From NCBI RefSeq assembly GCF_900176335.1, contig NZ_FWXW01000003.1:186001-250000 (forward strand): a stretch of DNA of 64,000 bases, read 5' to 3'. Below the pieces are notes generated by a model. That model saw only the letters and a list, made by a program, of their open reading frames with translations. It had not been told where the DNA came from and made no database searches. Numbering within the stretch: the first letter of the stretch is position 1; each line of letters begins with the position of its first letter. The position numbers were made by a program, and so were the translations under genes. Source of the stretch: Papillibacter cinnamivorans DSM 12816. Lineage in GTDB: Bacteria > Bacillota > Clostridia > Oscillospirales > Oscillospiraceae. Below, piece after piece: positions 1-64,000 of this stretch.

Positions 1-99
1 GGCAGCGCGCCGGTGATCGCCGTGCACCCCTTTTCCAGCCGTGAATTCATCGCCAGGGGCGGCCGGATTCCCGCGCCGCTGCACAGTTTGAAAAACTGA
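1..99 (+). CDS. UPF0210/DUF711 (PFL) family protein, C-terminal fragment
   Basis: The window opens inside this gene and holds its last 32 codons. The tail reads [11 protein letters not shown], then [17 protein letters not shown] and a stop. It matches, from memory, the C-terminus of UPF0210 (DUF711) proteins, which end in a GG[RQ]IPAPIHSFKN-like sequence after a GTAPVM-like segment. The biochemical role of the family is not settled. The last six codons (LHSLKN) also occur as the last six codons of the ankyrin gene at 1190-2977, because this 3' end lies at the edge of a duplicated segment. A strong terminator follows. Confidence 0.85.
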
Positions 100-122
100 G
101 TTTTTTCGTTCCAGCAAATTTC

Positions 123-160
123 AAGCATCCTTTCGCGCCAGGCGTGAAAGGATGCTTTTA
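123..160 (+). terminator. Rho-independent terminator after the UPF0210 gene
   Basis: A 17-bp nearly perfect stem (arms 123-139 and 141-157, AAGCATCCTTTC with GAAAGGATGCTT) is followed by TTTTATT. It begins 24 bp after the upstream stop codon. An almost identical copy lies at 3001-3038 in the second repeat. Confidence 0.85.
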
Positions 161-268
161 TTGTTATCCCCGGTGAGCGGGACGGTTTTTCTCCGGACGG
201 CCATAAAGCGAAAGGAGTAAATCCCGTTTCCGATTTCTCCCCCGCCTATGGCGCCATCGGCGACGGGG

Positions 269-277
269 TGGTATAAT
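269..277 (+). promoter_or_regulatory. Extended -10 promoter for the first lipoprotein gene
   Basis: TGGTATAAT is a perfect extended -10 box (TGnTATAAT). No good -35 is visible at the usual distance, which is typical of extended -10 promoters. It lies about 110 bp upstream of the lipoprotein start and is conserved in the duplicate at 3147-3155. Confidence 0.6.
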
Positions 278-385
278 ATTCCATGAAAAGGGTAAGCGCA
301 GCGAACGGCTGCCGGGCGAACCGAACCGGCAGACAATATAACCCTATCTGTATCAAAGGATTTTCGTTCTTATAGGAGGCGGGAA

Positions 386-991
386 ATGAGATCCTATGGA
401 ATAATGAAACGATTTGTTGCCTTACTATGTGCGTCGGCCATGCTTATGCTGTGCTCGTGTGCCCGAATGGGGGGACCGGTCGTGTATAATGATGACGGAT
501 CAAAAGCGGACGCCAGATTGGAAGAGGTCATTGAAGCCATTAAAAATGAGGACAAAGAAGCTTTAAAAGCGATGTTTTCCGAACAAGCGCTAAATGAAGC
601 AGATGACCTTGACGGACAGATGGATTATTTATTAGGATTTATACAAGGGAATATTGAATCCTGGAAATTTCAAGGAGGTAGCGCTGATGGAGCCAACTAT
701 GAGGGACATAAAACGAGGAAATCCAGATATTGGTATTCCGTAAAAACGGATAAAGAAGAATACCTTTTCTTCCTGCTGGAATACACGGAAGACACCGATC
801 ATCCTGAAAATGTTGGCCTATATATGCTGCAGGTAATTTATATGAAGGATGAGGATACCCAATTTGATGGAGGAAATGATATATTGTGCGCGGGTATTTA
901 TAAACCGGAAGAAGAGAACAATGAGACTGTTCAGCCATCTGGAGATATAGAAAAGTCCGAGGGAGAAGAAGAAATAGTTCAGCCGTCTTAA
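386..991 (+). CDS. DUF5104-like lipoprotein (copy 1)
   Basis: A 201-residue secreted lipoprotein of unknown function. A short basic start (MRSYGIMKRF) leads into a hydrophobic helix and the lipobox LCSC, so Cys about 25 would be lipidated and the protein anchored to the outer face of the membrane. The mature part contains EDKEALKAMFSEQAL, typical as I remember it of DUF5104 lipoproteins in Clostridia. The C-terminus is acidic and carries a small internal repeat (TVQPS and IVQPS). The ATG follows AGGAGG at good spacing. The paralogue at 3264-3872 is nearly identical at both ends but clearly diverged around residues 85-115. No enzymatic motif is visible. Confidence 0.85.
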   Translation: MRSYGIMKRFVALLCASAMLMLCSCARMGGPVVYNDDGSKADARLEEVIEAIKNEDKEALKAMFSEQALNEADDLDGQMDYLLGFIQGNIESWKFQGGSADGANYEGHKTRKSRYWYSVKTDKEEYLFFLLEYTEDTDHPENVGLYMLQVIYMKDEDTQFDGGNDILCAGIYKPEEENNETVQPSGDIEKSEGEEEIVQPS

Positions 992-1090
992 CTATGCAGT
1001 ACTATTCCCATATATGTATTCTCCGAATGATTCTCTTGATTGAGACAAATTACTTATAACTATACAGCTAGTTTGTTTTCCAATGAATAA

Positions 1091-1124
1091 GCTCCCGCAC
1101 CTGTATCAACATGGGTGCGGGAGC
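1091..1124 (+). terminator. Hairpin after the first lipoprotein gene
   Basis: An 11-bp perfect stem (GCTCCCGCACC with GGTGCGGGAGC) surrounds an 11-nt loop. Only a weak AT-rich tail (GTAATATAAATTT) follows, so termination may be partial. It separates the lipoprotein gene from the ankyrin gene. Confidence 0.55.
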
Positions 1125-1189
1125 GTAATATAAATTTAATGCCGGAATGATTAACTTATGCAGTTCTATGACATAAGAGGTTTATGGCA

Positions 1190-2977
1190 ATGAGAAAAAG
1201 AGCGGTAAATTTAATACTTATCATTATTCTTACAGCAAACTTAACGGCCTGCTCCGGCGGTAGTGTCAATTCAGCCGGTCAGAATGACCTGAAGATGGCG
1301 CGCAGTATTAAATGGGGAAATGTTGAGGCGGTGAAAGAAGCGATCGAAGACGGAGCGGATATCAACCAGATCAGCATCGATAACATCGACATAAATCCCG
1401 CAGAATATGCATTGATCGAACAGCAATGGGATGTTGCGGAAGCCCTGATCGGGCGGGGAGCGGACGTCAATTCTGTCGATAGCCGAGGCAAATCGTTACT
1501 TATGACGGCGGCGGAGGACGACGCGTTTGACTTTTGCCGGCTTCTGCTGGAAAGCGGGGCTGATGCGTCGCTGTGCGACCGCAATGGACACTCTGCGCTT
1601 GAGTATGCCCTGGAGGGGGATACTGCGCTTAGCAATACAAAAGCGACCGATGAGCTTATTACGCTGCTTCTCGGCAGCGGAGCTGAAATCAGACCGGTGA
1701 GCTTGCAGGCCCTGATGAGTGAAGAAAACCCCGATGACTGCAGGTACGGTTTGGTGAAGAGGATTTTGGAGGGCCTGCTATCCGAAGGGTATGCTTCCGG
1801 CCTGGATTCCGTGCTGGAATCGGCGATACTTGGGCGGGATCCGGAAGTCCGAAGGTTGATTCAAGAGGGAAGCCTGCAGAAAAAATCTGCGCAGCAAGTC
1901 CTGTTTTTTACCGCTGCCTTCGGTGATGCGGAAACGCTCCAACTGCTTGCCGATCAGGGATACGATATTTATGCATGCGATAAAAACGGAAATGCTCCTC
2001 TTGCGATTGCGGCTCAGAGCGGCAATCTCAGCACGCTGGAATATTACATCGGCCAGGGAGTGAATCTGGAAGCGCAGAACAAGGATTACGAAACGGCATT
2101 GCAGCAGGCAATCATGACGGATCAATACGATGCGGTGAAATGCCTCCTGAATGGGGGGGCCGCTATCGCTCCCTATAATACGATTGAGGTTCCTTCGGTA
2201 GGCCTTCACTATTTAACCAAGGACGGGTTCAGCGCGGCTGCCGGAAACGGAAACGTAACCATGATGGAACTATTGGTGGAGAACGATTTTCCCCTGAATA
2301 ACGAAACCATGTGCAGCGCTTTATTGGAGGCCGCAAGCAGCGATCAGATCGTTGCCATACAGTATCTTCTGGACCGCGGGGCTTCTCCGGAGCTGGAAAG
2401 CGCGTTCACTTCTCCGCTGCTGGCTGCCATTGGAGCTGGAAATCTTAAAACGGTCAAACTGCTGATAGCGAGCGGCGCCGATGCAGACGGGAAGCGAAAA
2501 GACGGCAGCCTTCTTTATTCCGCCTGCAGCGGGGGTCAGTATGAGATTGCAAAGTACCTGATCGATCAGGGAGCCAATGTAAACCTAGCCAGTACGAAAG
2601 CGGACTCGGCATTAACCGCGGCAATATTGTCCGGTCATATGGATATTGTTGAATTACTGGTCAAGCACGGCGCCGATATCGCATTGAAAGGCAACGACGA
2701 CGGAACCACGGCAGTTATGATAGCGGCAAGAAATTGCAGCAGGAATATATTGGATTATATTGCAAAGCAGGGTGTTGCCATCAACAGCCAGGATGAGGAA
2801 GGAATGACTGCGCTGATGTATGCGGCGGAAAACGGACTTGCGGATAACGTCAAAATCCTGCTGCAATACAGCCCCGATGTGGGATTAGAAAACAAGGAAG
2901 GGAAGACTGCTCTGGACATTGCCGAAGAAAAGGGGAACAAAGAGATTGCCACGCTGCTGCACAGTCTGAAAAACTGA
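1190..2977 (+). CDS. Ankyrin-repeat lipoprotein
   Basis: About 595 residues. The N-terminal signal helix (VNLILIIILTANLTAC) ends in an LTAC lipobox, predicting a membrane-anchored extracytoplasmic protein. The rest is a run of ankyrin repeats, with many copies of motifs like TALMYAAENGLADNVKILL and LLESGADASLCDRNG, so it is probably a protein-binding scaffold. No catalytic domain is seen. Two in-frame starts exist. The ATG at 1184 is only 3 nt from AGAGG, while the ATG at 1190 is 9 nt away and is preferred here. The last six codons (LHSLKN) and everything after them are copied from the UPF0210 gene end, so the original C-terminus appears to have been replaced at a duplication junction. Confidence 0.9.
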   Translation: MRKRAVNLILIIILTANLTACSGGSVNSAGQNDLKMARSIKWGNVEAVKEAIEDGADINQISIDNIDINPAEYALIEQQWDVAEALIGRGADVNSVDSRGKSLLMTAAEDDAFDFCRLLLESGADASLCDRNGHSALEYALEGDTALSNTKATDELITLLLGSGAEIRPVSLQALMSEENPDDCRYGLVKRILEGLLSEGYASGLDSVLESAILGRDPEVRRLIQEGSLQKKSAQQVLFFTAAFGDAETLQLLADQGYDIYACDKNGNAPLAIAAQSGNLSTLEYYIGQGVNLEAQNKDYETALQQAIMTDQYDAVKCLLNGGAAIAPYNTIEVPSVGLHYLTKDGFSAAAGNGNVTMMELLVENDFPLNNETMCSALLEAASSDQIVAIQYLLDRGASPELESAFTSPLLAAIGAGNLKTVKLLIASGADADGKRKDGSLLYSACSGGQYEIAKYLIDQGANVNLASTKADSALTAAILSGHMDIVELLVKHGADIALKGNDDGTTAVMIAARNCSRNILDYIAKQGVAINSQDEEGMTALMYAAENGLADNVKILLQYSPDVGLENKEGKTALDIAEEKGNKEIATLLHSLKN

Positions 2978-3000
2978 GCTTTTTCGTTCCAGCAAATTTC

Positions 3001-3038
3001 AAGCATCCTTTCGCGCCAGGCGTGAAAGGATGCTTTTA
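3001..3038 (+). terminator. Rho-independent terminator after the ankyrin gene
   Basis: This is the duplicate of the terminator at 123-160, with the same stem and TTTTATT tail. It now serves the ankyrin gene, whose stop codon is 24 bp upstream. Confidence 0.85.
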
Positions 3039-3146
3039 TTATTATCCCCTGTCAGCGGGACGGTTTTTCGCCGGACGGCCATAAAGCGAAAGGAGTGCAT
3101 CCCGTTTCCGATTTTTCCCCCGCCTATGGCGCCATCGGCGGCGGGG

Positions 3147-3155
3147 TGGTATAAT
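3147..3155 (+). promoter_or_regulatory. Extended -10 promoter for the second lipoprotein gene
   Basis: TGGTATAAT is preserved exactly from copy 1 (269-277), supporting a conserved promoter for both lipoprotein genes. Confidence 0.6.
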
Positions 3156-3263
3156 ATTCCATGGAAAGGGTGAACGCGGCGAACGGCTGCCAGGCGAACC
3201 GAACCGGCAGGCAGTAGAACCGTGTCTATATCAAAGGATTTTCGTTCTTATAGGAGGCGGGAA

Positions 3264-3872
3264 ATGAGATCCTATGGAATAATAAAACGATTCGGCGCTT
3301 TCCTGTGTGCGTCGGCCATGCTTATGCTGTGCTCGTGCACCCGATTGGGGGCACCGATAGTGTATAATAATGACGGAGAAAAAGCGGACGCCAGATTGGA
3401 AGAGGTCATTGAAACCATTAAAAATGAGGACAAAGAAGCTTTAGAGGCGATGTTTTCCGAACAAGCGCTGAGTGAAGCGGAAGACCTTGACGGACGGATG
3501 GACTATTTGTTCGGATTTATACAAGGGAACGCTATTTCCTGGAAAGCAATTGTGGCAGGCCCTGCAGCTGAGACAAACATCCGTGGACACATAGTAAAAA
3601 AATCGAAGTCATGGTATTCTGTAAAGACGGATAAAGAAGAGTACCTCTTCTTCCTGCTGGAATACACGGAAGACACCGATCATCCTGAAAATGTTGGCAT
3701 ATATATGCTGCAGGTAATTTATATGAAGGATGAGGATACCCAATTTGATGGAGGAAATGATATATTGTGCGCGGGTATTTATAAACCGGAAGAAGAGAAC
3801 AATGAGACTGTTCAGCCATCTGGAGATATAGAAAAGTCCGAGGGAGAAGAAGAAATAGTTCAGCCGTCTTAA
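3264..3872 (+). CDS. DUF5104-like lipoprotein (copy 2)
   Basis: A 202-residue paralogue of the protein at 386-991, with the same signal peptide, LCSC lipobox, AGGAGG site and acidic tail. The start is set at MRSYGIIK to match copy 1. An in-frame ATG 42 bp upstream lacks a comparable ribosome site. Residues of about 85-115 differ strongly from copy 1 while the last 70 or so residues are almost unchanged. Function unknown. Confidence 0.85.
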   Translation: MRSYGIIKRFGAFLCASAMLMLCSCTRLGAPIVYNNDGEKADARLEEVIETIKNEDKEALEAMFSEQALSEAEDLDGRMDYLFGFIQGNAISWKAIVAGPAAETNIRGHIVKKSKSWYSVKTDKEEYLFFLLEYTEDTDHPENVGIYMLQVIYMKDEDTQFDGGNDILCAGIYKPEEENNETVQPSGDIEKSEGEEEIVQPS

Positions 3873-3980
3873 CTATGCAGTATTATTCTGGTATATATAA
3901 CACCGGATGTTTTTCCCGACCGCTCAAATTCTGCCCGCAATATGTATGAAAAGAACCGAATGAAACCATCCTTTTTAGAG

Positions 3981-4017
3981 GCGGGCTTTCGCGCGGAACG
4001 CGCGGGGGCCCGCTTTT
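3981..4017 (+). terminator. Rho-independent terminator after the second lipoprotein gene
   Basis: A two-part stem (GCGGGC with GCCCGC outside, CGCGCG with CGCGCG inside) is followed by TTTT. It lies about 110 bp after the lipoprotein stop. Apart from this hairpin, the inverted repeat and the promoter, the gap 3873-4380 shows no gene. Confidence 0.7.
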
Positions 4018-4056
4018 CGCGGGGGTTTGACGCGGATTTTTGCTCCGGGCGGTTTT

Positions 4057-4216
4057 AATACTGTTCTTCCATTAAAGAGCAAACATCTTTACGATCAATT
4101 TTCCGCCCTGCCGCGTTCTCTTCGTCGGCGGGCGCCAGCCCGCTCTCCTCCTCGGCCTTGCAGGACATAAAATTTTCTCGCAAATCTCATTTGCTCTTTA
4201 ATGGAAGAACAGTATT
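4057..4216. repeat. 160-bp element with perfect 27-bp terminal inverted repeats
   Basis: The 27 bases 4057-4083 are the exact reverse complement of 4190-4216. The 106 bp between them contain further complementary patches (AATTTT near 4096, AAAATT near 4170). The element sits immediately upstream of the -35 box of the glycogen operon. No target-site duplication or open reading frame is evident. It could be a MITE-like insertion or a large regulatory cruciform. Confidence 0.8.
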
Positions 4217-4240
4217 TACATTTTCTTTGCGCCGTTCCCC

Positions 4241-4269
4241 TTGACGGCGAGGCGATTTCATTGTATAAT
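4241..4269 (+). promoter_or_regulatory. Sigma-A promoter of the glycogen operon
   Basis: TTGACG, then 17 bp, then TATAAT, a near-consensus vegetative promoter. It lies 111 bp upstream of the glgB start and appears to drive glgB-glgC-glgD-glgA-glgP, since no other good promoter or terminator was seen inside the operon. Confidence 0.85.
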
Positions 4270-4380
4270 TTATGCAAATAATACAAATATTTTGAGCCTG
4301 TGTTGTGCGCTTTGCTCACTTTTCCCGCTATTTTTCCATGCAGGGGGAAGCACACCGACAGGTTGAACCGGAGGACGTCT

Positions 4381-6369
4381 ATGGCTGAGCAAAACGGGGC
4401 AAACCCCCGTGAAACCGGGGAATACCACCGATATCTCTTCCACCAGGGAACCGACAGCGGAGCGTACGGTTTCTTCGGCGCGCATGCGGAAGAGCGGAAC
4501 GGAGCCCGGGGAGTGTGTTTTCGGGTCTGGGCGCCCCATGCCGCCGCGGTTTCCGTCATCGGGGATTTCAACGCCTGGAATGAAAATTCAAATCCCATGG
4601 AGCAAGAATCGCCCGGTATCTGGGCGCTTTTTGTTCCCGGACCCGGGCAGTTCGACTCCTATAAATATTCCGTCCTGACAAAGTCGGGTACAAGGCTCGA
4701 CAAAAGCGACCCCTACGCCTTTCACGCGGAAACGCGGCCCCGGAGCGCCTCTAAGGTCTACAGCCTGGAGGGGTTCGAGTGGCACGACGAAGCCTGGCTC
4801 TCCTACCGGAAGGCAAACCCCGTCTATCACGCCCCTCTCAACGCCTACGAGGTGCACCTGGGCTCTTGGCAAAGGTCGGAGACCGGCGAATTTCTCTCCT
4901 ACCGGGAGACGGTCTCGCGGCTGATCCCCTACGTGAAGGAGATGGGATTCACCCATGTGGAGCTGATGCCGGTAACGGAGCACCCCCTGGACGCCTCCTG
5001 GGGCTATCAGTGCACGGGATATTTCGCGGCCACCTCCCGCTTCGGGACGCCCCACGACTTCATGTATTTTGTGGACGAGTGCCACAGGGCCGGGGTGGGA
5101 GTCATTCTGGACTGGGTGCCCGCCCATTTTCCCAAGGACGCCCACGGACTCATGGAATTCGACGGCGGATGCTGCTACGAAGCCAAAGATCCCAGGCAGC
5201 GGGAGCACCCGGACTGGGGAACCCGGATCTTCGACTACGGCAGGAACGAGGTGCGCTCTTTCCTTCTCTCTTCGGCCCTTTTCTGGCTGGAGCAGTATCA
5301 CATCGACGGGCTGCGGGTGGACGCGGTGGCTTCCATGCTGTATTTGGACTACGGGCGCAAACCCGGGGAATGGCGCCCCAACCGGTATGGCGGCAAGGAA
5401 AACCTGGAGGCGATCTCTTTCCTGCGGGCGCTGAACGAGGCGGTCTTCACCCGGTTCCCGGACGTTCTGATGATCGCGGAAGAGTCCACCGCCTGGCCCA
5501 TGGTGACCAAGCCCGGCTATGTGGGAGGTCTGGGCTTCAACCTGAAATGGAACATGGGCTGGATGAACGACATGTTCCACTATATGAAGCTGGACCCGAT
5601 TTACCGGCAGTACAACCACAAGGACATCACATTCTCCATCCTGTACGCCTTCTCGGAAAACTTTCTCCTGCCCGTCTCTCACGACGAGGTGGTGCACATG
5701 AAGGGTTCCCTTCTGGGAAAGATGCCGGGAGACGAACAGTCACAGTTTGCCGGAGTCCGGGCGTTTTACGCATACATGCTGGCCCACCCGGGAAAAAAGA
5801 TGCTCTTCATGGGGTGCGAATTCGGCCAGAGGGCGGAATGGGCCTTCGACCGGGCGCTGGACTGGCACCTTCTGGAGGAGGAGCGGAATCAGCAGCTGAA
5901 GGAGTATTTTAAAGAGATCAACGAATTTTACCTCGGCAGCCGCGAGCTCTGGGAGCTGGATTTCCAGGAGGATGGCTTCCAGTGGATCTGCCCGGACGAC
6001 AGCCAGGGGAACACCGTCTCCTTCCTGAGAAAAAACGCGGCCGGGGAGTTTCTTGTCTGCGTCTGCAACTTTTCCGGGACCCGGCGGGAGGGATACCGGA
6101 CAGGAGTCCCCGAGGCTCCAGGATACCGGTTGGAATTATCCACGGACGATGTCCGGTTCGGAGGGACGGGACAAGCGGAGACCCGAGAGGTGCCCACGGA
6201 GCTTTTTCCCTGGCACGGGCACCCCTGCTCCATCGTTCTGGACCTGCCGCCTCTGAGCGCCCTGTTTTTCCGCAAGACCGAAGGGGCCAAACCGGAGGCG
6301 GCGGAAGGGGCGGCTTTGTCAATGTGCGAAGGTAGCGGTCTCTTTACAGCCGCCGAACCCCGGACGTAA
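4381..6369 (+). CDS. glgB: 1,4-alpha-glucan branching enzyme
   Basis: A 662-residue GH13 branching enzyme. It cuts alpha-1,4 glucan chains and rejoins them as alpha-1,6 branches during glycogen synthesis. An N-terminal CBM48-like domain (VWAPHAAAVSVIGDFNAWN) precedes the catalytic barrel. Visible motifs are HIDGLRVDAVASMLYLDY, with nucleophile Asp near 314, MIAEEST, with acid/base Glu near 367, and LPVSHDEVVHMKGS, all typical of GlgB. The start is the ATG after GGAGG (MAEQNG). An upstream in-frame ATG at 4300 has no ribosome site and would add an atypical segment. It is the first gene of the glycogen operon. Confidence 0.95.
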   Translation: MAEQNGANPRETGEYHRYLFHQGTDSGAYGFFGAHAEERNGARGVCFRVWAPHAAAVSVIGDFNAWNENSNPMEQESPGIWALFVPGPGQFDSYKYSVLTKSGTRLDKSDPYAFHAETRPRSASKVYSLEGFEWHDEAWLSYRKANPVYHAPLNAYEVHLGSWQRSETGEFLSYRETVSRLIPYVKEMGFTHVELMPVTEHPLDASWGYQCTGYFAATSRFGTPHDFMYFVDECHRAGVGVILDWVPAHFPKDAHGLMEFDGGCCYEAKDPRQREHPDWGTRIFDYGRNEVRSFLLSSALFWLEQYHIDGLRVDAVASMLYLDYGRKPGEWRPNRYGGKENLEAISFLRALNEAVFTRFPDVLMIAEESTAWPMVTKPGYVGGLGFNLKWNMGWMNDMFHYMKLDPIYRQYNHKDITFSILYAFSENFLLPVSHDEVVHMKGSLLGKMPGDEQSQFAGVRAFYAYMLAHPGKKMLFMGCEFGQRAEWAFDRALDWHLLEEERNQQLKEYFKEINEFYLGSRELWELDFQEDGFQWICPDDSQGNTVSFLRKNAAGEFLVCVCNFSGTRREGYRTGVPEAPGYRLELSTDDVRFGGTGQAETREVPTELFPWHGHPCSIVLDLPPLSALFFRKTEGAKPEAAEGAALSMCEGSGLFTAAEPRT

Positions 6370-6456
6370 ATCGGCTGAGAATACCGGGAGATTCCGGCCG
6401 CGCCGGCCGATCACAGAAAACGGATTTCCGAAATGTTTTGGAAAGAGGTGTCGCAT

Positions 6457-7662
6457 ATGAAAAAGGAATGTATCGCCATGCTGCTGGCAGGGGGCCAGGG
6501 GAGCCGACTGTATGTGCTCACCAAACACATGGCCAAACCCGCCATTCCCTTCGGGGGCAAATACCGGATCATCGATTTTCCTCTCTCCAACTGCGTCAAC
6601 TCCGGAATCGACACGGTGGGGGTCCTCACCCAGTACCGGCCGCTGGAGCTCAACAGCTACATCGGCAACGGCCAGAGCTGGGACTTAGACCGCATCAGCG
6701 GCGGCGTGCACATCCTCCCGCCCTACGTCAGGGAGGGCTCCGCCGGGACCTGGTACAAGGGAACGGCAAACGCCATCTATCAGAACATGGACTTCATCGA
6801 GCAGTACAACCCCGAGTACGTCCTCATTCTCAGCGGGGACCACGTCTACAAGATGGACTACTCGGAAATGCTGGACGCCCACAAAAAGCAGGAGGCGGCC
6901 TGCACCATCTCCGTCCTGGAAGTCCCCCGGGAGGAGGCGTCCCGGTTCGGCATCATGAATGTCAACGAGGAAGACCTTATTTACGAATTCGAGGAAAAGC
7001 CCAAGGCGCCCAAGAGCAATCTGGCGTCCATGGGGATTTACATATTTACCTGGAGCAAGCTCAGGGAATACCTCATTGCGGACGAGGCAAACGCCCGTTC
7101 AAAGAACGACTTCGGCGCCGACGTCATCCCCGCCATGCTGGGTGCCGGGGAACGGATGCTGGCCTTCCGCTTTTCCGGCTACTGGAAGGACGTGGGCACC
7201 ATCGAAAGCCTGTGGGACGCCAATATGGATATGCTCTCCCGAAACACGCTCAATCTGCTGGACCAAAGCTGGCCTATCTACGCCAGATCCCCCACCAGGC
7301 CTCCCCACTATACGGGAAACGAAGCCATTATCCACCACAGCATCATTACCCAGGGCTGCGAAATCGAGGGCACGGTGGAAAATTCCGTCCTCTTCCACTC
7401 GGTGACGGTGGAAACGGGCGCTGAGGTGCGCTACTCCATTCTGATGCCGGGGGTAACCGTGGAGGCCGGGGCCGTAGTGGAATATGCCATCGTGGCGGAG
7501 GGCAGCCGGATCGGCGCCGGGGCCCGTGTGGGAGCGCCGCCGGGGGACACGGCCCCGGAGGACTGGGGCGTTGCCGTGGTGGGCGGAGGAGCGGTGAAGC
7601 CGGGTCGGGTGATCCCTCCGAAAGTCATGGTTGACCGGAAAGGCAAAGAGGTGGTACGATGA
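6457..7662 (+). CDS. glgC: Glucose-1-phosphate adenylyltransferase, catalytic subunit
   Basis: A 401-residue ADP-glucose pyrophosphorylase, making ADP-glucose from glucose-1-phosphate and ATP, the committed step of glycogen synthesis. The N-terminal nucleotide-binding motif [11 protein letters not shown] is intact, followed by [19 protein letters not shown] and the sugar-binding region around [13 protein letters not shown]-terminal left-handed beta-helix is suggested by hexapeptide-like repeats. The ATG at 6457 follows GAAAGAGGTG. Its stop overlaps the glgD start in an ATGA, implying translational coupling and a GlgC-GlgD complex. Confidence 0.95.
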
Positions 7663-8774
7663 ACGACATGCACGGCATCCTGTTCGCCTACTCCGCGGGC
7701 TCAAGACTGCAGCAGCTGGTGGAGCACCGGACCACATCCTCCCTTCCCTTCGCGGGCCGATACCGGCTCATCGATTTCATGCTTTCCAACATGGTGAACT
7801 CCGGCATCCCGGACATCGGCGTCATCATGCACGAAAACTACCAGTCTTTGCTTGACCACCTGGGCTCGGGCAAGGACTGGGATTTAAGCCGCAAGCACGG
7901 AGGTCTGAAGCTTCTGCCTCCCTTCGCCTACACCGGCAACGGGCGGCAGGGGGGATACCGGGGCAAGCTGGAGGCCCTTTCCGGGGTTTACAGCTACCTG
8001 GAGAAGATCCGCCAGGAATACGTGGTGCTGGCAAACGGGGATATGGCGGTGAATCTTCCCCTGGAGAAGGTGCTCAAGGCCCATCTGGACCACTGCGCGG
8101 ACATCACCGCCGTCTGCACCCGGCGCACCCGGGGCACTCCAGCCGAGTCCACCTATTTTTCCCTGCTGCCGGACGGGCGCATCACCGACACCGCCTGCGG
8201 CCATTATCAAGAGGGAAGCTTCGAGTCCCTGGATGTCTACATCCTTTCCAAGTCCCTCCTTCTCAACCTGGTGGACTACTGCTCCGGGCACAACCAATAC
8301 AGTTTCGAGCAGGACGTGATGCAGCGCATGCGCGAGTCCCTTCTGCTGTACGGCTACGAGTGGGACGGATACGCGGCCCGGTTTCAGTGCATCGCGGACT
8401 ATTACACAAAGAGCATGGAGCTTCTGGATCCCCGGATCCGGCAGGAGCTCTTCTGCCGGGACCGGAACATCCGAACCCGGGACTATTCCAATCCTTCCAC
8501 CTACTACGGGCCGGACTCCTCCTGCCAAAACAGCCTGATTTCCGACGGCTGCCTCATCGAGGGTCGGGCGGAAAACAGCATTTTGTTCCGGAGCGTGGTG
8601 ATCGAACCCGGAGCCACCGTAACAAACTGCGTGCTGATGCAGGGAACAAGGGTGCAGTCGGGGGCGGTGATGAAATACGTGATCGCCGACAAACGCGTGA
8701 CGGTCCATTCCGGCCGCGTGCTCATTGGGCACGAAACCTATCCCCTGGCAATCTCCAAGGGCAGCGTCATATAA
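7659..8774 (+). CDS. glgD: GlgD, ADP-glucose pyrophosphorylase-like regulatory subunit
   Basis: 371 residues, homologous to GlgC along its length ([17 protein letters not shown], a C-terminal beta-helix with [16 protein letters not shown]). The ATP-binding loop is degenerate, reading [10 protein letters not shown] where GlgC has AGGQGSRL. This is the hallmark of GlgD, which in bacilli partners GlgC and raises its activity. Translation starts at the ATGA overlap with glgC. Confidence 0.93.
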
Positions 8775-8852
8775 TACGGATAACCGGCATCATCACGGGG
8801 GAACCTTTTCCAAAGGAGCGCCGTTTATTTCCTTTTCTGAAAGGAGCCTGAT

Positions 8853-10268
8853 ATGACAGTTCTGTTTGCCGTGAGCGAGGCCGTCCCTTTCTGCAAAACG
8901 GGAGGGCTGGCGGACGTGGCGGGTTCCCTTCCCGCGGCCCTGGCGGAAGCGGGGGTGGAAACGGCGGTCATTCTGCCCTTGTACGAGAGCGTAGCGGAGA
9001 CCTGGAAGGACAGAATGAGCTTCGTGGGCAGCCTTACGGTCCCTTTGGCCTGGCGGTATCAGTACTGCGGGCTGTTCCGCCTGGAGCTGGAGGGCGTCAC
9101 CTATTATTTTGTGGACAACGAGTATTATTTCAAGCGGCCGGGACTTTACGGATATTACGACGACGGGGAGCGCTTCGGCTTTTTCTCCCGGGCGGTGGCG
9201 GAAATCTTCCCTCTCCTCGGCAAGCGGCCCGACGTTATTCACTGCAACGACTGGCAGACCGCGCTGATTCCCGTCTATCTCCGGGAGTCGGGCCTCGCGG
9301 GGGAAATAAAAACCGTATTTACCATTCATAATATCGAGTATCAGGGGCGGTACGCCAAGGAAACGCTGGGGGACCTCTTCGGCCTGCCGCAGCGGCTCTA
9401 CGACGACGGGACGACGGAATACTACGGCGATATCTGCCTTCTCAAGGGGGGGCTCATGTGCTGCGACCGCATCACCACCGTTAGCCCCACCTACGCCCGG
9501 GAGCTTCAGTATTCCTTTTACGCCCACGGTATGGAGGGCGTGATCGCGGCATGCGGGTATAAGCTCAGGGGCATCCTCAACGGCATCGACACCCGGCTGT
9601 ACGACCCGGAAACCGACCCTTTCCTTCGGAAGCCCTATTCCGCCGCAAATACCGGGGGAAAGGCCACCGATAAGCGGCACCTCCGGGCGGCGCTGGGGCT
9701 GGGCGAAGAGAGCGGGACGGCGATTGCGGCATGCATCACCCGCATGGCGGAGCACAAGGGGATGGACCTGATCGTCTCGGCGTTCCCCCGGATGATGGAG
9801 CTGCCCCTTCAGTTTGTGATCCTGGGGCAGGGAGAGCGGCGGTACGAGGAGTTTTTTCGGTCCATGCAGGAGCGGTACCCCGGGCGGGTCTCCGCCAATA
9901 TCCAGTATTCCGCGGAGCTCTCTTCCCGGATCTATGCCGGAGCCGACCTGTTCCTCATGCCTTCCCGGAGCGAGCCCTGCGGCCTTTCCCAGATGATCGC
10001 CATGCGGTACGGCACGGCGCCGGTGGTGCGGGAGACGGGGGGCCTCCGGGACACGGTTTCCCCGTACATGCCCGGCGCGGGGACCGGCTTTACCTTCGCA
10101 AACTACGACGCGGACGACATGCTGGGGGCGCTGCAAAGGGCCCTGACGGTCTACGCGGACCGGAAGGAATGGCTCCATCTCCGGAAGCGGTGCATGTCCG
10201 CCGACTTCAGCTGGAGCCGCTCCGCCGCGGAATATCTGAAAATCTACCGGGACCTCGCGGGAGTCTGA
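8853..10268 (+). CDS. glgA: Glycogen synthase (ADP-glucose)
   Basis: A 471-residue GT5 glycosyltransferase that transfers glucose from ADP-glucose to the growing alpha-1,4 glucan. The N-terminal KTGGLADVAGSLP motif binds the ADP-glucose phosphates. DVIHCNDWQTALIP and the C-terminal RSEPCGLSQMIAMRYG with ETGGLRDTV are characteristic. The start follows AAGGAGCC with good spacing. Full length for the family. Confidence 0.95.
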   Translation: MTVLFAVSEAVPFCKTGGLADVAGSLPAALAEAGVETAVILPLYESVAETWKDRMSFVGSLTVPLAWRYQYCGLFRLELEGVTYYFVDNEYYFKRPGLYGYYDDGERFGFFSRAVAEIFPLLGKRPDVIHCNDWQTALIPVYLRESGLAGEIKTVFTIHNIEYQGRYAKETLGDLFGLPQRLYDDGTTEYYGDICLLKGGLMCCDRITTVSPTYARELQYSFYAHGMEGVIAACGYKLRGILNGIDTRLYDPETDPFLRKPYSAANTGGKATDKRHLRAALGLGEESGTAIAACITRMAEHKGMDLIVSAFPRMMELPLQFVILGQGERRYEEFFRSMQERYPGRVSANIQYSAELSSRIYAGADLFLMPSRSEPCGLSQMIAMRYGTAPVVRETGGLRDTVSPYMPGAGTGFTFANYDADDMLGALQRALTVYADRKEWLHLRKRCMSADFSWSRSAAEYLKIYRDLAGV

Positions 10269-10325
10269 TCCCGGCGGGGTATGCAATACAGGCATACCTA
10301 CAACCTTCCGAAGGAGAATTCTTTC

Positions 10326-12779
10326 ATGGCTTCATACTCCAAACAGGCTCTGGCGGACGCGATATACAGCAAGCTTCGCCTCAATTGCGGGCGGGAGCTC
10401 TGCGAGGCGAACGCCTCCCACATGTTCAGAGCCTGCGCTCTGGTCCTCCGGGACATTCTGGCCGAGCGAAACCTAGACACTCAGAACTGGGTGCGGGAAA
10501 CCATGTCCAGGCAGGTCCACTATATGTCCATGGAGTTTCTCCTTGGGCGCTCTCTGATGAAAAACGCCTTCAACCTGGGAATTTTGGACGCATTGACCGA
10601 AGCCCTCTCCGATATGGGGTTCCACCCCTCCGACATCTTTGAAACCGAGCCGGACGCCGGCCTCGGCAACGGGGGCCTGGGACGGCTCGCCGCATGCTAC
10701 ATGGACAGCATGGCAACCCTGGGCATTCCCGCCACGGGATATTCCATCTGCTACGAGCTGGGCGCTTTCCGGCAGAAGATCGTAAACGGGGAACAGACGG
10801 AGCTGCCGGACGACTGGCTGAACCTGGGGGAGGCATGGCTGATTCCCAAGCCGGACGAAACGGAGGAGGTCCGGTTCGGCGGCACCGTGGACCAGCGCTG
10901 GGAAGACGGGCGGCTGCGGGTCTTTCACACGGGATACGTCTCCGTCCTGGCCGTTCCCCGGGACATGGCCGTCTCGGGCTACGGCACCCGGCAGGTGAAC
11001 ACTCTGCGGCTCTGGGACGCCAAGGCTCCGGTTTCCATCGACATGTCCCTTTTTTCAAAGGGAGAATACCTGAAGGCCTCGGAGCAGAACGCCATGGCAG
11101 CGGTCATCGCAAAGGTGCTGTATCCCGCCGACCACCATCCTGAGGGGAAGGCGCTGCGCCTCAAGCAGCAGTACTTTTTCGTTTCGGCCACCGCGCAGTC
11201 CATCCTGCGGCGGCATTACAACGAGTTCGGGACCCTTCGGGATTTTCATCTGAGGCACGTGATCCAGATCAACGACACCCATCCGGCCCTGGCGATCCCC
11301 GAGCTGATGCGGATTTTTATGGACGACTACGGATTCGGCTGGGACGAAGCCTGGCGCATCGTTTCCAATACCGTTGCCTACACCAACCACACGGTCCTGC
11401 CGGAAGCGCTGGAGCATTGGTCCCAGGATCTGATGGAGCCTCTTCTTCCCCGGATCTGGAACATCCTGTGCGAAATCAACAACCGATACGGCGCCCAGGT
11501 GAGCGCCTTTTATCCGGGAGACGGGGATAAGCTCCGGGATACGGCCATCGTATGGAACCGGGAGGTGCGCATGGCGAACCTCTGCGTCGCGGCCTGTTTT
11601 TCGGTCAACGGCGTGTCCGCCATGCATTCCGACATCCTGAGAAACCAGCTTTTCCGGGACGCGGCCGCCATGGCGCCGGACAAATTCAAAAACGTCACCA
11701 ACGGCATCGATCACCGGCGGTGGCTGGCCCAGGTGAATCCCGGCATGGACGCTCTGGTGCGGGAGCTCACGGGAAACGACGGCTATCTTCTGGAGCCTCA
11801 GCGGCTCCGGGAGCTGGAACGCTTTTCCTCCGACGGCGCCGTTCTGGAACGTCTGGAAAAGATCAAGGCGCAAAACAAGGAGTCCTTCGCGCGTTATGCC
11901 CGGCGGGAGTGGGGCTTCGCCCTGAACACCGGGGCCATATTCGACGTGCAGGCCAAGCGGCTGCACGAGTATAAGCGGCAGCTTTTAAACGCCATGCACA
12001 TTCTGCACCTCTACCTCACCCTGAAAGACAATCCCAACATGGATTTTCACCCCCGGGTCTTTCTCTTCGGGGCCAAGGCCGCCCCGGCCTATCAGACCGC
12101 CAAGGAGATCATCCGGCTGATCAGCAGCCTTTCCGCCCAAATCGCAGCGGACCCGGTATGCAAGGACCGGCTGCAGGTTTTTTTCCTCCCGAATTACCGG
12201 GTCTCTCTGGCGGAAGCTCTGATCCCGGCAAGCGAAATCTCCGAACAGATCTCCGCCGCGGGCAAAGAGGCCTCGGGCACGGGAAACATGAAGTTCATGA
12301 TGAACGGGGCCGTCACCATCGGCACCCTGGACGGGGCCAATGTGGAAATGCACCAGCTTCTGGGAGACGAGAACATGTTTCTCTTCGGGCTGACAGCGAA
12401 GGAGGCGGAGGCGCTCCGGGCCGCGGGATACAATCCCCGGGAGTATTATGACCGGAACCCCGCCCTGCGCCGCGTGCTGGAGGAGATGGCCAAAGGATTC
12501 GGAGACGGGGTGTCCTACGCCCATCTCACGGAACGGCTTCTCACCGGAGCGCACTGCCTGCCCGACGAATTCTTCCTTCTCCCCGACTTTGAGCCTTACC
12601 GCCGCGCTCAGGAACGCGCCGGGGAAGTCTATCGGGACCGGGATGCCTGGAACCGGATGTCTCTGCTGAACATCGCCCGCTCCGGGGGCTTTGCGGCCGA
12701 CAGGAGCATCGGAGATTACGCCCGGGAGATCTGGAGCGTTCCCTATCGCAAATTTCCCGATCCGAATCATTCCAGGTAA
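10326..12779 (+). CDS. glgP: Glycogen/starch phosphorylase
   Basis: An 817-residue GT35 phosphorylase that releases glucose-1-phosphate from glycogen using phosphate and pyridoxal phosphate. Motifs include YMSMEFLLGRSL, ETEPDAGLGNGGLGRLAACY, KRLHEYKRQLLN, and EASGTGNMKFMMNG, where the lysine carries pyridoxal phosphate. The ATG at 10326 follows AAGGAGAA. An in-frame upstream ATG at 10281 lacks a ribosome site and would add 15 unlikely residues. Last gene of the operon. No debranching enzyme gene is present nearby. Confidence 0.95.
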   Translation: MASYSKQALADAIYSKLRLNCGRELCEANASHMFRACALVLRDILAERNLDTQNWVRETMSRQVHYMSMEFLLGRSLMKNAFNLGILDALTEALSDMGFHPSDIFETEPDAGLGNGGLGRLAACYMDSMATLGIPATGYSICYELGAFRQKIVNGEQTELPDDWLNLGEAWLIPKPDETEEVRFGGTVDQRWEDGRLRVFHTGYVSVLAVPRDMAVSGYGTRQVNTLRLWDAKAPVSIDMSLFSKGEYLKASEQNAMAAVIAKVLYPADHHPEGKALRLKQQYFFVSATAQSILRRHYNEFGTLRDFHLRHVIQINDTHPALAIPELMRIFMDDYGFGWDEAWRIVSNTVAYTNHTVLPEALEHWSQDLMEPLLPRIWNILCEINNRYGAQVSAFYPGDGDKLRDTAIVWNREVRMANLCVAACFSVNGVSAMHSDILRNQLFRDAAAMAPDKFKNVTNGIDHRRWLAQVNPGMDALVRELTGNDGYLLEPQRLRELERFSSDGAVLERLEKIKAQNKESFARYARREWGFALNTGAIFDVQAKRLHEYKRQLLNAMHILHLYLTLKDNPNMDFHPRVFLFGAKAAPAYQTAKEIIRLISSLSAQIAADPVCKDRLQVFFLPNYRVSLAEALIPASEISEQISAAGKEASGTGNMKFMMNGAVTIGTLDGANVEMHQLLGDENMFLFGLTAKEAEALRAAGYNPREYYDRNPALRRVLEEMAKGFGDGVSYAHLTERLLTGAHCLPDEFFLLPDFEPYRRAQERAGEVYRDRDAWNRMSLLNIARSGGFAADRSIGDYAREIWSVPYRKFPDPNHSR

Positions 12780-12843
12780 CCGGGGCATGTTTCGGACCGC
12801 GGCGCCGCTTCGATAACGGTTTTTATAGCATCCCATCCCCCTG

Positions 12844-12875
12844 CCCCCTTCCCTGGGGGAAGGGGGATATTATTT
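12844..12875 (+). terminator. Terminator of the glycogen operon
   Basis: CCCCCTTCCC pairs with GGGAAGGGGG around a short loop, followed by ATATTATTTT. It lies about 65 bp after the glgP stop. The 12780-13179 gap otherwise holds two structured repeats (12886-13012 and 13042-13128) and no gene. Confidence 0.75.
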
Positions 12876-12885
12876 TGAAGGGGGA

Positions 12886-13012
12886 CTGATATCGATATGC
12901 GATGAACCCAATGATAAAAATCGAGGATGTTTTTCGCCCCGCGTCGTCTGCCTTGCGGGATAAAAAACAGGCTGATTTTTATTTTCATCGTTTTCATCGC
13001 ATATCAGCATGA
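12886..13012. repeat. 127-bp long-hairpin repeat
   Basis: The left arm (CTGATATCGATATGCGATGAA, then TAAAAATC) is the reverse complement of the right arm (GATTTTTATTTTCATCG, then TTCATCGCATATCAG) over about 40 bp with small gaps. The interior also pairs (GTTTTTCGCCCCGC against GCGGGATAAAAAAC), so the whole stretch folds into one hairpin. A degenerate relative begins at 52313. Confidence 0.7.
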
Positions 13013-13041
13013 AATCTGACCGGACTTTCAACTCCCCGAAA

Positions 13042-13128
13042 CTGTCAGGAAAGTGCCAAAGGCACTTTTTCGAGCGGGATGCGGCTTGCAGCGCGCGCGG
13101 CGCGAACTCTGCGAGGCTTTTTCGACAG
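13042..13128. repeat. Short intergenic repeat with CTGTC...GACAG ends
   Basis: It starts CTGTCAGGAAAGTGCC and ends CTCTGCGAGGCTTTTTCGACAG. The 3' end from AACTCTGCGAGG to CGACAG is identical to the end of the element at 14944-15200. An internal hairpin (AAAGTGCC, AAAG, GGCACTTTT) and a GC-rich palindromic stretch are visible. It lies between the convergent 3' ends of glgP and spoIIP. Flanking CCGG-x-GATTT-like sequence on both sides hints at a target duplication but is weak. Confidence 0.6.
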
Positions 13129-13179
13129 ATCGTAAATCGGCCGGAACCGTCAACCGTTATTACGGCATGAAATGACTTG

Positions 13180-14382
13180 CTATTTCAGGCTCTTGAGTAC
13201 CTCGGCGACGCAGGCGGCGAAAAGGCGGGCGGACGCGAGGGCTTCCTGGAGGGTATTTCCGCTGCTTCCCACCTCTACGATGAGGGAACCTGTGGTGGCG
13301 TGCTGATTGAAGCGGGCCGTGCGAAGGCTGACGGGCCGCATCAGGGTGGGATACTCCTTGTTCAGCGCGGCCTGCAGGCAAAGGGCCAGCTTCAGGTTTT
13401 CCTTCCATTTGGGATGCTCCAGGCCGCTGTCGTTGGTACCCACCACAAACATGACCTGGGCGACCTTTTCTCCGTTTTGGGTGCTCACCACTTTGTAAAC
13501 CGTCCCGTCATCCGCCTCCAGGGCGTCCCTGTGGATGTCAAAGACAAACTGGATGGAGGGGTATTTTTTCAGATAGGTTTCGATAGCAGCCAGAGAGCGG
13601 GTATAGGAACCGCTGTAGCTGGGATAATCATAAAGCGCCCGGTCATGCACCACGGAAATGCCCGCTTTTTCCAGGGTTTCCGTGATTTCGTCCCCCACCC
13701 GCACCACATTGTAGCGCATATCTTCGGTCCGATCCGGGTCGGTGGGCATATAGACGTCCTCCCCGTCGGGGGTGTAGGCTTCGCTGCCGTGGGTATGAAT
13801 CACCAGCACCTGGGGCTCCGTTTTGCCGAAGACGATACCAGGGCCCGCCTTCAGCAGGGCCGCGATATCGATGCTCTGGCTGGTCTGATTGTTGACATAG
13901 ATGCCGTCGGCAACCTCATACCCCTCCCCGGACACGGGAATGAGCGTTCTTTCGACAATTGTGCCGGGGGCGGGCGTTTCGGCCACGGGACTGTCCGTTA
14001 TCAGCGGGTCCTTGTCATTCTCCTCTCCCTCCGATTCCGGCGGGTTGGTATTTTGGGCCAGCTCCGTCTCCCAATAGGCGGCGACCGCCTTCCGTCCGTC
14101 CAGAAATACGGCGGATTCGGAGACGGCGAGAGCCCGCAGAAAACCGAGAGACTCCCAAAGGTCACCCCGATCTCCCGGCTTTCCCAGTTCCGCGCCAAGG
14201 ACCGTGTCAATGAGCAGTTCGCTTCCAGCCGCGGCTTTCCATACGGTTTCCGCCGCGGGGGTGCCGCTGAGGGCATAAAAGACCAGCAGAGTAGCCGCGG
14301 CCGCAATCAAAGAAAGAACCCGCCGCAGACCGGTTCTTGTCCGCCCGCTTTTCACCGTCTTTTTTTTCCCGTGCTTTTGCAT
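13180..14382 (-). CDS. spoIIP: Stage II sporulation protein P
   Basis: A 400-residue cell-wall amidase/endopeptidase of the SpoIID-SpoIIM-SpoIIP engulfment machine, acting at the septal membrane of the mother cell. The N-terminus is basic, followed by a membrane helix (VLSLIAAAATLLVFYAL). The C-terminal half carries VLVIHTHGSEAY, VFDIHRDAL and LIVEVGSSGNT, the zinc-ligand and catalytic signatures of SpoIIP. The start follows GGGGGAA on the minus strand. A good sigma-E promoter match lies just upstream. Its partner spoIID is at 45300-46310. Confidence 0.93.
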   Translation of the reverse strand: MQKHGKKKTVKSGRTRTGLRRVLSLIAAAATLLVFYALSGTPAAETVWKAAAGSELLIDTVLGAELGKPGDRGDLWESLGFLRALAVSESAVFLDGRKAVAAYWETELAQNTNPPESEGEENDKDPLITDSPVAETPAPGTIVERTLIPVSGEGYEVADGIYVNNQTSQSIDIAALLKAGPGIVFGKTEPQVLVIHTHGSEAYTPDGEDVYMPTDPDRTEDMRYNVVRVGDEITETLEKAGISVVHDRALYDYPSYSGSYTRSLAAIETYLKKYPSIQFVFDIHRDALEADDGTVYKVVSTQNGEKVAQVMFVVGTNDSGLEHPKWKENLKLALCLQAALNKEYPTLMRPVSLRTARFNQHATTGSLIVEVGSSGNTLQEALASARLFAACVAEVLKSLK

Positions 14383-14414
14383 TGTATTCCCCCGATTCCG
14401 TACTCTCCTGCCTC

Positions 14415-14443
14415 ACTGTATGCTTCGGACAACCCGATTATGA
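14415..14443 (-). promoter_or_regulatory. Candidate sigma-E promoter of spoIIP
   Basis: On the minus strand, TCATAAT is followed after 14 bp by CATACAGT. This fits the Bacillus sigma-E pattern (KMATATT, 14-15 bp, CATACAnT) with one mismatch in the -35 element. It is 33 bp upstream of the spoIIP start. SpoIIP belongs to the sigma-E regulon in known spore-formers. Confidence 0.65.
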
Positions 14444-14604
14444 GCAGGGGTCCCTCCGGCGGGCGAAATGAGGGGGACAAATTGTAATCAAATTTTAAAT
14501 AAATTTCTCTTGCAAATTTTACTTTTCTATAGTAGCATAATTATAGAACGTTTGTTTGATTTTTAGCAACCGCCATTCGGGATGGATTTACAGGAGGGGT
14601 TTCC

Positions 14605-14871
14605 ATGCAGACACTCTATTTCGCATCGGACTGTCTGGTGCAGCGCAATTCCAACGTCCTGGACTTCTGTCAGTACAAAGCCGCCCGGGAGCGGGCCCTG
14701 AAGCCGGCGGGAGAAGAGGAGAGCTTTTCGGAAGCCACACGCGTTTCGGAAAAACCCGCCAGGCTCCAGAAGAACCGGCTGAAAACCGTCCGAGACGCGG
14801 CGGATCTGGCCGCAACACTTTTCATCGCTGTTTTCCTGTGTACGTTTTCCATCTGCTTTTTCATGCTTTAA
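14605..14871 (+). CDS. Small membrane protein of unknown function
   Basis: 88 residues. A polar, charged N-terminal two-thirds (RERALKPAGEEESFSEATRV, then KTVRDAADLAATL) is followed by one C-terminal membrane helix (FIAVFLCTFSICFFML), giving a tail-anchored topology. A strong CAGGAGGGG site precedes the ATG at good spacing, and AT-rich promoter-like sequence lies upstream. I do not recognise a family. The gene is divergent from spoIIP and followed by a hairpin. Confidence 0.65.
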   Translation: MQTLYFASDCLVQRNSNVLDFCQYKAARERALKPAGEEESFSEATRVSEKPARLQKNRLKTVRDAADLAATLFIAVFLCTFSICFFML

Positions 14872-14943
14872 CCGTTTCAGGCAGGAATCCGGTTTTTTCG
14901 CACACAGCAGAAATCGTGTTCTATCCTGCGCTTTTTTACGATA

Positions 14944-14972
14944 TTAAACCGCCCCTTTCGGGGGCGGTTTAA
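14944..14972 (+). terminator. Left terminator hairpin of element A
   Basis: A 12-bp perfect stem, TTAAACCGCCCC with GGGGCGGTTTAA, lies 72 bp after the small membrane protein gene. It lacks a long T run, unlike its partner at 15174. Confidence 0.6.
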
Positions 14973-15173
14973 GCTTGTTGAAAAAGGCGGAACGCCTTTT
15001 TCAACAAAAGAGATTGCAGCCTGCCGCGCGCCTTGCCGTCCGCCATAGGCGGACGGCAAGGCGCGCGGCAGGCTGAGAGGTATTTTCGGGCACGTACACG
15101 CCGCACCCTAAAATAATCCGATTTTATTTCGCCGCTCCGGCGGCAAAACTCTGCGAGGCTTTTTCGACAGACT

Positions 15174-15200
15174 GAAACCACCCCTTTAGGGGCGGTTTTT
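15174..15200 (+). terminator. Right terminator hairpin of element A
   Basis: AAACCACCCC, TTTA, GGGGCGGTTTTT: a short stem followed by five T residues. It resembles the left hairpin at 14944 and is probably a duplicate of the same ancestral terminator. Confidence 0.65.
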
Positions 15201-15419
15201 CGTATATCCCGATTACATATTTCTATTTTCGGTATCTACTTTCTATTTCAGGAACGGACTTCCTCCGGGTACGGTTTCTGACTGTTTTAGCACGATTTCC
15301 GCGACATATTTTTCCCCAACACCGGCATGCTAGTAATGCCTATTTTTGCGTTTATCCAATCGTCCATCAGGCATTGCGCGGCAAATAAATATATTGCGGG
15401 ACAGCGCACGGAGGTTTAA

Positions 15420-16475
15420 ATGAAACTGCGGAAACTGCATCTGCCCCTGCTTCTGGCATTGGGCGCGGCGCTTTTTATATTCGCTCTTCCCGCCCGGGCC
15501 ACGGAAGCCGTGCAGGAGGAAGGGTCCGCGCAGGCGGAGCGGGACTTTATCACATGGATGAAATTCGACATCCCCTACGCCGCCCTGAACCGGGCCATGG
15601 AACTGGACATCCAGAACCACGGCACGGAGCATCCGGCGGACTGGGTGGAGGTCCTGTCCTATCTCGCGGCCAAAAACTGGGGAAACTGGAGCCGCTACCG
15701 CCCGGCGGACATGGAAAAGCTGGCGGGGAAAATCAAGGAGGGCCAGAGCATATCCTCTCTGGCGGAAGGGCTCGCCTATTACAATTATTATCGCGAGGCA
15801 TACGGCGCAGTGCTCTCCGGATTTTTGGGAACCTATCTGGATGAAACGTCCGGGAATGAGGGCGGCGGTGGAGAGACCCGAGAGGAAAAATACGGACTGA
15901 AGGTCTTTTCCCCCATCGCAAAGGGTTTTTGGTACACCCATTATGACGACTTTGGGAACAAACGCTCCTACGGATACGCGCGGATCCACCTGGGAAACGA
16001 CCTGCTGGGAAGCGTGGGGACGCCGGTGATCGCGGTGGAAAGCGGCGTGGTGGAAGCCCTGGGATGGAACCAGTACGGCGGCTGGCGCATCGGTATCCGA
16101 AGCTTTGACGGGAAACGATACTACTATTATGCCCATCTGCGGAAAAACTGGCCCTATGTCAAGACCCTGAAGGAGGGTCAGACGGTTCACGCAGGGGATG
16201 TCATCGGCTATCTGGGCAGAACCGGATACAGCACGACGGAAAATGTGAACAATATCAAGACTTCACACCTGCATTTCGGAATGCAGATCATATTCGACGA
16301 ATCCCAGAAGGAAGGGCCCGGCGAAATCTGGATCGACGTGTACGAGATCGTAAAGCTGTTAAGCCGAAACAAGTCCGAGGTCTCAAAGGACCCGGAGACC
16401 CGGGAATATCATAGTGTGAAGACGCTCCTGGAGCCCGAATATGAAGACCGTTTCTCCGCCGGGAACTCCGCTTAG
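15420..16475 (+). CDS. M23-family metallopeptidase, secreted
   Basis: 351 residues. A signal peptide (LPLLLALGAALFIFALPARA) leads into a unique helical N-terminal region of about 130 residues, then an M23 (LytM-like) domain. Zinc ligands are visible as IHLGNDL (His about 190, Asp about 194) and HLHFG (His about 283 and 285), with YYYYAHLRK between them. Such enzymes cleave peptidoglycan cross-bridges. The N-terminal region together with an intact M23 core resembles clostridial sporulation or wall-remodelling peptidases, but the substrate is not known. ACGGAGG precedes the ATG. Confidence 0.88.
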   Translation: MKLRKLHLPLLLALGAALFIFALPARATEAVQEEGSAQAERDFITWMKFDIPYAALNRAMELDIQNHGTEHPADWVEVLSYLAAKNWGNWSRYRPADMEKLAGKIKEGQSISSLAEGLAYYNYYREAYGAVLSGFLGTYLDETSGNEGGGGETREEKYGLKVFSPIAKGFWYTHYDDFGNKRSYGYARIHLGNDLLGSVGTPVIAVESGVVEALGWNQYGGWRIGIRSFDGKRYYYYAHLRKNWPYVKTLKEGQTVHAGDVIGYLGRTGYSTTENVNNIKTSHLHFGMQIIFDESQKEGPGEIWIDVYEIVKLLSRNKSEVSKDPETREYHSVKTLLEPEYEDRFSAGNSA

Positions 16476-16522
16476 AATTCCGGCACCGGAAAGCGGATGG
16501 GGCACTCAGGCGGGATATAAAA

Positions 16523-16553
16523 AACCATCCCCCGGCCATGCCGGGGGATGGTT
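16523..16553 (+). terminator. Left terminator hairpin of element B
   Basis: A 14-bp perfect stem, AACCATCCCCCGGC with GCCGGGGGATGGTT, loop CAT, lies 48 bp after the M23 peptidase stop. The T tract expected after it is missing on this strand. Confidence 0.65.
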
Positions 16554-16761
16554 GAGACTGTCGAAAAACTCCGTTTTCCGACAGAAACGGGAGAAAGTTC
16601 GCGCCTTTGCGAAGGCGCACAAAGTATGCCTTGCGGAAAGTGAATTCCCGCAAGGCATTGGGATTTCATCTTTTGGAATTTCGGTCACGGAACGCAACGC
16701 GAAATCCAAAATAGCTTTTCGCCGATGGCGAAAAGGACGATGGGACTTTTTTGACAGGCTG

Positions 16762-16790
16762 AAACATTCCGGCAATGCCGGAGGATGTTT
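16762..16790 (-). terminator. Right terminator hairpin of element B
   Basis: AAACATCCTCCGGC, ATT, GCCGGAATGTTT on the minus strand, beginning 6 bp after the histidine kinase stop. It is similar to the left hairpin and can terminate the two-component operon. Confidence 0.65.
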
Positions 16791-16795
16791 TGCAT

Positions 16796-18244
16796 TTACA
16801 TGTGAGACTGCGGAGACTCTCCTTTCGGTTTATCGCTGCGGCAGCGCTCCAGTTCAAACCAGAAGGTACTGCCGGATCCGCCGCTGATCACCCCGAAGGC
16901 AGCCCCGTGCAGATCCAGGATCCCTTTGACAATGGCCAGTCCAAGCCCTGTACCCACGCCGATGTTCCTGTCTTCCGGATTGGTATAAGTCGCCCACCGT
17001 TCCCAGATCAGCGGAATGCGATCTGCGGGAATTCCCTGCCCGAAATCGGTCACTTCCAGGCGAACGCAGTCGTCAAACACAATCTGGCGGACCACTACGC
17101 GCTTATTCGGGCCGGTGTGCTTGACTGCGTTGATGATCAGGTTCTGCAGAACCTGGAGGATTTTCCCCTTGTCCGCCAATACCCAGGCGTCTTCCCCACT
17201 CTCCAGGGCAATGACATATCCGCTCAGTCCCACATATTTCCGGACGATATCCACTTTTGCCCTCAGGCTTTCCGTCAGGCTGAACGGAGCTTTTTCGAGA
17301 TAGGCCCGGTCTTCCAGCAGCCTCGAGAGGTCCATCATATCGTTGACGATTTCGCTCAGCCGCTTAGCCTCGTCGGTCACTGCCTGAAGGTTTCCCGGCG
17401 TATTTTCCTCCGGGAAGTCGCGCATCATCTCGGTGCAGCAGATAATCATCATCAGAGGCGTGCGTAGATCGTGGGACACGTTTTCAATCATTTCCCTCCG
17501 ATACTTCTGCATGCTCAGGAACTTCTGATAGGCGGAATCCAGGGAATCATTGAGCTGGGTGATTTCCTTATAACCGTCCTTGAAAGTCACGCTGCCGGTT
17601 TCTCCCGCCATTTTTCTGGGCCATTCCTTCATCTGCTGAAGGGGTTTGACCAACTCTCGCGACAGAACGAAACTGAAAAGGCAAACCGCAATCCCGATAA
17701 TCGCAACAATACTTAAAACATAAAATCTGGATTCTTCCACGGTGCCGGGCTGGGGCGATACAATTCCCTCCGCAATCAGGACAAAATCTTTTTCTTCCGG
17801 ATAGGAAACAATTGCGTACCGCGCCCTTTTCTGTTCCTGCTCTTCCATGAGGCGCACGGCATTATTGTCTGAAGAAGCGTATGCGTCCATCGTATAAAGG
17901 TATTTTCCCCCCATGGCATATGCTTCCGCATAGATATCCGAGATTTCTTCTTTGGTCAGCGCGGGGGCGGATTGGGAAGCATACAAAAGTACGCCATCCT
18001 TGCTGTACAGGCTCATCCAATATCCGCTGTTTCCAATGGCTTCATCGGCTTTTGCCGCGAAATCACGCTGCTCCACCTGCTCCGATACTTCAAGGGCGAT
18101 CTTTTCCATGCTTTTTATCTTGCTTGCCGCATACATGCTGACAAAAATCTGCCCATGAAAAACCCAGATCACCGCAAAGAGGGCGACAAAGGAAGCCGCA
18201 AAATGATAGAAGACAATCCAGCGAAGGCTGAGTCCTTTACCCAT
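16796..18244 (-). CDS. Sensor histidine kinase
   Basis: About 482 residues. An N-terminal membrane helix (IVFYHFAASFVALFAVIWVF), an extracytoplasmic sensor region of about 120 residues and a second helix (VLSIVAIIGIAVCLFSFVL) precede a HAMP-like linker. The dimerisation domain has ENVSHDLRTPLMMII, with the phosphorylated His. The ATPase domain has NLIINAVKHTG, DFGQGIPADRIPLIWERW and GTGLGLAIVKGI. The ligand is unknown. The preferred start is the ATG at 18244, which overlaps the response regulator stop, so the two genes are co-transcribed and translationally coupled. Confidence 0.92.
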   Translation of the reverse strand: MGKGLSLRWIVFYHFAASFVALFAVIWVFHGQIFVSMYAASKIKSMEKIALEVSEQVEQRDFAAKADEAIGNSGYWMSLYSKDGVLLYASQSAPALTKEEISDIYAEAYAMGGKYLYTMDAYASSDNNAVRLMEEQEQKRARYAIVSYPEEKDFVLIAEGIVSPQPGTVEESRFYVLSIVAIIGIAVCLFSFVLSRELVKPLQQMKEWPRKMAGETGSVTFKDGYKEITQLNDSLDSAYQKFLSMQKYRREMIENVSHDLRTPLMMIICCTEMMRDFPEENTPGNLQAVTDEAKRLSEIVNDMMDLSRLLEDRAYLEKAPFSLTESLRAKVDIVRKYVGLSGYVIALESGEDAWVLADKGKILQVLQNLIINAVKHTGPNKRVVVRQIVFDDCVRLEVTDFGQGIPADRIPLIWERWATYTNPEDRNIGVGTGLGLAIVKGILDLHGAAFGVISGGSGSTFWFELERCRSDKPKGESPQSHM

Positions 18245-18920
18245 CAAAGCGGTATCCCACCTTCCGAAGCGTCACAATGGAACGACTGTGTTCCCCAAGC
18301 AGCCGGCGCAGGCGCTTAATATGGGTATCCAGCGTCCGGTCGTCCGCCGGAAGCTCCTCGTTCCAGACGTCCCGGATCAGCCGGTCCCTGGTGAGGGCCA
18401 CGCCGCGGTTTCTCACAAGGTAAAACAGCAGATCGTATTCCCTGGGGGTCATCACCACCGGCTGGCCCTCGATACTTACCTTTCTGGCTGTAAAATCCAC
18501 ATTCAGACCTCCGTGCTCAAAACATTCCCCCGACGCCGGATCATCCGTTCTGTCATATCTCCGGAGGATCGCCCTGACCCGGAGCATGAGTTCCTTGGGG
18601 GAAAAGGGCTTTACGATATAATCATCCACTCCCAGCTCAAAGCCGTGAATCCGGTCGTACTCCTCTCCCAGGGCTGTCAGAAGGATCAGGGCAGTGCCAC
18701 TGTCCTTCCGGATCTCCCGGCAGGCGGTAAAGCCGTCCATTCGGGGCATCCGGATGTCCATAATGATAACGTTAAAATGCCTCTTCTTACACAGGTTCAC
18801 CGCTTCCACGCCGTCCTGGGCCGTGTATACCTCATAGCCCTCGTTCATGGCATACTTGCCGATCACTTCCCGGACCAGCCTCTCGTCGTCCACGATCAGC
18901 ATACGACCCGCTCCACTCAT
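18237..18920 (-). CDS. OmpR-family response regulator
   Basis: 227 residues. The receiver domain shows IVDDE (acidic pocket), MDIRMPRMDG (phospho-Asp), LTALGEEYD (switch Thr) and DDYIVKPFSPKEL (Lys). The C-terminal winged-helix DNA-binding domain ends TLRKVGYRFDG. It starts after GGAGGGGGAG and precedes its cognate kinase with a short overlap. The target genes cannot be told from the sequence. Confidence 0.95.
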   Translation of the reverse strand: MSGAGRMLIVDDERLVREVIGKYAMNEGYEVYTAQDGVEAVNLCKKRHFNVIIMDIRMPRMDGFTACREIRKDSGTALILLTALGEEYDRIHGFELGVDDYIVKPFSPKELMLRVRAILRRYDRTDDPASGECFEHGGLNVDFTARKVSIEGQPVVMTPREYDLLFYLVRNRGVALTRDRLIRDVWNEELPADDRTLDTHIKRLRRLLGEHSRSIVTLRKVGYRFDG

Positions 18921-19001
18921 GCCTCTCCCCCTCCGATTCTTTTCCCATCCGATTCTGACTTCCGTCTTTTCCGGCAGACTCTTAGGATGCTTTCTGCATC
19001 C

Positions 19002-19031
19002 AAAAAAGGCCGCGGCTAATGCCGCGGCCCT
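19002..19031 (-). terminator. Terminator overlapping the end of the HAD phosphatase gene
   Basis: On the minus strand, GGGCCGCGGC, ATTA, GCCGCGGCC is followed by TTTTTT. The TAG stop codon of the HAD gene lies at the loop, so the left arm of the stem is made of the last sense codons. Confidence 0.85.
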
Positions 19032-19849
19032 TCGTGATAAACGCCGTCCAGGATTGTAACGATATCCCGTATGCAGTGCTCGTCGCTGGATCCCACCACC
19101 CTGGCTCCCATCGCCTTGACGGCTTCCGCCGCGTTGGAGGGAGCAAAGGGAATCGCGGAAATTTCCAGCATGGGTATATCATTCTTATTATCACCGATAC
19201 AATAGATATGGGCGTTATCTATCTGCAGCCGGTTGGCAATAAACAGAACCATTTTGCCTTTGTTGCTGTTCTTCTCGGTCAATTCCAGCAGAAACCGATT
19301 GGAAAAGATGATTTCGTATTTGTCCGGCCACCGGGTTTTGTAATATGCCTCCACCCGTTCCAGCACGGCGGTCTTCTGCTGAAAAATCACTTTCGACCAG
19401 GGCCGCGGGATCTCTTGCGGTTTGGAAAGGGCATACTCCGCACCTACCCGCCTCATATGCATTTCGGTGATTTCATTGGGATTGACCGCGTAGATCCCGT
19501 CGTTGTGATATACCTCAAACCCGATTTCGGGAACGGCTTTCATCATTTCCAGGCAGTCTTCCAGCGCGGAGGAGGGAAGATAGGTTCTGAGAAGGTACTT
19601 GTCTTCCCGAAAATCGTACACTTCCGATCCGTTGGACAAAACGGCGGGAGCGTTCATGGGGATGGTCTTGGCGAGACCTGCTATGGCCCTGTGGGCGCGC
19701 CCCGTGGCAATGGAAAACCGCCCGCCCCGCTCCATAAAATACCGGATGGCGTCCCGGTTTTCCCTTGAAACCTCCAGATTGGAGTTTAATAGCGTATCAT
19801 CGAAATCGCTGGCGAGGAGGACCCCGTCAAATTTGCCCAACCGACTCAC
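19016..19849 (-). CDS. Cof-type HAD-IIB family hydrolase
   Basis: 277 residues. Motif I DFDDTLLNSN carries the nucleophile Asp. Motif II is FSIATGR, a Lys-containing stretch follows, and CIGDNKNDIPML is motif IV of HAD-IIB sugar-phosphate or cofactor phosphatases. The substrate is not predictable. It is monocistronic by appearance, ending in an intrinsic terminator that overlaps its own stop codon. Confidence 0.92.
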   Translation of the reverse strand: MSRLGKFDGVLLASDFDDTLLNSNLEVSRENRDAIRYFMERGGRFSIATGRAHRAIAGLAKTIPMNAPAVLSNGSEVYDFREDKYLLRTYLPSSALEDCLEMMKAVPEIGFEVYHNDGIYAVNPNEITEMHMRRVGAEYALSKPQEIPRPWSKVIFQQKTAVLERVEAYYKTRWPDKYEIIFSNRFLLELTEKNSNKGKMVLFIANRLQIDNAHIYCIGDNKNDIPMLEISAIPFAPSNAAEAVKAMGARVVGSSDEHCIRDIVTILDGVYHEGPRH

Positions 19850-19885
19850 ATACCTTCAAGCGAGGCGGCGCACAGCCCCGCGTTC

Positions 19886-20422
19886 TTATACCGGCAGATG
19901 CCAGTATTTTTTCAGAGGAGCGTAAATCAGGGCGGCCGCCACTGTGGTAACGATGATCTCGGGGACCATGTAGGTGGCGTTATAAATCAGCGAACCCTGC
20001 CAGAGAGGCATATCGGCCGGCAGGGTCGAGCCCCAGACAACCACTCCCGAAATCCAGTGTACCACAAAACGAAGCGTTCCGCAAATGGGAGCGGCAAGAA
20101 TGAGGCCATATTTTTTGCCATAGAAAAAGCCGGAAAAGCCCAGGACTCCGAAGGCTACCAGGTAGTCCAGCACCAGGGCCATGGGCGATATGGCGTAAAA
20201 TCCGGTGAAAAACTGCAGAAAGCTGTAGACAATCGCCGCGCCGAAGCCCCATTTTTTCCCCCAGCGGATGCCCACGATGATCACGGGGAGCATGGAGGCG
20301 GGCGTGGCCGAGCCGCCGTTGGGCAGCTCAAAGAGCTTGAGGAGACTGAGAACCGTCGCCAGAGCCAGAAGGATCGCCGTTTCGGTGAGCGCCCGGTAGG
20401 TGTTTTTTCTCGTTTCGTTCAT
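19886..20422 (-). CDS. thiT: Energy-coupled thiamine transporter ThiT
   Basis: 178 residues with about six hydrophobic helices. This is the thiamine-binding S component of an ECF transporter that works with a shared EcfAAT module encoded elsewhere. Typical ThiT features are an N-terminal TETAILLALATVLSLLKLF, GGSATPASMLPVIIVGIRWG and VVWGSTLPADMP. The ATG at 20422 follows GGAGGAAG. An upstream in-frame start would lie inside the attenuator hairpin, so it is rejected. A TPP riboswitch and terminator lie directly upstream, which independently confirms the thiamine role. Confidence 0.95.
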   Translation of the reverse strand: MNETRKNTYRALTETAILLALATVLSLLKLFELPNGGSATPASMLPVIIVGIRWGKKWGFGAAIVYSFLQFFTGFYAISPMALVLDYLVAFGVLGFSGFFYGKKYGLILAAPICGTLRFVVHWISGVVVWGSTLPADMPLWQGSLIYNATYMVPEIIVTTVAAALIYAPLKKYWHLPV

Positions 20423-20436
20423 CGTTTCTTCCTCCA

Positions 20437-20480
20437 AAATAAAAATACCGCACTGCAAACCGGACGGTGCAATGCGGTAT
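20437..20480 (-). terminator. Riboswitch-controlled attenuator of thiT
   Basis: ATACCGCATTGCA pairs with TGCAGTGCGGTAT around a 10-nt loop, followed by TTTTATTTT. It lies between the TPP aptamer and the thiT ribosome site, as expected for an expression platform that terminates when TPP is bound. Confidence 0.85.
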
Positions 20481-20495
20481 GAAGAAACAAGAACG

Positions 20496-20594
20496 CTCTT
20501 CCTACGCCGGCATTACCCGGATCAGGTTTAAGGGTTTAAAAGCTGCCATTTGCTTTCCTCTCAGCCGGAAATGACTTCCAGCACCCCTGTGTTA
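20496..20594 (-). ncRNA. TPP (thi-box) riboswitch
   Basis: On the minus strand the aptamer reads ACAGGGGTGC, then GGCTGAGAG, then ACCTGATCCGGGTAATGCC and GCGTAGGAA. These are the conserved core segments of the thiamine pyrophosphate riboswitch, in order and at normal spacing. It controls thiT through the downstream attenuator. Confidence 0.97.
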
Positions 20595-20624
20595 AGTTGT
20601 TTCGGTCTGAATACGGTTTAAACT

Positions 20625-20654
20625 ATATTAAGCCCGGGCGTCCAGTTTTGTCAA
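20625..20654 (-). promoter_or_regulatory. Promoter of thiT
   Basis: TTGACA, 18 bp, TAATAT on the minus strand, with a perfect -35 inside the 3' end of rluD. The start of transcription would fall just before the TPP aptamer. Confidence 0.6.
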
Positions 20655-21542
20655 TACCCGCTGAAAATACTCCGGCAGGGGGCAGCTGAGCTCCATTTCC
20701 GCGCCTGTCCGGGGATGGACGAAGCGCAGCCTTCCGGCATGAAGGCACTGACCCTCCAAACCCGGAAAGGGTTTTTTACTTCCGTACACCGTATCCCCCA
20801 GGACGGGGTGGCCCAGATGGGCCATATGGACGCGGATCTGATGGGTCCTGCCGGTTTCCAGATGGCAGCGCACGCGGGTATACCCGGGATAGCGGGCGAG
20901 GACCTCGTAATGGGTCACGGCCCGCTTTCCGTTCCTGTCGGTGACCGCCATCCGTTTCCTGTCCGTGGGGTGCCGGCCCACGGGAGCGTCCACCGTTCCC
21001 ACGTCGTTTTTCAGATTCCCGCAGACCACGGCCTCGTAAACCCGGGAAAGGGTGTGGTCTTTCAGCTGTTTTGCAAGGGACAGATGGGCCGCGTCGTTTT
21101 TCGCCGCTATCACCAGGCCGCTGGTATCCTTGTCAATCCGGTGCACGATGCCGGGGCGCAGAACGCCGCCGATGCCGGAGAGCTCTCCCCTGCAGTGATG
21201 AAGCAGGGCGTTGACCATCGTCCCGTCGGCATGACCCGCCGCGGGGTGGACCACCATGCCCTTGGGCTTATTCACCACAATAAGGTCCCCATCTTCATAC
21301 ACCACGTCCAGGGGGATCTCCTGGGGAGATGCGTCCGCCGGGGCGGGGTCCGGAAGGGTCACGAGATAGGTTTCCCCGGCGGCAACCGGGCGGTTCTTTT
21401 TAACGGGCTTTCCCAAGAGGGTAACGAAGCCTCCGTCCAAAAGCTTCTGGGCGGCGGAGCGGGTGATGCCGGCTATTTCAGCGGAGAGAAATGCATCCAA
21501 CCTTCCGCCGCCTTCCTTTCCCTCAATCTCCAGCCGCTTCAT
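20628..21542 (-). CDS. rluD: RluD-like large-subunit pseudouridine synthase
   Basis: 304 residues. An N-terminal S4 RNA-binding domain (GGRLDAFLSAEIAGITRSAAQ) precedes the catalytic domain with HRIDKDTSGLVIAAK, whose Asp is the nucleophile, and GRTHQIRVHMAHLGHPVLGD. It converts uridines of 23S rRNA to pseudouridine. The exact sites depend on the subfamily. The start at MKRLEIEG follows GAGGGAACG and overlaps the lspA end by 20 bp, as in the common lspA-rluD pair. Confidence 0.92.
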   Translation of the reverse strand: MKRLEIEGKEGGGRLDAFLSAEIAGITRSAAQKLLDGGFVTLLGKPVKKNRPVAAGETYLVTLPDPAPADASPQEIPLDVVYEDGDLIVVNKPKGMVVHPAAGHADGTMVNALLHHCRGELSGIGGVLRPGIVHRIDKDTSGLVIAAKNDAAHLSLAKQLKDHTLSRVYEAVVCGNLKNDVGTVDAPVGRHPTDRKRMAVTDRNGKRAVTHYEVLARYPGYTRVRCHLETGRTHQIRVHMAHLGHPVLGDTVYGSKKPFPGLEGQCLHAGRLRFVHPRTGAEMELSCPLPEYFQRVLTKLDARA

Positions 21543-22008
21543 CCCGACGTTCCCTCTTCCCGTCGTGTTTCTCATAGAAAAACACGTAGTAGATCCCCGT
21601 AAGGATCCCGCCGATGACAACGCACATGTCCGCCACGTTGAATACGGGAAACTCGAAAAACTGGAACCGGAACATATCCGTCACATAGCCGAAAATCGCC
21701 CTGTCAATGAGATTGCCCACCGCGCCGGCGAGAACTATCGTGAGTGCCCACCTCCCCAGGGGATACCGCACGATCCGGCGCGAGAGCAGGACGACGATCG
21801 CCACGGAGACGACGGCGGAAATCGACACCAGCACCCAGCGCATCCCGGAAAAGGTGGACCAGGCGGCCCCGAGATTCTGAACATGGGTAAGCTGGATAAA
21901 CCCCTCCAGGAAGGAACGGGCGCCATACAGGGGGATCTGTTCCTTGACCCAGTATTTTACGAACTGGTCCAGTGCGACCAGAATTACGGCCACCGCCGCC
22001 AAAAGCAT
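21523..22008 (-). CDS. lspA: Lipoprotein signal peptidase (signal peptidase II)
   Basis: 161 residues with four membrane helices. It removes signal peptides of lipoproteins at the lipidated Cys, as needed for the lipoproteins at 386-3872. Conserved blocks are DQFVKYWV, NLGAAWS, GNLIDR (catalytic Asp) and FNVADMC (catalytic Asp). It starts after AAAGGAGAG and overlaps rluD downstream. Confidence 0.96.
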   Translation of the reverse strand: MLLAAVAVILVALDQFVKYWVKEQIPLYGARSFLEGFIQLTHVQNLGAAWSTFSGMRWVLVSISAVVSVAIVVLLSRRIVRYPLGRWALTIVLAGAVGNLIDRAIFGYVTDMFRFQFFEFPVFNVADMCVVIGGILTGIYYVFFYEKHDGKRERRDEAAGD

Positions 22009-22141
22009 AGTTGTCTCTCCTTTTTCAGGCGGGGACCCCCCACGCCTTCTTTTTCATTCCGCCGTTGAAACGGGCGGCGCGGCGAAATATGCCGCGCCGC
22101 CCGGCCGGTTTGAAACAGGGCCTTGCGACGGTACCGTCAAA

Positions 22142-24994
22142 TCAGGATTCAACCGGCGGCAGACCGGCAACGACGCCGGCGCAGCGGGGACAGAGCTGGG
22201 GATGTTCGTGGTCGGAGCCCACCTTGGTATCGTGCATCCAGCAGCGGACGCATTTTTCTCCCTCGGCGGGCAGCACCTGTACGGTAATCCCGGGATAATT
22301 TTCTCCCTTAACCACGACTCCCTCCGCATCGGGGCATTTCCCCTCCGCTACACGGCAGCCGGAAACGATAAATATCTCTTTCAGATTGACATCCTTAATC
22401 GCGGAAAGCATGGCGCCGGTATCGGCATCCTCTGCGTCGGCATACAGCACCACCCGGGCGTCCAGCGCCTTGCCGATGCTCTTCTGGGCCCGGGCGGTCT
22501 CCAGGGTCTTGTTCACATCCAGGCGGAGGAGGCGGACCTTTTCCCATTTGTCCTCCAGCGTGGGGGAAAACTCAAGGGAAGCGTCCGGCGAGGGCATGTC
22601 GTTAAACAGGACGCTTTCCGTATCGGCTCCCCTGTGATGGGGCATAAACTGCCAGATCTCCTCCGAAGTAAAGGCGAGGATGGGGGCCAGCATGCGGACC
22701 AGAGCGTCCAGCACGCGGTACATGGCGGTCTGGGCGCTGCGGCGCGCATGACTGTCCGGCGCCTCGCAGTACAGGCGGTCCTTGATGATATCCAGGTAGA
22801 AGTTGGACATGTCCACCACACAGAAATTGTGAATCCCGTGGTAGATCAGGTGGTACTGGCTGGACTCGTAGCCCTCGCGGACCTTTGCAACCACCTTGTT
22901 GAGCCGCATCAGGGCCCAGCGGTCCAGCTCCGTCATATCCGCGGGAGCCACCTGGCTGTCTGGATCGAAGCCGTCCAGGTTCCCCAGGATATAGCGGGCG
23001 GTGTTACGGATCTTGAGGTAGATCTCTGAAAGCTGCTTGAATATTTCCTTGGAAATCCGCACGTCCACGGTGAAGTCGGCGGAGGAGACCCACAGGCGCA
23101 GGATGTCCGCGCCGTATTCCTTCATCACCTCGGCGGGAAGGACGGTGTTGCCCAAAGATTTGGACATTTTCTTACCCTCGCCGTCCACCACCCAGCCGTG
23201 GGTGATGATGTTTTTATAAGGTGCCATGTTTTTGGTGGCGATGGAGGTGAGGAGCGAGGACTGGAACCAACCTCTGTACTGGTCTCCCCCTTCCAGGTAC
23301 AGGTCCGCCGGATAGCGGAGCTCCGGACGGGTCTCCAGGACGGCCTTGTGGGTGGAGCCGGAGTCAAACCAGACGTCCATGATGTCCGTCTCTTTCCGGA
23401 ACTGCTTATGGCCGCAATGCGGGCAGGAATATCCCTCAGGCAGGATTTCCGAAGCCGATTTTTCAAACCAGGCGTTGGAGCCCTCTTTGGCGAAAAGGGC
23501 GGAAACGGCCTTGATGGTCTCGTCGTTGATGATCGCCTCGCCGCACTCGCCGCAGTAGAAGATGGGGATGGGAACGCCCCATTTGCGCTGGCGGGAGACG
23601 CACCAGTCGGAGCGTTCCCGGATCATGCTGATCATGCGCTCTTCTCCCCATTCGGGGAGCCAGTGCACCCCGCGGCAGGCTTCCACGGCCGCATCCTTGA
23701 TGGCGTCCACCGAGGCAAACCACTGCTCGGTAGCCCGGTAGATGACGGGGTTTTTGCACCGCCAGCAGTGGGGATAGGGGTGCACCAGAGTCTCGGAGGC
23801 CAAAAGGGCGCCCTGCTGCTTCAGTTCCTCCAGGATCGCGTCGTTGGCCTTGGCGTAGGTAAGGCCAGCAAACTTGCCGGACTCCTTGGTCATAAGCCCT
23901 TTGGAGTCCACCGGAACGACGACGCCGATCTTGGTCAGGCCCTTGTCGTCGTAAGTCTTGCAGACGACGAAGTCCTCCATGCCGTGCCCCGGCGCGGTGT
24001 GCACGCAGCCGGTGCCGGCCTCCAGGGTGACGTGGTCGCCCAGGAGGACGACGGATTCCCGGTCGTAGAACGGGTGGGAAGCCGTCATGAGCTCAAACTC
24101 GCTGCCCTTCAGGCGGCCGAGGCTCTTCCAGTTTTCGATCTTCGCCGCCCGGGCCACGCTCTCGGCCAGTTCGGACGCCACGATATAGGTCTCGCCGCCC
24201 GGCACGTTCATAAGGACGTATTCAAAGTCGGGGTTTAAGGAGATGGCAAGGTTCCCCGGAAGGGTCCAGGTGGTGGTGGTCCAGATGACGAAATAGGTGC
24301 TGTCCAGGTCCGTGAGGTTTGCGAGCTTCCCCTTGTCGTCCCGGACCTTGAACTTCACATAGATGGACTCGCATTTGTCGTCGGCATACTCGATCTCCGC
24401 CTCAGCAAGGGCGGTCTCGTCGTGGGGGCACCAGTAGACGGGCTTGAGGCCGCGGTAGATATATCCCCGCTTGGCCATCTCGCCGAAAATCTCAATCTGC
24501 TTCGCTTCAAACTCGGGATACAGGGTGAGATAGGGGTTCTCCCAGTCGCCCACGACGCCGAGGCGCTTGAATTCGTCTCCCTGCGTCCTGACAAAACCCA
24601 GGGCAAATTCCTTGCATTTGTCGCGGAACTCCGCCGTGGACATCTCCTCGAGCCTCAGTTTGTTTTTCTTGAGGATCTGGCTTTCGATGGGAAGGCCGTG
24701 GGTATCCCAGCCGGGAACGTAAGGGGCTTTAAAACCCGACATATTCTTGTAACGGACGATGAAATCCTTCAGGGTCTTGTTCATCGCGGTCCCCATGTGA
24801 ATGTCCCCGTTGGCATAGGGCGGCCCGTCGTGCAGAATAAAGAGCGGCTTGCCGCTGTTCTTTTCCATGAGCCGACGGTAGAGCCCCTCTTCCTGCCACT
24901 TGCGGAGGATTTCCGGTTCCCGTTTCGGCAGCCCCGCCCGCATGGGAAACTCCGTTTTGGGCAGGTTCACCGTCTTGTTGTAGTCTTGCGCCAT
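22142..24994 (-). CDS. ileS: Isoleucyl-tRNA synthetase
   Basis: A 950-residue class I synthetase. The HIGH-type motif is PPYANGDIHMGT (about residues 58-69), the second ATP motif is KMSKSLGN (about 610), and the editing domain contains TTTTWTLPGNLAIS. A C-terminal zinc site is visible (CVRCWMHD, then CPRCAGV). It charges tRNA-Ile. The start follows GGGGAGAAAA. No T-box leader is present. Only 66 bp separate it from divIVA, suggesting expression from the upstream division cluster. Confidence 0.97.
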   Translation of the reverse strand: MAQDYNKTVNLPKTEFPMRAGLPKREPEILRKWQEEGLYRRLMEKNSGKPLFILHDGPPYANGDIHMGTAMNKTLKDFIVRYKNMSGFKAPYVPGWDTHGLPIESQILKKNKLRLEEMSTAEFRDKCKEFALGFVRTQGDEFKRLGVVGDWENPYLTLYPEFEAKQIEIFGEMAKRGYIYRGLKPVYWCPHDETALAEAEIEYADDKCESIYVKFKVRDDKGKLANLTDLDSTYFVIWTTTTWTLPGNLAISLNPDFEYVLMNVPGGETYIVASELAESVARAAKIENWKSLGRLKGSEFELMTASHPFYDRESVVLLGDHVTLEAGTGCVHTAPGHGMEDFVVCKTYDDKGLTKIGVVVPVDSKGLMTKESGKFAGLTYAKANDAILEELKQQGALLASETLVHPYPHCWRCKNPVIYRATEQWFASVDAIKDAAVEACRGVHWLPEWGEERMISMIRERSDWCVSRQRKWGVPIPIFYCGECGEAIINDETIKAVSALFAKEGSNAWFEKSASEILPEGYSCPHCGHKQFRKETDIMDVWFDSGSTHKAVLETRPELRYPADLYLEGGDQYRGWFQSSLLTSIATKNMAPYKNIITHGWVVDGEGKKMSKSLGNTVLPAEVMKEYGADILRLWVSSADFTVDVRISKEIFKQLSEIYLKIRNTARYILGNLDGFDPDSQVAPADMTELDRWALMRLNKVVAKVREGYESSQYHLIYHGIHNFCVVDMSNFYLDIIKDRLYCEAPDSHARRSAQTAMYRVLDALVRMLAPILAFTSEEIWQFMPHHRGADTESVLFNDMPSPDASLEFSPTLEDKWEKVRLLRLDVNKTLETARAQKSIGKALDARVVLYADAEDADTGAMLSAIKDVNLKEIFIVSGCRVAEGKCPDAEGVVVKGENYPGITVQVLPAEGEKCVRCWMHDTKVGSDHEHPQLCPRCAGVVAGLPPVES

Positions 24995-25060
24995 TCTGGT
25001 TTTCTCCCCTTACTATGGAATGCCGAATCCGCCCCGGGGCGGATTCAGTGCTGTATATTC

Positions 25061-25786
25061 TTATTTGTTCTCGTAATTTTTTCCGAACTGAAGGTTTTTA
25101 AAATCGATCCTCCGGGTGACGCTCATGGTGATTTCCGAATCGGGCTCCTCCTGCTGACGGAGCCGCGCCTTGACAATGTCGGAATACAGGCCTCCCTCGG
25201 CCTCCTCGCCGCCGGAATCCCCGGCCGGTTCCTCTTCGTCCCCGCCGTCGTCCTCTATGGCCGAAATCCGATTCAGCGAGCTTTCAATTTCACGGACTGC
25301 GCCCAGCACCCCATCCTCCGAAGCGGGAGCCTGAGCCGAGACGGAATCCAGATTTTCCAGGAAGGCCACGCCCTGGGCGTACAGCCCCCGGATTTTTTCG
25401 GATACCTCCGCGGTCTCCCGTTTGGCGGAGGCAAGTCGCGCCTGCTCGTCCGCAATCTCCTGCTGGAGGGAGTTGATCTTATCCCTGGCCACCGATTCGG
25501 CGGATTCCAGAAGCTCCTCCCGCTTGGCCTTGGCTTCTTCCACCATAGTGTTGGCCATCTTCTGAGCCGCAAGGAGAGCCGAGCGCATGGCGTCTTCCGT
25601 GCTCCTGTACTCCTCGATTTTTTCCACGAGGACCTTCATCTTGCTCTTGAGTACGGCGTTTTCCTTGAACAGCGTCGTATAGTCCTCCGTCAGGGTATCC
25701 AAAAACTCGTCCACCATGGCCATATTGTAGCCGCCCATCATCGCTTTGCTGAAGGCGTGCTGAGAGACTTCCTGGGGAGTCATCAT
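25061..25786 (-). CDS. divIVA: DivIVA-domain cell division protein
   Basis: 241 residues. The N-terminal DivIVA membrane-binding segment (TPQEVSQHAFSKAMMGGYN and VDEFLDTL) is followed by long coiled-coil (residues about 30-150) and an acidic, low-complexity C-terminal region. It marks negatively curved membrane at septa and poles. It lies between sepF and ileS, the usual Firmicute location. Two adjacent ATG codons could start it. AAAGGA is upstream. Confidence 0.93.
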   Translation of the reverse strand: MMTPQEVSQHAFSKAMMGGYNMAMVDEFLDTLTEDYTTLFKENAVLKSKMKVLVEKIEEYRSTEDAMRSALLAAQKMANTMVEEAKAKREELLESAESVARDKINSLQQEIADEQARLASAKRETAEVSEKIRGLYAQGVAFLENLDSVSAQAPASEDGVLGAVREIESSLNRISAIEDDGGDEEEPAGDSGGEEAEGGLYSDIVKARLRQQEEPDSEITMSVTRRIDFKNLQFGKNYENK

Positions 25787-25900
25787 AGTAATCCGTCCTT
25801 TCCTCCGGGCGCGCGAGAGCGCTGCGCCGTTCTTTTTTCCGGATATATTCGAAAAGAGGGCCGGGCTAAACCGCCCAGCCCTGAAGGAGCTGTCCGCCCG

Positions 25901-26359
25901 TTACAGATACAGTCCGTTGCTTTCCAACTCGTCGATCAGATCGCCCAGAATGTCCACATTATAGGGCGTAATAATATAGGTGCTCACCGCGACCTTCTTG
26001 ATCTTGCCCTCGTTGGCATAGGCCACCCCGCTCAGAAAGTCCACCAGACGGCGGGCGATTTCCTTGTTGGTGGATTCCAGGTTCAGAACCACCGTGCGCT
26101 TCTCCCTGAGATGGTCCGCTATCTCCGCGGCGTTTTCAAACCGTTCGGGTTTGACCAGCACAACCTGAAGCTGCGTGGTGGTATGTATATTGACCACTTT
26201 ATTGTGGCGGTCTTCACTGCGACGCTCTTCCTGGCCGGAGAAAAGACCCGCGCCGGTTTCCTTTCGGGAAGGGGGCGCAAAATCGTCGAAATCCTCATCC
26301 TCTTCGTCTTCATCCTCATAGGGATGCGCCAGACGTTTCAATTCGTCAATCAGTCCCAT
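25901..26359 (-). CDS. sepF: Cell division protein SepF
   Basis: 152 residues. An N-terminal amphipathic membrane anchor (MGLIDELKRLAHPY), an acidic linker (residues about 15-55) and a C-terminal SepF domain (KPERFENAAEIADHLREKR, then VVLNLESTNKEIARRLVDF) are visible. It tethers and bundles FtsZ at the division site. It follows yggS and precedes divIVA in a conserved division operon. Confidence 0.95.
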   Translation of the reverse strand: MGLIDELKRLAHPYEDEDEEDEDFDDFAPPSRKETGAGLFSGQEERRSEDRHNKVVNIHTTTQLQVVLVKPERFENAAEIADHLREKRTVVLNLESTNKEIARRLVDFLSGVAYANEGKIKKVAVSTYIITPYNVDILGDLIDELESNGLYL

Positions 26360-26377
26360 AGTATCGTTCCTTTCCCA

Positions 26378-27079
26378 TCAAAAATGGATCTGATACCGGC
26401 TGCCAAAAATCGCCGTGCCGACCCGCACCAGGTTGGAGCCGGCTTCAATTGCTTCCATAAAGTCTCCGCTCATGCCCATGGACAGGTATTTTATATTGTT
26501 ATTATCATACGGATTCCTGCTTATGTCAACAAAAAGCTTCCGCATTGCTTCAAAATATTGCCTGGTTTCTCCCGGGCTTTCCGCCTGCGGCGGGATGGCC
26601 ATGAGCCCTTCCACGGAAATGCTTTTCAGCGGCGAGGCCGCCTCCAGAAGAGCATCCAGATCCGCCGGCGGGACGCCGGATTTGCTGGCCTCTCCGCCGA
26701 TGTTCACCTCGATGAGGACCGCCTGGACGATCCCCAGCTTTTCCGCCTGCCGGTGAATCTCCCTCAGCTTCTCCAGAGAGTCCACCGATTCGATGAGAAA
26801 GACTTTTCCCACAATCTGCCGGATTTTATTGCTCTGGAGATGCCCGATAAAGTGCAGTTCGGCGCCATCGTAAGCCCCTTCCCGCAGCTTTTCCAGCATC
26901 TCCTGAACGCGGTTTTCCCCCAGGGCGCGGACCCCGGCCCGCACCGCCCGGCGCACCGACTCCGCCGGCATGGTCTTGCTGGCGCCCACCAGAAGGATTT
27001 CCGCGGGATCCCGCCCGGCGCGCCGGGCCGCCTCTTCAATCTGCCGCCTGACACGCAGCACATTTTCTTCCATGGTCAT
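26378..27079 (-). CDS. yggS: YggS-family pyridoxal phosphate homeostasis protein
   Basis: A 233-residue single-domain alanine-racemase-like barrel that binds pyridoxal phosphate but is not a racemase. Motifs are LLVGASKTMPAESV, whose Lys is the Schiff-base residue, GENRVQEML, HFIGHLQSNKIR and LSMGMSGDFMEAIEAGSN. It lies 18 bp upstream of sepF. Starts at 27079 or 27073 are both possible. Confidence 0.93.
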   Translation of the reverse strand: MTMEENVLRVRRQIEEAARRAGRDPAEILLVGASKTMPAESVRRAVRAGVRALGENRVQEMLEKLREGAYDGAELHFIGHLQSNKIRQIVGKVFLIESVDSLEKLREIHRQAEKLGIVQAVLIEVNIGGEASKSGVPPADLDALLEAASPLKSISVEGLMAIPPQAESPGETRQYFEAMRKLFVDISRNPYDNNNIKYLSMGMSGDFMEAIEAGSNLVRVGTAIFGSRYQIHF

Positions 27080-27104
27080 AGTATCACGCCTTTTCGCCGC
27101 CGGT

Positions 27105-28337
27105 TCAGCTCACAACCTTGCCGTCATAAAGCTCCTGGGAGGAGATGATGACCTCATCTCCCGCGCGGAGCATCATCGAACCGTCCGCGGGAGTGCCGTC
27201 TTCCTTTTCGGCCGGCTTCACCAGATAGTAATTTTCGCCCTCATAGACCACGGCAATCTTCTTGAATTCCGCCTGGATGCCCATGAGACAGTAGACGCCC
27301 GCCTGGCCGTTTTCATCCAGGCGAAGGGCCTGCTTCGGAACCCGGAGGCCCGTATAGCTCTGATAGATCAAGTCCGCCGTCTGACGGCGAAGCAGAGTGG
27401 TCTTGGCGATATATTTGTCCAGCGACAGCACCACCACGCAGCTGCCGTTTTCCGCCTCCCCGATGCGCTCCACCTTCATGGAAATATCGCCGGTCATATC
27501 CCGGGAAAAACGGACGGTCACGGTTTTGCCGGAATCCAGAAGAGCTGCTTGCTCCTGGGGGAGCACGGAGACGAAATACCAGGTGTATCCCAAAATGAGC
27601 TTGCCAACGGCGCCGGCATCCACGCCGGCGGGCGCGATGGAAGCATACTGGGACGGGGTCATGGCGGACAGGGAATCCACCGTCAGAACGGACTCGTATC
27701 CGTCCACCATGCCGGAAAAGGTGCCCGACTGGGCAGCGTCGATCTCCACGGTATCGTAGGATGCTTCGGACTGAAGGGATGAAAGCTGAGACTCCAGGTC
27801 CGCGATGAGAGTCTGGATGTCATCGCTGCCGTTATACACGGAATCTCTCCGAAAAACCAGGTTCTTCAGGGAGAGGACGTCCTCTTCCATGCCGGAAAGT
27901 TCCTCCTTGGCGGCGGACTTTTTTATGTCCAGGATCTCATCGACAATTTCCGAATCCAGCCTTGCCGAGTCCATCGCCTGGGAAGAGGAGCCCTCGGAAT
28001 ACTCAAGCTGCTCCAGGCGCAGCTGAAGCGTTCGGATCTGCTGCTTGCGCTGGAGGGCTTCCTGGGTCTTATACGCCACCGCCACGGCCTGTCCCTTTCC
28101 CACCCGCTCGCCCTCGTCCCGGACAATATCTATGATACTGTAGTCGGAGAGGACCGGCTCTTCGTCGCGAACCACATAGCCGGAGGCCGTGACAGCGTTC
28201 TCCGCCGTATATTCGTAAACGAGAGAGGTCTTATAGGGGGACAGGGCCACCTGCAGGATATAAAACCCCACATAGCAGACCACCGCGCCGAAGAGTATAA
28301 GCATGGCGATTTTGGTTGTAAGCGTTCCCTGTTTCAT
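27105..28337 (-). CDS. HlyD/membrane-fusion-like protein of the division cluster
   Basis: 410 residues. One N-terminal membrane helix ([21 protein letters not shown]) is followed by a split biotinyl-lipoyl-like domain ([31 protein letters not shown]), a coiled-coil of about 100 residues and a C-terminal beta-rich region ([17 protein letters not shown]). This is the layout of HlyD/MacA-type adaptors, but no transporter gene is adjacent. In Clostridia a protein of this type commonly sits between hfq and yggS. Its function there is unknown. The start follows GAGGAAG. Confidence 0.8.
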
Positions 28338-28350
28338 TCAGCCGGCTTCC

Positions 28351-28587
28351 TCAGTCTCCGGTCGTACCTTCCTGCAGCGGGAGGGGGTGTTCCGGAATGA
28401 TGGTGGAAATCGCGTGTTTGAAGATCAGCTGCTGCTTGCCGTCTGAATTGAGGACCACGGTAAAGCTGTCGAATCCCGTGACCTGACCGCGAAGCTGAAA
28501 TCCGTTGATCAAGAAAACCGTTACGGATATGCGCCCTTTTTTTGCAAGGGTTAGAAACGTGTCCTGATAGTTGGGCAATTTCTGCAT
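28351..28587 (-). CDS. hfq: RNA chaperone Hfq
   Basis: 78 residues. Sm-like fold with Sm1 ([20 protein letters not shown]) and the Sm2 signature IFKHAISTI. It forms a hexamer that helps small RNAs pair with mRNAs. The ATG at 28587 (MQKLPNYQD) is preceded by AAAAGGGTG. An in-frame TTG 18 bp upstream overlaps that site and is rejected. It lies downstream of miaA, as in most Firmicutes, with a longer gap here (207 bp). Confidence 0.95.
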
Positions 28588-28794
28588 CCTGCTCACCCTT
28601 TTCAAAAAATACGGAGCAGCCCCGCCTTTCGCGGCAGAGGCCGTCCGGGCCTGGAATCCGGTCCCGCGCCGACCCTTCTCCCACCGGGCAAGGGTCTCAG
28701 CACCGTTATTTCCTGTAATCTTTCTCTATACCATACAGTGTATCATGCCCGCGCGCCAAAGAAAAGTATAAAACGACACGTCCTTTCGGTCAGT

Positions 28795-29733
28795 TTACAC
28801 CCAGTTTTTTAAATAGTTCCACGAAATCTGTCGCGCCAGTTCCAAATCCGGGGTTTTATCCCACGATATCCAATGGATTTCCGGGTTTTTCCGAAACCAG
28901 GTCAGCTGGCGCTTGGCATAGCGCCGGGATTCCATCTTGATTTTATCTACAGCGGAGGCAAGATCCGCCGTCCCCTGGACCACGTTCACGAGTTCTTTGT
29001 ATCCGATGGCCTGCAGGGCGGTTCCGTTTTTCGGCACCCCGCCGGCCAGCAGGGCGCGCACCTCTTCCAGAAGGCCGGCGGCCAGCATCCTGTCCACACG
29101 GGAGTCAATGCGGTCGTACAAGTCCTGCCTGTTCAAATAATTCAGCCCAATCCAAAAAGCCTCATACCGGGGCGGAGCGCGCCGGGTCTCCTCGTTATGC
29201 TGTGAAATGGTTTTCCCGCTTACATACCAGACCTCCAGAGCGCGCAAAATACGCTTTGAGTCGTTTCTATGAAGCCGCGCCGCGCTGTCCGGGTCAAACC
29301 GCCGCAGCAGCTCCAGCATAGCCTCCGGGCCCTCCCGCTCCAGCTGCTTCTGAAGCTCCTCCCGGCAGGCCGTCTGGGTCCCCGCGGGGGCAAAGTCTCT
29401 CCCGGAAACAAGGGCCTCGGCGTAAAGCCCGGTGCCACCCACGACAATGGGGAGCTTCCCTCTAGCCAGGATATCGTCCACGCAGGAGGACGCGTCCCGG
29501 ACGTAGCGGGCCGCCGAGTATTCCTCCTCCGGACCCACCACGTCCAGCATGTGGTGGGGAACGCCCTTTCTTTCCGCCTCGCCGGGCTTCGCCGTCCCGA
29601 TGTCCATTCCCCGGTAAACCTGCATGGAATCGGCGGACACGATCTCCCCGTCCAGAGCAAGGGCAAGCTCCACCCCCAGGGCGGTTTTCCCCGTGGCTGT
29701 GGGGCCGACGACGCATACGATCCGATGTTTCAT
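28795..29733 (-). CDS. miaA: tRNA dimethylallyltransferase MiaA
   Basis: 312 residues. It adds a dimethylallyl group to A37 of tRNAs reading UNN codons. The P-loop GPTATGKT lies at the N-terminus, with SADSMQVYRGMDIGTAKP and the C-terminal RRYAKRQLTWFRKNPEIHW. MiaB, encoded at 36237-37655, then methylthiolates the product. The ATG at 29733 follows CAGGAGG. An upstream in-frame start has no such site. Confidence 0.95.
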   Translation of the reverse strand: MKHRIVCVVGPTATGKTALGVELALALDGEIVSADSMQVYRGMDIGTAKPGEAERKGVPHHMLDVVGPEEEYSAARYVRDASSCVDDILARGKLPIVVGGTGLYAEALVSGRDFAPAGTQTACREELQKQLEREGPEAMLELLRRFDPDSAARLHRNDSKRILRALEVWYVSGKTISQHNEETRRAPPRYEAFWIGLNYLNRQDLYDRIDSRVDRMLAAGLLEEVRALLAGGVPKNGTALQAIGYKELVNVVQGTADLASAVDKIKMESRRYAKRQLTWFRKNPEIHWISWDKTPDLELARQISWNYLKNWV

Positions 29734-29918
29734 GGAATCCTCCTGCGTAAAGGCCGGCACGCCGGAAACCGGGCGGTCCGTTTCTTGTCATTTGAGGCCG
29801 GCTCTGATATCATGTTACCAGAAGCATCCTCCAAAGGGAAGCGGCGGCCGCGCGCCGCCGGGCATAGCGGGATCCGTTCGGCGGGATCCCCGGTGAATTC
29901 AAACAGGGAGGCAGGGCA

Positions 29919-30734
29919 TTGAAACCGAATAAAATCCTCTCCCAGCACAAGGCAAGGCTCCTTCGGGAGGAAAAAAGGCTCCTTCAGAGACGGGAGAGCT
30001 CCTACTGGAAGGAAACCCTGGCGCCGGTAAAGGAAAAGCTCTCAGACCTTATCCCCGACAAGGCCCTGGGCGTTCTGCGTGAGGCCTTCGAAACGGGATT
30101 TTACGTGGTCTTCGACAAGGGCACGGCGATCATCGAAAAAAGTTACTCGGCGCAGAAGCACCGGGATCAGTACGACGTCAACCGCTATATCCTGGGCAAA
30201 GCCATCACGAAAAAGAACTTAAAGCGCTTTGACCGGCACGCATCCAAAAACGCCGCGGCCAACAAGGGCATATCGGCGGCGGAGGGCGCCGTCCTGGGCG
30301 TGCTGGGAATCGGGCTGCCGGACATCCCGGTTTTCATCGGGGTCATATTGCGGACCGTCTATGAAATCTGTCTCAGCTACGGATTTGAATATGATGCCCC
30401 CCAGGAGCGAATCTTTATTCTCGGCATCATCTGCACCGCCTCCAGCAAGGGGGACGCCCGCGCGGAGCATTCCGCACGGACGGATCGGATCGGATACCTC
30501 ATCGACACGGGGCAGGCCGTCCCGGACGATCTGAAGGGTTCCATCCGAGAGGCGGCGGATTGTCTGTCCGGGGCCCTTCTGGGGGCCAAATTCCTGCAGG
30601 GGTTCGCCTTGGTGGGCGCGGTGGGCGGCATCACCAATCTGAGCCTTATTCAGTCGGTGAGCCGGATCGCCATTTTCAAATACAAAAAGCGGTTCCTGCG
30701 CCGGGCTATTTCCGCCGGAGAGACGGAAAAGTAA
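29919..30734 (+). CDS. EcsC-family protein
   Basis: 271 residues. A basic, coiled N-terminus (KARLLREEKRLLQRRESSYW) precedes the EcsC domain with AEGAVLGVLGIGLPDIPVFIG and a C-terminal KFLQGFALVGAVGGITN. EcsC proteins are associated with ABC transporter function in bacilli, but their activity is undefined. The start is TTG, preceded by GGGAGG. It is the only plus-strand gene in an otherwise minus-strand block and separates mutL from miaA. Confidence 0.85.
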   Translation: MKPNKILSQHKARLLREEKRLLQRRESSYWKETLAPVKEKLSDLIPDKALGVLREAFETGFYVVFDKGTAIIEKSYSAQKHRDQYDVNRYILGKAITKKNLKRFDRHASKNAAANKGISAAEGAVLGVLGIGLPDIPVFIGVILRTVYEICLSYGFEYDAPQERIFILGIICTASSKGDARAEHSARTDRIGYLIDTGQAVPDDLKGSIREAADCLSGALLGAKFLQGFALVGAVGGITNLSLIQSVSRIAIFKYKKRFLRRAISAGETEK

Positions 30735-30776
30735 AAGGCGGAGCGGAAAACCGAGCCTACGTGTCCGATACCGGAT

Positions 30777-30814
30777 AAACGCCTTGCTTCCGATGCAAAG
30801 GGGAGCAGGGCGTT
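30777..30814. terminator. Bidirectional terminator between ecsC-like gene and mutL
   Basis: AAACGCC and GCTTCC pair with GGGAGC and GGCGTTT, with small internal mismatches. A flanking run of A/T exists on both sides of the stem. It lies between two convergent stop codons. Confidence 0.6.
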
Positions 30815-30816
30815 TC

Positions 30817-32739
30817 CTATTGAATCCGCCCGAACTGTTTTTCCAGCTGGGCCCTGGAAAGGGAGATCGCCACGGGCCGCCCGTGGGGACAGTACCGGAC
30901 CCGGCCCGCCATCACCTCTTCCACAAGGGCGGTCATCTCCTCGGGGCTGCTTTTGGAGCCGGCCTTGACGGCGGCTTTGCAGGCGATGGAGCTGAGCACC
31001 TCGCCTCGGACGCTTTTAGGATCCACCCTTTTAGCATCCAGAATACAGCCGGCCAGCTCCGAAAGGGCGGAGGGAATCCCGCCGGGATCGATGTCCCAGG
31101 GGGTCTGACGGACGATCAGGCTCCCGCCGCCGAAGTCCTCCACCTCAAAGCCGAATTCCGAAAGCATGCCGCGGTTTTCCAGCAGGACGGCCGACTCCTC
31201 TTTGGGCAGGGCCACCACCGCGGGGGAAAGCAGGACCTGGGCCATGACGGAGCCAGGCTCCTTCACCAGCCGGTCGAAGAGGATACGCTCGTGAGCGGCG
31301 TGCTTGTCTATGAGGAGCAGGCCCCCGGGCTTCTCCACGACAATATAGGTTTCCAGGGCCTCCCCCAGGATGCGAAAGAGGCCAGGGCTTTCCGGGGGAA
31401 GCGGAGCGGATTCATGCGGCTGCTGCCGCTCTTCCCGGTCCGGCGCTAGTGCGGACTGTACGGACACGCTCCCCGGGGACACAGAGGGGGCGGTTATGCT
31501 GCTGTCCGTTTCCCGATACGGAAGCCGGACAGAGGCGGAAGGGACTCCATACGTCAGGAAGCGGCCGCTTTCCAGCGCAAGCCCCCCGTCTTTCAGCTCG
31601 GTGTCGGCGGGAAAAACCGAGGTCTGGAATCCGGAGGCGGCGGAGGGCGGGCCCACACGGACCTCGGGTCCGGCAGGAAAACCGCCATGTTCCGGAGTAT
31701 CCGTCCGGCGGGCGCCGTCCTGCGCGCGCAGCGCCATCTCCGGATGAGACAGCTCTCCCTCCAGCGCGGAGAGCACCGCATAATACACGGCGTCAAAAAC
31801 GCGCCGCTCGCTTAAAAACTTGACTTCGGTCTTGGCGGGGTGCACGTTCACGTCCACCGCGCCGGGGTGCAGCCGCAGATGGAGGACGCAGCCGGGGAAT
31901 TTCCCGGTCATGGCGCGGTTTTTGTAGGCCTCCTCCAGGGCCGCCGTCATAAGCCGGGACTTCACATACCGGCCGTTTACGAAAAAGTGCTGGTATCCGC
32001 GGGTCCCGTGCCCGCTGAGGGGCTTCGTGACATAGCCCCAGACCCGGGCGTCTGCGCCGGAGGAGGAAACCTCCATGAGGCCCAGGGCGAATTCCCTGCC
32101 CAGAGCGCCGTAAATCGCGGAAAGCAGCTTCCCGTCCCCGGGAGTGAGCATTTCCTCTTTGCCGTCCCGGATAAATTTAAAGGAAACCTCCGGATGGGAC
32201 AGGGCGGCGTTCTGGACGACGGCGGCGACGTTGGCCGCCTCGGCGGAGTCCTTTTTCATGAATTTGAGCCTTGCGGGGGTGTTGTAAAAAAGATTGCGCA
32301 CCACAAGAGTCGTGCCCCGGGGGCACCCGGCCGGCTCCCGCTCCCCCGGCACTCCGGCCTCCAAAGACAGGGCGGTCCCCATCTCCTCCTCCGAAGAGCA
32401 GGTGAGAAGCTCCACCCGGGAGACCGCGGCGACGGCCGCCAGGGCTTCGCCCCGGAAGCCCAGAGTCCCGATAGCGGCAAGGTCGCTCTCGTCCCGGATC
32501 TTGCTGGTGGCGTGCCTCAAAAAAGCGGTCTCCACGTCCTCCGAGGGGATGCCGCAGCCGTTGTCCGACACACGGATATAGCTCATGCCGCCGCTGCGGA
32601 TCTCCACCGTCACGGCGGAGGCTCCGGCATCTATGGCGTTATCCAGCAGTTCCTTCACCACCGAGCCCGGGCGCTCCACCACTTCCCCGGCGGCAATCAG
32701 GTCGGCGACATGGGAATCAAGCTGCAGAATCCTGGGCAA
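30817..32739 (-). CDS. mutL: DNA mismatch repair protein MutL
   Basis: 640 residues. GHKL ATPase domain: VADLIAAGEVVERPGSVVKE, ELLDNAIDAG, RVSDNGCGIP and TLGFRGEAL. The C-terminal dimerisation domain carries an endonuclease-like DKHAAHERILFDRL (DxHAxxE). Human- and Bacillus-type MutL nicks the daughter strand after MutS signals a mismatch. The start is TTG at 32739 (TTG-CCC-AGG), preceded by AAGGAGG. The open frame extends further but without a ribosome site. A proline/serine-rich linker lies around residues 340-450. Confidence 0.95.
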   Translation of the reverse strand: MPRILQLDSHVADLIAAGEVVERPGSVVKELLDNAIDAGASAVTVEIRSGGMSYIRVSDNGCGIPSEDVETAFLRHATSKIRDESDLAAIGTLGFRGEALAAVAAVSRVELLTCSSEEEMGTALSLEAGVPGEREPAGCPRGTTLVVRNLFYNTPARLKFMKKDSAEAANVAAVVQNAALSHPEVSFKFIRDGKEEMLTPGDGKLLSAIYGALGREFALGLMEVSSSGADARVWGYVTKPLSGHGTRGYQHFFVNGRYVKSRLMTAALEEAYKNRAMTGKFPGCVLHLRLHPGAVDVNVHPAKTEVKFLSERRVFDAVYYAVLSALEGELSHPEMALRAQDGARRTDTPEHGGFPAGPEVRVGPPSAASGFQTSVFPADTELKDGGLALESGRFLTYGVPSASVRLPYRETDSSITAPSVSPGSVSVQSALAPDREERQQPHESAPLPPESPGLFRILGEALETYIVVEKPGGLLLIDKHAAHERILFDRLVKEPGSVMAQVLLSPAVVALPKEESAVLLENRGMLSEFGFEVEDFGGGSLIVRQTPWDIDPGGIPSALSELAGCILDAKRVDPKSVRGEVLSSIACKAAVKAGSKSSPEEMTALVEEVMAGRVRYCPHGRPVAISLSRAQLEKQFGRIQ

Positions 32740-32774
32740 GGGCGAACCTCCTTTTCCATACGCCGAACCGGCGG

Positions 32775-33485
32775 TCAGGCGCCAAAAATAGCCACCAGCG
32801 CAAAGGCGTTTATCAGCATGTGCAGCATGATGGCCGCCCACACGTTCCCGGACTTCTCATAGCACCAGGCCAGAGCCAGAGAAGGGGGGAGATACTGCAA
32901 AATCGCGATGAGATAGGTGTAGTCTCCCGAGGTGAAGATATACTGCCACACATGGAGAATACAGAAGAGGAGCGCGGATATCACATAAGCCAGAATCCGG
33001 TTCTTTTCCCGGATGGAGCCGAAGATCAGGCCGCGGAACAGGGTCTCCTCCACGAAGGGGGAAAGAAAGAGAACCATCACCATGGTGGCCCGGGCGTTCT
33101 CCCGGGCCTGGGCGACGATGGCGTCGGTATTCACGTTATCAAAGCCGCCCGGCACCAGAGAGAGCAGCAGGCCCATAAGAAAGTTCGCCACAAAGTAAAA
33201 GCCGAAGGCGAGGGCGACGACCTTCAGACTTCCCATAACGTTGTCCGAAAACTCGTCGAAGGACTTGAGATGAAACTTACGGAACAGGAGGATGACACAG
33301 CCGAACAGGATAAAGTAGTACACCAGGTTCACCGTGGAATCGCTGGGGGAAATGCTCCAGTTCCGTTCCAGAAACAGGCAGGCAAAGGACACCGCAAAGG
33401 GCAGAACCAGCATGTAGATAGGGAAAAACACGATGCCCAGCTTGATCTCCCGGGCGGAAAGATTGGAATGAAATTTGTTTTCCAT
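32775..33485 (-). CDS. CPBP-family intramembrane metalloprotease
   Basis: 236 residues with about seven to eight membrane helices. The CPBP/Abi motif FVEETLFRGLIFG supplies the catalytic Glu pair. A second motif ILHVWQY and a C-terminal MLHMLINAFAL His provide further metal ligands. Related to CAAX prenyl proteases. The substrate is unknown. It sits between mutS and mutL on the same strand, an unusual insertion in the mismatch-repair operon. The ATG at 33485 is preceded by GGAG. Confidence 0.88.
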   Translation of the reverse strand: MENKFHSNLSAREIKLGIVFFPIYMLVLPFAVSFACLFLERNWSISPSDSTVNLVYYFILFGCVILLFRKFHLKSFDEFSDNVMGSLKVVALAFGFYFVANFLMGLLLSLVPGGFDNVNTDAIVAQARENARATMVMVLFLSPFVEETLFRGLIFGSIREKNRILAYVISALLFCILHVWQYIFTSGDYTYLIAILQYLPPSLALAWCYEKSGNVWAAIMLHMLINAFALVAIFGA

Positions 33486-33621
33486 GCGATTGCTCCATTT
33501 CCCCGCCGGGACAATTCCCACGGCGGTTTCCGGCAGGCCCCCCAGGCGGCGGGCCGCTGTTCCGGATAAAACCCTGCGGCGCTCACGGCGGGCCGCGCAT
33601 ACGCGCGGCGCCCTTCCCGCC

Positions 33622-36240
33622 TCAGTTCAAAGACTGTTTCAGCTCAAACAGAAGATTCATGGCCTCGATGGGGGTGAGGGTGTTGACGTCCAGCTCCCGG
33701 AGACGGTCCGCCACCCGGGAGGCGCCCATGTCCAGCATGGACAGCTGATCGCCGGAGGCAGCGGGGGCGCTTTTTCCCCGGGCTTTTACCGGACCGCCGT
33801 TTTCCAGGGCCAGGAGGATCTCTTTGGCGCGGTCGATCACCCGGTCCGGGATACCTGCCAGCTTGGCCACTTCCACGCCGTAGCTCTTGTCCGCGCCGCC
33901 CCTTACGATCTTCCGGAGGAAGATGATTTCGTCTCCCCGCTTTTTCACGGCGATGTTGAAATTTTTCACCCCCGCCAGCTGCTCCTCCATTTCGGTCAGT
34001 TCGTGGAAGTGGGTGGCAAAGAGGGTCTTTGCCCCCAGGCGCTTTTTGTCCGCGCAGTACTCCAGGACGGCCCGGGCGATGGACATTCCGTCGAAGGTGG
34101 AGGTCCCCCTGCCGATCTCGTCCAGGATCAAAAGGCTCTTTGCGGTCGCGTGCCTCAAGATATCGGCCACCTCGGTCATTTCCACCATGAAGGTGGACTG
34201 GCCGGCGGCCAAATCGTCCGAAGCTCCCACCCGGGTGAAAATCCGGTCCACCACGCCCAGGCGCGCGCTTTTGGCGGGGACGAAGCTGCCGATCTGGGCC
34301 ATGAGGGCGATGAGGGCCACCTGACGCATATAGGTGGATTTTCCCGCCATGTTGGGGCCGGTGATGATGGCCACGCGTTCTTCTTCGGTACCCATCCTCG
34401 TGTCGTTGGGGACAAAGAGACTCCCCTTCAGCACCTTTTCCACCACCGGATGGCGGCCCTCCCGGATCTCCAGAAGACCGGAATCGTCCACCTCCGGCAT
34501 AACGTATCCGTTTTTGCCCGCCGCCTCGGCGAAGGAAGCCAAAGTGTCCAGCCTTGCCACGGCGGAGGCGGTTTTCTGAATCCGGTGCACCGCGCCGGCC
34601 ACCGCTTCCCGCACCCCGGTAAACAGTTCGTACTCCAAGGCCACCACCTTATCGTGGGCGGTGAGGATGGTGCTCTCCATCTCCTTGAGCTCGGGGGTGA
34701 TATACCGCTCGCAGTTTGCCAGGGTCTGCTTGCGGATATAGTCCTGGGGCACCAGGGCGTAATTGGACTTGCTGACCTCTATGTAATAGCCGAATACCTT
34801 GTTGTATCCGATCTTCAGGTTCTTAATCCCGCTTTTCTCCCGCTCGGAAGCCTCGATGGCTGCCACCGAGCCTTTCCCGCCGCTCATGACGTCCCGGAGG
34901 CGGTCCACCTCCGCGTCATACCCGGTCCGGATGACGCCCCCTTCCCGCACGGAAAAGGGAGGCTCTTCCGCAATGGCCCGGTCGATGAGCGCCCGGATAT
35001 CGGAAAGCTCGTCCAGGTTCGAGAAAATCTCCCGCAGGGCCACGGAGGAGAAGGGCGCGATGAGGCGCTTTATATCCGGCACATAGGACAGGGCCAGAGA
35101 CAGGGCCACAAGGTCCCTGCCGTTGGCGGTGCCGTAGACCGCACGGCTCACGAGGCGCTCCATGTCGGTGATCTTCTTTAAAACCAGAATCAGCTCCGCC
35201 CTGGGCACCGCGCTGTTTAAAAGCTCCTGCACCGCCAGGTGCCGCCGGCGGATGGCCACGGGGCTGAGGAGGGGCTTTTCAATCCAGCTCCGGAGAAGCC
35301 GGCCTCCCATGGCGGTCTGGGTATGATCCAGCACCCAGAGGAGGCTCCCCCGCTTTTCCTTGGAGCGCATGGTCTCCGTCAGTTCCAGGTTCCGCCGGGC
35401 CGTCAAATCCAGTTCCATGTACTGGCCGCTCTGATAGTAGCTCAGAACATTGATATGGGAAAGATCCGTCTTCTGGGTCTCATAGAGATAGGCCAGAAGG
35501 GCCCCCGCGGAGCGCGCGACGGCCTCTTTTTCCCGGGGAATGGTCCCGCGGGCCTCCGCGCCGAACTGGCGGAGGATGCGCTCTTCCGCGGCCGCCGGTT
35601 CAAAGCGGCCCGCGCCGCCGGATTCGCAACGGCAGCCCAGCTTATCATTGAGCGCTGTCAGAAGATCGGGTTCGGCAAAGGCTTCCTCCGACAGCACCGC
35701 CTCGGCGGGGGCAAACCGGCCCAGCTCGTTTATCAGGTGGGAAACCCGGTCCGGCCCGTCAAAGCCGGAGGCGAAAAATTCCCCCGTGGAGATATCGCAG
35801 AAGCAGATTCCGGAGCTTTCCGCGTCCAGGCAGACGGAGCAGATGAAATTGTTGCGCCCCTCGTCCAGCATGGAGCTGTCGATCACCGTTCCGGGAGTCA
35901 CGATCCGGATGACCTCCCGGGAGACCAGGCCCTTGGCCAGGGCGGGGTCCTCCATCTGCTCGCAGATGGCCACCTTGTAGCCCTTGGCGATGAGGCGGGC
36001 GATATAGGCCTCGCTGGAGTGGTACGGCACGCCGCACATGGGGACCCGGTCGTCGGGGTTTTCCTTGGTCCGGTCCCGGGTGGTAAGAGTCAGGTCCAGC
36101 TCTTTGGAGGCGAGGCGGGCGTCGTCCTCAAACATCTCATAAAAGTCGCCCAGTCTGAAAAACAGGATGCAGTCCTGATTTTGTTCCTTTATCTCCAGGT
36201 ACTGCTTCATCATGGGGGTCAAATCCGCCAAGGCCATCAC
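33622..36240 (-). CDS. mutS: DNA mismatch repair protein MutS
   Basis: 872 residues. The N-terminal mismatch-recognition motif FFRLGDFYEMFEDD contains the Phe-x-Glu that probes mispairs. The C-terminal ATPase has GPNMAGKSTYMRQVAL (Walker A), LILDEIGRGTSTFDG (Walker B) and ATHFHELTEME. It starts in an ATGA overlap with the miaB stop. Confidence 0.97.
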   Translation of the reverse strand: MMALADLTPMMKQYLEIKEQNQDCILFFRLGDFYEMFEDDARLASKELDLTLTTRDRTKENPDDRVPMCGVPYHSSEAYIARLIAKGYKVAICEQMEDPALAKGLVSREVIRIVTPGTVIDSSMLDEGRNNFICSVCLDAESSGICFCDISTGEFFASGFDGPDRVSHLINELGRFAPAEAVLSEEAFAEPDLLTALNDKLGCRCESGGAGRFEPAAAEERILRQFGAEARGTIPREKEAVARSAGALLAYLYETQKTDLSHINVLSYYQSGQYMELDLTARRNLELTETMRSKEKRGSLLWVLDHTQTAMGGRLLRSWIEKPLLSPVAIRRRHLAVQELLNSAVPRAELILVLKKITDMERLVSRAVYGTANGRDLVALSLALSYVPDIKRLIAPFSSVALREIFSNLDELSDIRALIDRAIAEEPPFSVREGGVIRTGYDAEVDRLRDVMSGGKGSVAAIEASEREKSGIKNLKIGYNKVFGYYIEVSKSNYALVPQDYIRKQTLANCERYITPELKEMESTILTAHDKVVALEYELFTGVREAVAGAVHRIQKTASAVARLDTLASFAEAAGKNGYVMPEVDDSGLLEIREGRHPVVEKVLKGSLFVPNDTRMGTEEERVAIITGPNMAGKSTYMRQVALIALMAQIGSFVPAKSARLGVVDRIFTRVGASDDLAAGQSTFMVEMTEVADILRHATAKSLLILDEIGRGTSTFDGMSIARAVLEYCADKKRLGAKTLFATHFHELTEMEEQLAGVKNFNIAVKKRGDEIIFLRKIVRGGADKSYGVEVAKLAGIPDRVIDRAKEILLALENGGPVKARGKSAPAASGDQLSMLDMGASRVADRLRELDVNTLTPIEAMNLLFELKQSLN

Positions 36241-37655
36241 CCGCCTTCCGATATGGTTCCGAACAGCGACCAGGTGGAGCTGCCGGTAATTTCCGCTTCC
36301 GCGAAGGTGCCGAGCCGGGACTCGTCCCCCCGGAGATGCACCAGGCGCCCGCCGTTTGTACGGGCGGTGAGATCAAAGCGTTCGTCCCGGCTGAGCCCGT
36401 CCACCAGAACGCGGACACGTTTTCCCACGTAGGCCGCGTGCTTTTCCGCGGAAATTTCATTCTGGAGGTCCACCAAAGACGCAAAGCGCCGCTGTTTTTC
36501 TTCTTTGGGCACGGGGTCCGGCAGGCGCGAGGCCGGGGTTCCCGGACGGGGAGAAAAAAGAAAGGTAAAAAGCGCGTCGTACCGGACTTCGCGCACCAGG
36601 TCCAGGGTTTCCTCAAATTCCGCCTCCGTCTCCCCGGGGAAACCCACGATCACGTCGCTGGTGAGGACCAGATCCGGCATGGCGCGCTTTGCTTCTTCTA
36701 TGAGGCTTAAATAGTGTTCTCTCGTGTATCCCCGGTTCATGGCGGAAAGGACCCGGCTGCTGCCCGACTGGAAGGGCAGATGCAGGTGCTTTTCCACCCT
36801 GGGGCTTCCCGCCATGGTCTCAAAAAGGCGGGGAGAAGCGTCCTTGGGATGGCTCGTCATAAAGCGGAGCCAGAAATCCCCGGGGATTTCCCCCGCAAGG
36901 CGCAGAAGCTCCGAGAAATCCTCCCGGCCCAGGTCGCGCCCGTAGGAATTGACGTTCTGGCCCAGAAGGGTGATGTCCTTATATCCGGAATCCACAAGGC
37001 CCCGGATCTCCTCCAGCACGCAGGGGAGCTCCCGGCTGCGCTCCCGGCCCCGGACATAAGGGACCACGCAGTAGGAACAGAAATTGTTGCACCCGTACAT
37101 GATGGAGACCCAGGCCTTACTGCCGCCGGAGCGGAGAACCGGGAGTCCCTCGGCAATGCTGCCGTCGGACTCCGGGATTTCAAATACACGCTCCCGCTGC
37201 CCAATGACACGGTACAGAAGTTCGGGGAAGCGCCAGAGGGCGTGGGTGCCGAAAACCAGGTCCACATGGCGGAAGGAGCGGCGGATCCTCTCGGCGGTCT
37301 CTCCCCGCTGCATCATGCACCCGCAAAGGGCGATGATCTGATCGGGTTTCACCCTCTTGGAATGGACCAGGGCTCCCACGTTGCCGAAAACCCGCTGCTC
37401 GGCGTGCTCCCGGATGGCGCAGGTGTTGATGACGATGACGTCCGCCTCTTCCGGGCCGGAGGCCTCGCCGTATCCCATCCGGGAGAGCATCCCGCGAAGG
37501 TGCTCGCTGTCGGCCTCGTTCTGCTGGCAGCCGTAAGTGTCCACAAAGGCAAGAGGGCGCTTCCCTTCCGATTCAAACCGAAGGCGGAGCTCCGACTCCA
37601 GATCGCGCTGGCGCTGCATTTCACTTTCGGGGATGAGCACTTGTTTTCCGTTCAC
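36237..37655 (-). CDS. miaB: tRNA-2-methylthio-N6-dimethylallyladenosine synthase MiaB
   Basis: About 472 residues. The UPF0004 domain carries the first iron-sulfur Cys set (VDTYGCQQNEADSEHLRG, NTCAIREHAE, GCMMQR). The radical SAM domain carries CNNFCSYC, and a C-terminal TRAM-like domain ends the protein. It methylthiolates the A37 modified by MiaA. The preferred start is GTG at 37655, 6 nt after GGAGG. An upstream in-frame TTG at 37727 has a weaker site and would add 24 residues. Its end overlaps mutS. Confidence 0.94.
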   Translation of the reverse strand: MNGKQVLIPESEMQRQRDLESELRLRFESEGKRPLAFVDTYGCQQNEADSEHLRGMLSRMGYGEASGPEEADVIVINTCAIREHAEQRVFGNVGALVHSKRVKPDQIIALCGCMMQRGETAERIRRSFRHVDLVFGTHALWRFPELLYRVIGQRERVFEIPESDGSIAEGLPVLRSGGSKAWVSIMYGCNNFCSYCVVPYVRGRERSRELPCVLEEIRGLVDSGYKDITLLGQNVNSYGRDLGREDFSELLRLAGEIPGDFWLRFMTSHPKDASPRLFETMAGSPRVEKHLHLPFQSGSSRVLSAMNRGYTREHYLSLIEEAKRAMPDLVLTSDVIVGFPGETEAEFEETLDLVREVRYDALFTFLFSPRPGTPASRLPDPVPKEEKQRRFASLVDLQNEISAEKHAAYVGKRVRVLVDGLSRDERFDLTARTNGGRLVHLRGDESRLGTFAEAEITGSSTWSLFGTISEGG

Positions 37656-37888
37656 CCATTTGCCTCCGAGTCCTGATTTAATCCGCTTTATGCCTATCAG
37701 TTTAACATTTTCCCCCGGATTATTCAAGGAAAACCCGCCCTGCGCGCCACTGCCCCGCGCCCGGCCGGCAATATAAGGGATGCCCCGGTTCCGTTACGGT
37801 CCGGGGCATCCGCCGGCGCGTTCGCTACAGGCCGCGACATCGGGGCAGTATGCGGCGCTGTTTTTCGCTTTTTCAGGGAATCATGCCC

Positions 37889-39097
37889 TCATTTCCCGGA
37901 CAAGGACGCCGCTATGGCGTCCGCCAGAGCGTCCATATCCGCCTCTCCCTCCGGCTTCAGGGAGGAGCGGATATCCATGGGCGGCGTCAGCAGCTCCATT
38001 TCCTTCATGGCAGACAGGAGCTCCTCCATCCGTTTGGCGGCGGCACTGGCCCAGGAATGGCAGCCGAGGACGGCGACCTTCCGGTTTTTCAGGCCCAGAA
38101 CGCCCATATCCTGGAGAAGGGTCTCCATAGGGAAATACAGGTGCAGGTTATAGGTGGGAGAGGCAAAAACCAAATGGCTGTATTTCCAGGCGTCGGATAT
38201 GAGATAAGACGGGTGGGTCTTGGAAACGTCGTACATCCGCATGTCCGTAACGCCCCGCTGAGCCAGCTTATTGCAGAGAACGGATGCGGCGTTTTCCGTA
38301 TTGCCGTACATGGAGCCGTAAAACAGGGCAACGCCCTTCTTTTCCGGCTCGTACCGGCTCCAGAGATCGTACTTTTCCAGAATACACGGGAGATCCTTCC
38401 TCCAGAGAAGCCCATGGAGGGGGCAGATCATGCGGATGTCCCGGCCGGCGAGCTTTTTCATGGCCGACTGGACCTGAACCCCGTAGCGTCCCACGATATT
38501 GGCATAGTAGCGCCTGGCCTCGTCCAAATACCCGTCGGTTATATCCACCTCATCGGCGAAAAGGTTCCCCGCCAGGGCGCCGAAGGAGCCGAAGGCGTCC
38601 GCCGAGAAGAGGATTCCCCGGGTTGCCTCCCAGGTGAAGATCACCTCGGGCCAGTGTACCATAGGGGCGAAGGTAAAGCGAAGAAGGCTCTCCCCCAGGC
38701 TCAGTTCCTGGTTCTCCTGGACTACCAGGCGGTTTTTGCCCAGTTCGGGGGTGAAAAACTGGCCCAAAAGCTGAAAAGTCTTCTGATTGCCCACCACCTG
38801 CACCTCCGGATACCGGCGCAGGATTTCCGCGATCACCGCACTGTGGTCGGGCTCCATGTGGCTGATCACCAGATAATCCAGTTTCCTTCCGTCCAGCACA
38901 TGGGCAACGTTCTCCAGATAGAGGTCCGCTACGGAAGAGTCCACGGTGTCGAAGAGAGCGGTTTTCTCATCCAGAATCAGATAGGCATTATACGACACCC
39001 CGCCGGGCAGGGGAAACATATTCTCAAACCGCTCCAGCCGGCGGTCGCTCCCGCCGACCCAGAACACCCGGGGCGCAATTTCCTGAACGCAATACAC
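37889..39097 (-). CDS. fprA: FprA-family flavodiiron protein
   Basis: 402 residues. The N-terminal metallo-beta-lactamase-like domain binds a di-iron site (VISHMEPDHSAV, then MVHWPEVIFTWE). The C-terminal flavodoxin domain binds FMN (VALFYGSMYGNTENAA). Such A-type flavoproteins reduce O2 or NO to protect anaerobes. The start is GTG, preceded by AGGAGG at 8 nt. A promoter and a short palindrome lie upstream. The 37656-37888 gap holds no gene. Confidence 0.93.
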   Translation of the reverse strand: MYCVQEIAPRVFWVGGSDRRLERFENMFPLPGGVSYNAYLILDEKTALFDTVDSSVADLYLENVAHVLDGRKLDYLVISHMEPDHSAVIAEILRRYPEVQVVGNQKTFQLLGQFFTPELGKNRLVVQENQELSLGESLLRFTFAPMVHWPEVIFTWEATRGILFSADAFGSFGALAGNLFADEVDITDGYLDEARRYYANIVGRYGVQVQSAMKKLAGRDIRMICPLHGLLWRKDLPCILEKYDLWSRYEPEKKGVALFYGSMYGNTENAASVLCNKLAQRGVTDMRMYDVSKTHPSYLISDAWKYSHLVFASPTYNLHLYFPMETLLQDMGVLGLKNRKVAVLGCHSWASAAAKRMEELLSAMKEMELLTPPMDIRSSLKPEGEADMDALADAIAASLSGK

Positions 39098-39139
39098 TGT
39101 TCATGCCTCCTATTTTATTGCTTGATTCCGCAATCGTAA

Positions 39140-39174
39140 GTACAATTGTACCATGGAATATATCGGAAGTACAA
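39140..39174 (-). promoter_or_regulatory. Promoter of the flavodiiron gene with overlapping palindrome
   Basis: TTGTAC, 18 bp, TACAAT on the minus strand (39145-39174). The -10 box lies within the perfect 12-bp palindrome GTACAATTGTAC (39140-39151), a possible operator. Confidence 0.55.
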
Positions 39175-39212
39175 GTCTGGGAATCTGCGGATAAGAGAGA
39201 TCCGGGCGGCTG

Positions 39213-39263
39213 AGCGGAGATTAGGGGGCCGGCGCGCACGCCGGCCCCCTAATCTCCGCTTTT
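39213..39263. terminator. Perfect 22-bp hairpin downstream of the 83-residue protein gene
   Basis: Bases 39213-39234 are the exact reverse complement of 39239-39260 around the tetraloop CGCA. TTTT follows only on the plus strand, where no gene reads toward it. On the minus strand it begins 15 bp after the stop of the gene at 39275. Confidence 0.6.
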
Positions 39264-39274
39264 ACACGGAAAAA

Positions 39275-39526
39275 TCAAAACACCATCTTCTGAATTTCCA
39301 CCTCGCCCAGGGCCAGCGCCTCTTTTTCAAAGGCCGCGGCCTCACTCTGGGCACCGTTTAAAAATTCCAGGATAATGAGGCCGTCCGGGCTGCAGGCGTC
39401 CGCGCCTGTCGAGTGAAGTCCCAGGCGGGTGGAAATGCTGCATCCGTAACGGGACAGCAGCGCCTGAAACTCCGATGCGTTCTTCATGCGCTCTTTGAGT
39501 TTTACTCCCATGATGATCTTTGACAT
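39275..39526 (-). CDS. Small ACT-like protein (resembles TM1266/iron-hydrogenase regulator family)
   Basis: 83 residues. The pattern (MGVKLKERMKNASEFQALL, GCSISTRLGLHST, DGLIILEFLNG, ALGEVEIQKMVF) suggests a beta-alpha-beta-beta-alpha-beta ACT/NikR-C-like fold. This resembles the short TM1266-type proteins called iron-only hydrogenase system regulators. That assignment is an inference from length and pattern. GGAGG precedes the ATG. Neighbours are a zinc-ribbon protein and a flavodiiron protein. Confidence 0.6.
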   Translation of the reverse strand: MSKIIMGVKLKERMKNASEFQALLSRYGCSISTRLGLHSTGADACSPDGLIILEFLNGAQSEAAAFEKEALALGEVEIQKMVF

Positions 39527-39561
39527 AATTATCTACCTCCGTCTTTTGTTATCCATTCTTT

Positions 39562-39750
39562 TTACCATTCCTTGCCGCAGTCACTGCAGCGGAACGTATT
39601 GCGCATTTCCAAAAACGCCCGTTCCCCTTTGAGGAAAGCCAGACCCAGCTTTTCCGTAAAGGCGATCCTGCGGACCTTCCGGGAACCGCAGGCAGGGCAT
39701 ACGGGCATGTCCTCCCCGGAAGGGGCGCTGCCTTTTTCCGTATCCTGCAC
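39562..39750 (-). CDS. Small zinc-ribbon protein
   Basis: 62 residues with two CxxC pairs (CPACGSRKVRRIAF and FRCSDCGKEW), a classic zinc ribbon. The start is GTG, preceded by AGAGGAAG. It lies 35 bp upstream of the ACT-like gene and probably shares its transcript. Function unknown. It may bind nucleic acid or a protein partner. Confidence 0.65.
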   Translation of the reverse strand: MQDTEKGSAPSGEDMPVCPACGSRKVRRIAFTEKLGLAFLKGERAFLEMRNTFRCSDCGKEW

Positions 39751-39810
39751 AGCAAATCACTTCCTCTTATCTATCCGCAATCCGGCTTTTAATATACACT
39801 CGGCAAGCCG

Positions 39811-40977
39811 TTAGATGTCTGCCTTGTCGATCCTCACCACGGCTGCATATTCCGAACCCAGGGCCTTTACGGCGGCCTGAATCTTCTCTTTGATCTGCCG
39901 GTCGGCAAGCGGGCAGGAATAGGGCACGATAACGTCAAAGATGAGATTCGTCTGATCCGAGCGCCGGACCACGCGAAAATCGTGAATGGTGAAAACCGGG
40001 TTTATCTGCTCCACCAGAGAAACTACCTCCTGCCGCAGTTCCAGAACGGCCTCGTCCCGGGTCACGATGGGGTCCAGATGGATGACAGCGTCGCAGTCGA
40101 AGCGTTTCCGCAGCTCCCGTTCGGCGAGGTCCACCACTTCGTGCATCGAAAGAAGATTCGCGTCCCTGGGAACTTCGGCGTGAAGGGAAATCATGATCCG
40201 GCCGGGACCATAGTTATGGATGATCAGGTCGTGGATCCCCACGATTTCACGATGAGACAGGACGATCTTCGTGACCTCGTCCACCAGTTCCGGGTCCGGC
40301 ACCTCGCCCAGAATGGGACTGAGGGTTTCCTTCGCCGACGAAAAGCCGGTATAGAAGATAAAACATGCCACCACGGCGCCCAGGTATCCGTCCAGACGAA
40401 GGCCGTACCGGCTGCCCAGAAACATTCCCACGAGGACCACGCTGGTGGCCGCACAGTCGCTGAGGCTGTCGCGGCTGGTGGCGCGCATGGCGGTGGAACC
40501 GATTTTTACCGCAAGGCGGCGGTTAAACAGGTACATCCAGAGCTTGATGCACACGGAAGCGGCAAGGACAATGCCCACCAGAGGCTTAAACTCCACGAGA
40601 ACCGGCTGAATTATCCTCCCCACGGAAGTCTGGAACAGTTCGATCCCCGCCAGCATGACGAGAAGGGAAATGATGAGACCCGCCAGGTATTCCATCCTCC
40701 CGTGTCCGAAGGGATGGTCCTTGTCCCCGGGAGCGCCGGCCATACGGAAGCCGAAAAGGGTGACAAAAGAGGAGGCGGCGTCTGACAGGTTGTTGAAGGC
40801 ATCCGCCGTCACCGATATGGAGGCCACCGCCGTCCCGGCTATGAACTTGCCGCAGGCCAGCGAAAGATTCAGAATGATTCCCACGGTCCCGCTGAGCATC
40901 CCGTACTGCTTGCGGACGGAGGGGTCCTGTATCCTGTCGCTGTCCCGAATGAAAAACCGTATCAAAAAATCCGTCAT
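39811..40977 (-). CDS. Cation diffusion facilitator family transporter
   Basis: 388 residues with about six membrane helices and a cytosolic C-terminal dimerisation domain. Metal-binding Asp motifs are visible in helix II (VTADAFNNLSDAAS) and helix V (SRDSLSDCAATSVV), and HPFGHGRMEYLAGL links helices. These proteins export Zn, Mn, Fe or similar divalent metals by proton exchange. The metal cannot be assigned from the sequence alone. The ATG at 40977 is preceded by GGGAGACG. Confidence 0.92.
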   Translation of the reverse strand: MTDFLIRFFIRDSDRIQDPSVRKQYGMLSGTVGIILNLSLACGKFIAGTAVASISVTADAFNNLSDAASSFVTLFGFRMAGAPGDKDHPFGHGRMEYLAGLIISLLVMLAGIELFQTSVGRIIQPVLVEFKPLVGIVLAASVCIKLWMYLFNRRLAVKIGSTAMRATSRDSLSDCAATSVVLVGMFLGSRYGLRLDGYLGAVVACFIFYTGFSSAKETLSPILGEVPDPELVDEVTKIVLSHREIVGIHDLIIHNYGPGRIMISLHAEVPRDANLLSMHEVVDLAERELRKRFDCDAVIHLDPIVTRDEAVLELRQEVVSLVEQINPVFTIHDFRVVRRSDQTNLIFDVIVPYSCPLADRQIKEKIQAAVKALGSEYAAVVRIDKADI

Positions 40978-41095
40978 GCGTTCGTCTCCCGAAAGGCCGT
41001 TTTCGCCGGCCGCTGCTCCGCCCATGCGGCGTTTTTATATTATCCCATATACTGGTACAAAAATCAATCCCAACACACAGGAAGGGTATTTCACG

Positions 41096-42580
41096 TCAGT
41101 CCGGCCCGGCGGTTTTTAGGGCGTCTTCCGCCTGCGCCAGGGGCAGAAAAAGCATCATCCGGGTCCCGATATTTTCCCGGCTGAGCACCTGGAAGCTGCC
41201 CCCGTGTTCGTCGGCGATACGCTTGGCAATGGAAAGGCCCAGTCCGGCTCCTCCCGTCTTCCGGGCCCTGGACTCCTCCGCCCGGTAGAACCGGTCGAAT
41301 ATCCTGGGGAGCGCCTCGGGAGATACTCCCGTTCCCTCGTCCTCCACCAGGAGTACCGCCTCGTTCCCTTCCCGTTTCGCTCCGATGAGAATCCTTCCTC
41401 CCGGAGGCGTATACTTGATGCTGTTGTCTACCAGAATCCGAAGGGCCTGCTTTAAAAGCCCCGCGTCTCCGCTCACCACCACGGGGGGGCCGGGCGCTCG
41501 TTCCAGCCGGTGCTCCGTGTGGACCAGATTGGTCTCCCGGTATACCTCCTCCACGATTTCCATGAGGTCCACCGGGGACAGAGTAAGGCGCAGAGTGTCA
41601 TTGTCGCTGCGGGCGAGGAAGAGAAGCTGCTCCACCAGCTCCTGCATGGCCTCCGACTCGTGTTTGATGGCGGTGATGGCCTCCTGGGTGGTCTCCGGAT
41701 CGTTTTTGCCCCAGCGGTCCAGGAGATTTGCATACCCCCGGATGACGGAGATGGGGGTGCGCAGCTCGTGAGACGCGTCGGAAACGAAGCGGGCCTGGGC
41801 CCGATAGGATTCATTGATGCGGTCCAGGAGGGAGTTGATGGCGGCGGCCAGGGTTTTCAGCTCCTCCTGGGCGCCTGAAACGGGGATACGGGTGTCCAGG
41901 TGGTCGGCGTTGATGGCGTTAAGGGTACCGGCCAGGCGGCGAAGCTCGGCGGGGGACATTTCACCCCGCTCATTGAGGGTCCTGGCCGCTTCGGCCAGCT
42001 CGTTCACCGGGCGGATGGCCTCCCGGATGGTCCGGGCGTTTCTCGCAAGGCCCCTCAAAAGCGCCAAAGCCTGGGCTATCGCAAAGATCAGCAGCAGCCA
42101 GCCGAAGAGGCGCAGGGGTTCCCCCAGGGAAAAATAAACCGCCAGAGGCGGGTCCAGCCCCGAGGGAACCACCACATACTCGCTGCCCAGAACAGAATCC
42201 CACCAGGTGTCCCCGCTTCCCATGCGAAGGCTCCGGGCGGCGTCCGCCGTCGCTTCGGGGTAAAGGAAGCGGAAAGCCTCCGGCGGAACGTATCCCTTCA
42301 GGTCCGCGTCCGGAGAGGCCAGCCGGAAACCGGCGGCCTCCGTAAAGGCTAGTTCCCCGCCGCCCGGCGCGCCGGCGGCTTCCGCCGCCAGGACGTATTT
42401 TGCGGACACCGACTCGGCATAAAATAAAAGCCCCCCCGCAAAAAGGGCGCAAAGGAGCACGTCCATCGAAATAAACACGCCCAGATACCGGAAAAAGAGC
42501 CGGGTATTCAGGCTTAAAACGATGGACTGCCGCATCCTGTCGGAAAATCGCCTGCCCGTTTCGCTTTGAGAGCGGTCCAT
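41096..42580 (-). CDS. Sensor histidine kinase
   Basis: 494 residues. Two membrane helices (about residues 32-55 and 160-180) flank an extracytoplasmic sensor region. A HAMP linker, a dimerisation domain with SDASHELRTPISVIRG and an ATPase domain with LRILVDNSIKYTPPGG and GGAGLGLSIAKRIADEHGG follow. It sits 3 bp downstream of its cognate response regulator. No signal can be predicted. Confidence 0.94.
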   Translation of the reverse strand: MDRSQSETGRRFSDRMRQSIVLSLNTRLFFRYLGVFISMDVLLCALFAGGLLFYAESVSAKYVLAAEAAGAPGGGELAFTEAAGFRLASPDADLKGYVPPEAFRFLYPEATADAARSLRMGSGDTWWDSVLGSEYVVVPSGLDPPLAVYFSLGEPLRLFGWLLLIFAIAQALALLRGLARNARTIREAIRPVNELAEAARTLNERGEMSPAELRRLAGTLNAINADHLDTRIPVSGAQEELKTLAAAINSLLDRINESYRAQARFVSDASHELRTPISVIRGYANLLDRWGKNDPETTQEAITAIKHESEAMQELVEQLLFLARSDNDTLRLTLSPVDLMEIVEEVYRETNLVHTEHRLERAPGPPVVVSGDAGLLKQALRILVDNSIKYTPPGGRILIGAKREGNEAVLLVEDEGTGVSPEALPRIFDRFYRAEESRARKTGGAGLGLSIAKRIADEHGGSFQVLSRENIGTRMMLFLPLAQAEDALKTAGPD

Positions 42581-42583
42581 GGT

Positions 42584-43261
42584 TCATTCATCCTTAATCA
42601 TATATCCGAGGCCCCGCACGGTGTGAATCAGCTTGATGCCGAAGGCCTCGTCCAGCTTGGAGCGGAGGAAGCGCACGTAGACGTCCACCGCGTTGGTCTC
42701 CCCCGCAAAATCAAAGCCCCAGACTTTGTCCAGGAGCGACTCCCGGGTGATCACCCGGCCTTTGTTCTCCAGAAAATACTGCAGCAGGTCAAATTCCCGC
42801 TTGGTGAGCTCCACCTGGGTCCCGTTTACCCGGACCTCATGCCGGGAGGGGCACAGGGTGAGAGGGCCGGCGGAAAGGACCGGGTCCTCCCGGGCTGCCT
42901 GCCGCTTGCGGAGAGCGACGCGGATCCGGGCAAGAAGCTCCTCGATGGCAAAGGGCTTTGCAATATAGTCGTCGGCCCCGCTGTCCAGGCCCGCCACCTT
43001 ATCCATCACGCTGTCCCTGGCGGTGAGCATGATCACAGGAACGTCGGACAGGCGGCGCACGCGGCGGAGGATCTCCATGCCGGAAAGGCCCGGCAGCATG
43101 ATGTCCAGAAGCAGGAGATCGTACTCCCCTGCCTCGGCCAGCTCCAGACCTCTTCTTCCCTCGTGGGCTTTTATGACTTCGTATCCCTCGTACCGCAGTT
43201 CCAGCTCGATAAACCGGGCCAGGTTTTCCTCGTCCTCTATGAGAAGAATCCTGTCCGCCAC
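42584..43261 (-). CDS. OmpR-family response regulator
   Basis: 225 residues. Receiver: LLIEDEENLARF, LLLDIMLPGLSG (phospho-Asp), VIMLTARD, DDYIAKPFAIEEL. The winged-helix domain includes VELTKREFDLLQYF and VDVYVRFLRSKLDE, ending in HTVRGLGYMIKDE. It is the first gene of the pair with the kinase at 41096-42580. Confidence 0.96.
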   Translation of the reverse strand: MADRILLIEDEENLARFIELELRYEGYEVIKAHEGRRGLELAEAGEYDLLLLDIMLPGLSGMEILRRVRRLSDVPVIMLTARDSVMDKVAGLDSGADDYIAKPFAIEELLARIRVALRKRQAAREDPVLSAGPLTLCPSRHEVRVNGTQVELTKREFDLLQYFLENKGRVITRESLLDKVWGFDFAGETNAVDVYVRFLRSKLDEAFGIKLIHTVRGLGYMIKDE

Positions 43262-43343
43262 ATTCCCGCCTCCCGCAGGCGCTGCGGCGCGGCTCCAGCC
43301 GGACCGCAGCGCGTTTTGCTGTAAGTTGAGGACTTATGCCGCT

Positions 43344-43880
43344 TTATTCCTTGGTGAAGTTCTTTTTGATATCCTCCGCCACTTCCGAGGCGGAATCCAC
43401 GATCCGGTTCACCGAGTCTTTGCCGAGATCTGGGCCGCGGAAATGATAGGTGCAGTCGAAAAACAGGCCGACGATCATAAGGGGCAGAGTGATCCAGAAG
43501 GTGAAGACCAGCAGGAAAACGAGGACGATCACGGGAATGGAGATGAGCACCTCTCCCTTGCGGATCACTTCAAAGTGATTGGATAGTCCCTTTTTCAGCA
43601 GATCGCCGATGGTCTTCCAAAAGTTGTCGGCCCGATGACAGTGACGGCGCTGCTCCTCCCGGGGCGGAGGAGCGGAGGTCTGCCCGCTCTGGGTCTCCTG
43701 CGCGGAAGAAGAGGTGTCGTACCGGCCGCCCTGCGCGGGTTCCTTCACCTTTCCCTTTTTCTCCAGATAGACCACCGCGTCCAGAAGATTGTCGCCGCAT
43801 GCCTCCAGGGCCTCCTTGGCCTCCGCGAAGCTGACGTTTGCATACTGCCTGAGTTTTTCCACCTGTTCCAGGGTTGCCAT
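43344..43880 (-). CDS. DUF4342 domain-containing membrane protein
   Basis: 178 residues. An N-terminal UBA-like helical module (VEKLRQYANVSFAEAKEALE, ACGDNLLDAVVYLEKKG) of the kind found in EF-Ts precedes a polar linker, then DUF4342 with one long hydrophobic stretch (VLISIPVIVLVFLLVFTFWI). Function unknown. It has its own promoter and AGGAGG site. Confidence 0.85.
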   Translation of the reverse strand: MATLEQVEKLRQYANVSFAEAKEALEACGDNLLDAVVYLEKKGKVKEPAQGGRYDTSSSAQETQSGQTSAPPPREEQRRHCHRADNFWKTIGDLLKKGLSNHFEVIRKGEVLISIPVIVLVFLLVFTFWITLPLMIVGLFFDCTYHFRGPDLGKDSVNRIVDSASEVAEDIKKNFTKE

Positions 43881-43912
43881 GCTTGAAAGCCTCCTTTGTA
43901 TTTGGTGCTTTC

Positions 43913-43940
43913 AATATAACAAAACAATCTTCAAATCCAA
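43913..43940 (-). promoter_or_regulatory. Promoter of the DUF4342 gene
   Basis: TTGGAT, 16 bp, TATATT on the minus strand, 33 bp upstream of the start codon. Confidence 0.5.
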
Positions 43941-43962
43941 TTGACGAAGGATTAAACCCGGA

Positions 43963-43988
43963 TTAAAAACCGGTAAAGAAACCGGTTT
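43963..43988 (-). terminator. Terminator of the malic enzyme gene
   Basis: AAACCGGT, TTCTTT, ACCGGTTT followed by TTAAT on the minus strand, an 8-bp perfect stem 15 bp after the malic enzyme stop. Confidence 0.65.
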
Positions 43989-44002
43989 GCCGCGCGGCAC
44001 GC

Positions 44003-45172
44003 CTATATTCTCGCCACACCCGTTTTTCTGGCGGCTTTGGCAACCGCCTCGGAAACGGCGGGGCAGACACGGGGATCGAAGGCCGCGGGCAGGATATACC
44101 CCGGCGCCAGCTTGTCCCCCACGAGGCCGGCCAGAGCAAAGGCCGCGGCAAGCTTCATCTCGTCGTTGATATCCCGGGCGCGCACATCCAGGGCGCCGCG
44201 GAAAATGCCCGGGAAAGCCAGGACGTTGTTGATCTGGTTGGGAAAATCGCTCCGGCCCGTCCCCACCACGGCGGCTCCCGCGTCATGGGCCAGGTCCGGC
44301 ATGATTTCGGGGACGGGATTCGCCATAGGAAACAGAATGGCCTTGGGCGCCATGGAACGGACCATTTCCCGGGTGACCGAGTCCGGCGCGGAAACGCCGA
44401 TGAACACATCCGCGCCCCGGAGAACCTCCGCCAGAGATCCGGTTTTCTTTTCCCGGTTCGTGAAGCGGGCCAGCTCCTCCTTGGCGGGATTGAGATCGGA
44501 CCGTCCCTCGTAAATCGCTCCGTGACGGTCGCAGAGGATCACATGGTTCAGACCCAGGGCCGTAAGGAGCCGGATGATGGCGACGCCCGCGGCGCCCGCC
44601 CCCTGGGTGACGACCTTGATATCTCCTATTTTCTTGTCCACAATCTTCAGAGCGTTGAGAAGGGCCGCGGCCACCACCACCGCCGTCCCGTGCTGGTCGT
44701 CGTGAAAAATTGGGATGTCGCAGCGTTCCTTCAGACGGCTCTCGATTTCAAAACAGCGGGGCGCGCTGATGTCTTCCAGGTTAATACCGCCGAAGCTTCC
44801 GGCGAGAAGAGAAACGGTCTCTACGATGGCGTCCGGATCCTTGGACCGGATGCAGAGGGGAACCGCGTTCACGCCGCCGAAAGCGTGAAACAGGACGCAC
44901 TTGCCCTCCATTACGGGCATCCCCGCCTCGGGGCCGATATCTCCCAGGCCCAGGACGGCCGTTCCGTCCGTAACGACGGCCACCGTGTTCCAGCGGCCGG
45001 TGAGCTCATAACTCTTGTCGGGGTCCTTCTGTATTTCCAGGCAGGGCTGGGCAACTCCCGGGGTATAGGCCAGCGACAGCTCTTCCTTGTTTGTCACCGG
45101 CATCTTGGGAACGATGTCCAGTTTTCCGCGCCACTCGTAATGCAGTTTCAGCGATTCCTTTGCATAGTCCAT
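44003..45172 (-). CDS. NAD-dependent malic enzyme
   Basis: A 389-residue short-form malic enzyme that oxidatively decarboxylates malate to pyruvate. Motifs: [47 protein letters not shown] (metal-binding Asp pair), [16 protein letters not shown] (nucleotide fold) and [18 protein letters not shown] precedes the ATG. A promoter with an overlapping palindrome lies upstream. Confidence 0.95.
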
Positions 45173-45220
45173 TCGGGGGGCCTCCCATTCCTATCCGTAG
45201 TATTTCTGCAGCGTGTAGTC

Positions 45221-45254
45221 ATTATATACCACTTCGCCTGTTTTGAAAACAGGC
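45221..45254 (-). promoter_or_regulatory. Malic enzyme promoter with palindromic operator candidate
   Basis: TTTTCA, 17 bp, TATAAT on the minus strand (45221-45249). A perfect 19-bp dyad, GCCTGTTTTGAAAACAGGC (45236-45254), overlaps the -35 region, the expected position for a repressor site. Confidence 0.6.
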
Positions 45255-45299
45255 AAGTGCAGGGGTCCGGAAGAGACTTGAAAAGATATTTTCGGCAGT

Positions 45300-46310
45300 T
45301 CAGCCCTGCCAGCGCTCCACACTGACGCCCGTGTAGTACCATTCCAGGATTTCCACATAGTTTTTCCCCTGGGAGGCCAGTACGTTAGCTCCGTACTGGC
45401 TCATGCCGACACCATGCCCGTACCCCGTGACAAAGAAGACCACCGAGCCGTCTTCCGTATCCACCCGAAAGTCTGCCGAGCGCAGGGAAAACAGAGAGCG
45501 GACAGCCGGGCCGGAAACCGTGACGCCGCCGATGTCCAGGGAAATCACATACCCCGCTTCCGAGCGGGTCTCGTTTTTAAACCAGCCGGAGAGGGAAGCG
45601 GAGAGATCAGCGTTTGGATATTCGGCCAAAAAGGCTTCCTTGAACCGGGAAACGGAAACTTCCACCCTGCTGTAATAATTGGGGACCGTGGCGTCGGTTT
45701 CCGGGGATTCCACGCTCTGGAGATAGGGCAGATCCTTTCCCCAGACGTTCACGGCCGCCTCCGTACGGCCTGCGGAGGAGGAGTGGAACACCGTGTCGAT
45801 GAGGGTCCCGTTGTAAAGCGCCACCATGCCGTCGGTTTCCGCCACCGCTTCCGTGATTTTTTCCCAGTACGCCGAGGCGTTTTCTCCCCAGGCCGCCGCT
45901 GCCGCCGCCTCGCCGATATACGCGGCGCAGCAGAGGGAGTCGGTGCACACGTCCGCCTCGGGGTGGGCGGAGCAGCCGTTTTGAATCCGGTAAAGAGTAT
46001 AGGTCCTGGCTGCCACCGCCTGAGCCTTCAGGGCCTCCGGCTCAAAGGAGGCGGGCATTTCCGCCGCCAGGACGCCCCTCAGATATTGGTCCATGGGCAT
46101 GACGGTTACGCTGCCCTCCTCCAACACCCGCACCGCGATGCCCGCGTCGACGGTCTTTGCGGACGAATACGTTATCCGCGGGGACGGCGCGGATAAAAAG
46201 GATACCCCCGGCGAAACGGCGGGCGAAGCCGGCAGGCCCGACACCGAAATGAGAGGCATGGAAAAGGTAAAAAGCAGCAGCAGCACGGAAATCACAAAGG
46301 TCTGTTTCAT
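45300..46310 (-). CDS. spoIID: Stage II sporulation protein D
   Basis: A 336-residue lytic transglycosylase of the engulfment machine. An N-terminal membrane helix (FVISVLLLLFTFSMPLISV) precedes the SpoIID domain with YLRGVLAAEMPASF (catalytic Glu), EALKAQAVAARTYTLYR, SSAGRTEAAVNVWG and YGHGVGMSQYGANV. It acts with SpoIIM and with SpoIIP (13180-14382) on septal peptidoglycan. GGGAGAA precedes the ATG. No confident sigma-E site was found upstream. Confidence 0.94.
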   Translation of the reverse strand: MKQTFVISVLLLLFTFSMPLISVSGLPASPAVSPGVSFLSAPSPRITYSSAKTVDAGIAVRVLEEGSVTVMPMDQYLRGVLAAEMPASFEPEALKAQAVAARTYTLYRIQNGCSAHPEADVCTDSLCCAAYIGEAAAAAAWGENASAYWEKITEAVAETDGMVALYNGTLIDTVFHSSSAGRTEAAVNVWGKDLPYLQSVESPETDATVPNYYSRVEVSVSRFKEAFLAEYPNADLSASLSGWFKNETRSEAGYVISLDIGGVTVSGPAVRSLFSLRSADFRVDTEDGSVVFFVTGYGHGVGMSQYGANVLASQGKNYVEILEWYYTGVSVERWQG

Positions 46311-46576
46311 GGTGTTCTCCCTATGACGCGCGGCGCCGGCCCGGATACTCTTTTCTGTTTCCCATCAAACGGGAAGAACATGTTTTCGGGCTTCGCGGCA
46401 CCGTCCGATTCAGCTATCGCACTATTTTTTATCACGAGGCATAATGCAGGATTCGTCCCGAAATGTTGCAATAAAAAGCAAAGTTTTTCCTTCCCCTCAC
46501 TGTTCATATTTACTGAAACGTCTCTTCAAAGATTAATAAAATAAACTAAAACCTTTGATTTTTCAAAGGATTTAGA

Positions 46577-46605
46577 TTGACTCGCCGGAGGGAAGAGAAT
46601 ATAAT
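46577..46605 (+). promoter_or_regulatory. Sigma-A promoter of the citrate synthase gene
   Basis: TTGACT, 17 bp, TATAAT, 34 bp upstream of the start codon. The rest of the 46311-46639 gap shows nothing else identifiable. Confidence 0.85.
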
Positions 46606-46639
46606 AGGGAAAATCTGATCTGGGAGGAGGCTGCGGATC

Positions 46640-48010
46640 ATGCAAGACGACCTTCTGCTGAATTCCGATGCGTTCATCGGAAGCCTTTGCGATGAGTTCT
46701 GCAAGCACAATTACATCGATCCAACCTATTATGATAAATTCGACGTCAAACGCGGGCTGCGAAACGCGGACGGCACGGGCGTCATGGCGGGTCTGACTCA
46801 GATCGGCAACGTCCAGGGCTACGTGGTGCAGGATGGAGAGCGCGTCCCCAGAGAGGGCCGTCTCATCTACCGGGGCATCAACGTGGAGGACCTCATCGAC
46901 GGATTTGTCTCGGAAAAGCGGTTCGGGTTCGAGGAGACCGCGTACCTGCTGCTTTTCGGCGCCCTTCCCAACCGCTCCCAGCTGGAGCAGTTCACCCGCC
47001 TCATCGCCCAGTGCCGCACCCTGCCGGCTTCTTTCACCGAGGACATGATCATCAAGGCGCCGAGCCCGGATGTCATGAATAAGCTGGCGCGGTCCGTTCT
47101 GGCTTTATATTCCTACGACCCGCGCCCGGAGGACGGATCTTTGGAAAATCTACTGCGGCAGTCTCTGGAGCTCATCGCCCGGGTGCCCACCATCGTGGCC
47201 CACGCCTACGCCGTCAAGAGGCATTACTACGACAATCAGAGCCTGTACCTGCACCGGCCCCAGGAGGATATGTCCTCGGCGGAAAACTTCCTGTATTCCG
47301 TACGCCGGGACAACGCCTTCACAGAGGATGAGGCTCGGCTTCTGGACCTGTGCCTGGTGCTCCACGCAGAGCACGGCGGCGGCAACAACTCCGCATTTGC
47401 CTGCCGCGTCCTTTCCTCCTCGGGAACGGACACCTATTCCTCCATCGCGGCGGCCGTCGGCTCCCTGAAAGGGCCCAGGCACGGCGGCGCCAACAAAAAG
47501 GTGATGGAAATGTTCGGCTGCATCGAGGAAACGGTGCGGGACTGGAAGGACGACGACGAGATCAAGGCCTGCCTTGAGGAGATCATAAACGGCCGGCTGG
47601 GAGACGGAAGCGGGCTGATTTACGGCATGGGACACGCCATTTACACGCTGTCGGATCCACGGGCCGTGATCCTCAAGCGGTTTGCCCGGTCGCTGGCGGC
47701 AAAAAAAGGAATGAGCGAGGAGTTCGATCTCTTTGAAACGGTGGAGAGGCTCTCCCCGGAGGTATTCCTGTCCGTGAAGGGCGAGACCAAAACCATGTGT
47801 GCCAATATTGATATGTATTCGGGACTTGTCTATAAAATGATGAATATCCCCATGGATTTATACACGCCCCTGTTTGCCATCGCGAGAATCGTCGGCTGGT
47901 GCGCCCACAGGATCGAGGAAATCCACAATCCGGGCAACCGAATCATGCGGCCCGCCTACAAGGCGGTGGCTCCCACCCGGCCTTTCGTGCCCATGGACAG
48001 AAGAATATAG
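46640..48010 (+). CDS. Citrate/2-methylcitrate synthase
   Basis: 456 residues. It condenses acetyl-CoA (or propionyl-CoA) with oxaloacetate. Motifs: LIYRGINVEDLIDGF, LHAEHGGGNNSAFACR, GPRHGGANKKVMEM, GMGHAIYTLSDPRA (catalytic His region) and IVGWCAHRIEEIHN. It has its own promoter and terminator. No other TCA-cycle gene is adjacent, so it probably feeds glutamate synthesis. Confidence 0.93.
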   Translation: MQDDLLLNSDAFIGSLCDEFCKHNYIDPTYYDKFDVKRGLRNADGTGVMAGLTQIGNVQGYVVQDGERVPREGRLIYRGINVEDLIDGFVSEKRFGFEETAYLLLFGALPNRSQLEQFTRLIAQCRTLPASFTEDMIIKAPSPDVMNKLARSVLALYSYDPRPEDGSLENLLRQSLELIARVPTIVAHAYAVKRHYYDNQSLYLHRPQEDMSSAENFLYSVRRDNAFTEDEARLLDLCLVLHAEHGGGNNSAFACRVLSSSGTDTYSSIAAAVGSLKGPRHGGANKKVMEMFGCIEETVRDWKDDDEIKACLEEIINGRLGDGSGLIYGMGHAIYTLSDPRAVILKRFARSLAAKKGMSEEFDLFETVERLSPEVFLSVKGETKTMCANIDMYSGLVYKMMNIPMDLYTPLFAIARIVGWCAHRIEEIHNPGNRIMRPAYKAVAPTRPFVPMDRRI

Positions 48011-48024
48011 CTTCAGTATGAAAG

Positions 48025-48056
48025 AACCCCCCGCATAAAATATGCGGGGGGTTTTA
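48025..48056 (+). terminator. Terminator of the citrate synthase gene
   Basis: AACCCCCCGCATA, AAA, TATGCGGGGGGTT followed by TTAAAAT. A 13-bp stem begins 15 bp after the stop. Confidence 0.9.
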
Positions 48057-48083
48057 AAATACATTGTTTGTTGGTTTTCAATT

Positions 48084-48290
48084 GTGGTATAATAGCCGCA
48101 AAGCGTCTATTATACCGGGCTTGACGGCGCGGTTTGCTCCCGCCCTTCGGACGGAACCGCAAACGATGCCATATACCACGATACGCTCCGCGTTTGTGGC
48201 ATAACAGCCGCAAAGCGTCCATTACACCGGGCTTGACGGCGCGTCCGCCTCGCACCTCAAGGCGAAACCGGCGGCGATGCTGTTATTTCA
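48084..48290 (+). repeat. Tandem pair of structured units of about 100 nt
   Basis: Two related units (48084-48182 and 48193-48290) share AGCCGCAAAGCGTC, then ATTA, then ACCGGGCTTGACGGCGCG, and a later CGATGC. In unit 1 an outer stem GTGGTATA/TATACCAC and an inner GGTTTGC/GCAAACG close the structure. In unit 2 the corresponding stems are ATAACAG/CTGTTAT and CCGCC/GGCGG. Different sequences thus keep the same pairings. The pair lies between the citrate synthase terminator and a membrane protein gene. It could be a regulatory leader or an interspersed repeat. No gene lies in 48011-48327. Confidence 0.65.
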
Positions 48291-48327
48291 CCGTTACATT
48301 CAACCTCGCAAAGAAAAGAGGACTAGC

Positions 48328-49110
48328 ATGAGGAACTATCAGCTGCTGCCCGTTTTTCCAATCGCCGCGGGCATCGCAGGCGCCATACTCCGGCATTTTG
48401 AGCTTCTGCGGGCTTTTGAACCGGACACCGGCCTCGCCGTGCCCGGTCATCCCCTTTCGGCCGCCATGATCCTGCTCTCTATGGCAGCGGCGGCCGTACT
48501 GCTGCTTTTCACACTGAAAATGCGCATCCTGCCTATTAAGGGCGGATACCGGGAAGCCTTCCGCATCGACGGGCCCGCCCTTGCCGCGGTCCTGGTCGCC
48601 TCCTGCTTCCTGCTGCTTTTTTACGGCGCGTCCGAAGTCGTGGCTTTTGCGCGGGATGTTCCCCATCTCGTCTCCCACCTTTTACTTGCCGGACTTATCA
48701 TCTGGGCGGGCATTTCCATGCTGTTCACCATTCAGAGCAGCTTTCGGGGCGGGCAGAGGGAGGCATTCGGCCTTGAAACGCTGGTTCCCGTCTTCTTTTC
48801 CTGCTTCTGGCTGATCCTATCCTACCGGGACCGGGCGGCTGACCCCGTGATTCTGGATTATATCTACGAGCTACTGGCCATTATCCTGTTTGTTCTGACA
48901 CTTTACTTCATGGCCGGATTTGCCTTCGGAAAACCGAAGGTACACAGGGTCTCCTTCACGGCCATGCTGGGCGTTTATTTTTCCATCGTGACAATCGCGG
49001 ACGCCCACAGCCTTGGAAAAACCGCGGCTTTTGCCGGAATCGCGCTGTACGAAGCGGCCAACGCTTTTATCCTGATGAAGAACATTCGGTTCAAGTCCGG
49101 ACAGCCCTGA
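48328..49110 (+). CDS. Polytopic membrane protein of unknown function
   Basis: 260 residues with about seven hydrophobic helices and short polar loops (for example LLSMAAAAVLLLFTLKM, ALAAVLVASCFLLLFYGA, ELLAIILFVLTLYFMAGF). No catalytic or transport signature is recognised. AGAGGA precedes the ATG at 48328. An earlier in-frame ATG at 48277 lacks a site. Preceded by a tandem structured repeat and followed by element C. Confidence 0.75.
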   Translation: MRNYQLLPVFPIAAGIAGAILRHFELLRAFEPDTGLAVPGHPLSAAMILLSMAAAAVLLLFTLKMRILPIKGGYREAFRIDGPALAAVLVASCFLLLFYGASEVVAFARDVPHLVSHLLLAGLIIWAGISMLFTIQSSFRGGQREAFGLETLVPVFFSCFWLILSYRDRAADPVILDYIYELLAIILFVLTLYFMAGFAFGKPKVHRVSFTAMLGVYFSIVTIADAHSLGKTAAFAGIALYEAANAFILMKNIRFKSGQP

Positions 49111-49149
49111 AAACGCAAATTCGAAATCTCATCTGCACAATATAAAAGT

Positions 49150-49183
49150 AAAGAGCCGTCCCGCACAGCGAAGACGGCTCTTT
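49150..49183 (+). terminator. Left terminator hairpin of element C
   Basis: AAAGAGCCGTC with GACGGCTCTTT, an 11-bp stem ending in TTT, 40 bp after the membrane protein stop. Confidence 0.7.
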
Positions 49184-49386
49184 CAACCGCCGAAAGGCTT
49201 TGCCATTCGGCGGAGCAACGGGAGAAGGATCGCGTTTTTGAGAAAACGCGCAAAGTGTGCCTTGCGGAAAGTGAATTCCCGCAAGGCACCTGGATTTCAT
49301 CTTTTTCAGATTTTGGTCACGGAACGCAACACAAAATCTGAAAAAGCTTTTCGCCAGCGGCGAAAAGTACGAAAAGTTTTTGGAGA

Positions 49387-49427
49387 AATAAAGAGCCGTC
49401 CCGCACAGCGAAGACGGCTCCCTTTTT
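49387..49427 (-). terminator. Right terminator hairpin of element C
   Basis: GAGCCGTC with GACGGCTC followed by TTTATTT on the minus strand. It serves the SPFH gene ending at 49434. Its stem and loop are identical to the left copy. Confidence 0.75.
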
Positions 49428-49433
49428 CTGTTA

Positions 49434-50390
49434 TTAGGCTTTGGGCGGTTTGGGCGGCTCCGCTTTAACATCCGGTTCGATGAGGGCTTTGACGCCGGCG
49501 GCGAGGCCCGCGAGCCCCTGGATTTCCGAGGGAATAATAATCTTGGTCGCCTTTCCGTTGGCCGCTGCGGCAAAAGCCTCCAGCGACTTGATTTTAACCA
49601 CCTGATCGTTGGGGTTGGATTCGTTGAGCAGCTTCAGGGAATCGGCCAGGGCCTTCTGGACCTTCAGGATTGCCTCGGCTTCGCCTTCCGCCTCCAAAAT
49701 TCTCGCCTGCTTTGCGGCGTTTGCCCGCAGGATGGCGGCCTGCTGATCGCCCTCCGCCACCAGGATCTGAGAGGCCTTCGTGCCTTCCGCCTGAAGAATG
49801 GACTGGCGGCGCTCCCGTTCGGCCTTCATCTGCTTCTCCATGGAATCCTGGATCTCACGCGGCGGGATGATGTTTTTGAGCTCGACACGGTTTACCTTGA
49901 TCCCCCAGGGGTCCGTCGCCTCGTCCAGGATGGTCCTCATCTGGGTATTGATGATGTCCCGGGAGGTAAGGGTCTGGTCCAGCTCCAGGTCGCCGATGAT
50001 GTTACGCAGGGTGGTGGCGGAAAGATTCTCGATGGCGGAAAGCGGATGCTCCACGCCGTAGGTATACAGCTTCGGGTCGGTGATCTGAAAATACAGGACC
50101 GTGTCGATCTGCATGGTGACGTTGTCCTCGGTGATCACGGGCTGGGGCGGGAAGTCGATGACCTGCTCCTTCAGGGATACCACCTTTGCCACCCGCTCGA
50201 TGAAGGGGATCTTGAAGTGGAGCCCCACTTCCCACACGGTGGAAAACGCACCCAGGCGCTCCATTACAAAGGCCTTGGACTGCTGCACGATGAATACGTT
50301 CTTCACCACAATCACGAGCACCACGACGATGAGAATGATCCATCCGGCAATGCTACCTACCGCGCTGAAAAAGGTTCCGGGAAAAAACAT
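49434..50390 (-). CDS. SPFH/Band 7 (stomatin-like) membrane protein
   Basis: 318 residues. An N-terminal membrane helix (AGWIILIVVVLVIVVKNVF) precedes the band 7 domain (QQSKAFVMERLGAFSTVWEV, ATTLRNIIGDLELDQTLTSR) and a coiled-coil (EKQMKAERERRQSILQAEG). A proline-rich C-terminus ends the protein. Such proteins form oligomeric membrane platforms and pair with NfeD. Here nfeD is directly upstream on the same strand. Confidence 0.94.
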   Translation of the reverse strand: MFFPGTFFSAVGSIAGWIILIVVVLVIVVKNVFIVQQSKAFVMERLGAFSTVWEVGLHFKIPFIERVAKVVSLKEQVIDFPPQPVITEDNVTMQIDTVLYFQITDPKLYTYGVEHPLSAIENLSATTLRNIIGDLELDQTLTSRDIINTQMRTILDEATDPWGIKVNRVELKNIIPPREIQDSMEKQMKAERERRQSILQAEGTKASQILVAEGDQQAAILRANAAKQARILEAEGEAEAILKVQKALADSLKLLNESNPNDQVVKIKSLEAFAAAANGKATKIIIPSEIQGLAGLAAGVKALIEPDVKAEPPKPPKA

Positions 50391-50441
50391 AACTTACCTC
50401 CTTTATTGTTGCCGGGCACAGGCGCCCGAGGCATATCCGGG

Positions 50442-50888
50442 CTATACTCCCGCTTCCACCGGGGCAGCGGCCCTGATTACAAATACTTTGACTCCCTCGA
50501 TCCTGGTCACGTTCACCCTTGTATCCACAGGGAATATTTCGTCCCCCTCGGAACGCGCCGTCCACAGAACGCCGCCGATGGACACCATCCCGGTGGCTTT
50601 GAGGTTGTCGATGGTCTCGGTGACAATCCCCGTTTTCCCGATGACCCTGTCGGCATTGGTGCGAGTCTTTTTCGGGGACAGATATTTTTTGGCCAGCGGC
50701 CTGGTAAACAAAAGGGTGACGGCGGAAACCGCGAAAAACAGGACGACCTGCAGCGGAAGGCCCGCTCCCAGGGCGGCGGCAATCATAGCCGCCACGGAGC
50801 CGATGGCAAACCAGATGGAGGTCAGACCCACGGTCAATCCCTCTATAACGGCAAACACAATGATGCCAATCAGCCAGAATCCCGTCAA
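50442..50888 (-). CDS. NfeD-family membrane protein
   Basis: 148 residues with about three to four helices (WLIGIIVFAVIEGLTVGL, SIWFAIGSVAAMIAAALGAG, VLFFAVSAVTLLF) and a C-terminal OB-fold domain (ADRVIGKTGIVTETIDNL, VSIGGVLWTARSEGDEI). It partners the stomatin-like protein 51 bp downstream. The start appears to be TTG, with AAAGGA about 10 nt upstream. Confidence 0.9.
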   Translation of the reverse strand: MTGFWLIGIIVFAVIEGLTVGLTSIWFAIGSVAAMIAAALGAGLPLQVVLFFAVSAVTLLFTRPLAKKYLSPKKTRTNADRVIGKTGIVTETIDNLKATGMVSIGGVLWTARSEGDEIFPVDTRVNVTRIEGVKVFVIRAAAPVEAGV

Positions 50889-51201
50889 ATCAAATCATTC
50901 CTTTCTGTGGCGCCGGGCGGGCGCCCGCCGCGGGAGGCGGCATACGCTAGTATTCCATGAATCGGCGGCGATTATCGTATCGCGCTTTGTTCGCAGCCGC
51001 GCAAGGCGGGGACGATATAAAACAAAGCTTTTTTCATAACGAAATGACTATACGCTATATAATAGCCGCAAACTACCATGTAGTTATTATATCATATCAT
51101 TTTTCAAAGCGCTATCCATTGTTTGGGAGGCGGCGGAGGGTAAAATTTACGTAAGGAATTTACCGGGGAGCCGTCTTACGCAGTTAAAAGGAGTATTCAA
51201 A
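50889..51201. other. Intergenic region with hairpins
   Basis: This gap between divergent genes holds no credible reading frame. At 51056-51098 a hairpin (ATATAATA with TATTATAT, inner ACTAC with GTAGT) contains TATAATAGCCGCAAA, shared exactly with the structured unit at 48089-48103. A second stretch near 50970-51013 (CAGCCGCGCAAGGCGGGGACGAT) looks distantly similar. A TATAAT at 51058-51063 could be a -10 box for the downstream gene, but no good -35 was found. Confidence 0.4.
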
Positions 51202-52308
51202 ATGGAATTTACCGTTCCCTGCCTGTTCGGGCTGGAAGCACCGGCGGCGGACGAATTAAAGCGGATGGGCCTTTCCAACGTAAGGGCGGAAAACGGACGG
51301 GTGCACTTTTCCGGGGAGGCCCGGGATATTGCCAGGGTCAACCTCCGCCTGCGCACCGGAGAGCGGGTCCTCATCCGCATGGGCACTTTTCCCGCCAGAT
51401 CCTTCGAGGAGCTGTTCGAGGGGACAAAAGCTCTTCCCTGGGAGGAATATATCCCCATTCACGGCGCTTTCCCCGTCAAGGGATATTCCCTCAACTCCAA
51501 GCTGCATTCCGTTCCGGACTGCCAGAGCATCATCAAAAAGGCCGCTGTGGAGCGCCTTAAGGGAAGGTATAAAACCGCCTGGTTCCAGGAAACCGGCGAA
51601 ATATACCAGATCCAGTTTTCCATCATGAAGGACGAGGCCTCGCTTTACATCGACACCACGGGAGCCGGGCTTCACAAGCGGGGATACCGGGCCGTGGGCG
51701 TGGCTGCGCCTTTGCGGGAAACCCTGGCGGCAGGCATGGTGAACATTTCCCGCTATCGGGGCAAAGAGCCCTTCTGCGATCCCTTCTGCGGGTCCGGCAC
51801 CATCGCAATCGAGGCGGCTTTAGCGGCAATCAACCGGGCTCCGGGCCTCACCCGCTCGTTTTCCTCCCAAAAATGGGGACTGGTGCCCGGCGACGTCTGG
51901 CAACAGGCCGCCCAGGAGGCGAAAAGCCTGGAATATTCGGGGACTTACGACATCTGGGGCGGAGATATCGACCCGGACGCCGTTCGAATCGCAAGGGACA
52001 ACGCGCGCAAGGCCGGGGTGGACAAGCTCATCCGATTCGAGGTTTCGGACGCCGCTAAGTTCACGAGGGCCGAGCCGGGTGGCATAATCATCAGCAATCC
52101 GCCGTACGGGGAGCGCATGATGGACAAGGAGGCGGCGGAGATGCTTTACCGGGCTTTCGGAAAAGCGGCCCTGGGGCTGCTCCGGTGGAAGCTCTATCTC
52201 CTCTCCTCTCAGGAGCACTTTGAACAGGCTTTCGGCCGCAGGGCGGACAAAAAGCGGAAGCTATACAACGGTATGATTCAGTGCAACCTCTTTATGTTCG
52301 GAATCTGA
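51202..52308 (+). CDS. THUMP-domain class I RNA methyltransferase
   Basis: 368 residues. An N-terminal THUMP RNA-binding region (about residues 1-155) precedes an RlmL/YpsC-type methyltransferase domain. Motifs: RAVGVAAPLRETLAAGM, DPFCGSGTIAIEAA (SAM-binding), GGDIDPDAVRIARDNA and IISNPPYGERM (catalytic NPPY). It probably methylates N2 of a guanosine in 23S rRNA. The exact position is not assigned. AAAAGGAG precedes the ATG. Confidence 0.93.
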   Translation: MEFTVPCLFGLEAPAADELKRMGLSNVRAENGRVHFSGEARDIARVNLRLRTGERVLIRMGTFPARSFEELFEGTKALPWEEYIPIHGAFPVKGYSLNSKLHSVPDCQSIIKKAAVERLKGRYKTAWFQETGEIYQIQFSIMKDEASLYIDTTGAGLHKRGYRAVGVAAPLRETLAAGMVNISRYRGKEPFCDPFCGSGTIAIEAALAAINRAPGLTRSFSSQKWGLVPGDVWQQAAQEAKSLEYSGTYDIWGGDIDPDAVRIARDNARKAGVDKLIRFEVSDAAKFTRAEPGGIIISNPPYGERMMDKEAAEMLYRAFGKAALGLLRWKLYLLSSQEHFEQAFGRRADKKRKLYNGMIQCNLFMFGI

Positions 52309-52312
52309 TACT

Positions 52313-52375
52313 GATATGCGATAAACCCAATATAAAATCGGCCTGTTTTCCGCACCGCAGGGCGCTAAAATTGAG
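52313..52375. repeat. Degenerate copy of the 12886-13012 hairpin repeat
   Basis: CTGATATGCGATAAACCCAA, then ATAAAATCGG and GTTTTCCGCACCGC resemble the left arm of the 12886-13012 repeat with scattered changes. Weak right-arm pairing remains (AAACCCAAT with ATTGAGTTT). It lies between two plus-strand genes. Confidence 0.5.
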
Positions 52376-52395
52376 TTTGGACCGGTGAAGCACGA

Positions 52396-53331
52396 ATGAA
52401 GCATCTCTTTGTAATCAACCCCACGGCGGGAAAGACGGACAGAAGCCATGAAATCCGCGCGGAAATCGAAGAACTGGCCAGGGAAATGGGTTTTCCCTGC
52501 GAAATCATACTTACCCGGGGCCCCATGGACGCGGCCGACATCGTTCAGCGGGCGGCCGGGCAGGGAGACGAGCTGCGGGTTTACGCCTGCGGCGGGGACG
52601 GGACGCTGAACGAAGCGGTCAACGGCGCGGCGGGGTATCCTCACGTGGCCGTTACCCAGTATCCCACGGGCAGCGGGAACGATTTTATCCGCATTTTCGG
52701 CAAAGACACCTCTCGGTTTTCGGATCTGCGGGAATTGGTGGAGGGCGAGACGGCGGAGTTTGATCTCATCGACTGCAACGGCCGGCTCTGCCTCAACATC
52801 TGCTCAGTGGGACTGGACGCCAGAATCGCCGCGGGAATGCAGTCTTTCAAAAAGCTCCCCTTTCTCTCCGGAAGAGGAGCTTATGCTCTGTCCACCCTGT
52901 ATCACGTTCTCCGGGGAATTTCCCGCCCCTATGAAGCGGAAGTGGACGGGCGGCATTTTTCCGGCGATTTCACCATGCTGGTGGCCGCCAGCGGGCGATA
53001 CTACGGCGGAGGGATGTACGTGATGCCGGAAGCGGAGCCGGACGACGGGCGGATTGAGTTCCTTCTGGTCCGGAAGGTAACCGTACTTAAGGTGGCTGAG
53101 GTCATCGGCGATTACAAGACCGGAAATTACAGGCGGCATCCGGATCTGGCAACCCATCTCACGGGAAAAGAAATGGCCATCCTGAGCCGGGAGGGGCGCA
53201 CAGCCATCAACATCGACGGCGAGGTGATGATGAGCCGGGAAGTCCGTCTGTCCCTTTCCCCCAGAAAAATCCGTTTTATTTTTCCACGCGGTGCCCGATG
53301 GGAATCCACTTTTTTCGCCGATCCCATATAA
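52396..53331 (+). CDS. Diacylglycerol kinase-family lipid kinase (YegS/BmrU-like)
   Basis: 311 residues. Starts MKHLFVINPTAGKTDRS and carries YACGGDGTLNEAVNGAAG, the nucleotide-binding signature of DAGK-catalytic proteins, with YPTGSGNDFIRIFG and a C-terminal NIDGEVM motif. It phosphorylates a lipid such as diacylglycerol or a related alcohol. The substrate is uncertain. The start is preceded by a weak purine-rich site (GGACCGGTGAAG). Confidence 0.92.
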   Translation: MKHLFVINPTAGKTDRSHEIRAEIEELAREMGFPCEIILTRGPMDAADIVQRAAGQGDELRVYACGGDGTLNEAVNGAAGYPHVAVTQYPTGSGNDFIRIFGKDTSRFSDLRELVEGETAEFDLIDCNGRLCLNICSVGLDARIAAGMQSFKKLPFLSGRGAYALSTLYHVLRGISRPYEAEVDGRHFSGDFTMLVAASGRYYGGGMYVMPEAEPDDGRIEFLLVRKVTVLKVAEVIGDYKTGNYRRHPDLATHLTGKEMAILSREGRTAINIDGEVMMSREVRLSLSPRKIRFIFPRGARWESTFFADPI

Positions 53332-53367
53332 ACCGCGGAAGGCGGCAAGGACCGGGAGGTTTGACGT

Positions 53368-53703
53368 TTGGAGACGCTCAGAGTGGGTATCAAGTACTGC
53401 GGAAACTGCAATCCCCAGATGAACGGGCCGGCACTGGTACAGGTTCTCCGGGACAACATGCCGGATACTCTGTTTCTGCCCTATGACGATCCCCGCCGGG
53501 ATGTGCTGCTGGTGGTCAGTTCCTGCCCCGTGGACTGCGCCACCCGGCCTCAGGTACCCGGACCGGAGGTATCCGTGGCCGGCTTCAGCGTAAACCGCGT
53601 GTCCTGCGGAGAGGACGAGCTGCCGGGAGCCGTCATGCGGGCGCTGGAATCCTTCCGGCCGTCACGTCCCGGGAATAACGAGCCGGCGGTCGGGGCAGAG
53701 TAG
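53368..53703 (+). CDS. Small cysteine-containing protein of unknown function
   Basis: 111 residues. It begins METLRVGIKYCGNCNPQMNG, then LLVVSSCPVDCATRPQV, giving a conserved-looking CGxCNP motif and later CPxxC, and FSVNRVSCGEDEL. These could bind a metal or an iron-sulfur cluster. I have seen IKYCGGCNP-like starts in clostridial proteins of unknown function but cannot name the family. The start is TTG, preceded by GGGAGG. It lies 36 bp after the lipid kinase and is probably co-transcribed. Confidence 0.65.
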   Translation: METLRVGIKYCGNCNPQMNGPALVQVLRDNMPDTLFLPYDDPRRDVLLVVSSCPVDCATRPQVPGPEVSVAGFSVNRVSCGEDELPGAVMRALESFRPSRPGNNEPAVGAE

Positions 53704-53910
53704 CTATGGTCGGACATGCAAACCGGCCGATTCCCCGTCTATCGGGGTTCTATCCGCGATTTTTATTCTATTTCATGTTATTACAGGCGACATTAATCTG
53801 AATATCAAAGGATTTCTTCGATAATCGGAGATACAAGAACCTTCAGAGATATATTTCTTAATATTGGCCGTTTTTAATCGATAATCATATAAAAATCAGT
53901 TCTCATTTAC

Positions 53911-53939
53911 TTGCATTCATTTTCCATCTGAATTATTAT
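53911..53939 (+). promoter_or_regulatory. Promoter of groES-groEL
   Basis: TTGCAT, 17 bp, TATTAT just upstream of the CIRCE operator. An overlapping TATAAT at 53937-53942 is an alternative -10. The rest of the 53704-54026 gap is AT-rich with no gene. Confidence 0.6.
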
Positions 53940-53949
53940 AATAATTGCG

Positions 53950-53976
53950 TTAGCACTCTCGCACAATGAGTGCTAA
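53950..53976 (+). promoter_or_regulatory. CIRCE operator (HrcA-binding site)
   Basis: TTAGCACTC, 9 nt, GAGTGCTAA: a perfect match to the CIRCE consensus. It lies at the start of the groES transcript, so heat-shock repressor HrcA (encoded outside the window) should control the operon. Confidence 0.98.
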
Positions 53977-54026
53977 CGCTCTTAACAAGTCTATACCGCG
54001 AAGATAAATTTAGGAGGTATTATTGA

Positions 54027-54311
<285 letters not shown>

Positions 54312-54322
54312 TATTTCCGTAA

Positions 54323-55975
<1,653 letters not shown>

Positions 55976-55991
55976 TCCCCTCTCACAGCCA

Positions 55992-56030
55992 AAAGCAGGG
56001 AAAGCGAATTGCTTTCCCTGCTTTTTTCTT
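55992..56030 (+). terminator. Terminator of groES-groEL
   Basis: AAAGCAGGGAAAGC, GAATT, GCTTTCCCTGCTTT followed by TTTCTTT, a perfect 14-bp stem 16 bp after the groEL stop. Confidence 0.95.
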
Positions 56031-56502
56031 TGTCTGAATAATAAGAAGGAGACTCGAATTTTACTCGTATATTCTGAAATGGTTTGAAAGAAATGATATT
56101 TCGAGAGGTTTGGACGGGAGCGGCGCGCTCCCCGCCGGGGGTAACTTTTCCTGCATAGGAAAAGTCACCAAAAGGATGCCAAGGGGCTCCGGCCTCTTGG
56201 ATCTCCGGGAAGGATGCTCCTATGGGTGCTCTTAATAAGTGATTAACTATCGGCAGTTTCGAACGCACGGACGGCTCTGTGGCAAGGGACCGCTTTTCAG
56301 CCCGCGATCGGAGCTCTCCGGGTTTTGGTCTGTGGGACTTAAGGGGTCTGCGAAAACCTGCTTTGTGAGGCGTTTCAGAAGATTTTGCCAGCAACCGGAG
56401 AGTTCCGGGTTTTAAGCTGTTGAGCTCAACTGGTTTTGGAAAAACCGCGTTGGGATACGTTTGGGAAGATTTCGAAGAAAGCGGCGGCGGCATCGAGCCT
56501 TT
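56031..56502. other. Intergenic region with an imperfect tandem repeat
   Basis: About 470 bp without a credible gene. Two related blocks (near 56307-56370 and 56395-56455) share CGGAG, then CCGGGTTTT, then CTGT and a GGT...AAAACC segment. Upstream at 56140-56160 is a CTTTTCCT/AGGAAAAG hairpin. An open frame runs across this stretch on the minus strand but has no ribosome site or recognisable content. Confidence 0.4.
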
Positions 56503-57396
56503 TCATATGCCGGTGAGGTCGAAGTCAGGGATACAGGCGGGACCGGAGGCGTCGGGCTCCTGGAGGTAGCCGTCCGTTATGCCGGCGGCCAGGAGATACT
56601 CCTCCATGGCCCGGTATTCGGCCCGGGTCACGCGCCGGTCCAGGGGCGGAGAGGCGGCGGCGGGGCCGCAGGGGGTATACTGGCCCATGAGGGACACCAG
56701 AACCGTTTTCGGCGGAAAGGCGGCGGAAATCCAGTCGATGACACCCCGGGTGTTATCCATCTGCCCCGGAAGGATCAGGTGGCGGATCAGGACGCCCTTT
56801 TCCAGCAGCCCATCTTTCATTTCATACGGCCCCGTCTGGCGGACCATTTCCGTTATCGCGGCCTTTGCCGTCTCAAAATAATCCGTCGCGCCGGAATACC
56901 GGAGAGACAGGGCATCATCCGAATACTTCATATCGGGCAGATAGACCTGCACTTTGCCCTCCAGGCGCCGCAGCGTATCCACGCGATCATACCCGCCGCT
57001 GTTCCACACTACGGGGACCGGGAGAGGCGGGTCCAGAGACTCCAGGACCGCATCGGCAAAATGCGCGGGGCTAACGAGGTTAATGTTGTGGGCACCCTGC
57101 CCGAGGAGCTCCCGGTAGATCTCCCGGAGGCGAGAAACCGAAATCTCCCGGCCGAAACACTCCGAGCTGATTTTATAATTCTGGCAAAAAACGCACCCCA
57201 AAGAACAGCCGCTGAAAAACACCGTCCCGGATCCCCGGGCACCGCTGATACAGGGTTCCTCCCAAAGGTGAAGCCCCGCTCTCGCCACAACGGGAAGGCG
57301 GCCCATTCTGCAGGCTCCGGGCCCTTTTCCGGGAGGAGCCGATTCGGGGCGAAGCACAAGGCAGCGCCTGGGGCACAGCTGGCAAGGTTTGCTCAT
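56503..57396 (-). CDS. PflX-like radical SAM protein
   Basis: 297 residues. A Cys-rich N-terminus (CQLCPRRC, then GACRMG) and the radical SAM cluster motif FFSGCSLGCVFCQNYK (CxxxCxxC) place it among PflX/COG1313-type homologues of pyruvate formate-lyase activases. NINLVSPAHFADAVLE and VWNSGGYDRVDTL are typical. The substrate protein is unknown. The start overlaps the tdk stop in an ATGA, so the two are coupled. Confidence 0.88.
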   Translation of the reverse strand: MSKPCQLCPRRCLVLRPESAPPGKGPGACRMGRLPVVARAGLHLWEEPCISGARGSGTVFFSGCSLGCVFCQNYKISSECFGREISVSRLREIYRELLGQGAHNINLVSPAHFADAVLESLDPPLPVPVVWNSGGYDRVDTLRRLEGKVQVYLPDMKYSDDALSLRYSGATDYFETAKAAITEMVRQTGPYEMKDGLLEKGVLIRHLILPGQMDNTRGVIDWISAAFPPKTVLVSLMGQYTPCGPAAASPPLDRRVTRAEYRAMEEYLLAAGITDGYLQEPDASGPACIPDFDLTGI

Positions 57397-57968
57397 TTCG
57401 GCTTGTTCCCCATATTCCCTTCCGCCCAATGCTTCCGGCAGAGGCCCACGTATTTTTCCCCCGCGCCCAGCACCACCTGCTCGCCCTCCTTGAGGACGAC
57501 GCCGTTTTCGTCAAACCGGGCGTTGTAGGTGGCCTTTTTCCCGCACCAGCAGATGGTTTTCACTTCCTCAATGATATCCGAAATCGCCAGAAGCTCCTGA
57601 CTGCCCGGAAACAGGTCTCCCCGGAAATCCGCCCGCAGCCCGTAGCAGATGACGGGGATCCCCAGGTCGTCCACCACGTGCGCCAGATACTGAACTTCCG
57701 CCTTGGTGAGAAACTGGGCCTCGTCCACGATGACGCAGTCATACTCTTTGACCATGGCATCGTCTATCTCATGAAAATAAACGCAGGGGTGCTCCAGTCC
57801 CATTCTGGAGCGGATCACATGCCCGCCGTCCCGCCTGTCCACGGAAGGCTTTGCCAGCAGGGCCCTCTGGCCCCGCTCGGCGTAATTGTAATGCACCATG
57901 AGGGCGTTCGCGGTTTTGCTGGAGCCCATCACTCCGTACCGGAAATACAGCTTTGCCAATCCAGCCAC
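57393..57968 (-). CDS. tdk: Thymidine kinase
   Basis: A 191-residue type II thymidine kinase, making dTMP from thymidine and ATP. The P-loop region is FRYGVMGSSKTANAL, Walker B-like is VIVDEAQFL, the lasso region is ICYGLRADFRGDLF, and zinc ligands are CWCGKKA and CRKHW. The open frame begins at a GTG (57968). The TTG at 57959, giving MAKLYFRYG, matches the usual family N-terminus and may be the real start. Confidence 0.94.
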   Translation of the reverse strand: MAGLAKLYFRYGVMGSSKTANALMVHYNYAERGQRALLAKPSVDRRDGGHVIRSRMGLEHPCVYFHEIDDAMVKEYDCVIVDEAQFLTKAEVQYLAHVVDDLGIPVICYGLRADFRGDLFPGSQELLAISDIIEEVKTICWCGKKATYNARFDENGVVLKEGEQVVLGAGEKYVGLCRKHWAEGNMGNKPK

Positions 57969-58013
57969 CCCTATCCGAAAATGTTCTTCCTTTTTGTTTT
58001 GCGTCCGCGGCTC

Positions 58014-59090
58014 TTATGCCCCTTCCATGTGCCTGAGGGCTTCCTCCAGGTACGCCCGGAAGGCGGAAGGGACCGCAAGCTCTTCCCGGAGGGCCCGGGC
58101 GTCGGCCCAGCGCCAGCACGCCGGCAGCTCGTTAGGCGCCGCATCGGCCATAATCCCCGTCATGTCCCATTCCACATGGGTAAAAACATGAAACCCCTTC
58201 ACGGAGGAAACAGCATTTCTCACATTCAGTCCCCAGCTTTGCAGGACCGGTACGGCCTCTTCGGCCGATAGAAATCCGTTCTCACCGGGAAACTCCCAAA
58301 GGCCAGCCAACAGGCCCCGGTCCGGCCGGCGCCGGAGGGCCACACCCAGGGGAGAAAAAACGAGAAAGACCGTGCGGCATTCCCGGCGGCGGGGCTTTTT
58401 TGCAGTTTTGACCGGCAGGCTTTCCGCGACTCCCCGTCTATACCCCTCGCAGAAGGACGACAAGGGACAGCGGGAACAGAGGGGCGCACCGTTGGGAAGG
58501 CAGATTTCCGCCCCCAGGTCCATGAGCGCCTGATTGAAATCCCCCGGGCGGCTGTGGGGGATAATCTTCCGGATCGCATCCCCGACAGATTTTTTCACTT
58601 CCGGGCGCCCGATATCCGTATCGCTCGCCGTAAGGCGGGAGACCACCCGGAGCACGTTGCCGTCCACCGCGGGGACCGGAAGGCCGAAGGCGATGGAGGA
58701 TACGGCTCCCGCGGTATATTCCCCCACGCCGGGAAGCCGGAGGATCTCCTCAAAGGCCGAGGGGAACCGCCCTTCGCAGCGCTCCATAATACTGCGGGCG
58801 GCTTTCTGCATATTCCGGGCGCGGCTGTAGTACCCCAAGCCCTCCCAGAGCTTCATGAGTTCCCCTTCTCCGGCTGCGGCCAGGGCCTCCAGGTCGGGAA
58901 GTTCTCTCAGAAACGTTTCAAACCGCTCGATGACCGCCGCCACCCGGGTCTGCTGGAGCATGATCTCTGAAACCCACACCCGGTAGGGCGACGGATCGGA
59001 GCGCCAGGGCAGCGTCCTGGCGCTTTTATCATACCACCGGAGCAAAGACGGGACCATATCCTCCGGCAGAGCAAAGTTTCTATTTTCCAT
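58014..59090 (-). CDS. mutY: A/G-specific adenine glycosylase MutY
   Basis: 358 residues. Removes adenine mispaired with 8-oxoguanine. Motifs: VSEIMLQQTRV (catalytic Glu), LPGVGEYTAGAVSSIAFG (helix-hairpin-helix), VPAVDGNVLRV (catalytic Asp) and a [4Fe-4S] cluster site CLPNGAPLCSRCPLSSFC. A C-terminal NUDIX-like domain (VALRRRPDRGLLAGLWEFPG) recognises 8-oxoG. The ATG at 59090 is preceded by GAGAGG. Confidence 0.95.
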   Translation of the reverse strand: MENRNFALPEDMVPSLLRWYDKSARTLPWRSDPSPYRVWVSEIMLQQTRVAAVIERFETFLRELPDLEALAAAGEGELMKLWEGLGYYSRARNMQKAARSIMERCEGRFPSAFEEILRLPGVGEYTAGAVSSIAFGLPVPAVDGNVLRVVSRLTASDTDIGRPEVKKSVGDAIRKIIPHSRPGDFNQALMDLGAEICLPNGAPLCSRCPLSSFCEGYRRGVAESLPVKTAKKPRRRECRTVFLVFSPLGVALRRRPDRGLLAGLWEFPGENGFLSAEEAVPVLQSWGLNVRNAVSSVKGFHVFTHVEWDMTGIMADAAPNELPACWRWADARALREELAVPSAFRAYLEEALRHMEGA

Positions 59091-59210
59091 CGGCGCACCT
59101 CTCAAGAGCTCACAGCGAAAGCTGCGTCTTTTTCAACAAATATATAGTATACAGCATATCGGGAAACGGAACAATCGGTTTCTTTCCCGCGGCGGGAATG
59201 GGCGGCGGAT

Positions 59211-59250
59211 AAAAGTTCCGCCGCAGACGGCAGCGTCTGCGGCGGGTTTT
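59211..59250 (-). terminator. Terminator of the antiporter gene
   Basis: CCGCCGCAGACG with CGTCTGCGGCGG, a 12-bp perfect stem with AACTTTTA after it on the minus strand. Confidence 0.7.
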
Positions 59251-59260
59251 CCGGGGAAAT

Positions 59261-60574
59261 CTATTTCTTTGTTTGCGGCGGCTTCTTTTTATGTTCGTCG
59301 TTTAGCTTCAGCAGATGCTGCTCGGCAAGATCCAGCTGCTCCGTCTCCTGGTAGCCATCCACCAAACTGCTCTCCACAAGGTCGGCATATTTGTTTTCCG
59401 CTTTCTGCTTGCTGAATACGATTTTCAGCAGCACCGGCGTCAGGATCGTCGTAATGATCACCATGAGGATCACCGGCCCGAAAAACACGGAGCTGATAAG
59501 TCCCAAAGAACTACCCCGGTTGGCCACAATCAGGGCCACCTCTCCCCGGGAGATCATCCCCACTCCAATCTGAAGGGATTCGTCGCTGCGGTAGCCGCAC
59601 AGCTTCGCCCCCAGGCCGCAGCCCACAATCTTGGTGACAACCGCCACCAGAAGCAGCAGGACGGAAAACAGGATAATAGCGCCGGACATGGGGGGCAGAA
59701 CCACCTGAATGCCAATGCTGGCAAAGAACACCGGGGACAGGAGCATGTAGGAAAGGATCTCAAAGCGGGAGGCTATATATTTCGTTCGCTGGGTATTGCA
59801 GATGATGAGGCCGGCAAAATACGCACCCGTTATATCCGCAACCCCGAAAATATGCTCCGCCGCAAATGCCAGCAGCAGGCAAAAGGTAAACGCCACGATG
59901 ACGAACCGGCGCATGTTTCTGTCAAATTTTTTGATCCACCAGATGAAGCCGCGGTGAAACAGGTACCCCACCACCACCAGAAACACAAAAAACAGTACGA
60001 TTTTCAGGAGCACCAGAAGCACGTTTACCTCCTTGTCGGCAAAGCTTGTAATGACGGTGAGCGCGATGATGCCCAGAATATCGTCAATGAGCGCCGCGCC
60101 CAGAATGGCGCTGCCCGCGCGGGTATCCAGGCGCCCCAGCTCCTTGAGGGTCTCCACGGTAATGCTCACCGAGGTGGCGGTCAAAATCACGCCGATGAAT
60201 ATGTTCTGAAGAAAGGCGCTGACATTTCCCGAGGAAAGCGCCCCCCGGTTAAAGAAATACGCCAAGAGAGTCCCGCCTCCCAAAGGGACCAGAACGCCGA
60301 TCAGGGCTATCACAAAGGAGTTTTTACCGCTTTTTTTCAGTTCCGTGATGTTGGTTTCCAGCCCTGCGGTAAACATCAGAATAATCACGCCGAGTTCGGC
60401 GATCTTTTTTATAAAATCGGTTTCCTGCAAAAGATTGAAGCCCACCGGCCCAAGAAGCAGGCCGGCCAGCAGAGCGCCCACCACCTGGGGCATCTGCAGC
60501 TTTTTGGTGGCCATGCTCAGAAGTTTTGTGGTAATCAGGATCAGCGCAAGGTTAAACAAGAAGAGATACGACAT
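59261..60574 (-). CDS. CPA2-type cation/proton antiporter
   Basis: 437 residues with about 12-13 membrane helices and a charged C-terminal tail of about 50 residues. Motifs LLAGLLLGPVGFNLLQ, ELGVIILMFTAGLETNITEL, GAALIDDILGIIALTV (ion-binding Asp pair) and GVGMISRGEVALIVANRG are typical of NapA/KefB-like Na+(K+)/H+ exchangers. No TrkA-N regulatory domain is present. AAGGAGG precedes the ATG. Confidence 0.94.
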   Translation of the reverse strand: MSYLFLFNLALILITTKLLSMATKKLQMPQVVGALLAGLLLGPVGFNLLQETDFIKKIAELGVIILMFTAGLETNITELKKSGKNSFVIALIGVLVPLGGGTLLAYFFNRGALSSGNVSAFLQNIFIGVILTATSVSITVETLKELGRLDTRAGSAILGAALIDDILGIIALTVITSFADKEVNVLLVLLKIVLFFVFLVVVGYLFHRGFIWWIKKFDRNMRRFVIVAFTFCLLLAFAAEHIFGVADITGAYFAGLIICNTQRTKYIASRFEILSYMLLSPVFFASIGIQVVLPPMSGAIILFSVLLLLVAVVTKIVGCGLGAKLCGYRSDESLQIGVGMISRGEVALIVANRGSSLGLISSVFFGPVILMVIITTILTPVLLKIVFSKQKAENKYADLVESSLVDGYQETEQLDLAEQHLLKLNDEHKKKPPQTKK

Positions 60575-60645
60575 GCAGCAGCCTCCTTATCGTCGTCAAG
60601 TCGTTTTTCTTGACATTCGATTGACATTTCAAGGAATAATCATAA

Positions 60646-60674
60646 AGTATAGTACCCTTGCACAAATAAATCAA
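60646..60674 (-). promoter_or_regulatory. Promoter of the antiporter gene
   Basis: TTGATT, 17 bp, TATACT on the minus strand, 72 bp upstream of the start codon in an AT-rich stretch. Confidence 0.6.
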
Positions 60675-60773
60675 CATATTTTTATGCAATATACTCAACA
60701 TATATCTTTAGTAATTGTTGATATTCAATAAATTTTAAGCACATTTTTCCCAGATCAAGGAGTCGATTGCAAA

Positions 60774-60814
60774 CAAAAAAAGAAGCGGACGGGAACCCGT
60801 CCGCTTCTTTTTTT
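60774..60814. terminator. Bidirectional terminator at the end of the pantothenate operon
   Basis: AAGAAGCGGACGGG with CCCGTCCGCTTCTT, with A and T runs of at least seven on the two sides. It lies directly after the panD stop. Confidence 0.92.
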
Positions 60815-60822
60815 GTTTTTAT

Positions 60823-61176
60823 TCAGCTTGGGATAATATGATTGCTCCGGTCCACCCGGACGACGGCGGGAACATGTTCTTTCGCCTCCGCGGGAGTCAT
60901 TCCGGCGTAAGCGATGATGATGACCACGTCGCCCCTCAGGGCATGCCGGGCAGCCGCGCCGTTTAAACAGATCGTCCCGCTACCGGGCGGCCCTGCAATG
61001 GTATAGGTCTCCAGGCGGCTGCCATTGTTGCAGTTGACCACCTGGACCTTTTCATATTCCAGGATACCCGCGGCTTCCAGAAGCTCTTTGTCTATGGTGA
61101 TGCTGCCGACGTAATTGAGATCCGCATCGGTCACGGTGGCCCGGTGTATTTTGGATTTCAGCATGGTAACTGTCAT
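60823..61176 (-). CDS. panD: Aspartate 1-decarboxylase
   Basis: A 117-residue pyruvoyl enzyme making beta-alanine from aspartate. [20 protein letters not shown] contains the self-cleavage site Gly-Ser, with Ser becoming the pyruvoyl group. [19 protein letters not shown] is typical. The start overlaps panC in an ATGA. Confidence 0.97.
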
Positions 61177-62048
61177 AGCTCAGGATCCTCCTCGTCATCA
61201 GGGTCGAGGAGAGTATTGTCGATCAGACGGGTTTTCCCGATATACACAGCCAGCGCCGCCAGGGCTTTTTTCTCAATCGTCTTCACGCTGTGAAAGGTCA
61301 CGGCGTCCACGATCTCCACGTAATCCGGAACGGCGGAAGAGGCGCCGGCGATGATCCCGCGCATTTCCTCCTTCAGCGCCTGGGCGTCCCGGCAGCCGCT
61401 TTGGAACCGCTCCCGGCACTGCCGGAGGGCCCGGGACAGGACAAGAGCGTCGGCTCTCTCCTCCTTGGAAAGATAGCTGTTTCTGGAGCTCATGGCAAGG
61501 CCGTCGGGTTCCCGGACGATGGGGCAGCCCACAATCTCCAGGTCCATATTCAGATCCTTTGCCATGCGCCGTATCACGGCCAGCTGCTGGGCGTCCTTCC
61601 GCCCGAAATACGCCCTGTCCGGGCGGACGATGTTGAACAGCTTCGTCACCACGGTGGCAACGCCCCGGAAATGAGCGGGACGGGATCTGCCGCACAGCTC
61701 CCCCGTGATGCCTCCCACCTCCACATAGGTGGAATAGGCTTCCGGATACATGGCGGAGGCCTCCGGGTAAAAGATCATGTCGCCCCCGCTGCGCTCGACA
61801 GTTTCAATGTCCCTCACCAGGTCTCTGGGGTAGGAAGACAGATCTTCTTTGGGGCCGAACTGGGTGGGATTCACAAAAACGCTCACGACAACGCGGTCGT
61901 TTTCTTCCGCCGCCCGCCGGATCAAGGAAGCGTGGCCCTCGTGGAGGTATCCCATTGTGGGGACCAGCCCCACGGTGAAGCCCTGTTCCCGCCATGCGCG
62001 GACCTGTTCCCGAACGCCTTCGATTTCTTTCAGTACCGTCATGCCCAT
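61173..62048 (-). CDS. panC: Pantothenate synthetase
   Basis: 291 residues. Joins pantoate and beta-alanine using [22 protein letters not shown] contains the HxGH ATP site, and [15 protein letters not shown] and MSSRNSYLS are conserved. It begins immediately after panB and overlaps panD. Confidence 0.97.
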
Positions 62049-62049
62049 T

Positions 62050-62877
62050 TCAGCTCACCCGGGCCGAAACCGTGCCCTCGAAGCGGAAGGTGTGCTCGGC
62101 AGAGGGGAAGCTCCCCTCATTCACCGCCTCGATATACCGGCGGAAGGCCTCCCGCATCACCGTGCCGCAGTCGGCAAATTTTCTAACAAACTTGGGCGTT
62201 ACGTCGCTGTAGAGCCCCAGCATGTCCTGATACACCAGCACCTGCCCGTCGCAGTATTTGCCCGCGCCGATACCGACGGTGGGAATGGACAGGGACTCCG
62301 TAATCTGCCGGGCCGGCAGTTCCGGGATGCACTCCAGGACAACGGCAAAGCACCCGGCGTCCTCCAAGCGTTTCGCGTCGTCCAAGAGCTTCTGGGCGGC
62401 CTCCACGGTTTTGCCCTGGACCTTGAAGCCCCCGAAGGCGTTTATGGACTGAGGCGTCAGCCCGATGTGGCCGCAGACCGGAATCTGGGCACGGACGATG
62501 GCGGCCACCGTTTCCGCCATGTCCGCCCCGCCCTCCAGCTTCACCGCCTGAGCTCCGCCCTCCTTGATGAGCCGGCCGGCGTTCACCACGGCGTCGTACA
62601 CCGAGGTATGGTAGGACAGAAACGGCATATCTCCGATCACGAGGGCGTTTTTCGCTCCTCTGGACACGCATTTTGTATGATGAATCATATCCTCCATGGT
62701 GACCGCCAGGGTGTTTTCATACCCCATCATCACCATACCCAGGGAATCACCCACCAGCAGGGAATTGACGCCGCTCTCGTCCATGAGCTTGGCCGTGGAA
62801 TAATCATAGCAGGTCAGCATGGTGAGCTTTTCGCCCTTTTCCTTTGCCTGCCGGAAGGTTAAAGCCGTATTTTTCAT
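62050..62877 (-). CDS. panB: 3-methyl-2-oxobutanoate hydroxymethyltransferase
   Basis: 275 residues. Makes ketopantoate from ketoisovalerate and methylene-tetrahydrofolate. Motifs: [61 protein letters not shown] and [17 protein letters not shown]. Stop and start of panB and panC are adjacent. Confidence 0.97.
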
Positions 62878-62895
62878 AATAAAAAAACCCCCTAT

Positions 62896-63747
62896 CTAAC
62901 GTAGCAGGTCTTTCAGCTCTCTGTAATCCCGTTCTTCGTGCTTTTCTTCGGCCAAACTTACGAGAGAGCGGGAAAGCTCCCTGTAGATCGCCTCGTCGGA
63001 AGGGGGAATGACGGATAAGTGCCGCTTCACGGTAGCGCAGTCGCCCCGTTCCACCGGCCCCGTCAGGGCTCCCAGGATCCCTTTTTCCAGCACGTTGCGG
63101 ATGTTCGCCTCCATCAATGGAGACAGGGCGCGTATCGCGTCGCCCTCCTCAAATCCGCAGGATGCCAGATACCGGGCGGCCTTCGCCATGAGCGGCAGGT
63201 ACAAATTCGATACCGTCACATTGGCCAGGTGATAAAGGGCCTTGTTTTCCCCCGTCAGCCGGGTCGTCCGGTTGGGAAGCCGGGAAAAAACCTCTTCCAT
63301 CACCCGTTTATAGGCCGCGTCGCTTCCTTCCAAAGAAAAGTAACAGGTTTCCAGATTGCGATAAGACTGATACTTGTCCGAAATCGGACAGATGGGGTGG
63401 ATCGATATGGGTTCAACACCGAATAGATTTGTGGGTTTGAATACGTCCGCGGACATGCCGCCGCTCATATGGGCGACGATTCTCCCCTCCAGGGGGTATC
63501 GGGTCAGTTCTTCATACACCGGCCTCACGGAGGAATCGGGAGTGGTGATCAGGATCATGTCGCTCTCCCGTATCAAAGAGGGGTAATCCAGAAACACTTC
63601 CGTGGAAACGAATTCCGCGGCCGCCCGGCTGCTGTCCGGGTTCCTGCTCAAATAGCCTGCGATTTCGAGTCCGTGCTTCTTGAGATATTTGCCGAATGAA
63701 AAACCAACCTTTCCTGCTCCGATAAAGCTGATTCTTATAGTCTTCAC
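62896..63747 (-). CDS. Rossmann/DUF2520 protein, probable ketopantoate reductase (PanG-like)
   Basis: 283 residues from the GTG at 63747. The N-terminal Rossmann fold has ISFIGAGKVGFSFGKYL (NAD(P) site). The C-terminal helical DUF2520 domain includes LYHLANVTVSNLYLPLMAKA. It is the first gene of the panBCD operon, 18 bp before panB, and no panE is seen. PanG-type alternative ketopantoate reductases are, as I recall, of this architecture, so it likely supplies the missing reduction step. The GTG follows a weak AAGACAAGAG site. The open frame continues upstream without a ribosome site. Confidence 0.75.
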   Translation of the reverse strand: MKTIRISFIGAGKVGFSFGKYLKKHGLEIAGYLSRNPDSSRAAAEFVSTEVFLDYPSLIRESDMILITTPDSSVRPVYEELTRYPLEGRIVAHMSGGMSADVFKPTNLFGVEPISIHPICPISDKYQSYRNLETCYFSLEGSDAAYKRVMEEVFSRLPNRTTRLTGENKALYHLANVTVSNLYLPLMAKAARYLASCGFEEGDAIRALSPLMEANIRNVLEKGILGALTGPVERGDCATVKRHLSVIPPSDEAIYRELSRSLVSLAEEKHEERDYRELKDLLR

Positions 63748-63917
63748 CTCTTGTCTTATTCCGAGTTCTCGGATATAAGCAATTCGCCGGGAAATTTCAA
63801 ATCTATCGGTGTAGCTCCCTAGGGATGCCACCCGTCTATTAATAAATAACAGAATCGCTTTTAAAAAGCAAGGGAAATATTTGCGTTTCCAACAAAAAGA
63901 AGGGGCCAACGGCTTCT
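63748..63917 (-). other. Leader region of the pantothenate operon
   Basis: About 170 bp without a gene. A hairpin (GTGGC, AT, CCC, TA, GGG, A, GCTAC on the minus strand, 63811-63831) and a CCGAG/CTCGG hairpin near the start codon could be part of a structured 5' leader. The end of the stretch near 63896-63915 has complementary AAGAAG and CTTCTT, probably the terminator of the partial gene at 63918. Confidence 0.4.
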
Positions 63918-64000
63918 TTACGAGCCGGAATGATGCCCCTTGCACCCGCAGCCGTTTCCCCGATAGAGAGAGGCCATGGCATCCTCGTAGGCCTTTCTGG
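63918..64000 (-). CDS. C-terminal fragment of an unidentified protein
   Basis: The last 26 codons of a minus-strand gene that continues beyond the window. The tail reads RKAYEDAMASLYRGNG, then CGCKGHHSGS and a stop. A hairpin with a T run follows. Good reading-frame logic and a Cys/His-rich end (GCGCKGHH) suggest a real gene that might bind metal. The family is not recognised. Confidence 0.5.
   Translation of the reverse strand, partial: RKAYEDAMASLYRGNGCGCKGHHSGS

Follow-up and report, generated by a model that had tools for sequence, protein, structure and literature searches.

A probable IS1182-type MITE of Papillibacter cinnamivorans that duplicates terminator-like hairpins and carries a conserved structured core

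The genome of Papillibacter cinnamivorans (G000) very probably contains a MITE of about 205 bp with IS1182-type ends, which is moved in trans, duplicates the hairpin at its target and carries a conserved core maintained by selection. We document its copies, the hairpin duplication in most of them, the match of its ends, the covariation of its stems and the distribution of its core. The window analysed, a stretch of 64,000 nucleotides, has two copies, and both are present where a first-pass annotation had located them (16523-16790, with a partner at about 49150-49420), with five hairpins in identical order as it described. Across G000, 33 matches to the element DNA represent 29 distinct places with full copies or fragments, the remaining four being palindromic self-matches that were dropped. 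According to crude gene calls, 18 of the 29 copies are located between convergent genes. The element is too short for a transposase gene, and the reading frames that overlie it are taken to be chance ones. When its DNA was compared with 29 other genomes, all of other genera, the single match was a 28-base fragment in G005.

Copy 1 of the mobile element spans 16553..16761 (+), with the left end TGAGACTGTCGAAAAAC and a right end whose reverse complement is CAGCCTGTCAAAAAAG. Its hairpins, all on the plus strand, are H1 (16558..16584), which includes the left terminal inverted repeat; H2 (16601..16618), with the stem GCGCCTT/AAGGCGC; H3 (16626..16658), with the conserved tip AAGTGAATT; H4 (16671..16711), with the conserved loop GGTCACGGAACGCAAC; and H5 (16715..16735), whose stem sequence CTTTTCGCC/GGCGAAAAG is conserved. 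A terminator-like hairpin borders the element on both sides, as a duplicated left copy at 16523..16553 (+, AACCATCCCCCGG...GGATGGTT) and a right copy at 16762..16790 (+, AAACATTCCGG...GATGTTT); the former is a diverged direct repeat of the latter, with a score of 29 that 2 of 812 controls attained or exceeded. Copy 2 (49184..49389, +) has worn ends and its H1 is rewritten as CCGCCGAAAGG...TTCGGCGG; it lies between the left (49150..49183, +) and right (49390..49420, +) copies of a duplicated terminator-like hairpin. The 14-bp perfect stem previously described in copy 2 was confirmed as TTTTTCAGATTTTG/CAAAATCTGAAAAA, and its counterpart in copy 1 has one A.C mismatch.

On sequence grounds, the bracketing hairpins appear to be target duplications of host hairpins. 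The first-pass annotation had overlooked both this duplication and the mobility of the element. It had observed that they resemble each other, and they do so as a near-perfect 35-base direct repeat in copy 2 and a diverged 22-base one in copy 1, because the element would have duplicated the host hairpin as its target. A direct repeat holding the locus's own terminator-like hairpin flanks 18 of the 29 G000 copies with a score above 25, the 99% point of 812 cross-locus controls, six of which exceeded it. These repeats are 21-48 bases long, six of them are identical over 29-35 bases (L035, L036, L037, L044, L047 and L053), and the direct match is better than the inverted match in all 18; a clear duplication is absent in the other 11 copies. 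The highest control (85) was traced by eye to an unrelated repeat common to L040 and L056, a dispersed sequence (CTCCCGCCCTT...ACCACGAAA.GCTTCGCG...) in the downstream flank of the first and the upstream flank of the second. Replacement of the stem-loop, as in IS1272, was considered and rejected, since the target is not removed and a stem-loop stands on both sides in 18 of 29 copies. In 16 copies, the number of T per 10 bases after the hairpin is 2.4 for the left copy and 4.5 for the right, and that of A before it is 4.2 and 3.4, respectively; these counts depend on hairpin edges placed by a simple script, in some cases wrongly. The sequence after the left hairpin tends to be T-poor, as if the element had entered between the hairpin and its T tract. 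A fixed, non-mobile family of small-RNA genes with their own upstream and downstream terminators would also be intergenic, with a conserved structure and hairpins on both sides; we regard it as highly improbable, since the flanking hairpins agree within a locus and differ between loci, the ends match IS1182-type elements and 5-bp target duplications occur in another genus, as described below.

IS1182-family insertion sequences (ISs) of related genera have the ends CAGNCTGTCGAAAAAC, which are near-identical to the element ends. In G000, 19 of the 29 left ends and 15 of the 29 right ends match at least 11 of the 15 fixed positions of CAGNCTGTCGAAAAAC, a level reached by 11 of 20000 random places; because the best of 80-95 offsets was taken for each end window, a chance match is expected in about one window in 20. 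The right ends of L034, a G000 element, and of the IS L108 have 19 bases in common. Three distinct IS1182-type ISs (L090/L104, L107 and L109, of which L107 and L109 were obtained by protein search) are each flanked on both sides by a copy of a whole palindrome, and the CAGNCTGTCGAAAAAC ends of L090, L107 and L109 directly adjoin the hairpin. The flanking palindromes are identical over 31 bases at L107 and 29 bases at L109; at L090 they have matching stems, with the two bases of the loop centre inverted. Among the 30 PF05598 loci examined, long repeats were seen at L090 alone. The L090 transposase, with 475 residues and DDE and DUF772 domains, scored 386 bits against NF033551 (IS1182, cut-off 270). 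Within the family, 25 of 81 genomes encode DUF772 transposases, and 20 of 250 have relatives of the L090 enzyme. No DUF772, IS1182- or L090-type transposase was found in G000 (99.11% complete), which means that one feature of a MITE, an autonomous partner in the same genome, was not seen there; such partners occur in other genera, and G243 has the core together with a transposase gene interrupted by three stop codons. The other features of a MITE of the IS1182 family are present: IS1182-like terminal inverted repeats, a target and target duplication as in the three autonomous ISs, and a short, multi-copy form without a transposase gene.

In the sections of Wan et al. 2017 (PMC5678879) available to us, IS1272, of the IS1182 family, inserts in stem-loops and removes them, new insertions have no target duplication, and a variant pathway is drawn in which the stem-loop would be duplicated. 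TnSha1, in the available part of PMC4923244, enters hairpins, several of which are terminators, with partial deletion. The element shares its end sequence and its hairpin or terminator targets with the IS1182-family ISs (L090, L107, L109 and IS1272/TnSha1), and has whole-palindrome repeats on both sides like L090, L107 and L109; unlike these ISs it has no transposase. Whereas staphylococcal IS1272 and TnSha1, by the same partial accounts (PMC4923244, PMC5678879), replace or partly delete the stem-loop, the element duplicates it, and together with the three ISs it fits the duplicating variant pathway as drawn in the available sections of Wan et al. 2017. At L225, L281, L283 and L090, the inverted match of the second hairpin is slightly better than the direct one, a possible trace of cruciform resolution. 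Simple gap filling does not predict flipped loops, and those of L090 and of L225, L281 and L283 hint at a hairpin or cruciform intermediate.

The structure between the ends was analysed in the 23 near-complete G000 copies, aligned over 216 columns (alignment A1, which excludes the six truncated copies L051 and L053-L057), with a fold model of five named helices and 58 pairs. Standard pairs fill 93.6% of the pair cells. Changes on both sides were found in 23 of the 58 pairs, compared with a mean of 8.1 in shuffled alignments, none of which reached 23 in 500 trials, and at most 9 in slid controls; the covariation score was 0.140, whereas shuffled alignments gave 0.083 (none of 500 as high) and slid ones no more than 0.084. 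Without guidance, RNAalifold recovered most of the five helices, with H1 drawn differently. Identity per column is 97% in the H3 loop and 90% in the H4 loop, averages 92% in the stems, falls to 74% in the H1 loop and 67% in the H5 loop, and is 57-79% in the end regions and outer linkers. The loops are therefore well conserved in H3 and H4, and not all loops are fixed. The contrast of varying stems around fixed loops is not apparent within G000, where stems averaging 92% are no more variable than the best loops, and is clear across genera. The proposal of a selected structure gains support from both data sets, as covariation exceeds the shuffles and the slid controls within G000 and across genera.

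Regarding the strand of a possible RNA, A.C mismatches and G.U pairs on the plus strand number 40 versus 9 in G000, where four columns hold most of the A.C excess, and 21 versus 29 in other genomes; the more stable fold is that of the antisense strand in 21 of 23 G000 copies and in 27 of 40 elsewhere. An assignment from mismatches and folding energies was set aside because they indicate no consistent strand, and they were weighed neither way. By eye, an alternative pairing is conceivable between the 3' arm of H4 (GGCGAAAAA) and the 5' arm of H5 (TTTTCGCC), for instance at L220 and L224, which would make a switch between two folds possible.

A covariance model of the core was built and then rebuilt on 41 sequences. 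The first model found the core in 23 of 250 family genomes (E <=0.01), and the rebuilt one in 29 of 350 family genomes and 15 of 106 genera (E <=1e-4, own genome counted). Strong matches (E <1e-10) come from 16 of the 350 genomes, in seven genera, and family matches between 1e-10 and 1e-4 are mostly known by score alone; with up to eight candidates scored per genome, core copy numbers are to be read as "at least". In the order, 6 of 295 genomes have the core by the first model, and in the class 1 of 341, the element's own. A second family of the order (g151) gave two matches that were not counted as sure members, and of these L249 shows H2 and H3 and lacks H4 and H5. No Rfam 15 family reached its gathering score over the element, and over the core at the 15 of 40 homologous loci searched the matches were at chance level and below the gathering score; SRP and 6S RNA were found beside the core at homologous loci. 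Elsewhere in the window, Rfam identified a TPP riboswitch (20480-20598, -) and a pan motif (63747-63834, -). A scan with the pattern TTYGGTCACGGANCGCAAC gave 14 genome-contig and two viral matches, and the core was absent in the 10 of these 16 that were examined; a second nucleotide pattern matched no viral contigs, and blastn of the element against plasmids and phages gave no match. Retron msr-msd, integron attC, group IIC intron and CRISPR-like array were set aside on general knowledge.

The alignment of 41 cores (A6) combines six G000 copies with 35 from five other genera, and omits L194, L209, L219, L226, L228 and 17 of the 23 G000 copies; alignment A4 omits L194, L209 and L228. In A6, 92.3% of cells pair and both sides vary in 31 of 43 pairs (23.3 in shuffles, none of 500 reaching 31; slid <=24). 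The covariation score is 0.421, compared with 0.104 for shuffles and no more than 0.096 for slid versions, over which the margin is large. These figures are to be read with the knowledge that the alignments A4 and A6 were both made by fitting to a model of this structure, which favours it, and that control for relatedness is only partial. In H3, each of the 12 pairs has changes on both sides: the H3 stems are rewritten between copies, with the tip GGAAGTGAATTCC or a near variant kept in most and a different tip in some copies of genera g11 and g49. H4 keeps a loop of the GTCRCRC...CGCA type and H5 keeps its stem sequence across genera. The inner core is strongly selected for structure. Compensated stems could also arise by template switching in quasi-palindromes, one arm being copied onto the other with no selection, and many double changes are indeed private to one copy, the flanking hairpins also carry paired changes (L030, L033) and some loops are flipped. 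This process would correct all palindromes equally and fix neither loops nor linkers, whereas loops and linkers are conserved across genera while the H3 stems are rewritten, and A.C and G.U pairs are present (62 and 23 cells); we consider it improbable as the explanation.

Among copies of other genera, L225, L228, L281, L283, L284 and L287 have the same architecture as those of G000. Excluding genus g104, 9 of 38 such copies reach the 99% point of 1406 flank-repeat controls: six, at these same loci, are hairpin repeats beside IS1182-like ends, with L225, L283 and L287 scoring above all 1406 controls, and the other three match through end sequence and not through a hairpin. By eye, L276-L279 (G565) have a hairpin on the right side only, as if insertion sometimes occurred beside or inside the stem-loop without duplication. 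In genus g104, the same core lies on different ends (GAATNATTTCGTTTG), and hence is not simply the inside of one transposon. The 5 bases outside these ends are identical in 5 of the 12 copies with both ends readable (seven others being unreadable), target duplications with a binomial P of 7e-13 that is optimistic, as the place was chosen after four repeats had been seen, the fifth (L292) coming later. A different element of about 190 bp, with a GTCGAAAAAC-type repeat at its end, was noticed by eye between two similar terminator hairpins at L010 (G005:C48, about 1320-1560); it is perhaps another MITE of the same kind, unrelated inside.

Copy orientation is constant within each G000 contig that has several copies (C12 9/9, C10 6/6, C9 3/3, C15 2/2, C19 2/2), which has a chance of 2^-17. 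Replication strand was rejected as the cause, since GC skew and coding bias disagree between contigs; C10 has a skew of -0.056 with minus copies and C19 of -0.057 with plus copies, in a comparison that sampled C9, C15 and C19 in part and left out C14. At tandem-gene sites there is no bias relative to the genes in G000 (5 sense, 4 antisense) or in g104 (3 versus 2). At the 22 loci outside g104, where gene calls are crude and L193 and L194 are one orthologous site, the upstream gene has the element's sense at 19 of the 21 where it was called, and the tandem sites comprise 12 sense and 2 antisense ones. At L224 and L226 the next frame overlaps the core; the L226 core is at the start of a gene that we take to be MurG-like. 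Three genomes of genus g34 have the core at one site (L193, L194 and L282, the last assigned from its flanks), and a presumably PurD-like gene starts about 20-30 bases further on. Two g11 genomes have a core copy after the SRP RNA gene, and the stems of the two copies differ by paired changes.

These data bear on whether the core hairpins act as DNA, by single-strand folding, as a cruciform at excision or in transposase binding, with the covariation reflecting selection for transposition alone. That would agree with a core that travels with transposon ends, with the lack of a consistent RNA strand and with the absence of gene-orientation bias in G000 or g104; in addition, for five copies whose target duplications are still identical, the nearest other copy is 4-11% divergent, which suggests that most change arose in donor lineages (or that the terminators are under selection). 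The need of one transposase does not, however, predict the same core on two unrelated end types, DNA hairpins do not require conserved loops such as those of H3 and H4, sense orientation is commoner at tandem sites of other genera, and the presumed purD site has the core in three genomes. On balance we think a role purely as DNA rather unlikely.

For the trans-moved MITE that we favour, an IS1182-family transposase would act in trans on the element ends, and insertion into a hairpin would proceed through a cruciform intermediate, gap filling then leaving one full hairpin on either side. If the target were a bidirectional terminator, each outer hairpin would retain its own T tract; transcription should therefore continue to terminate on either side, with little damage from the insertion. 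The interior is a conserved four-hairpin core, which selection maintains across genera and which can ride on at least two kinds of ends. This core may act as a structured 3'-UTR RNA, through read-through from the upstream gene, a function that we infer, given strand-neutral mismatches and no orientation bias in g104 or G000. More tentatively, and with slightly less than even confidence, the core could be an undescribed family of mobile structured RNA, riding unrelated transposon ends, landing at terminators and functional in trans or in cis. Within the range searched, it would occur almost exclusively in a single bacterial family; genes would read through into the core without losing termination, and the loops of the core would be kept for function.

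In the accessible portions of the literature on IS1182, terminator-targeting MITEs and clostridial structured repeats the element is undescribed, and it may exist there as an unnamed catalogue motif; the parts available of PMC3852290, PMC10969869, PMC8040213 and PMC2267715 gave no account of it. Judged from their descriptions in the accessible part of PMC10969869, ERIC, Correia/NEMIS, BOX, SPRITE and QMITE2 are likewise short, multi-copy and intergenic, with stable hairpins; in contrast to these, the element has several hairpins, covarying stems and two loops conserved across genera and, compared with the MITEs described there, it duplicates a whole terminator-like hairpin and has its core on two end types. 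REP elements as IS targets, in the portion available of PMC1525189, similarly tie insertion to palindromes, but REP targets are one repeated sequence and those of the element are unrelated local hairpins.

The ISs and the small element provide natural examples of stem-loop duplication, the result that Wan et al. 2017 sketched and did not observe for IS1272. They suggest that a transposon can make safe sites of terminators by duplicating them. The conserved multi-hairpin module, which occurs across genera on differing transposon ends, opens to direct test the question of what small mobile elements contain besides those ends.
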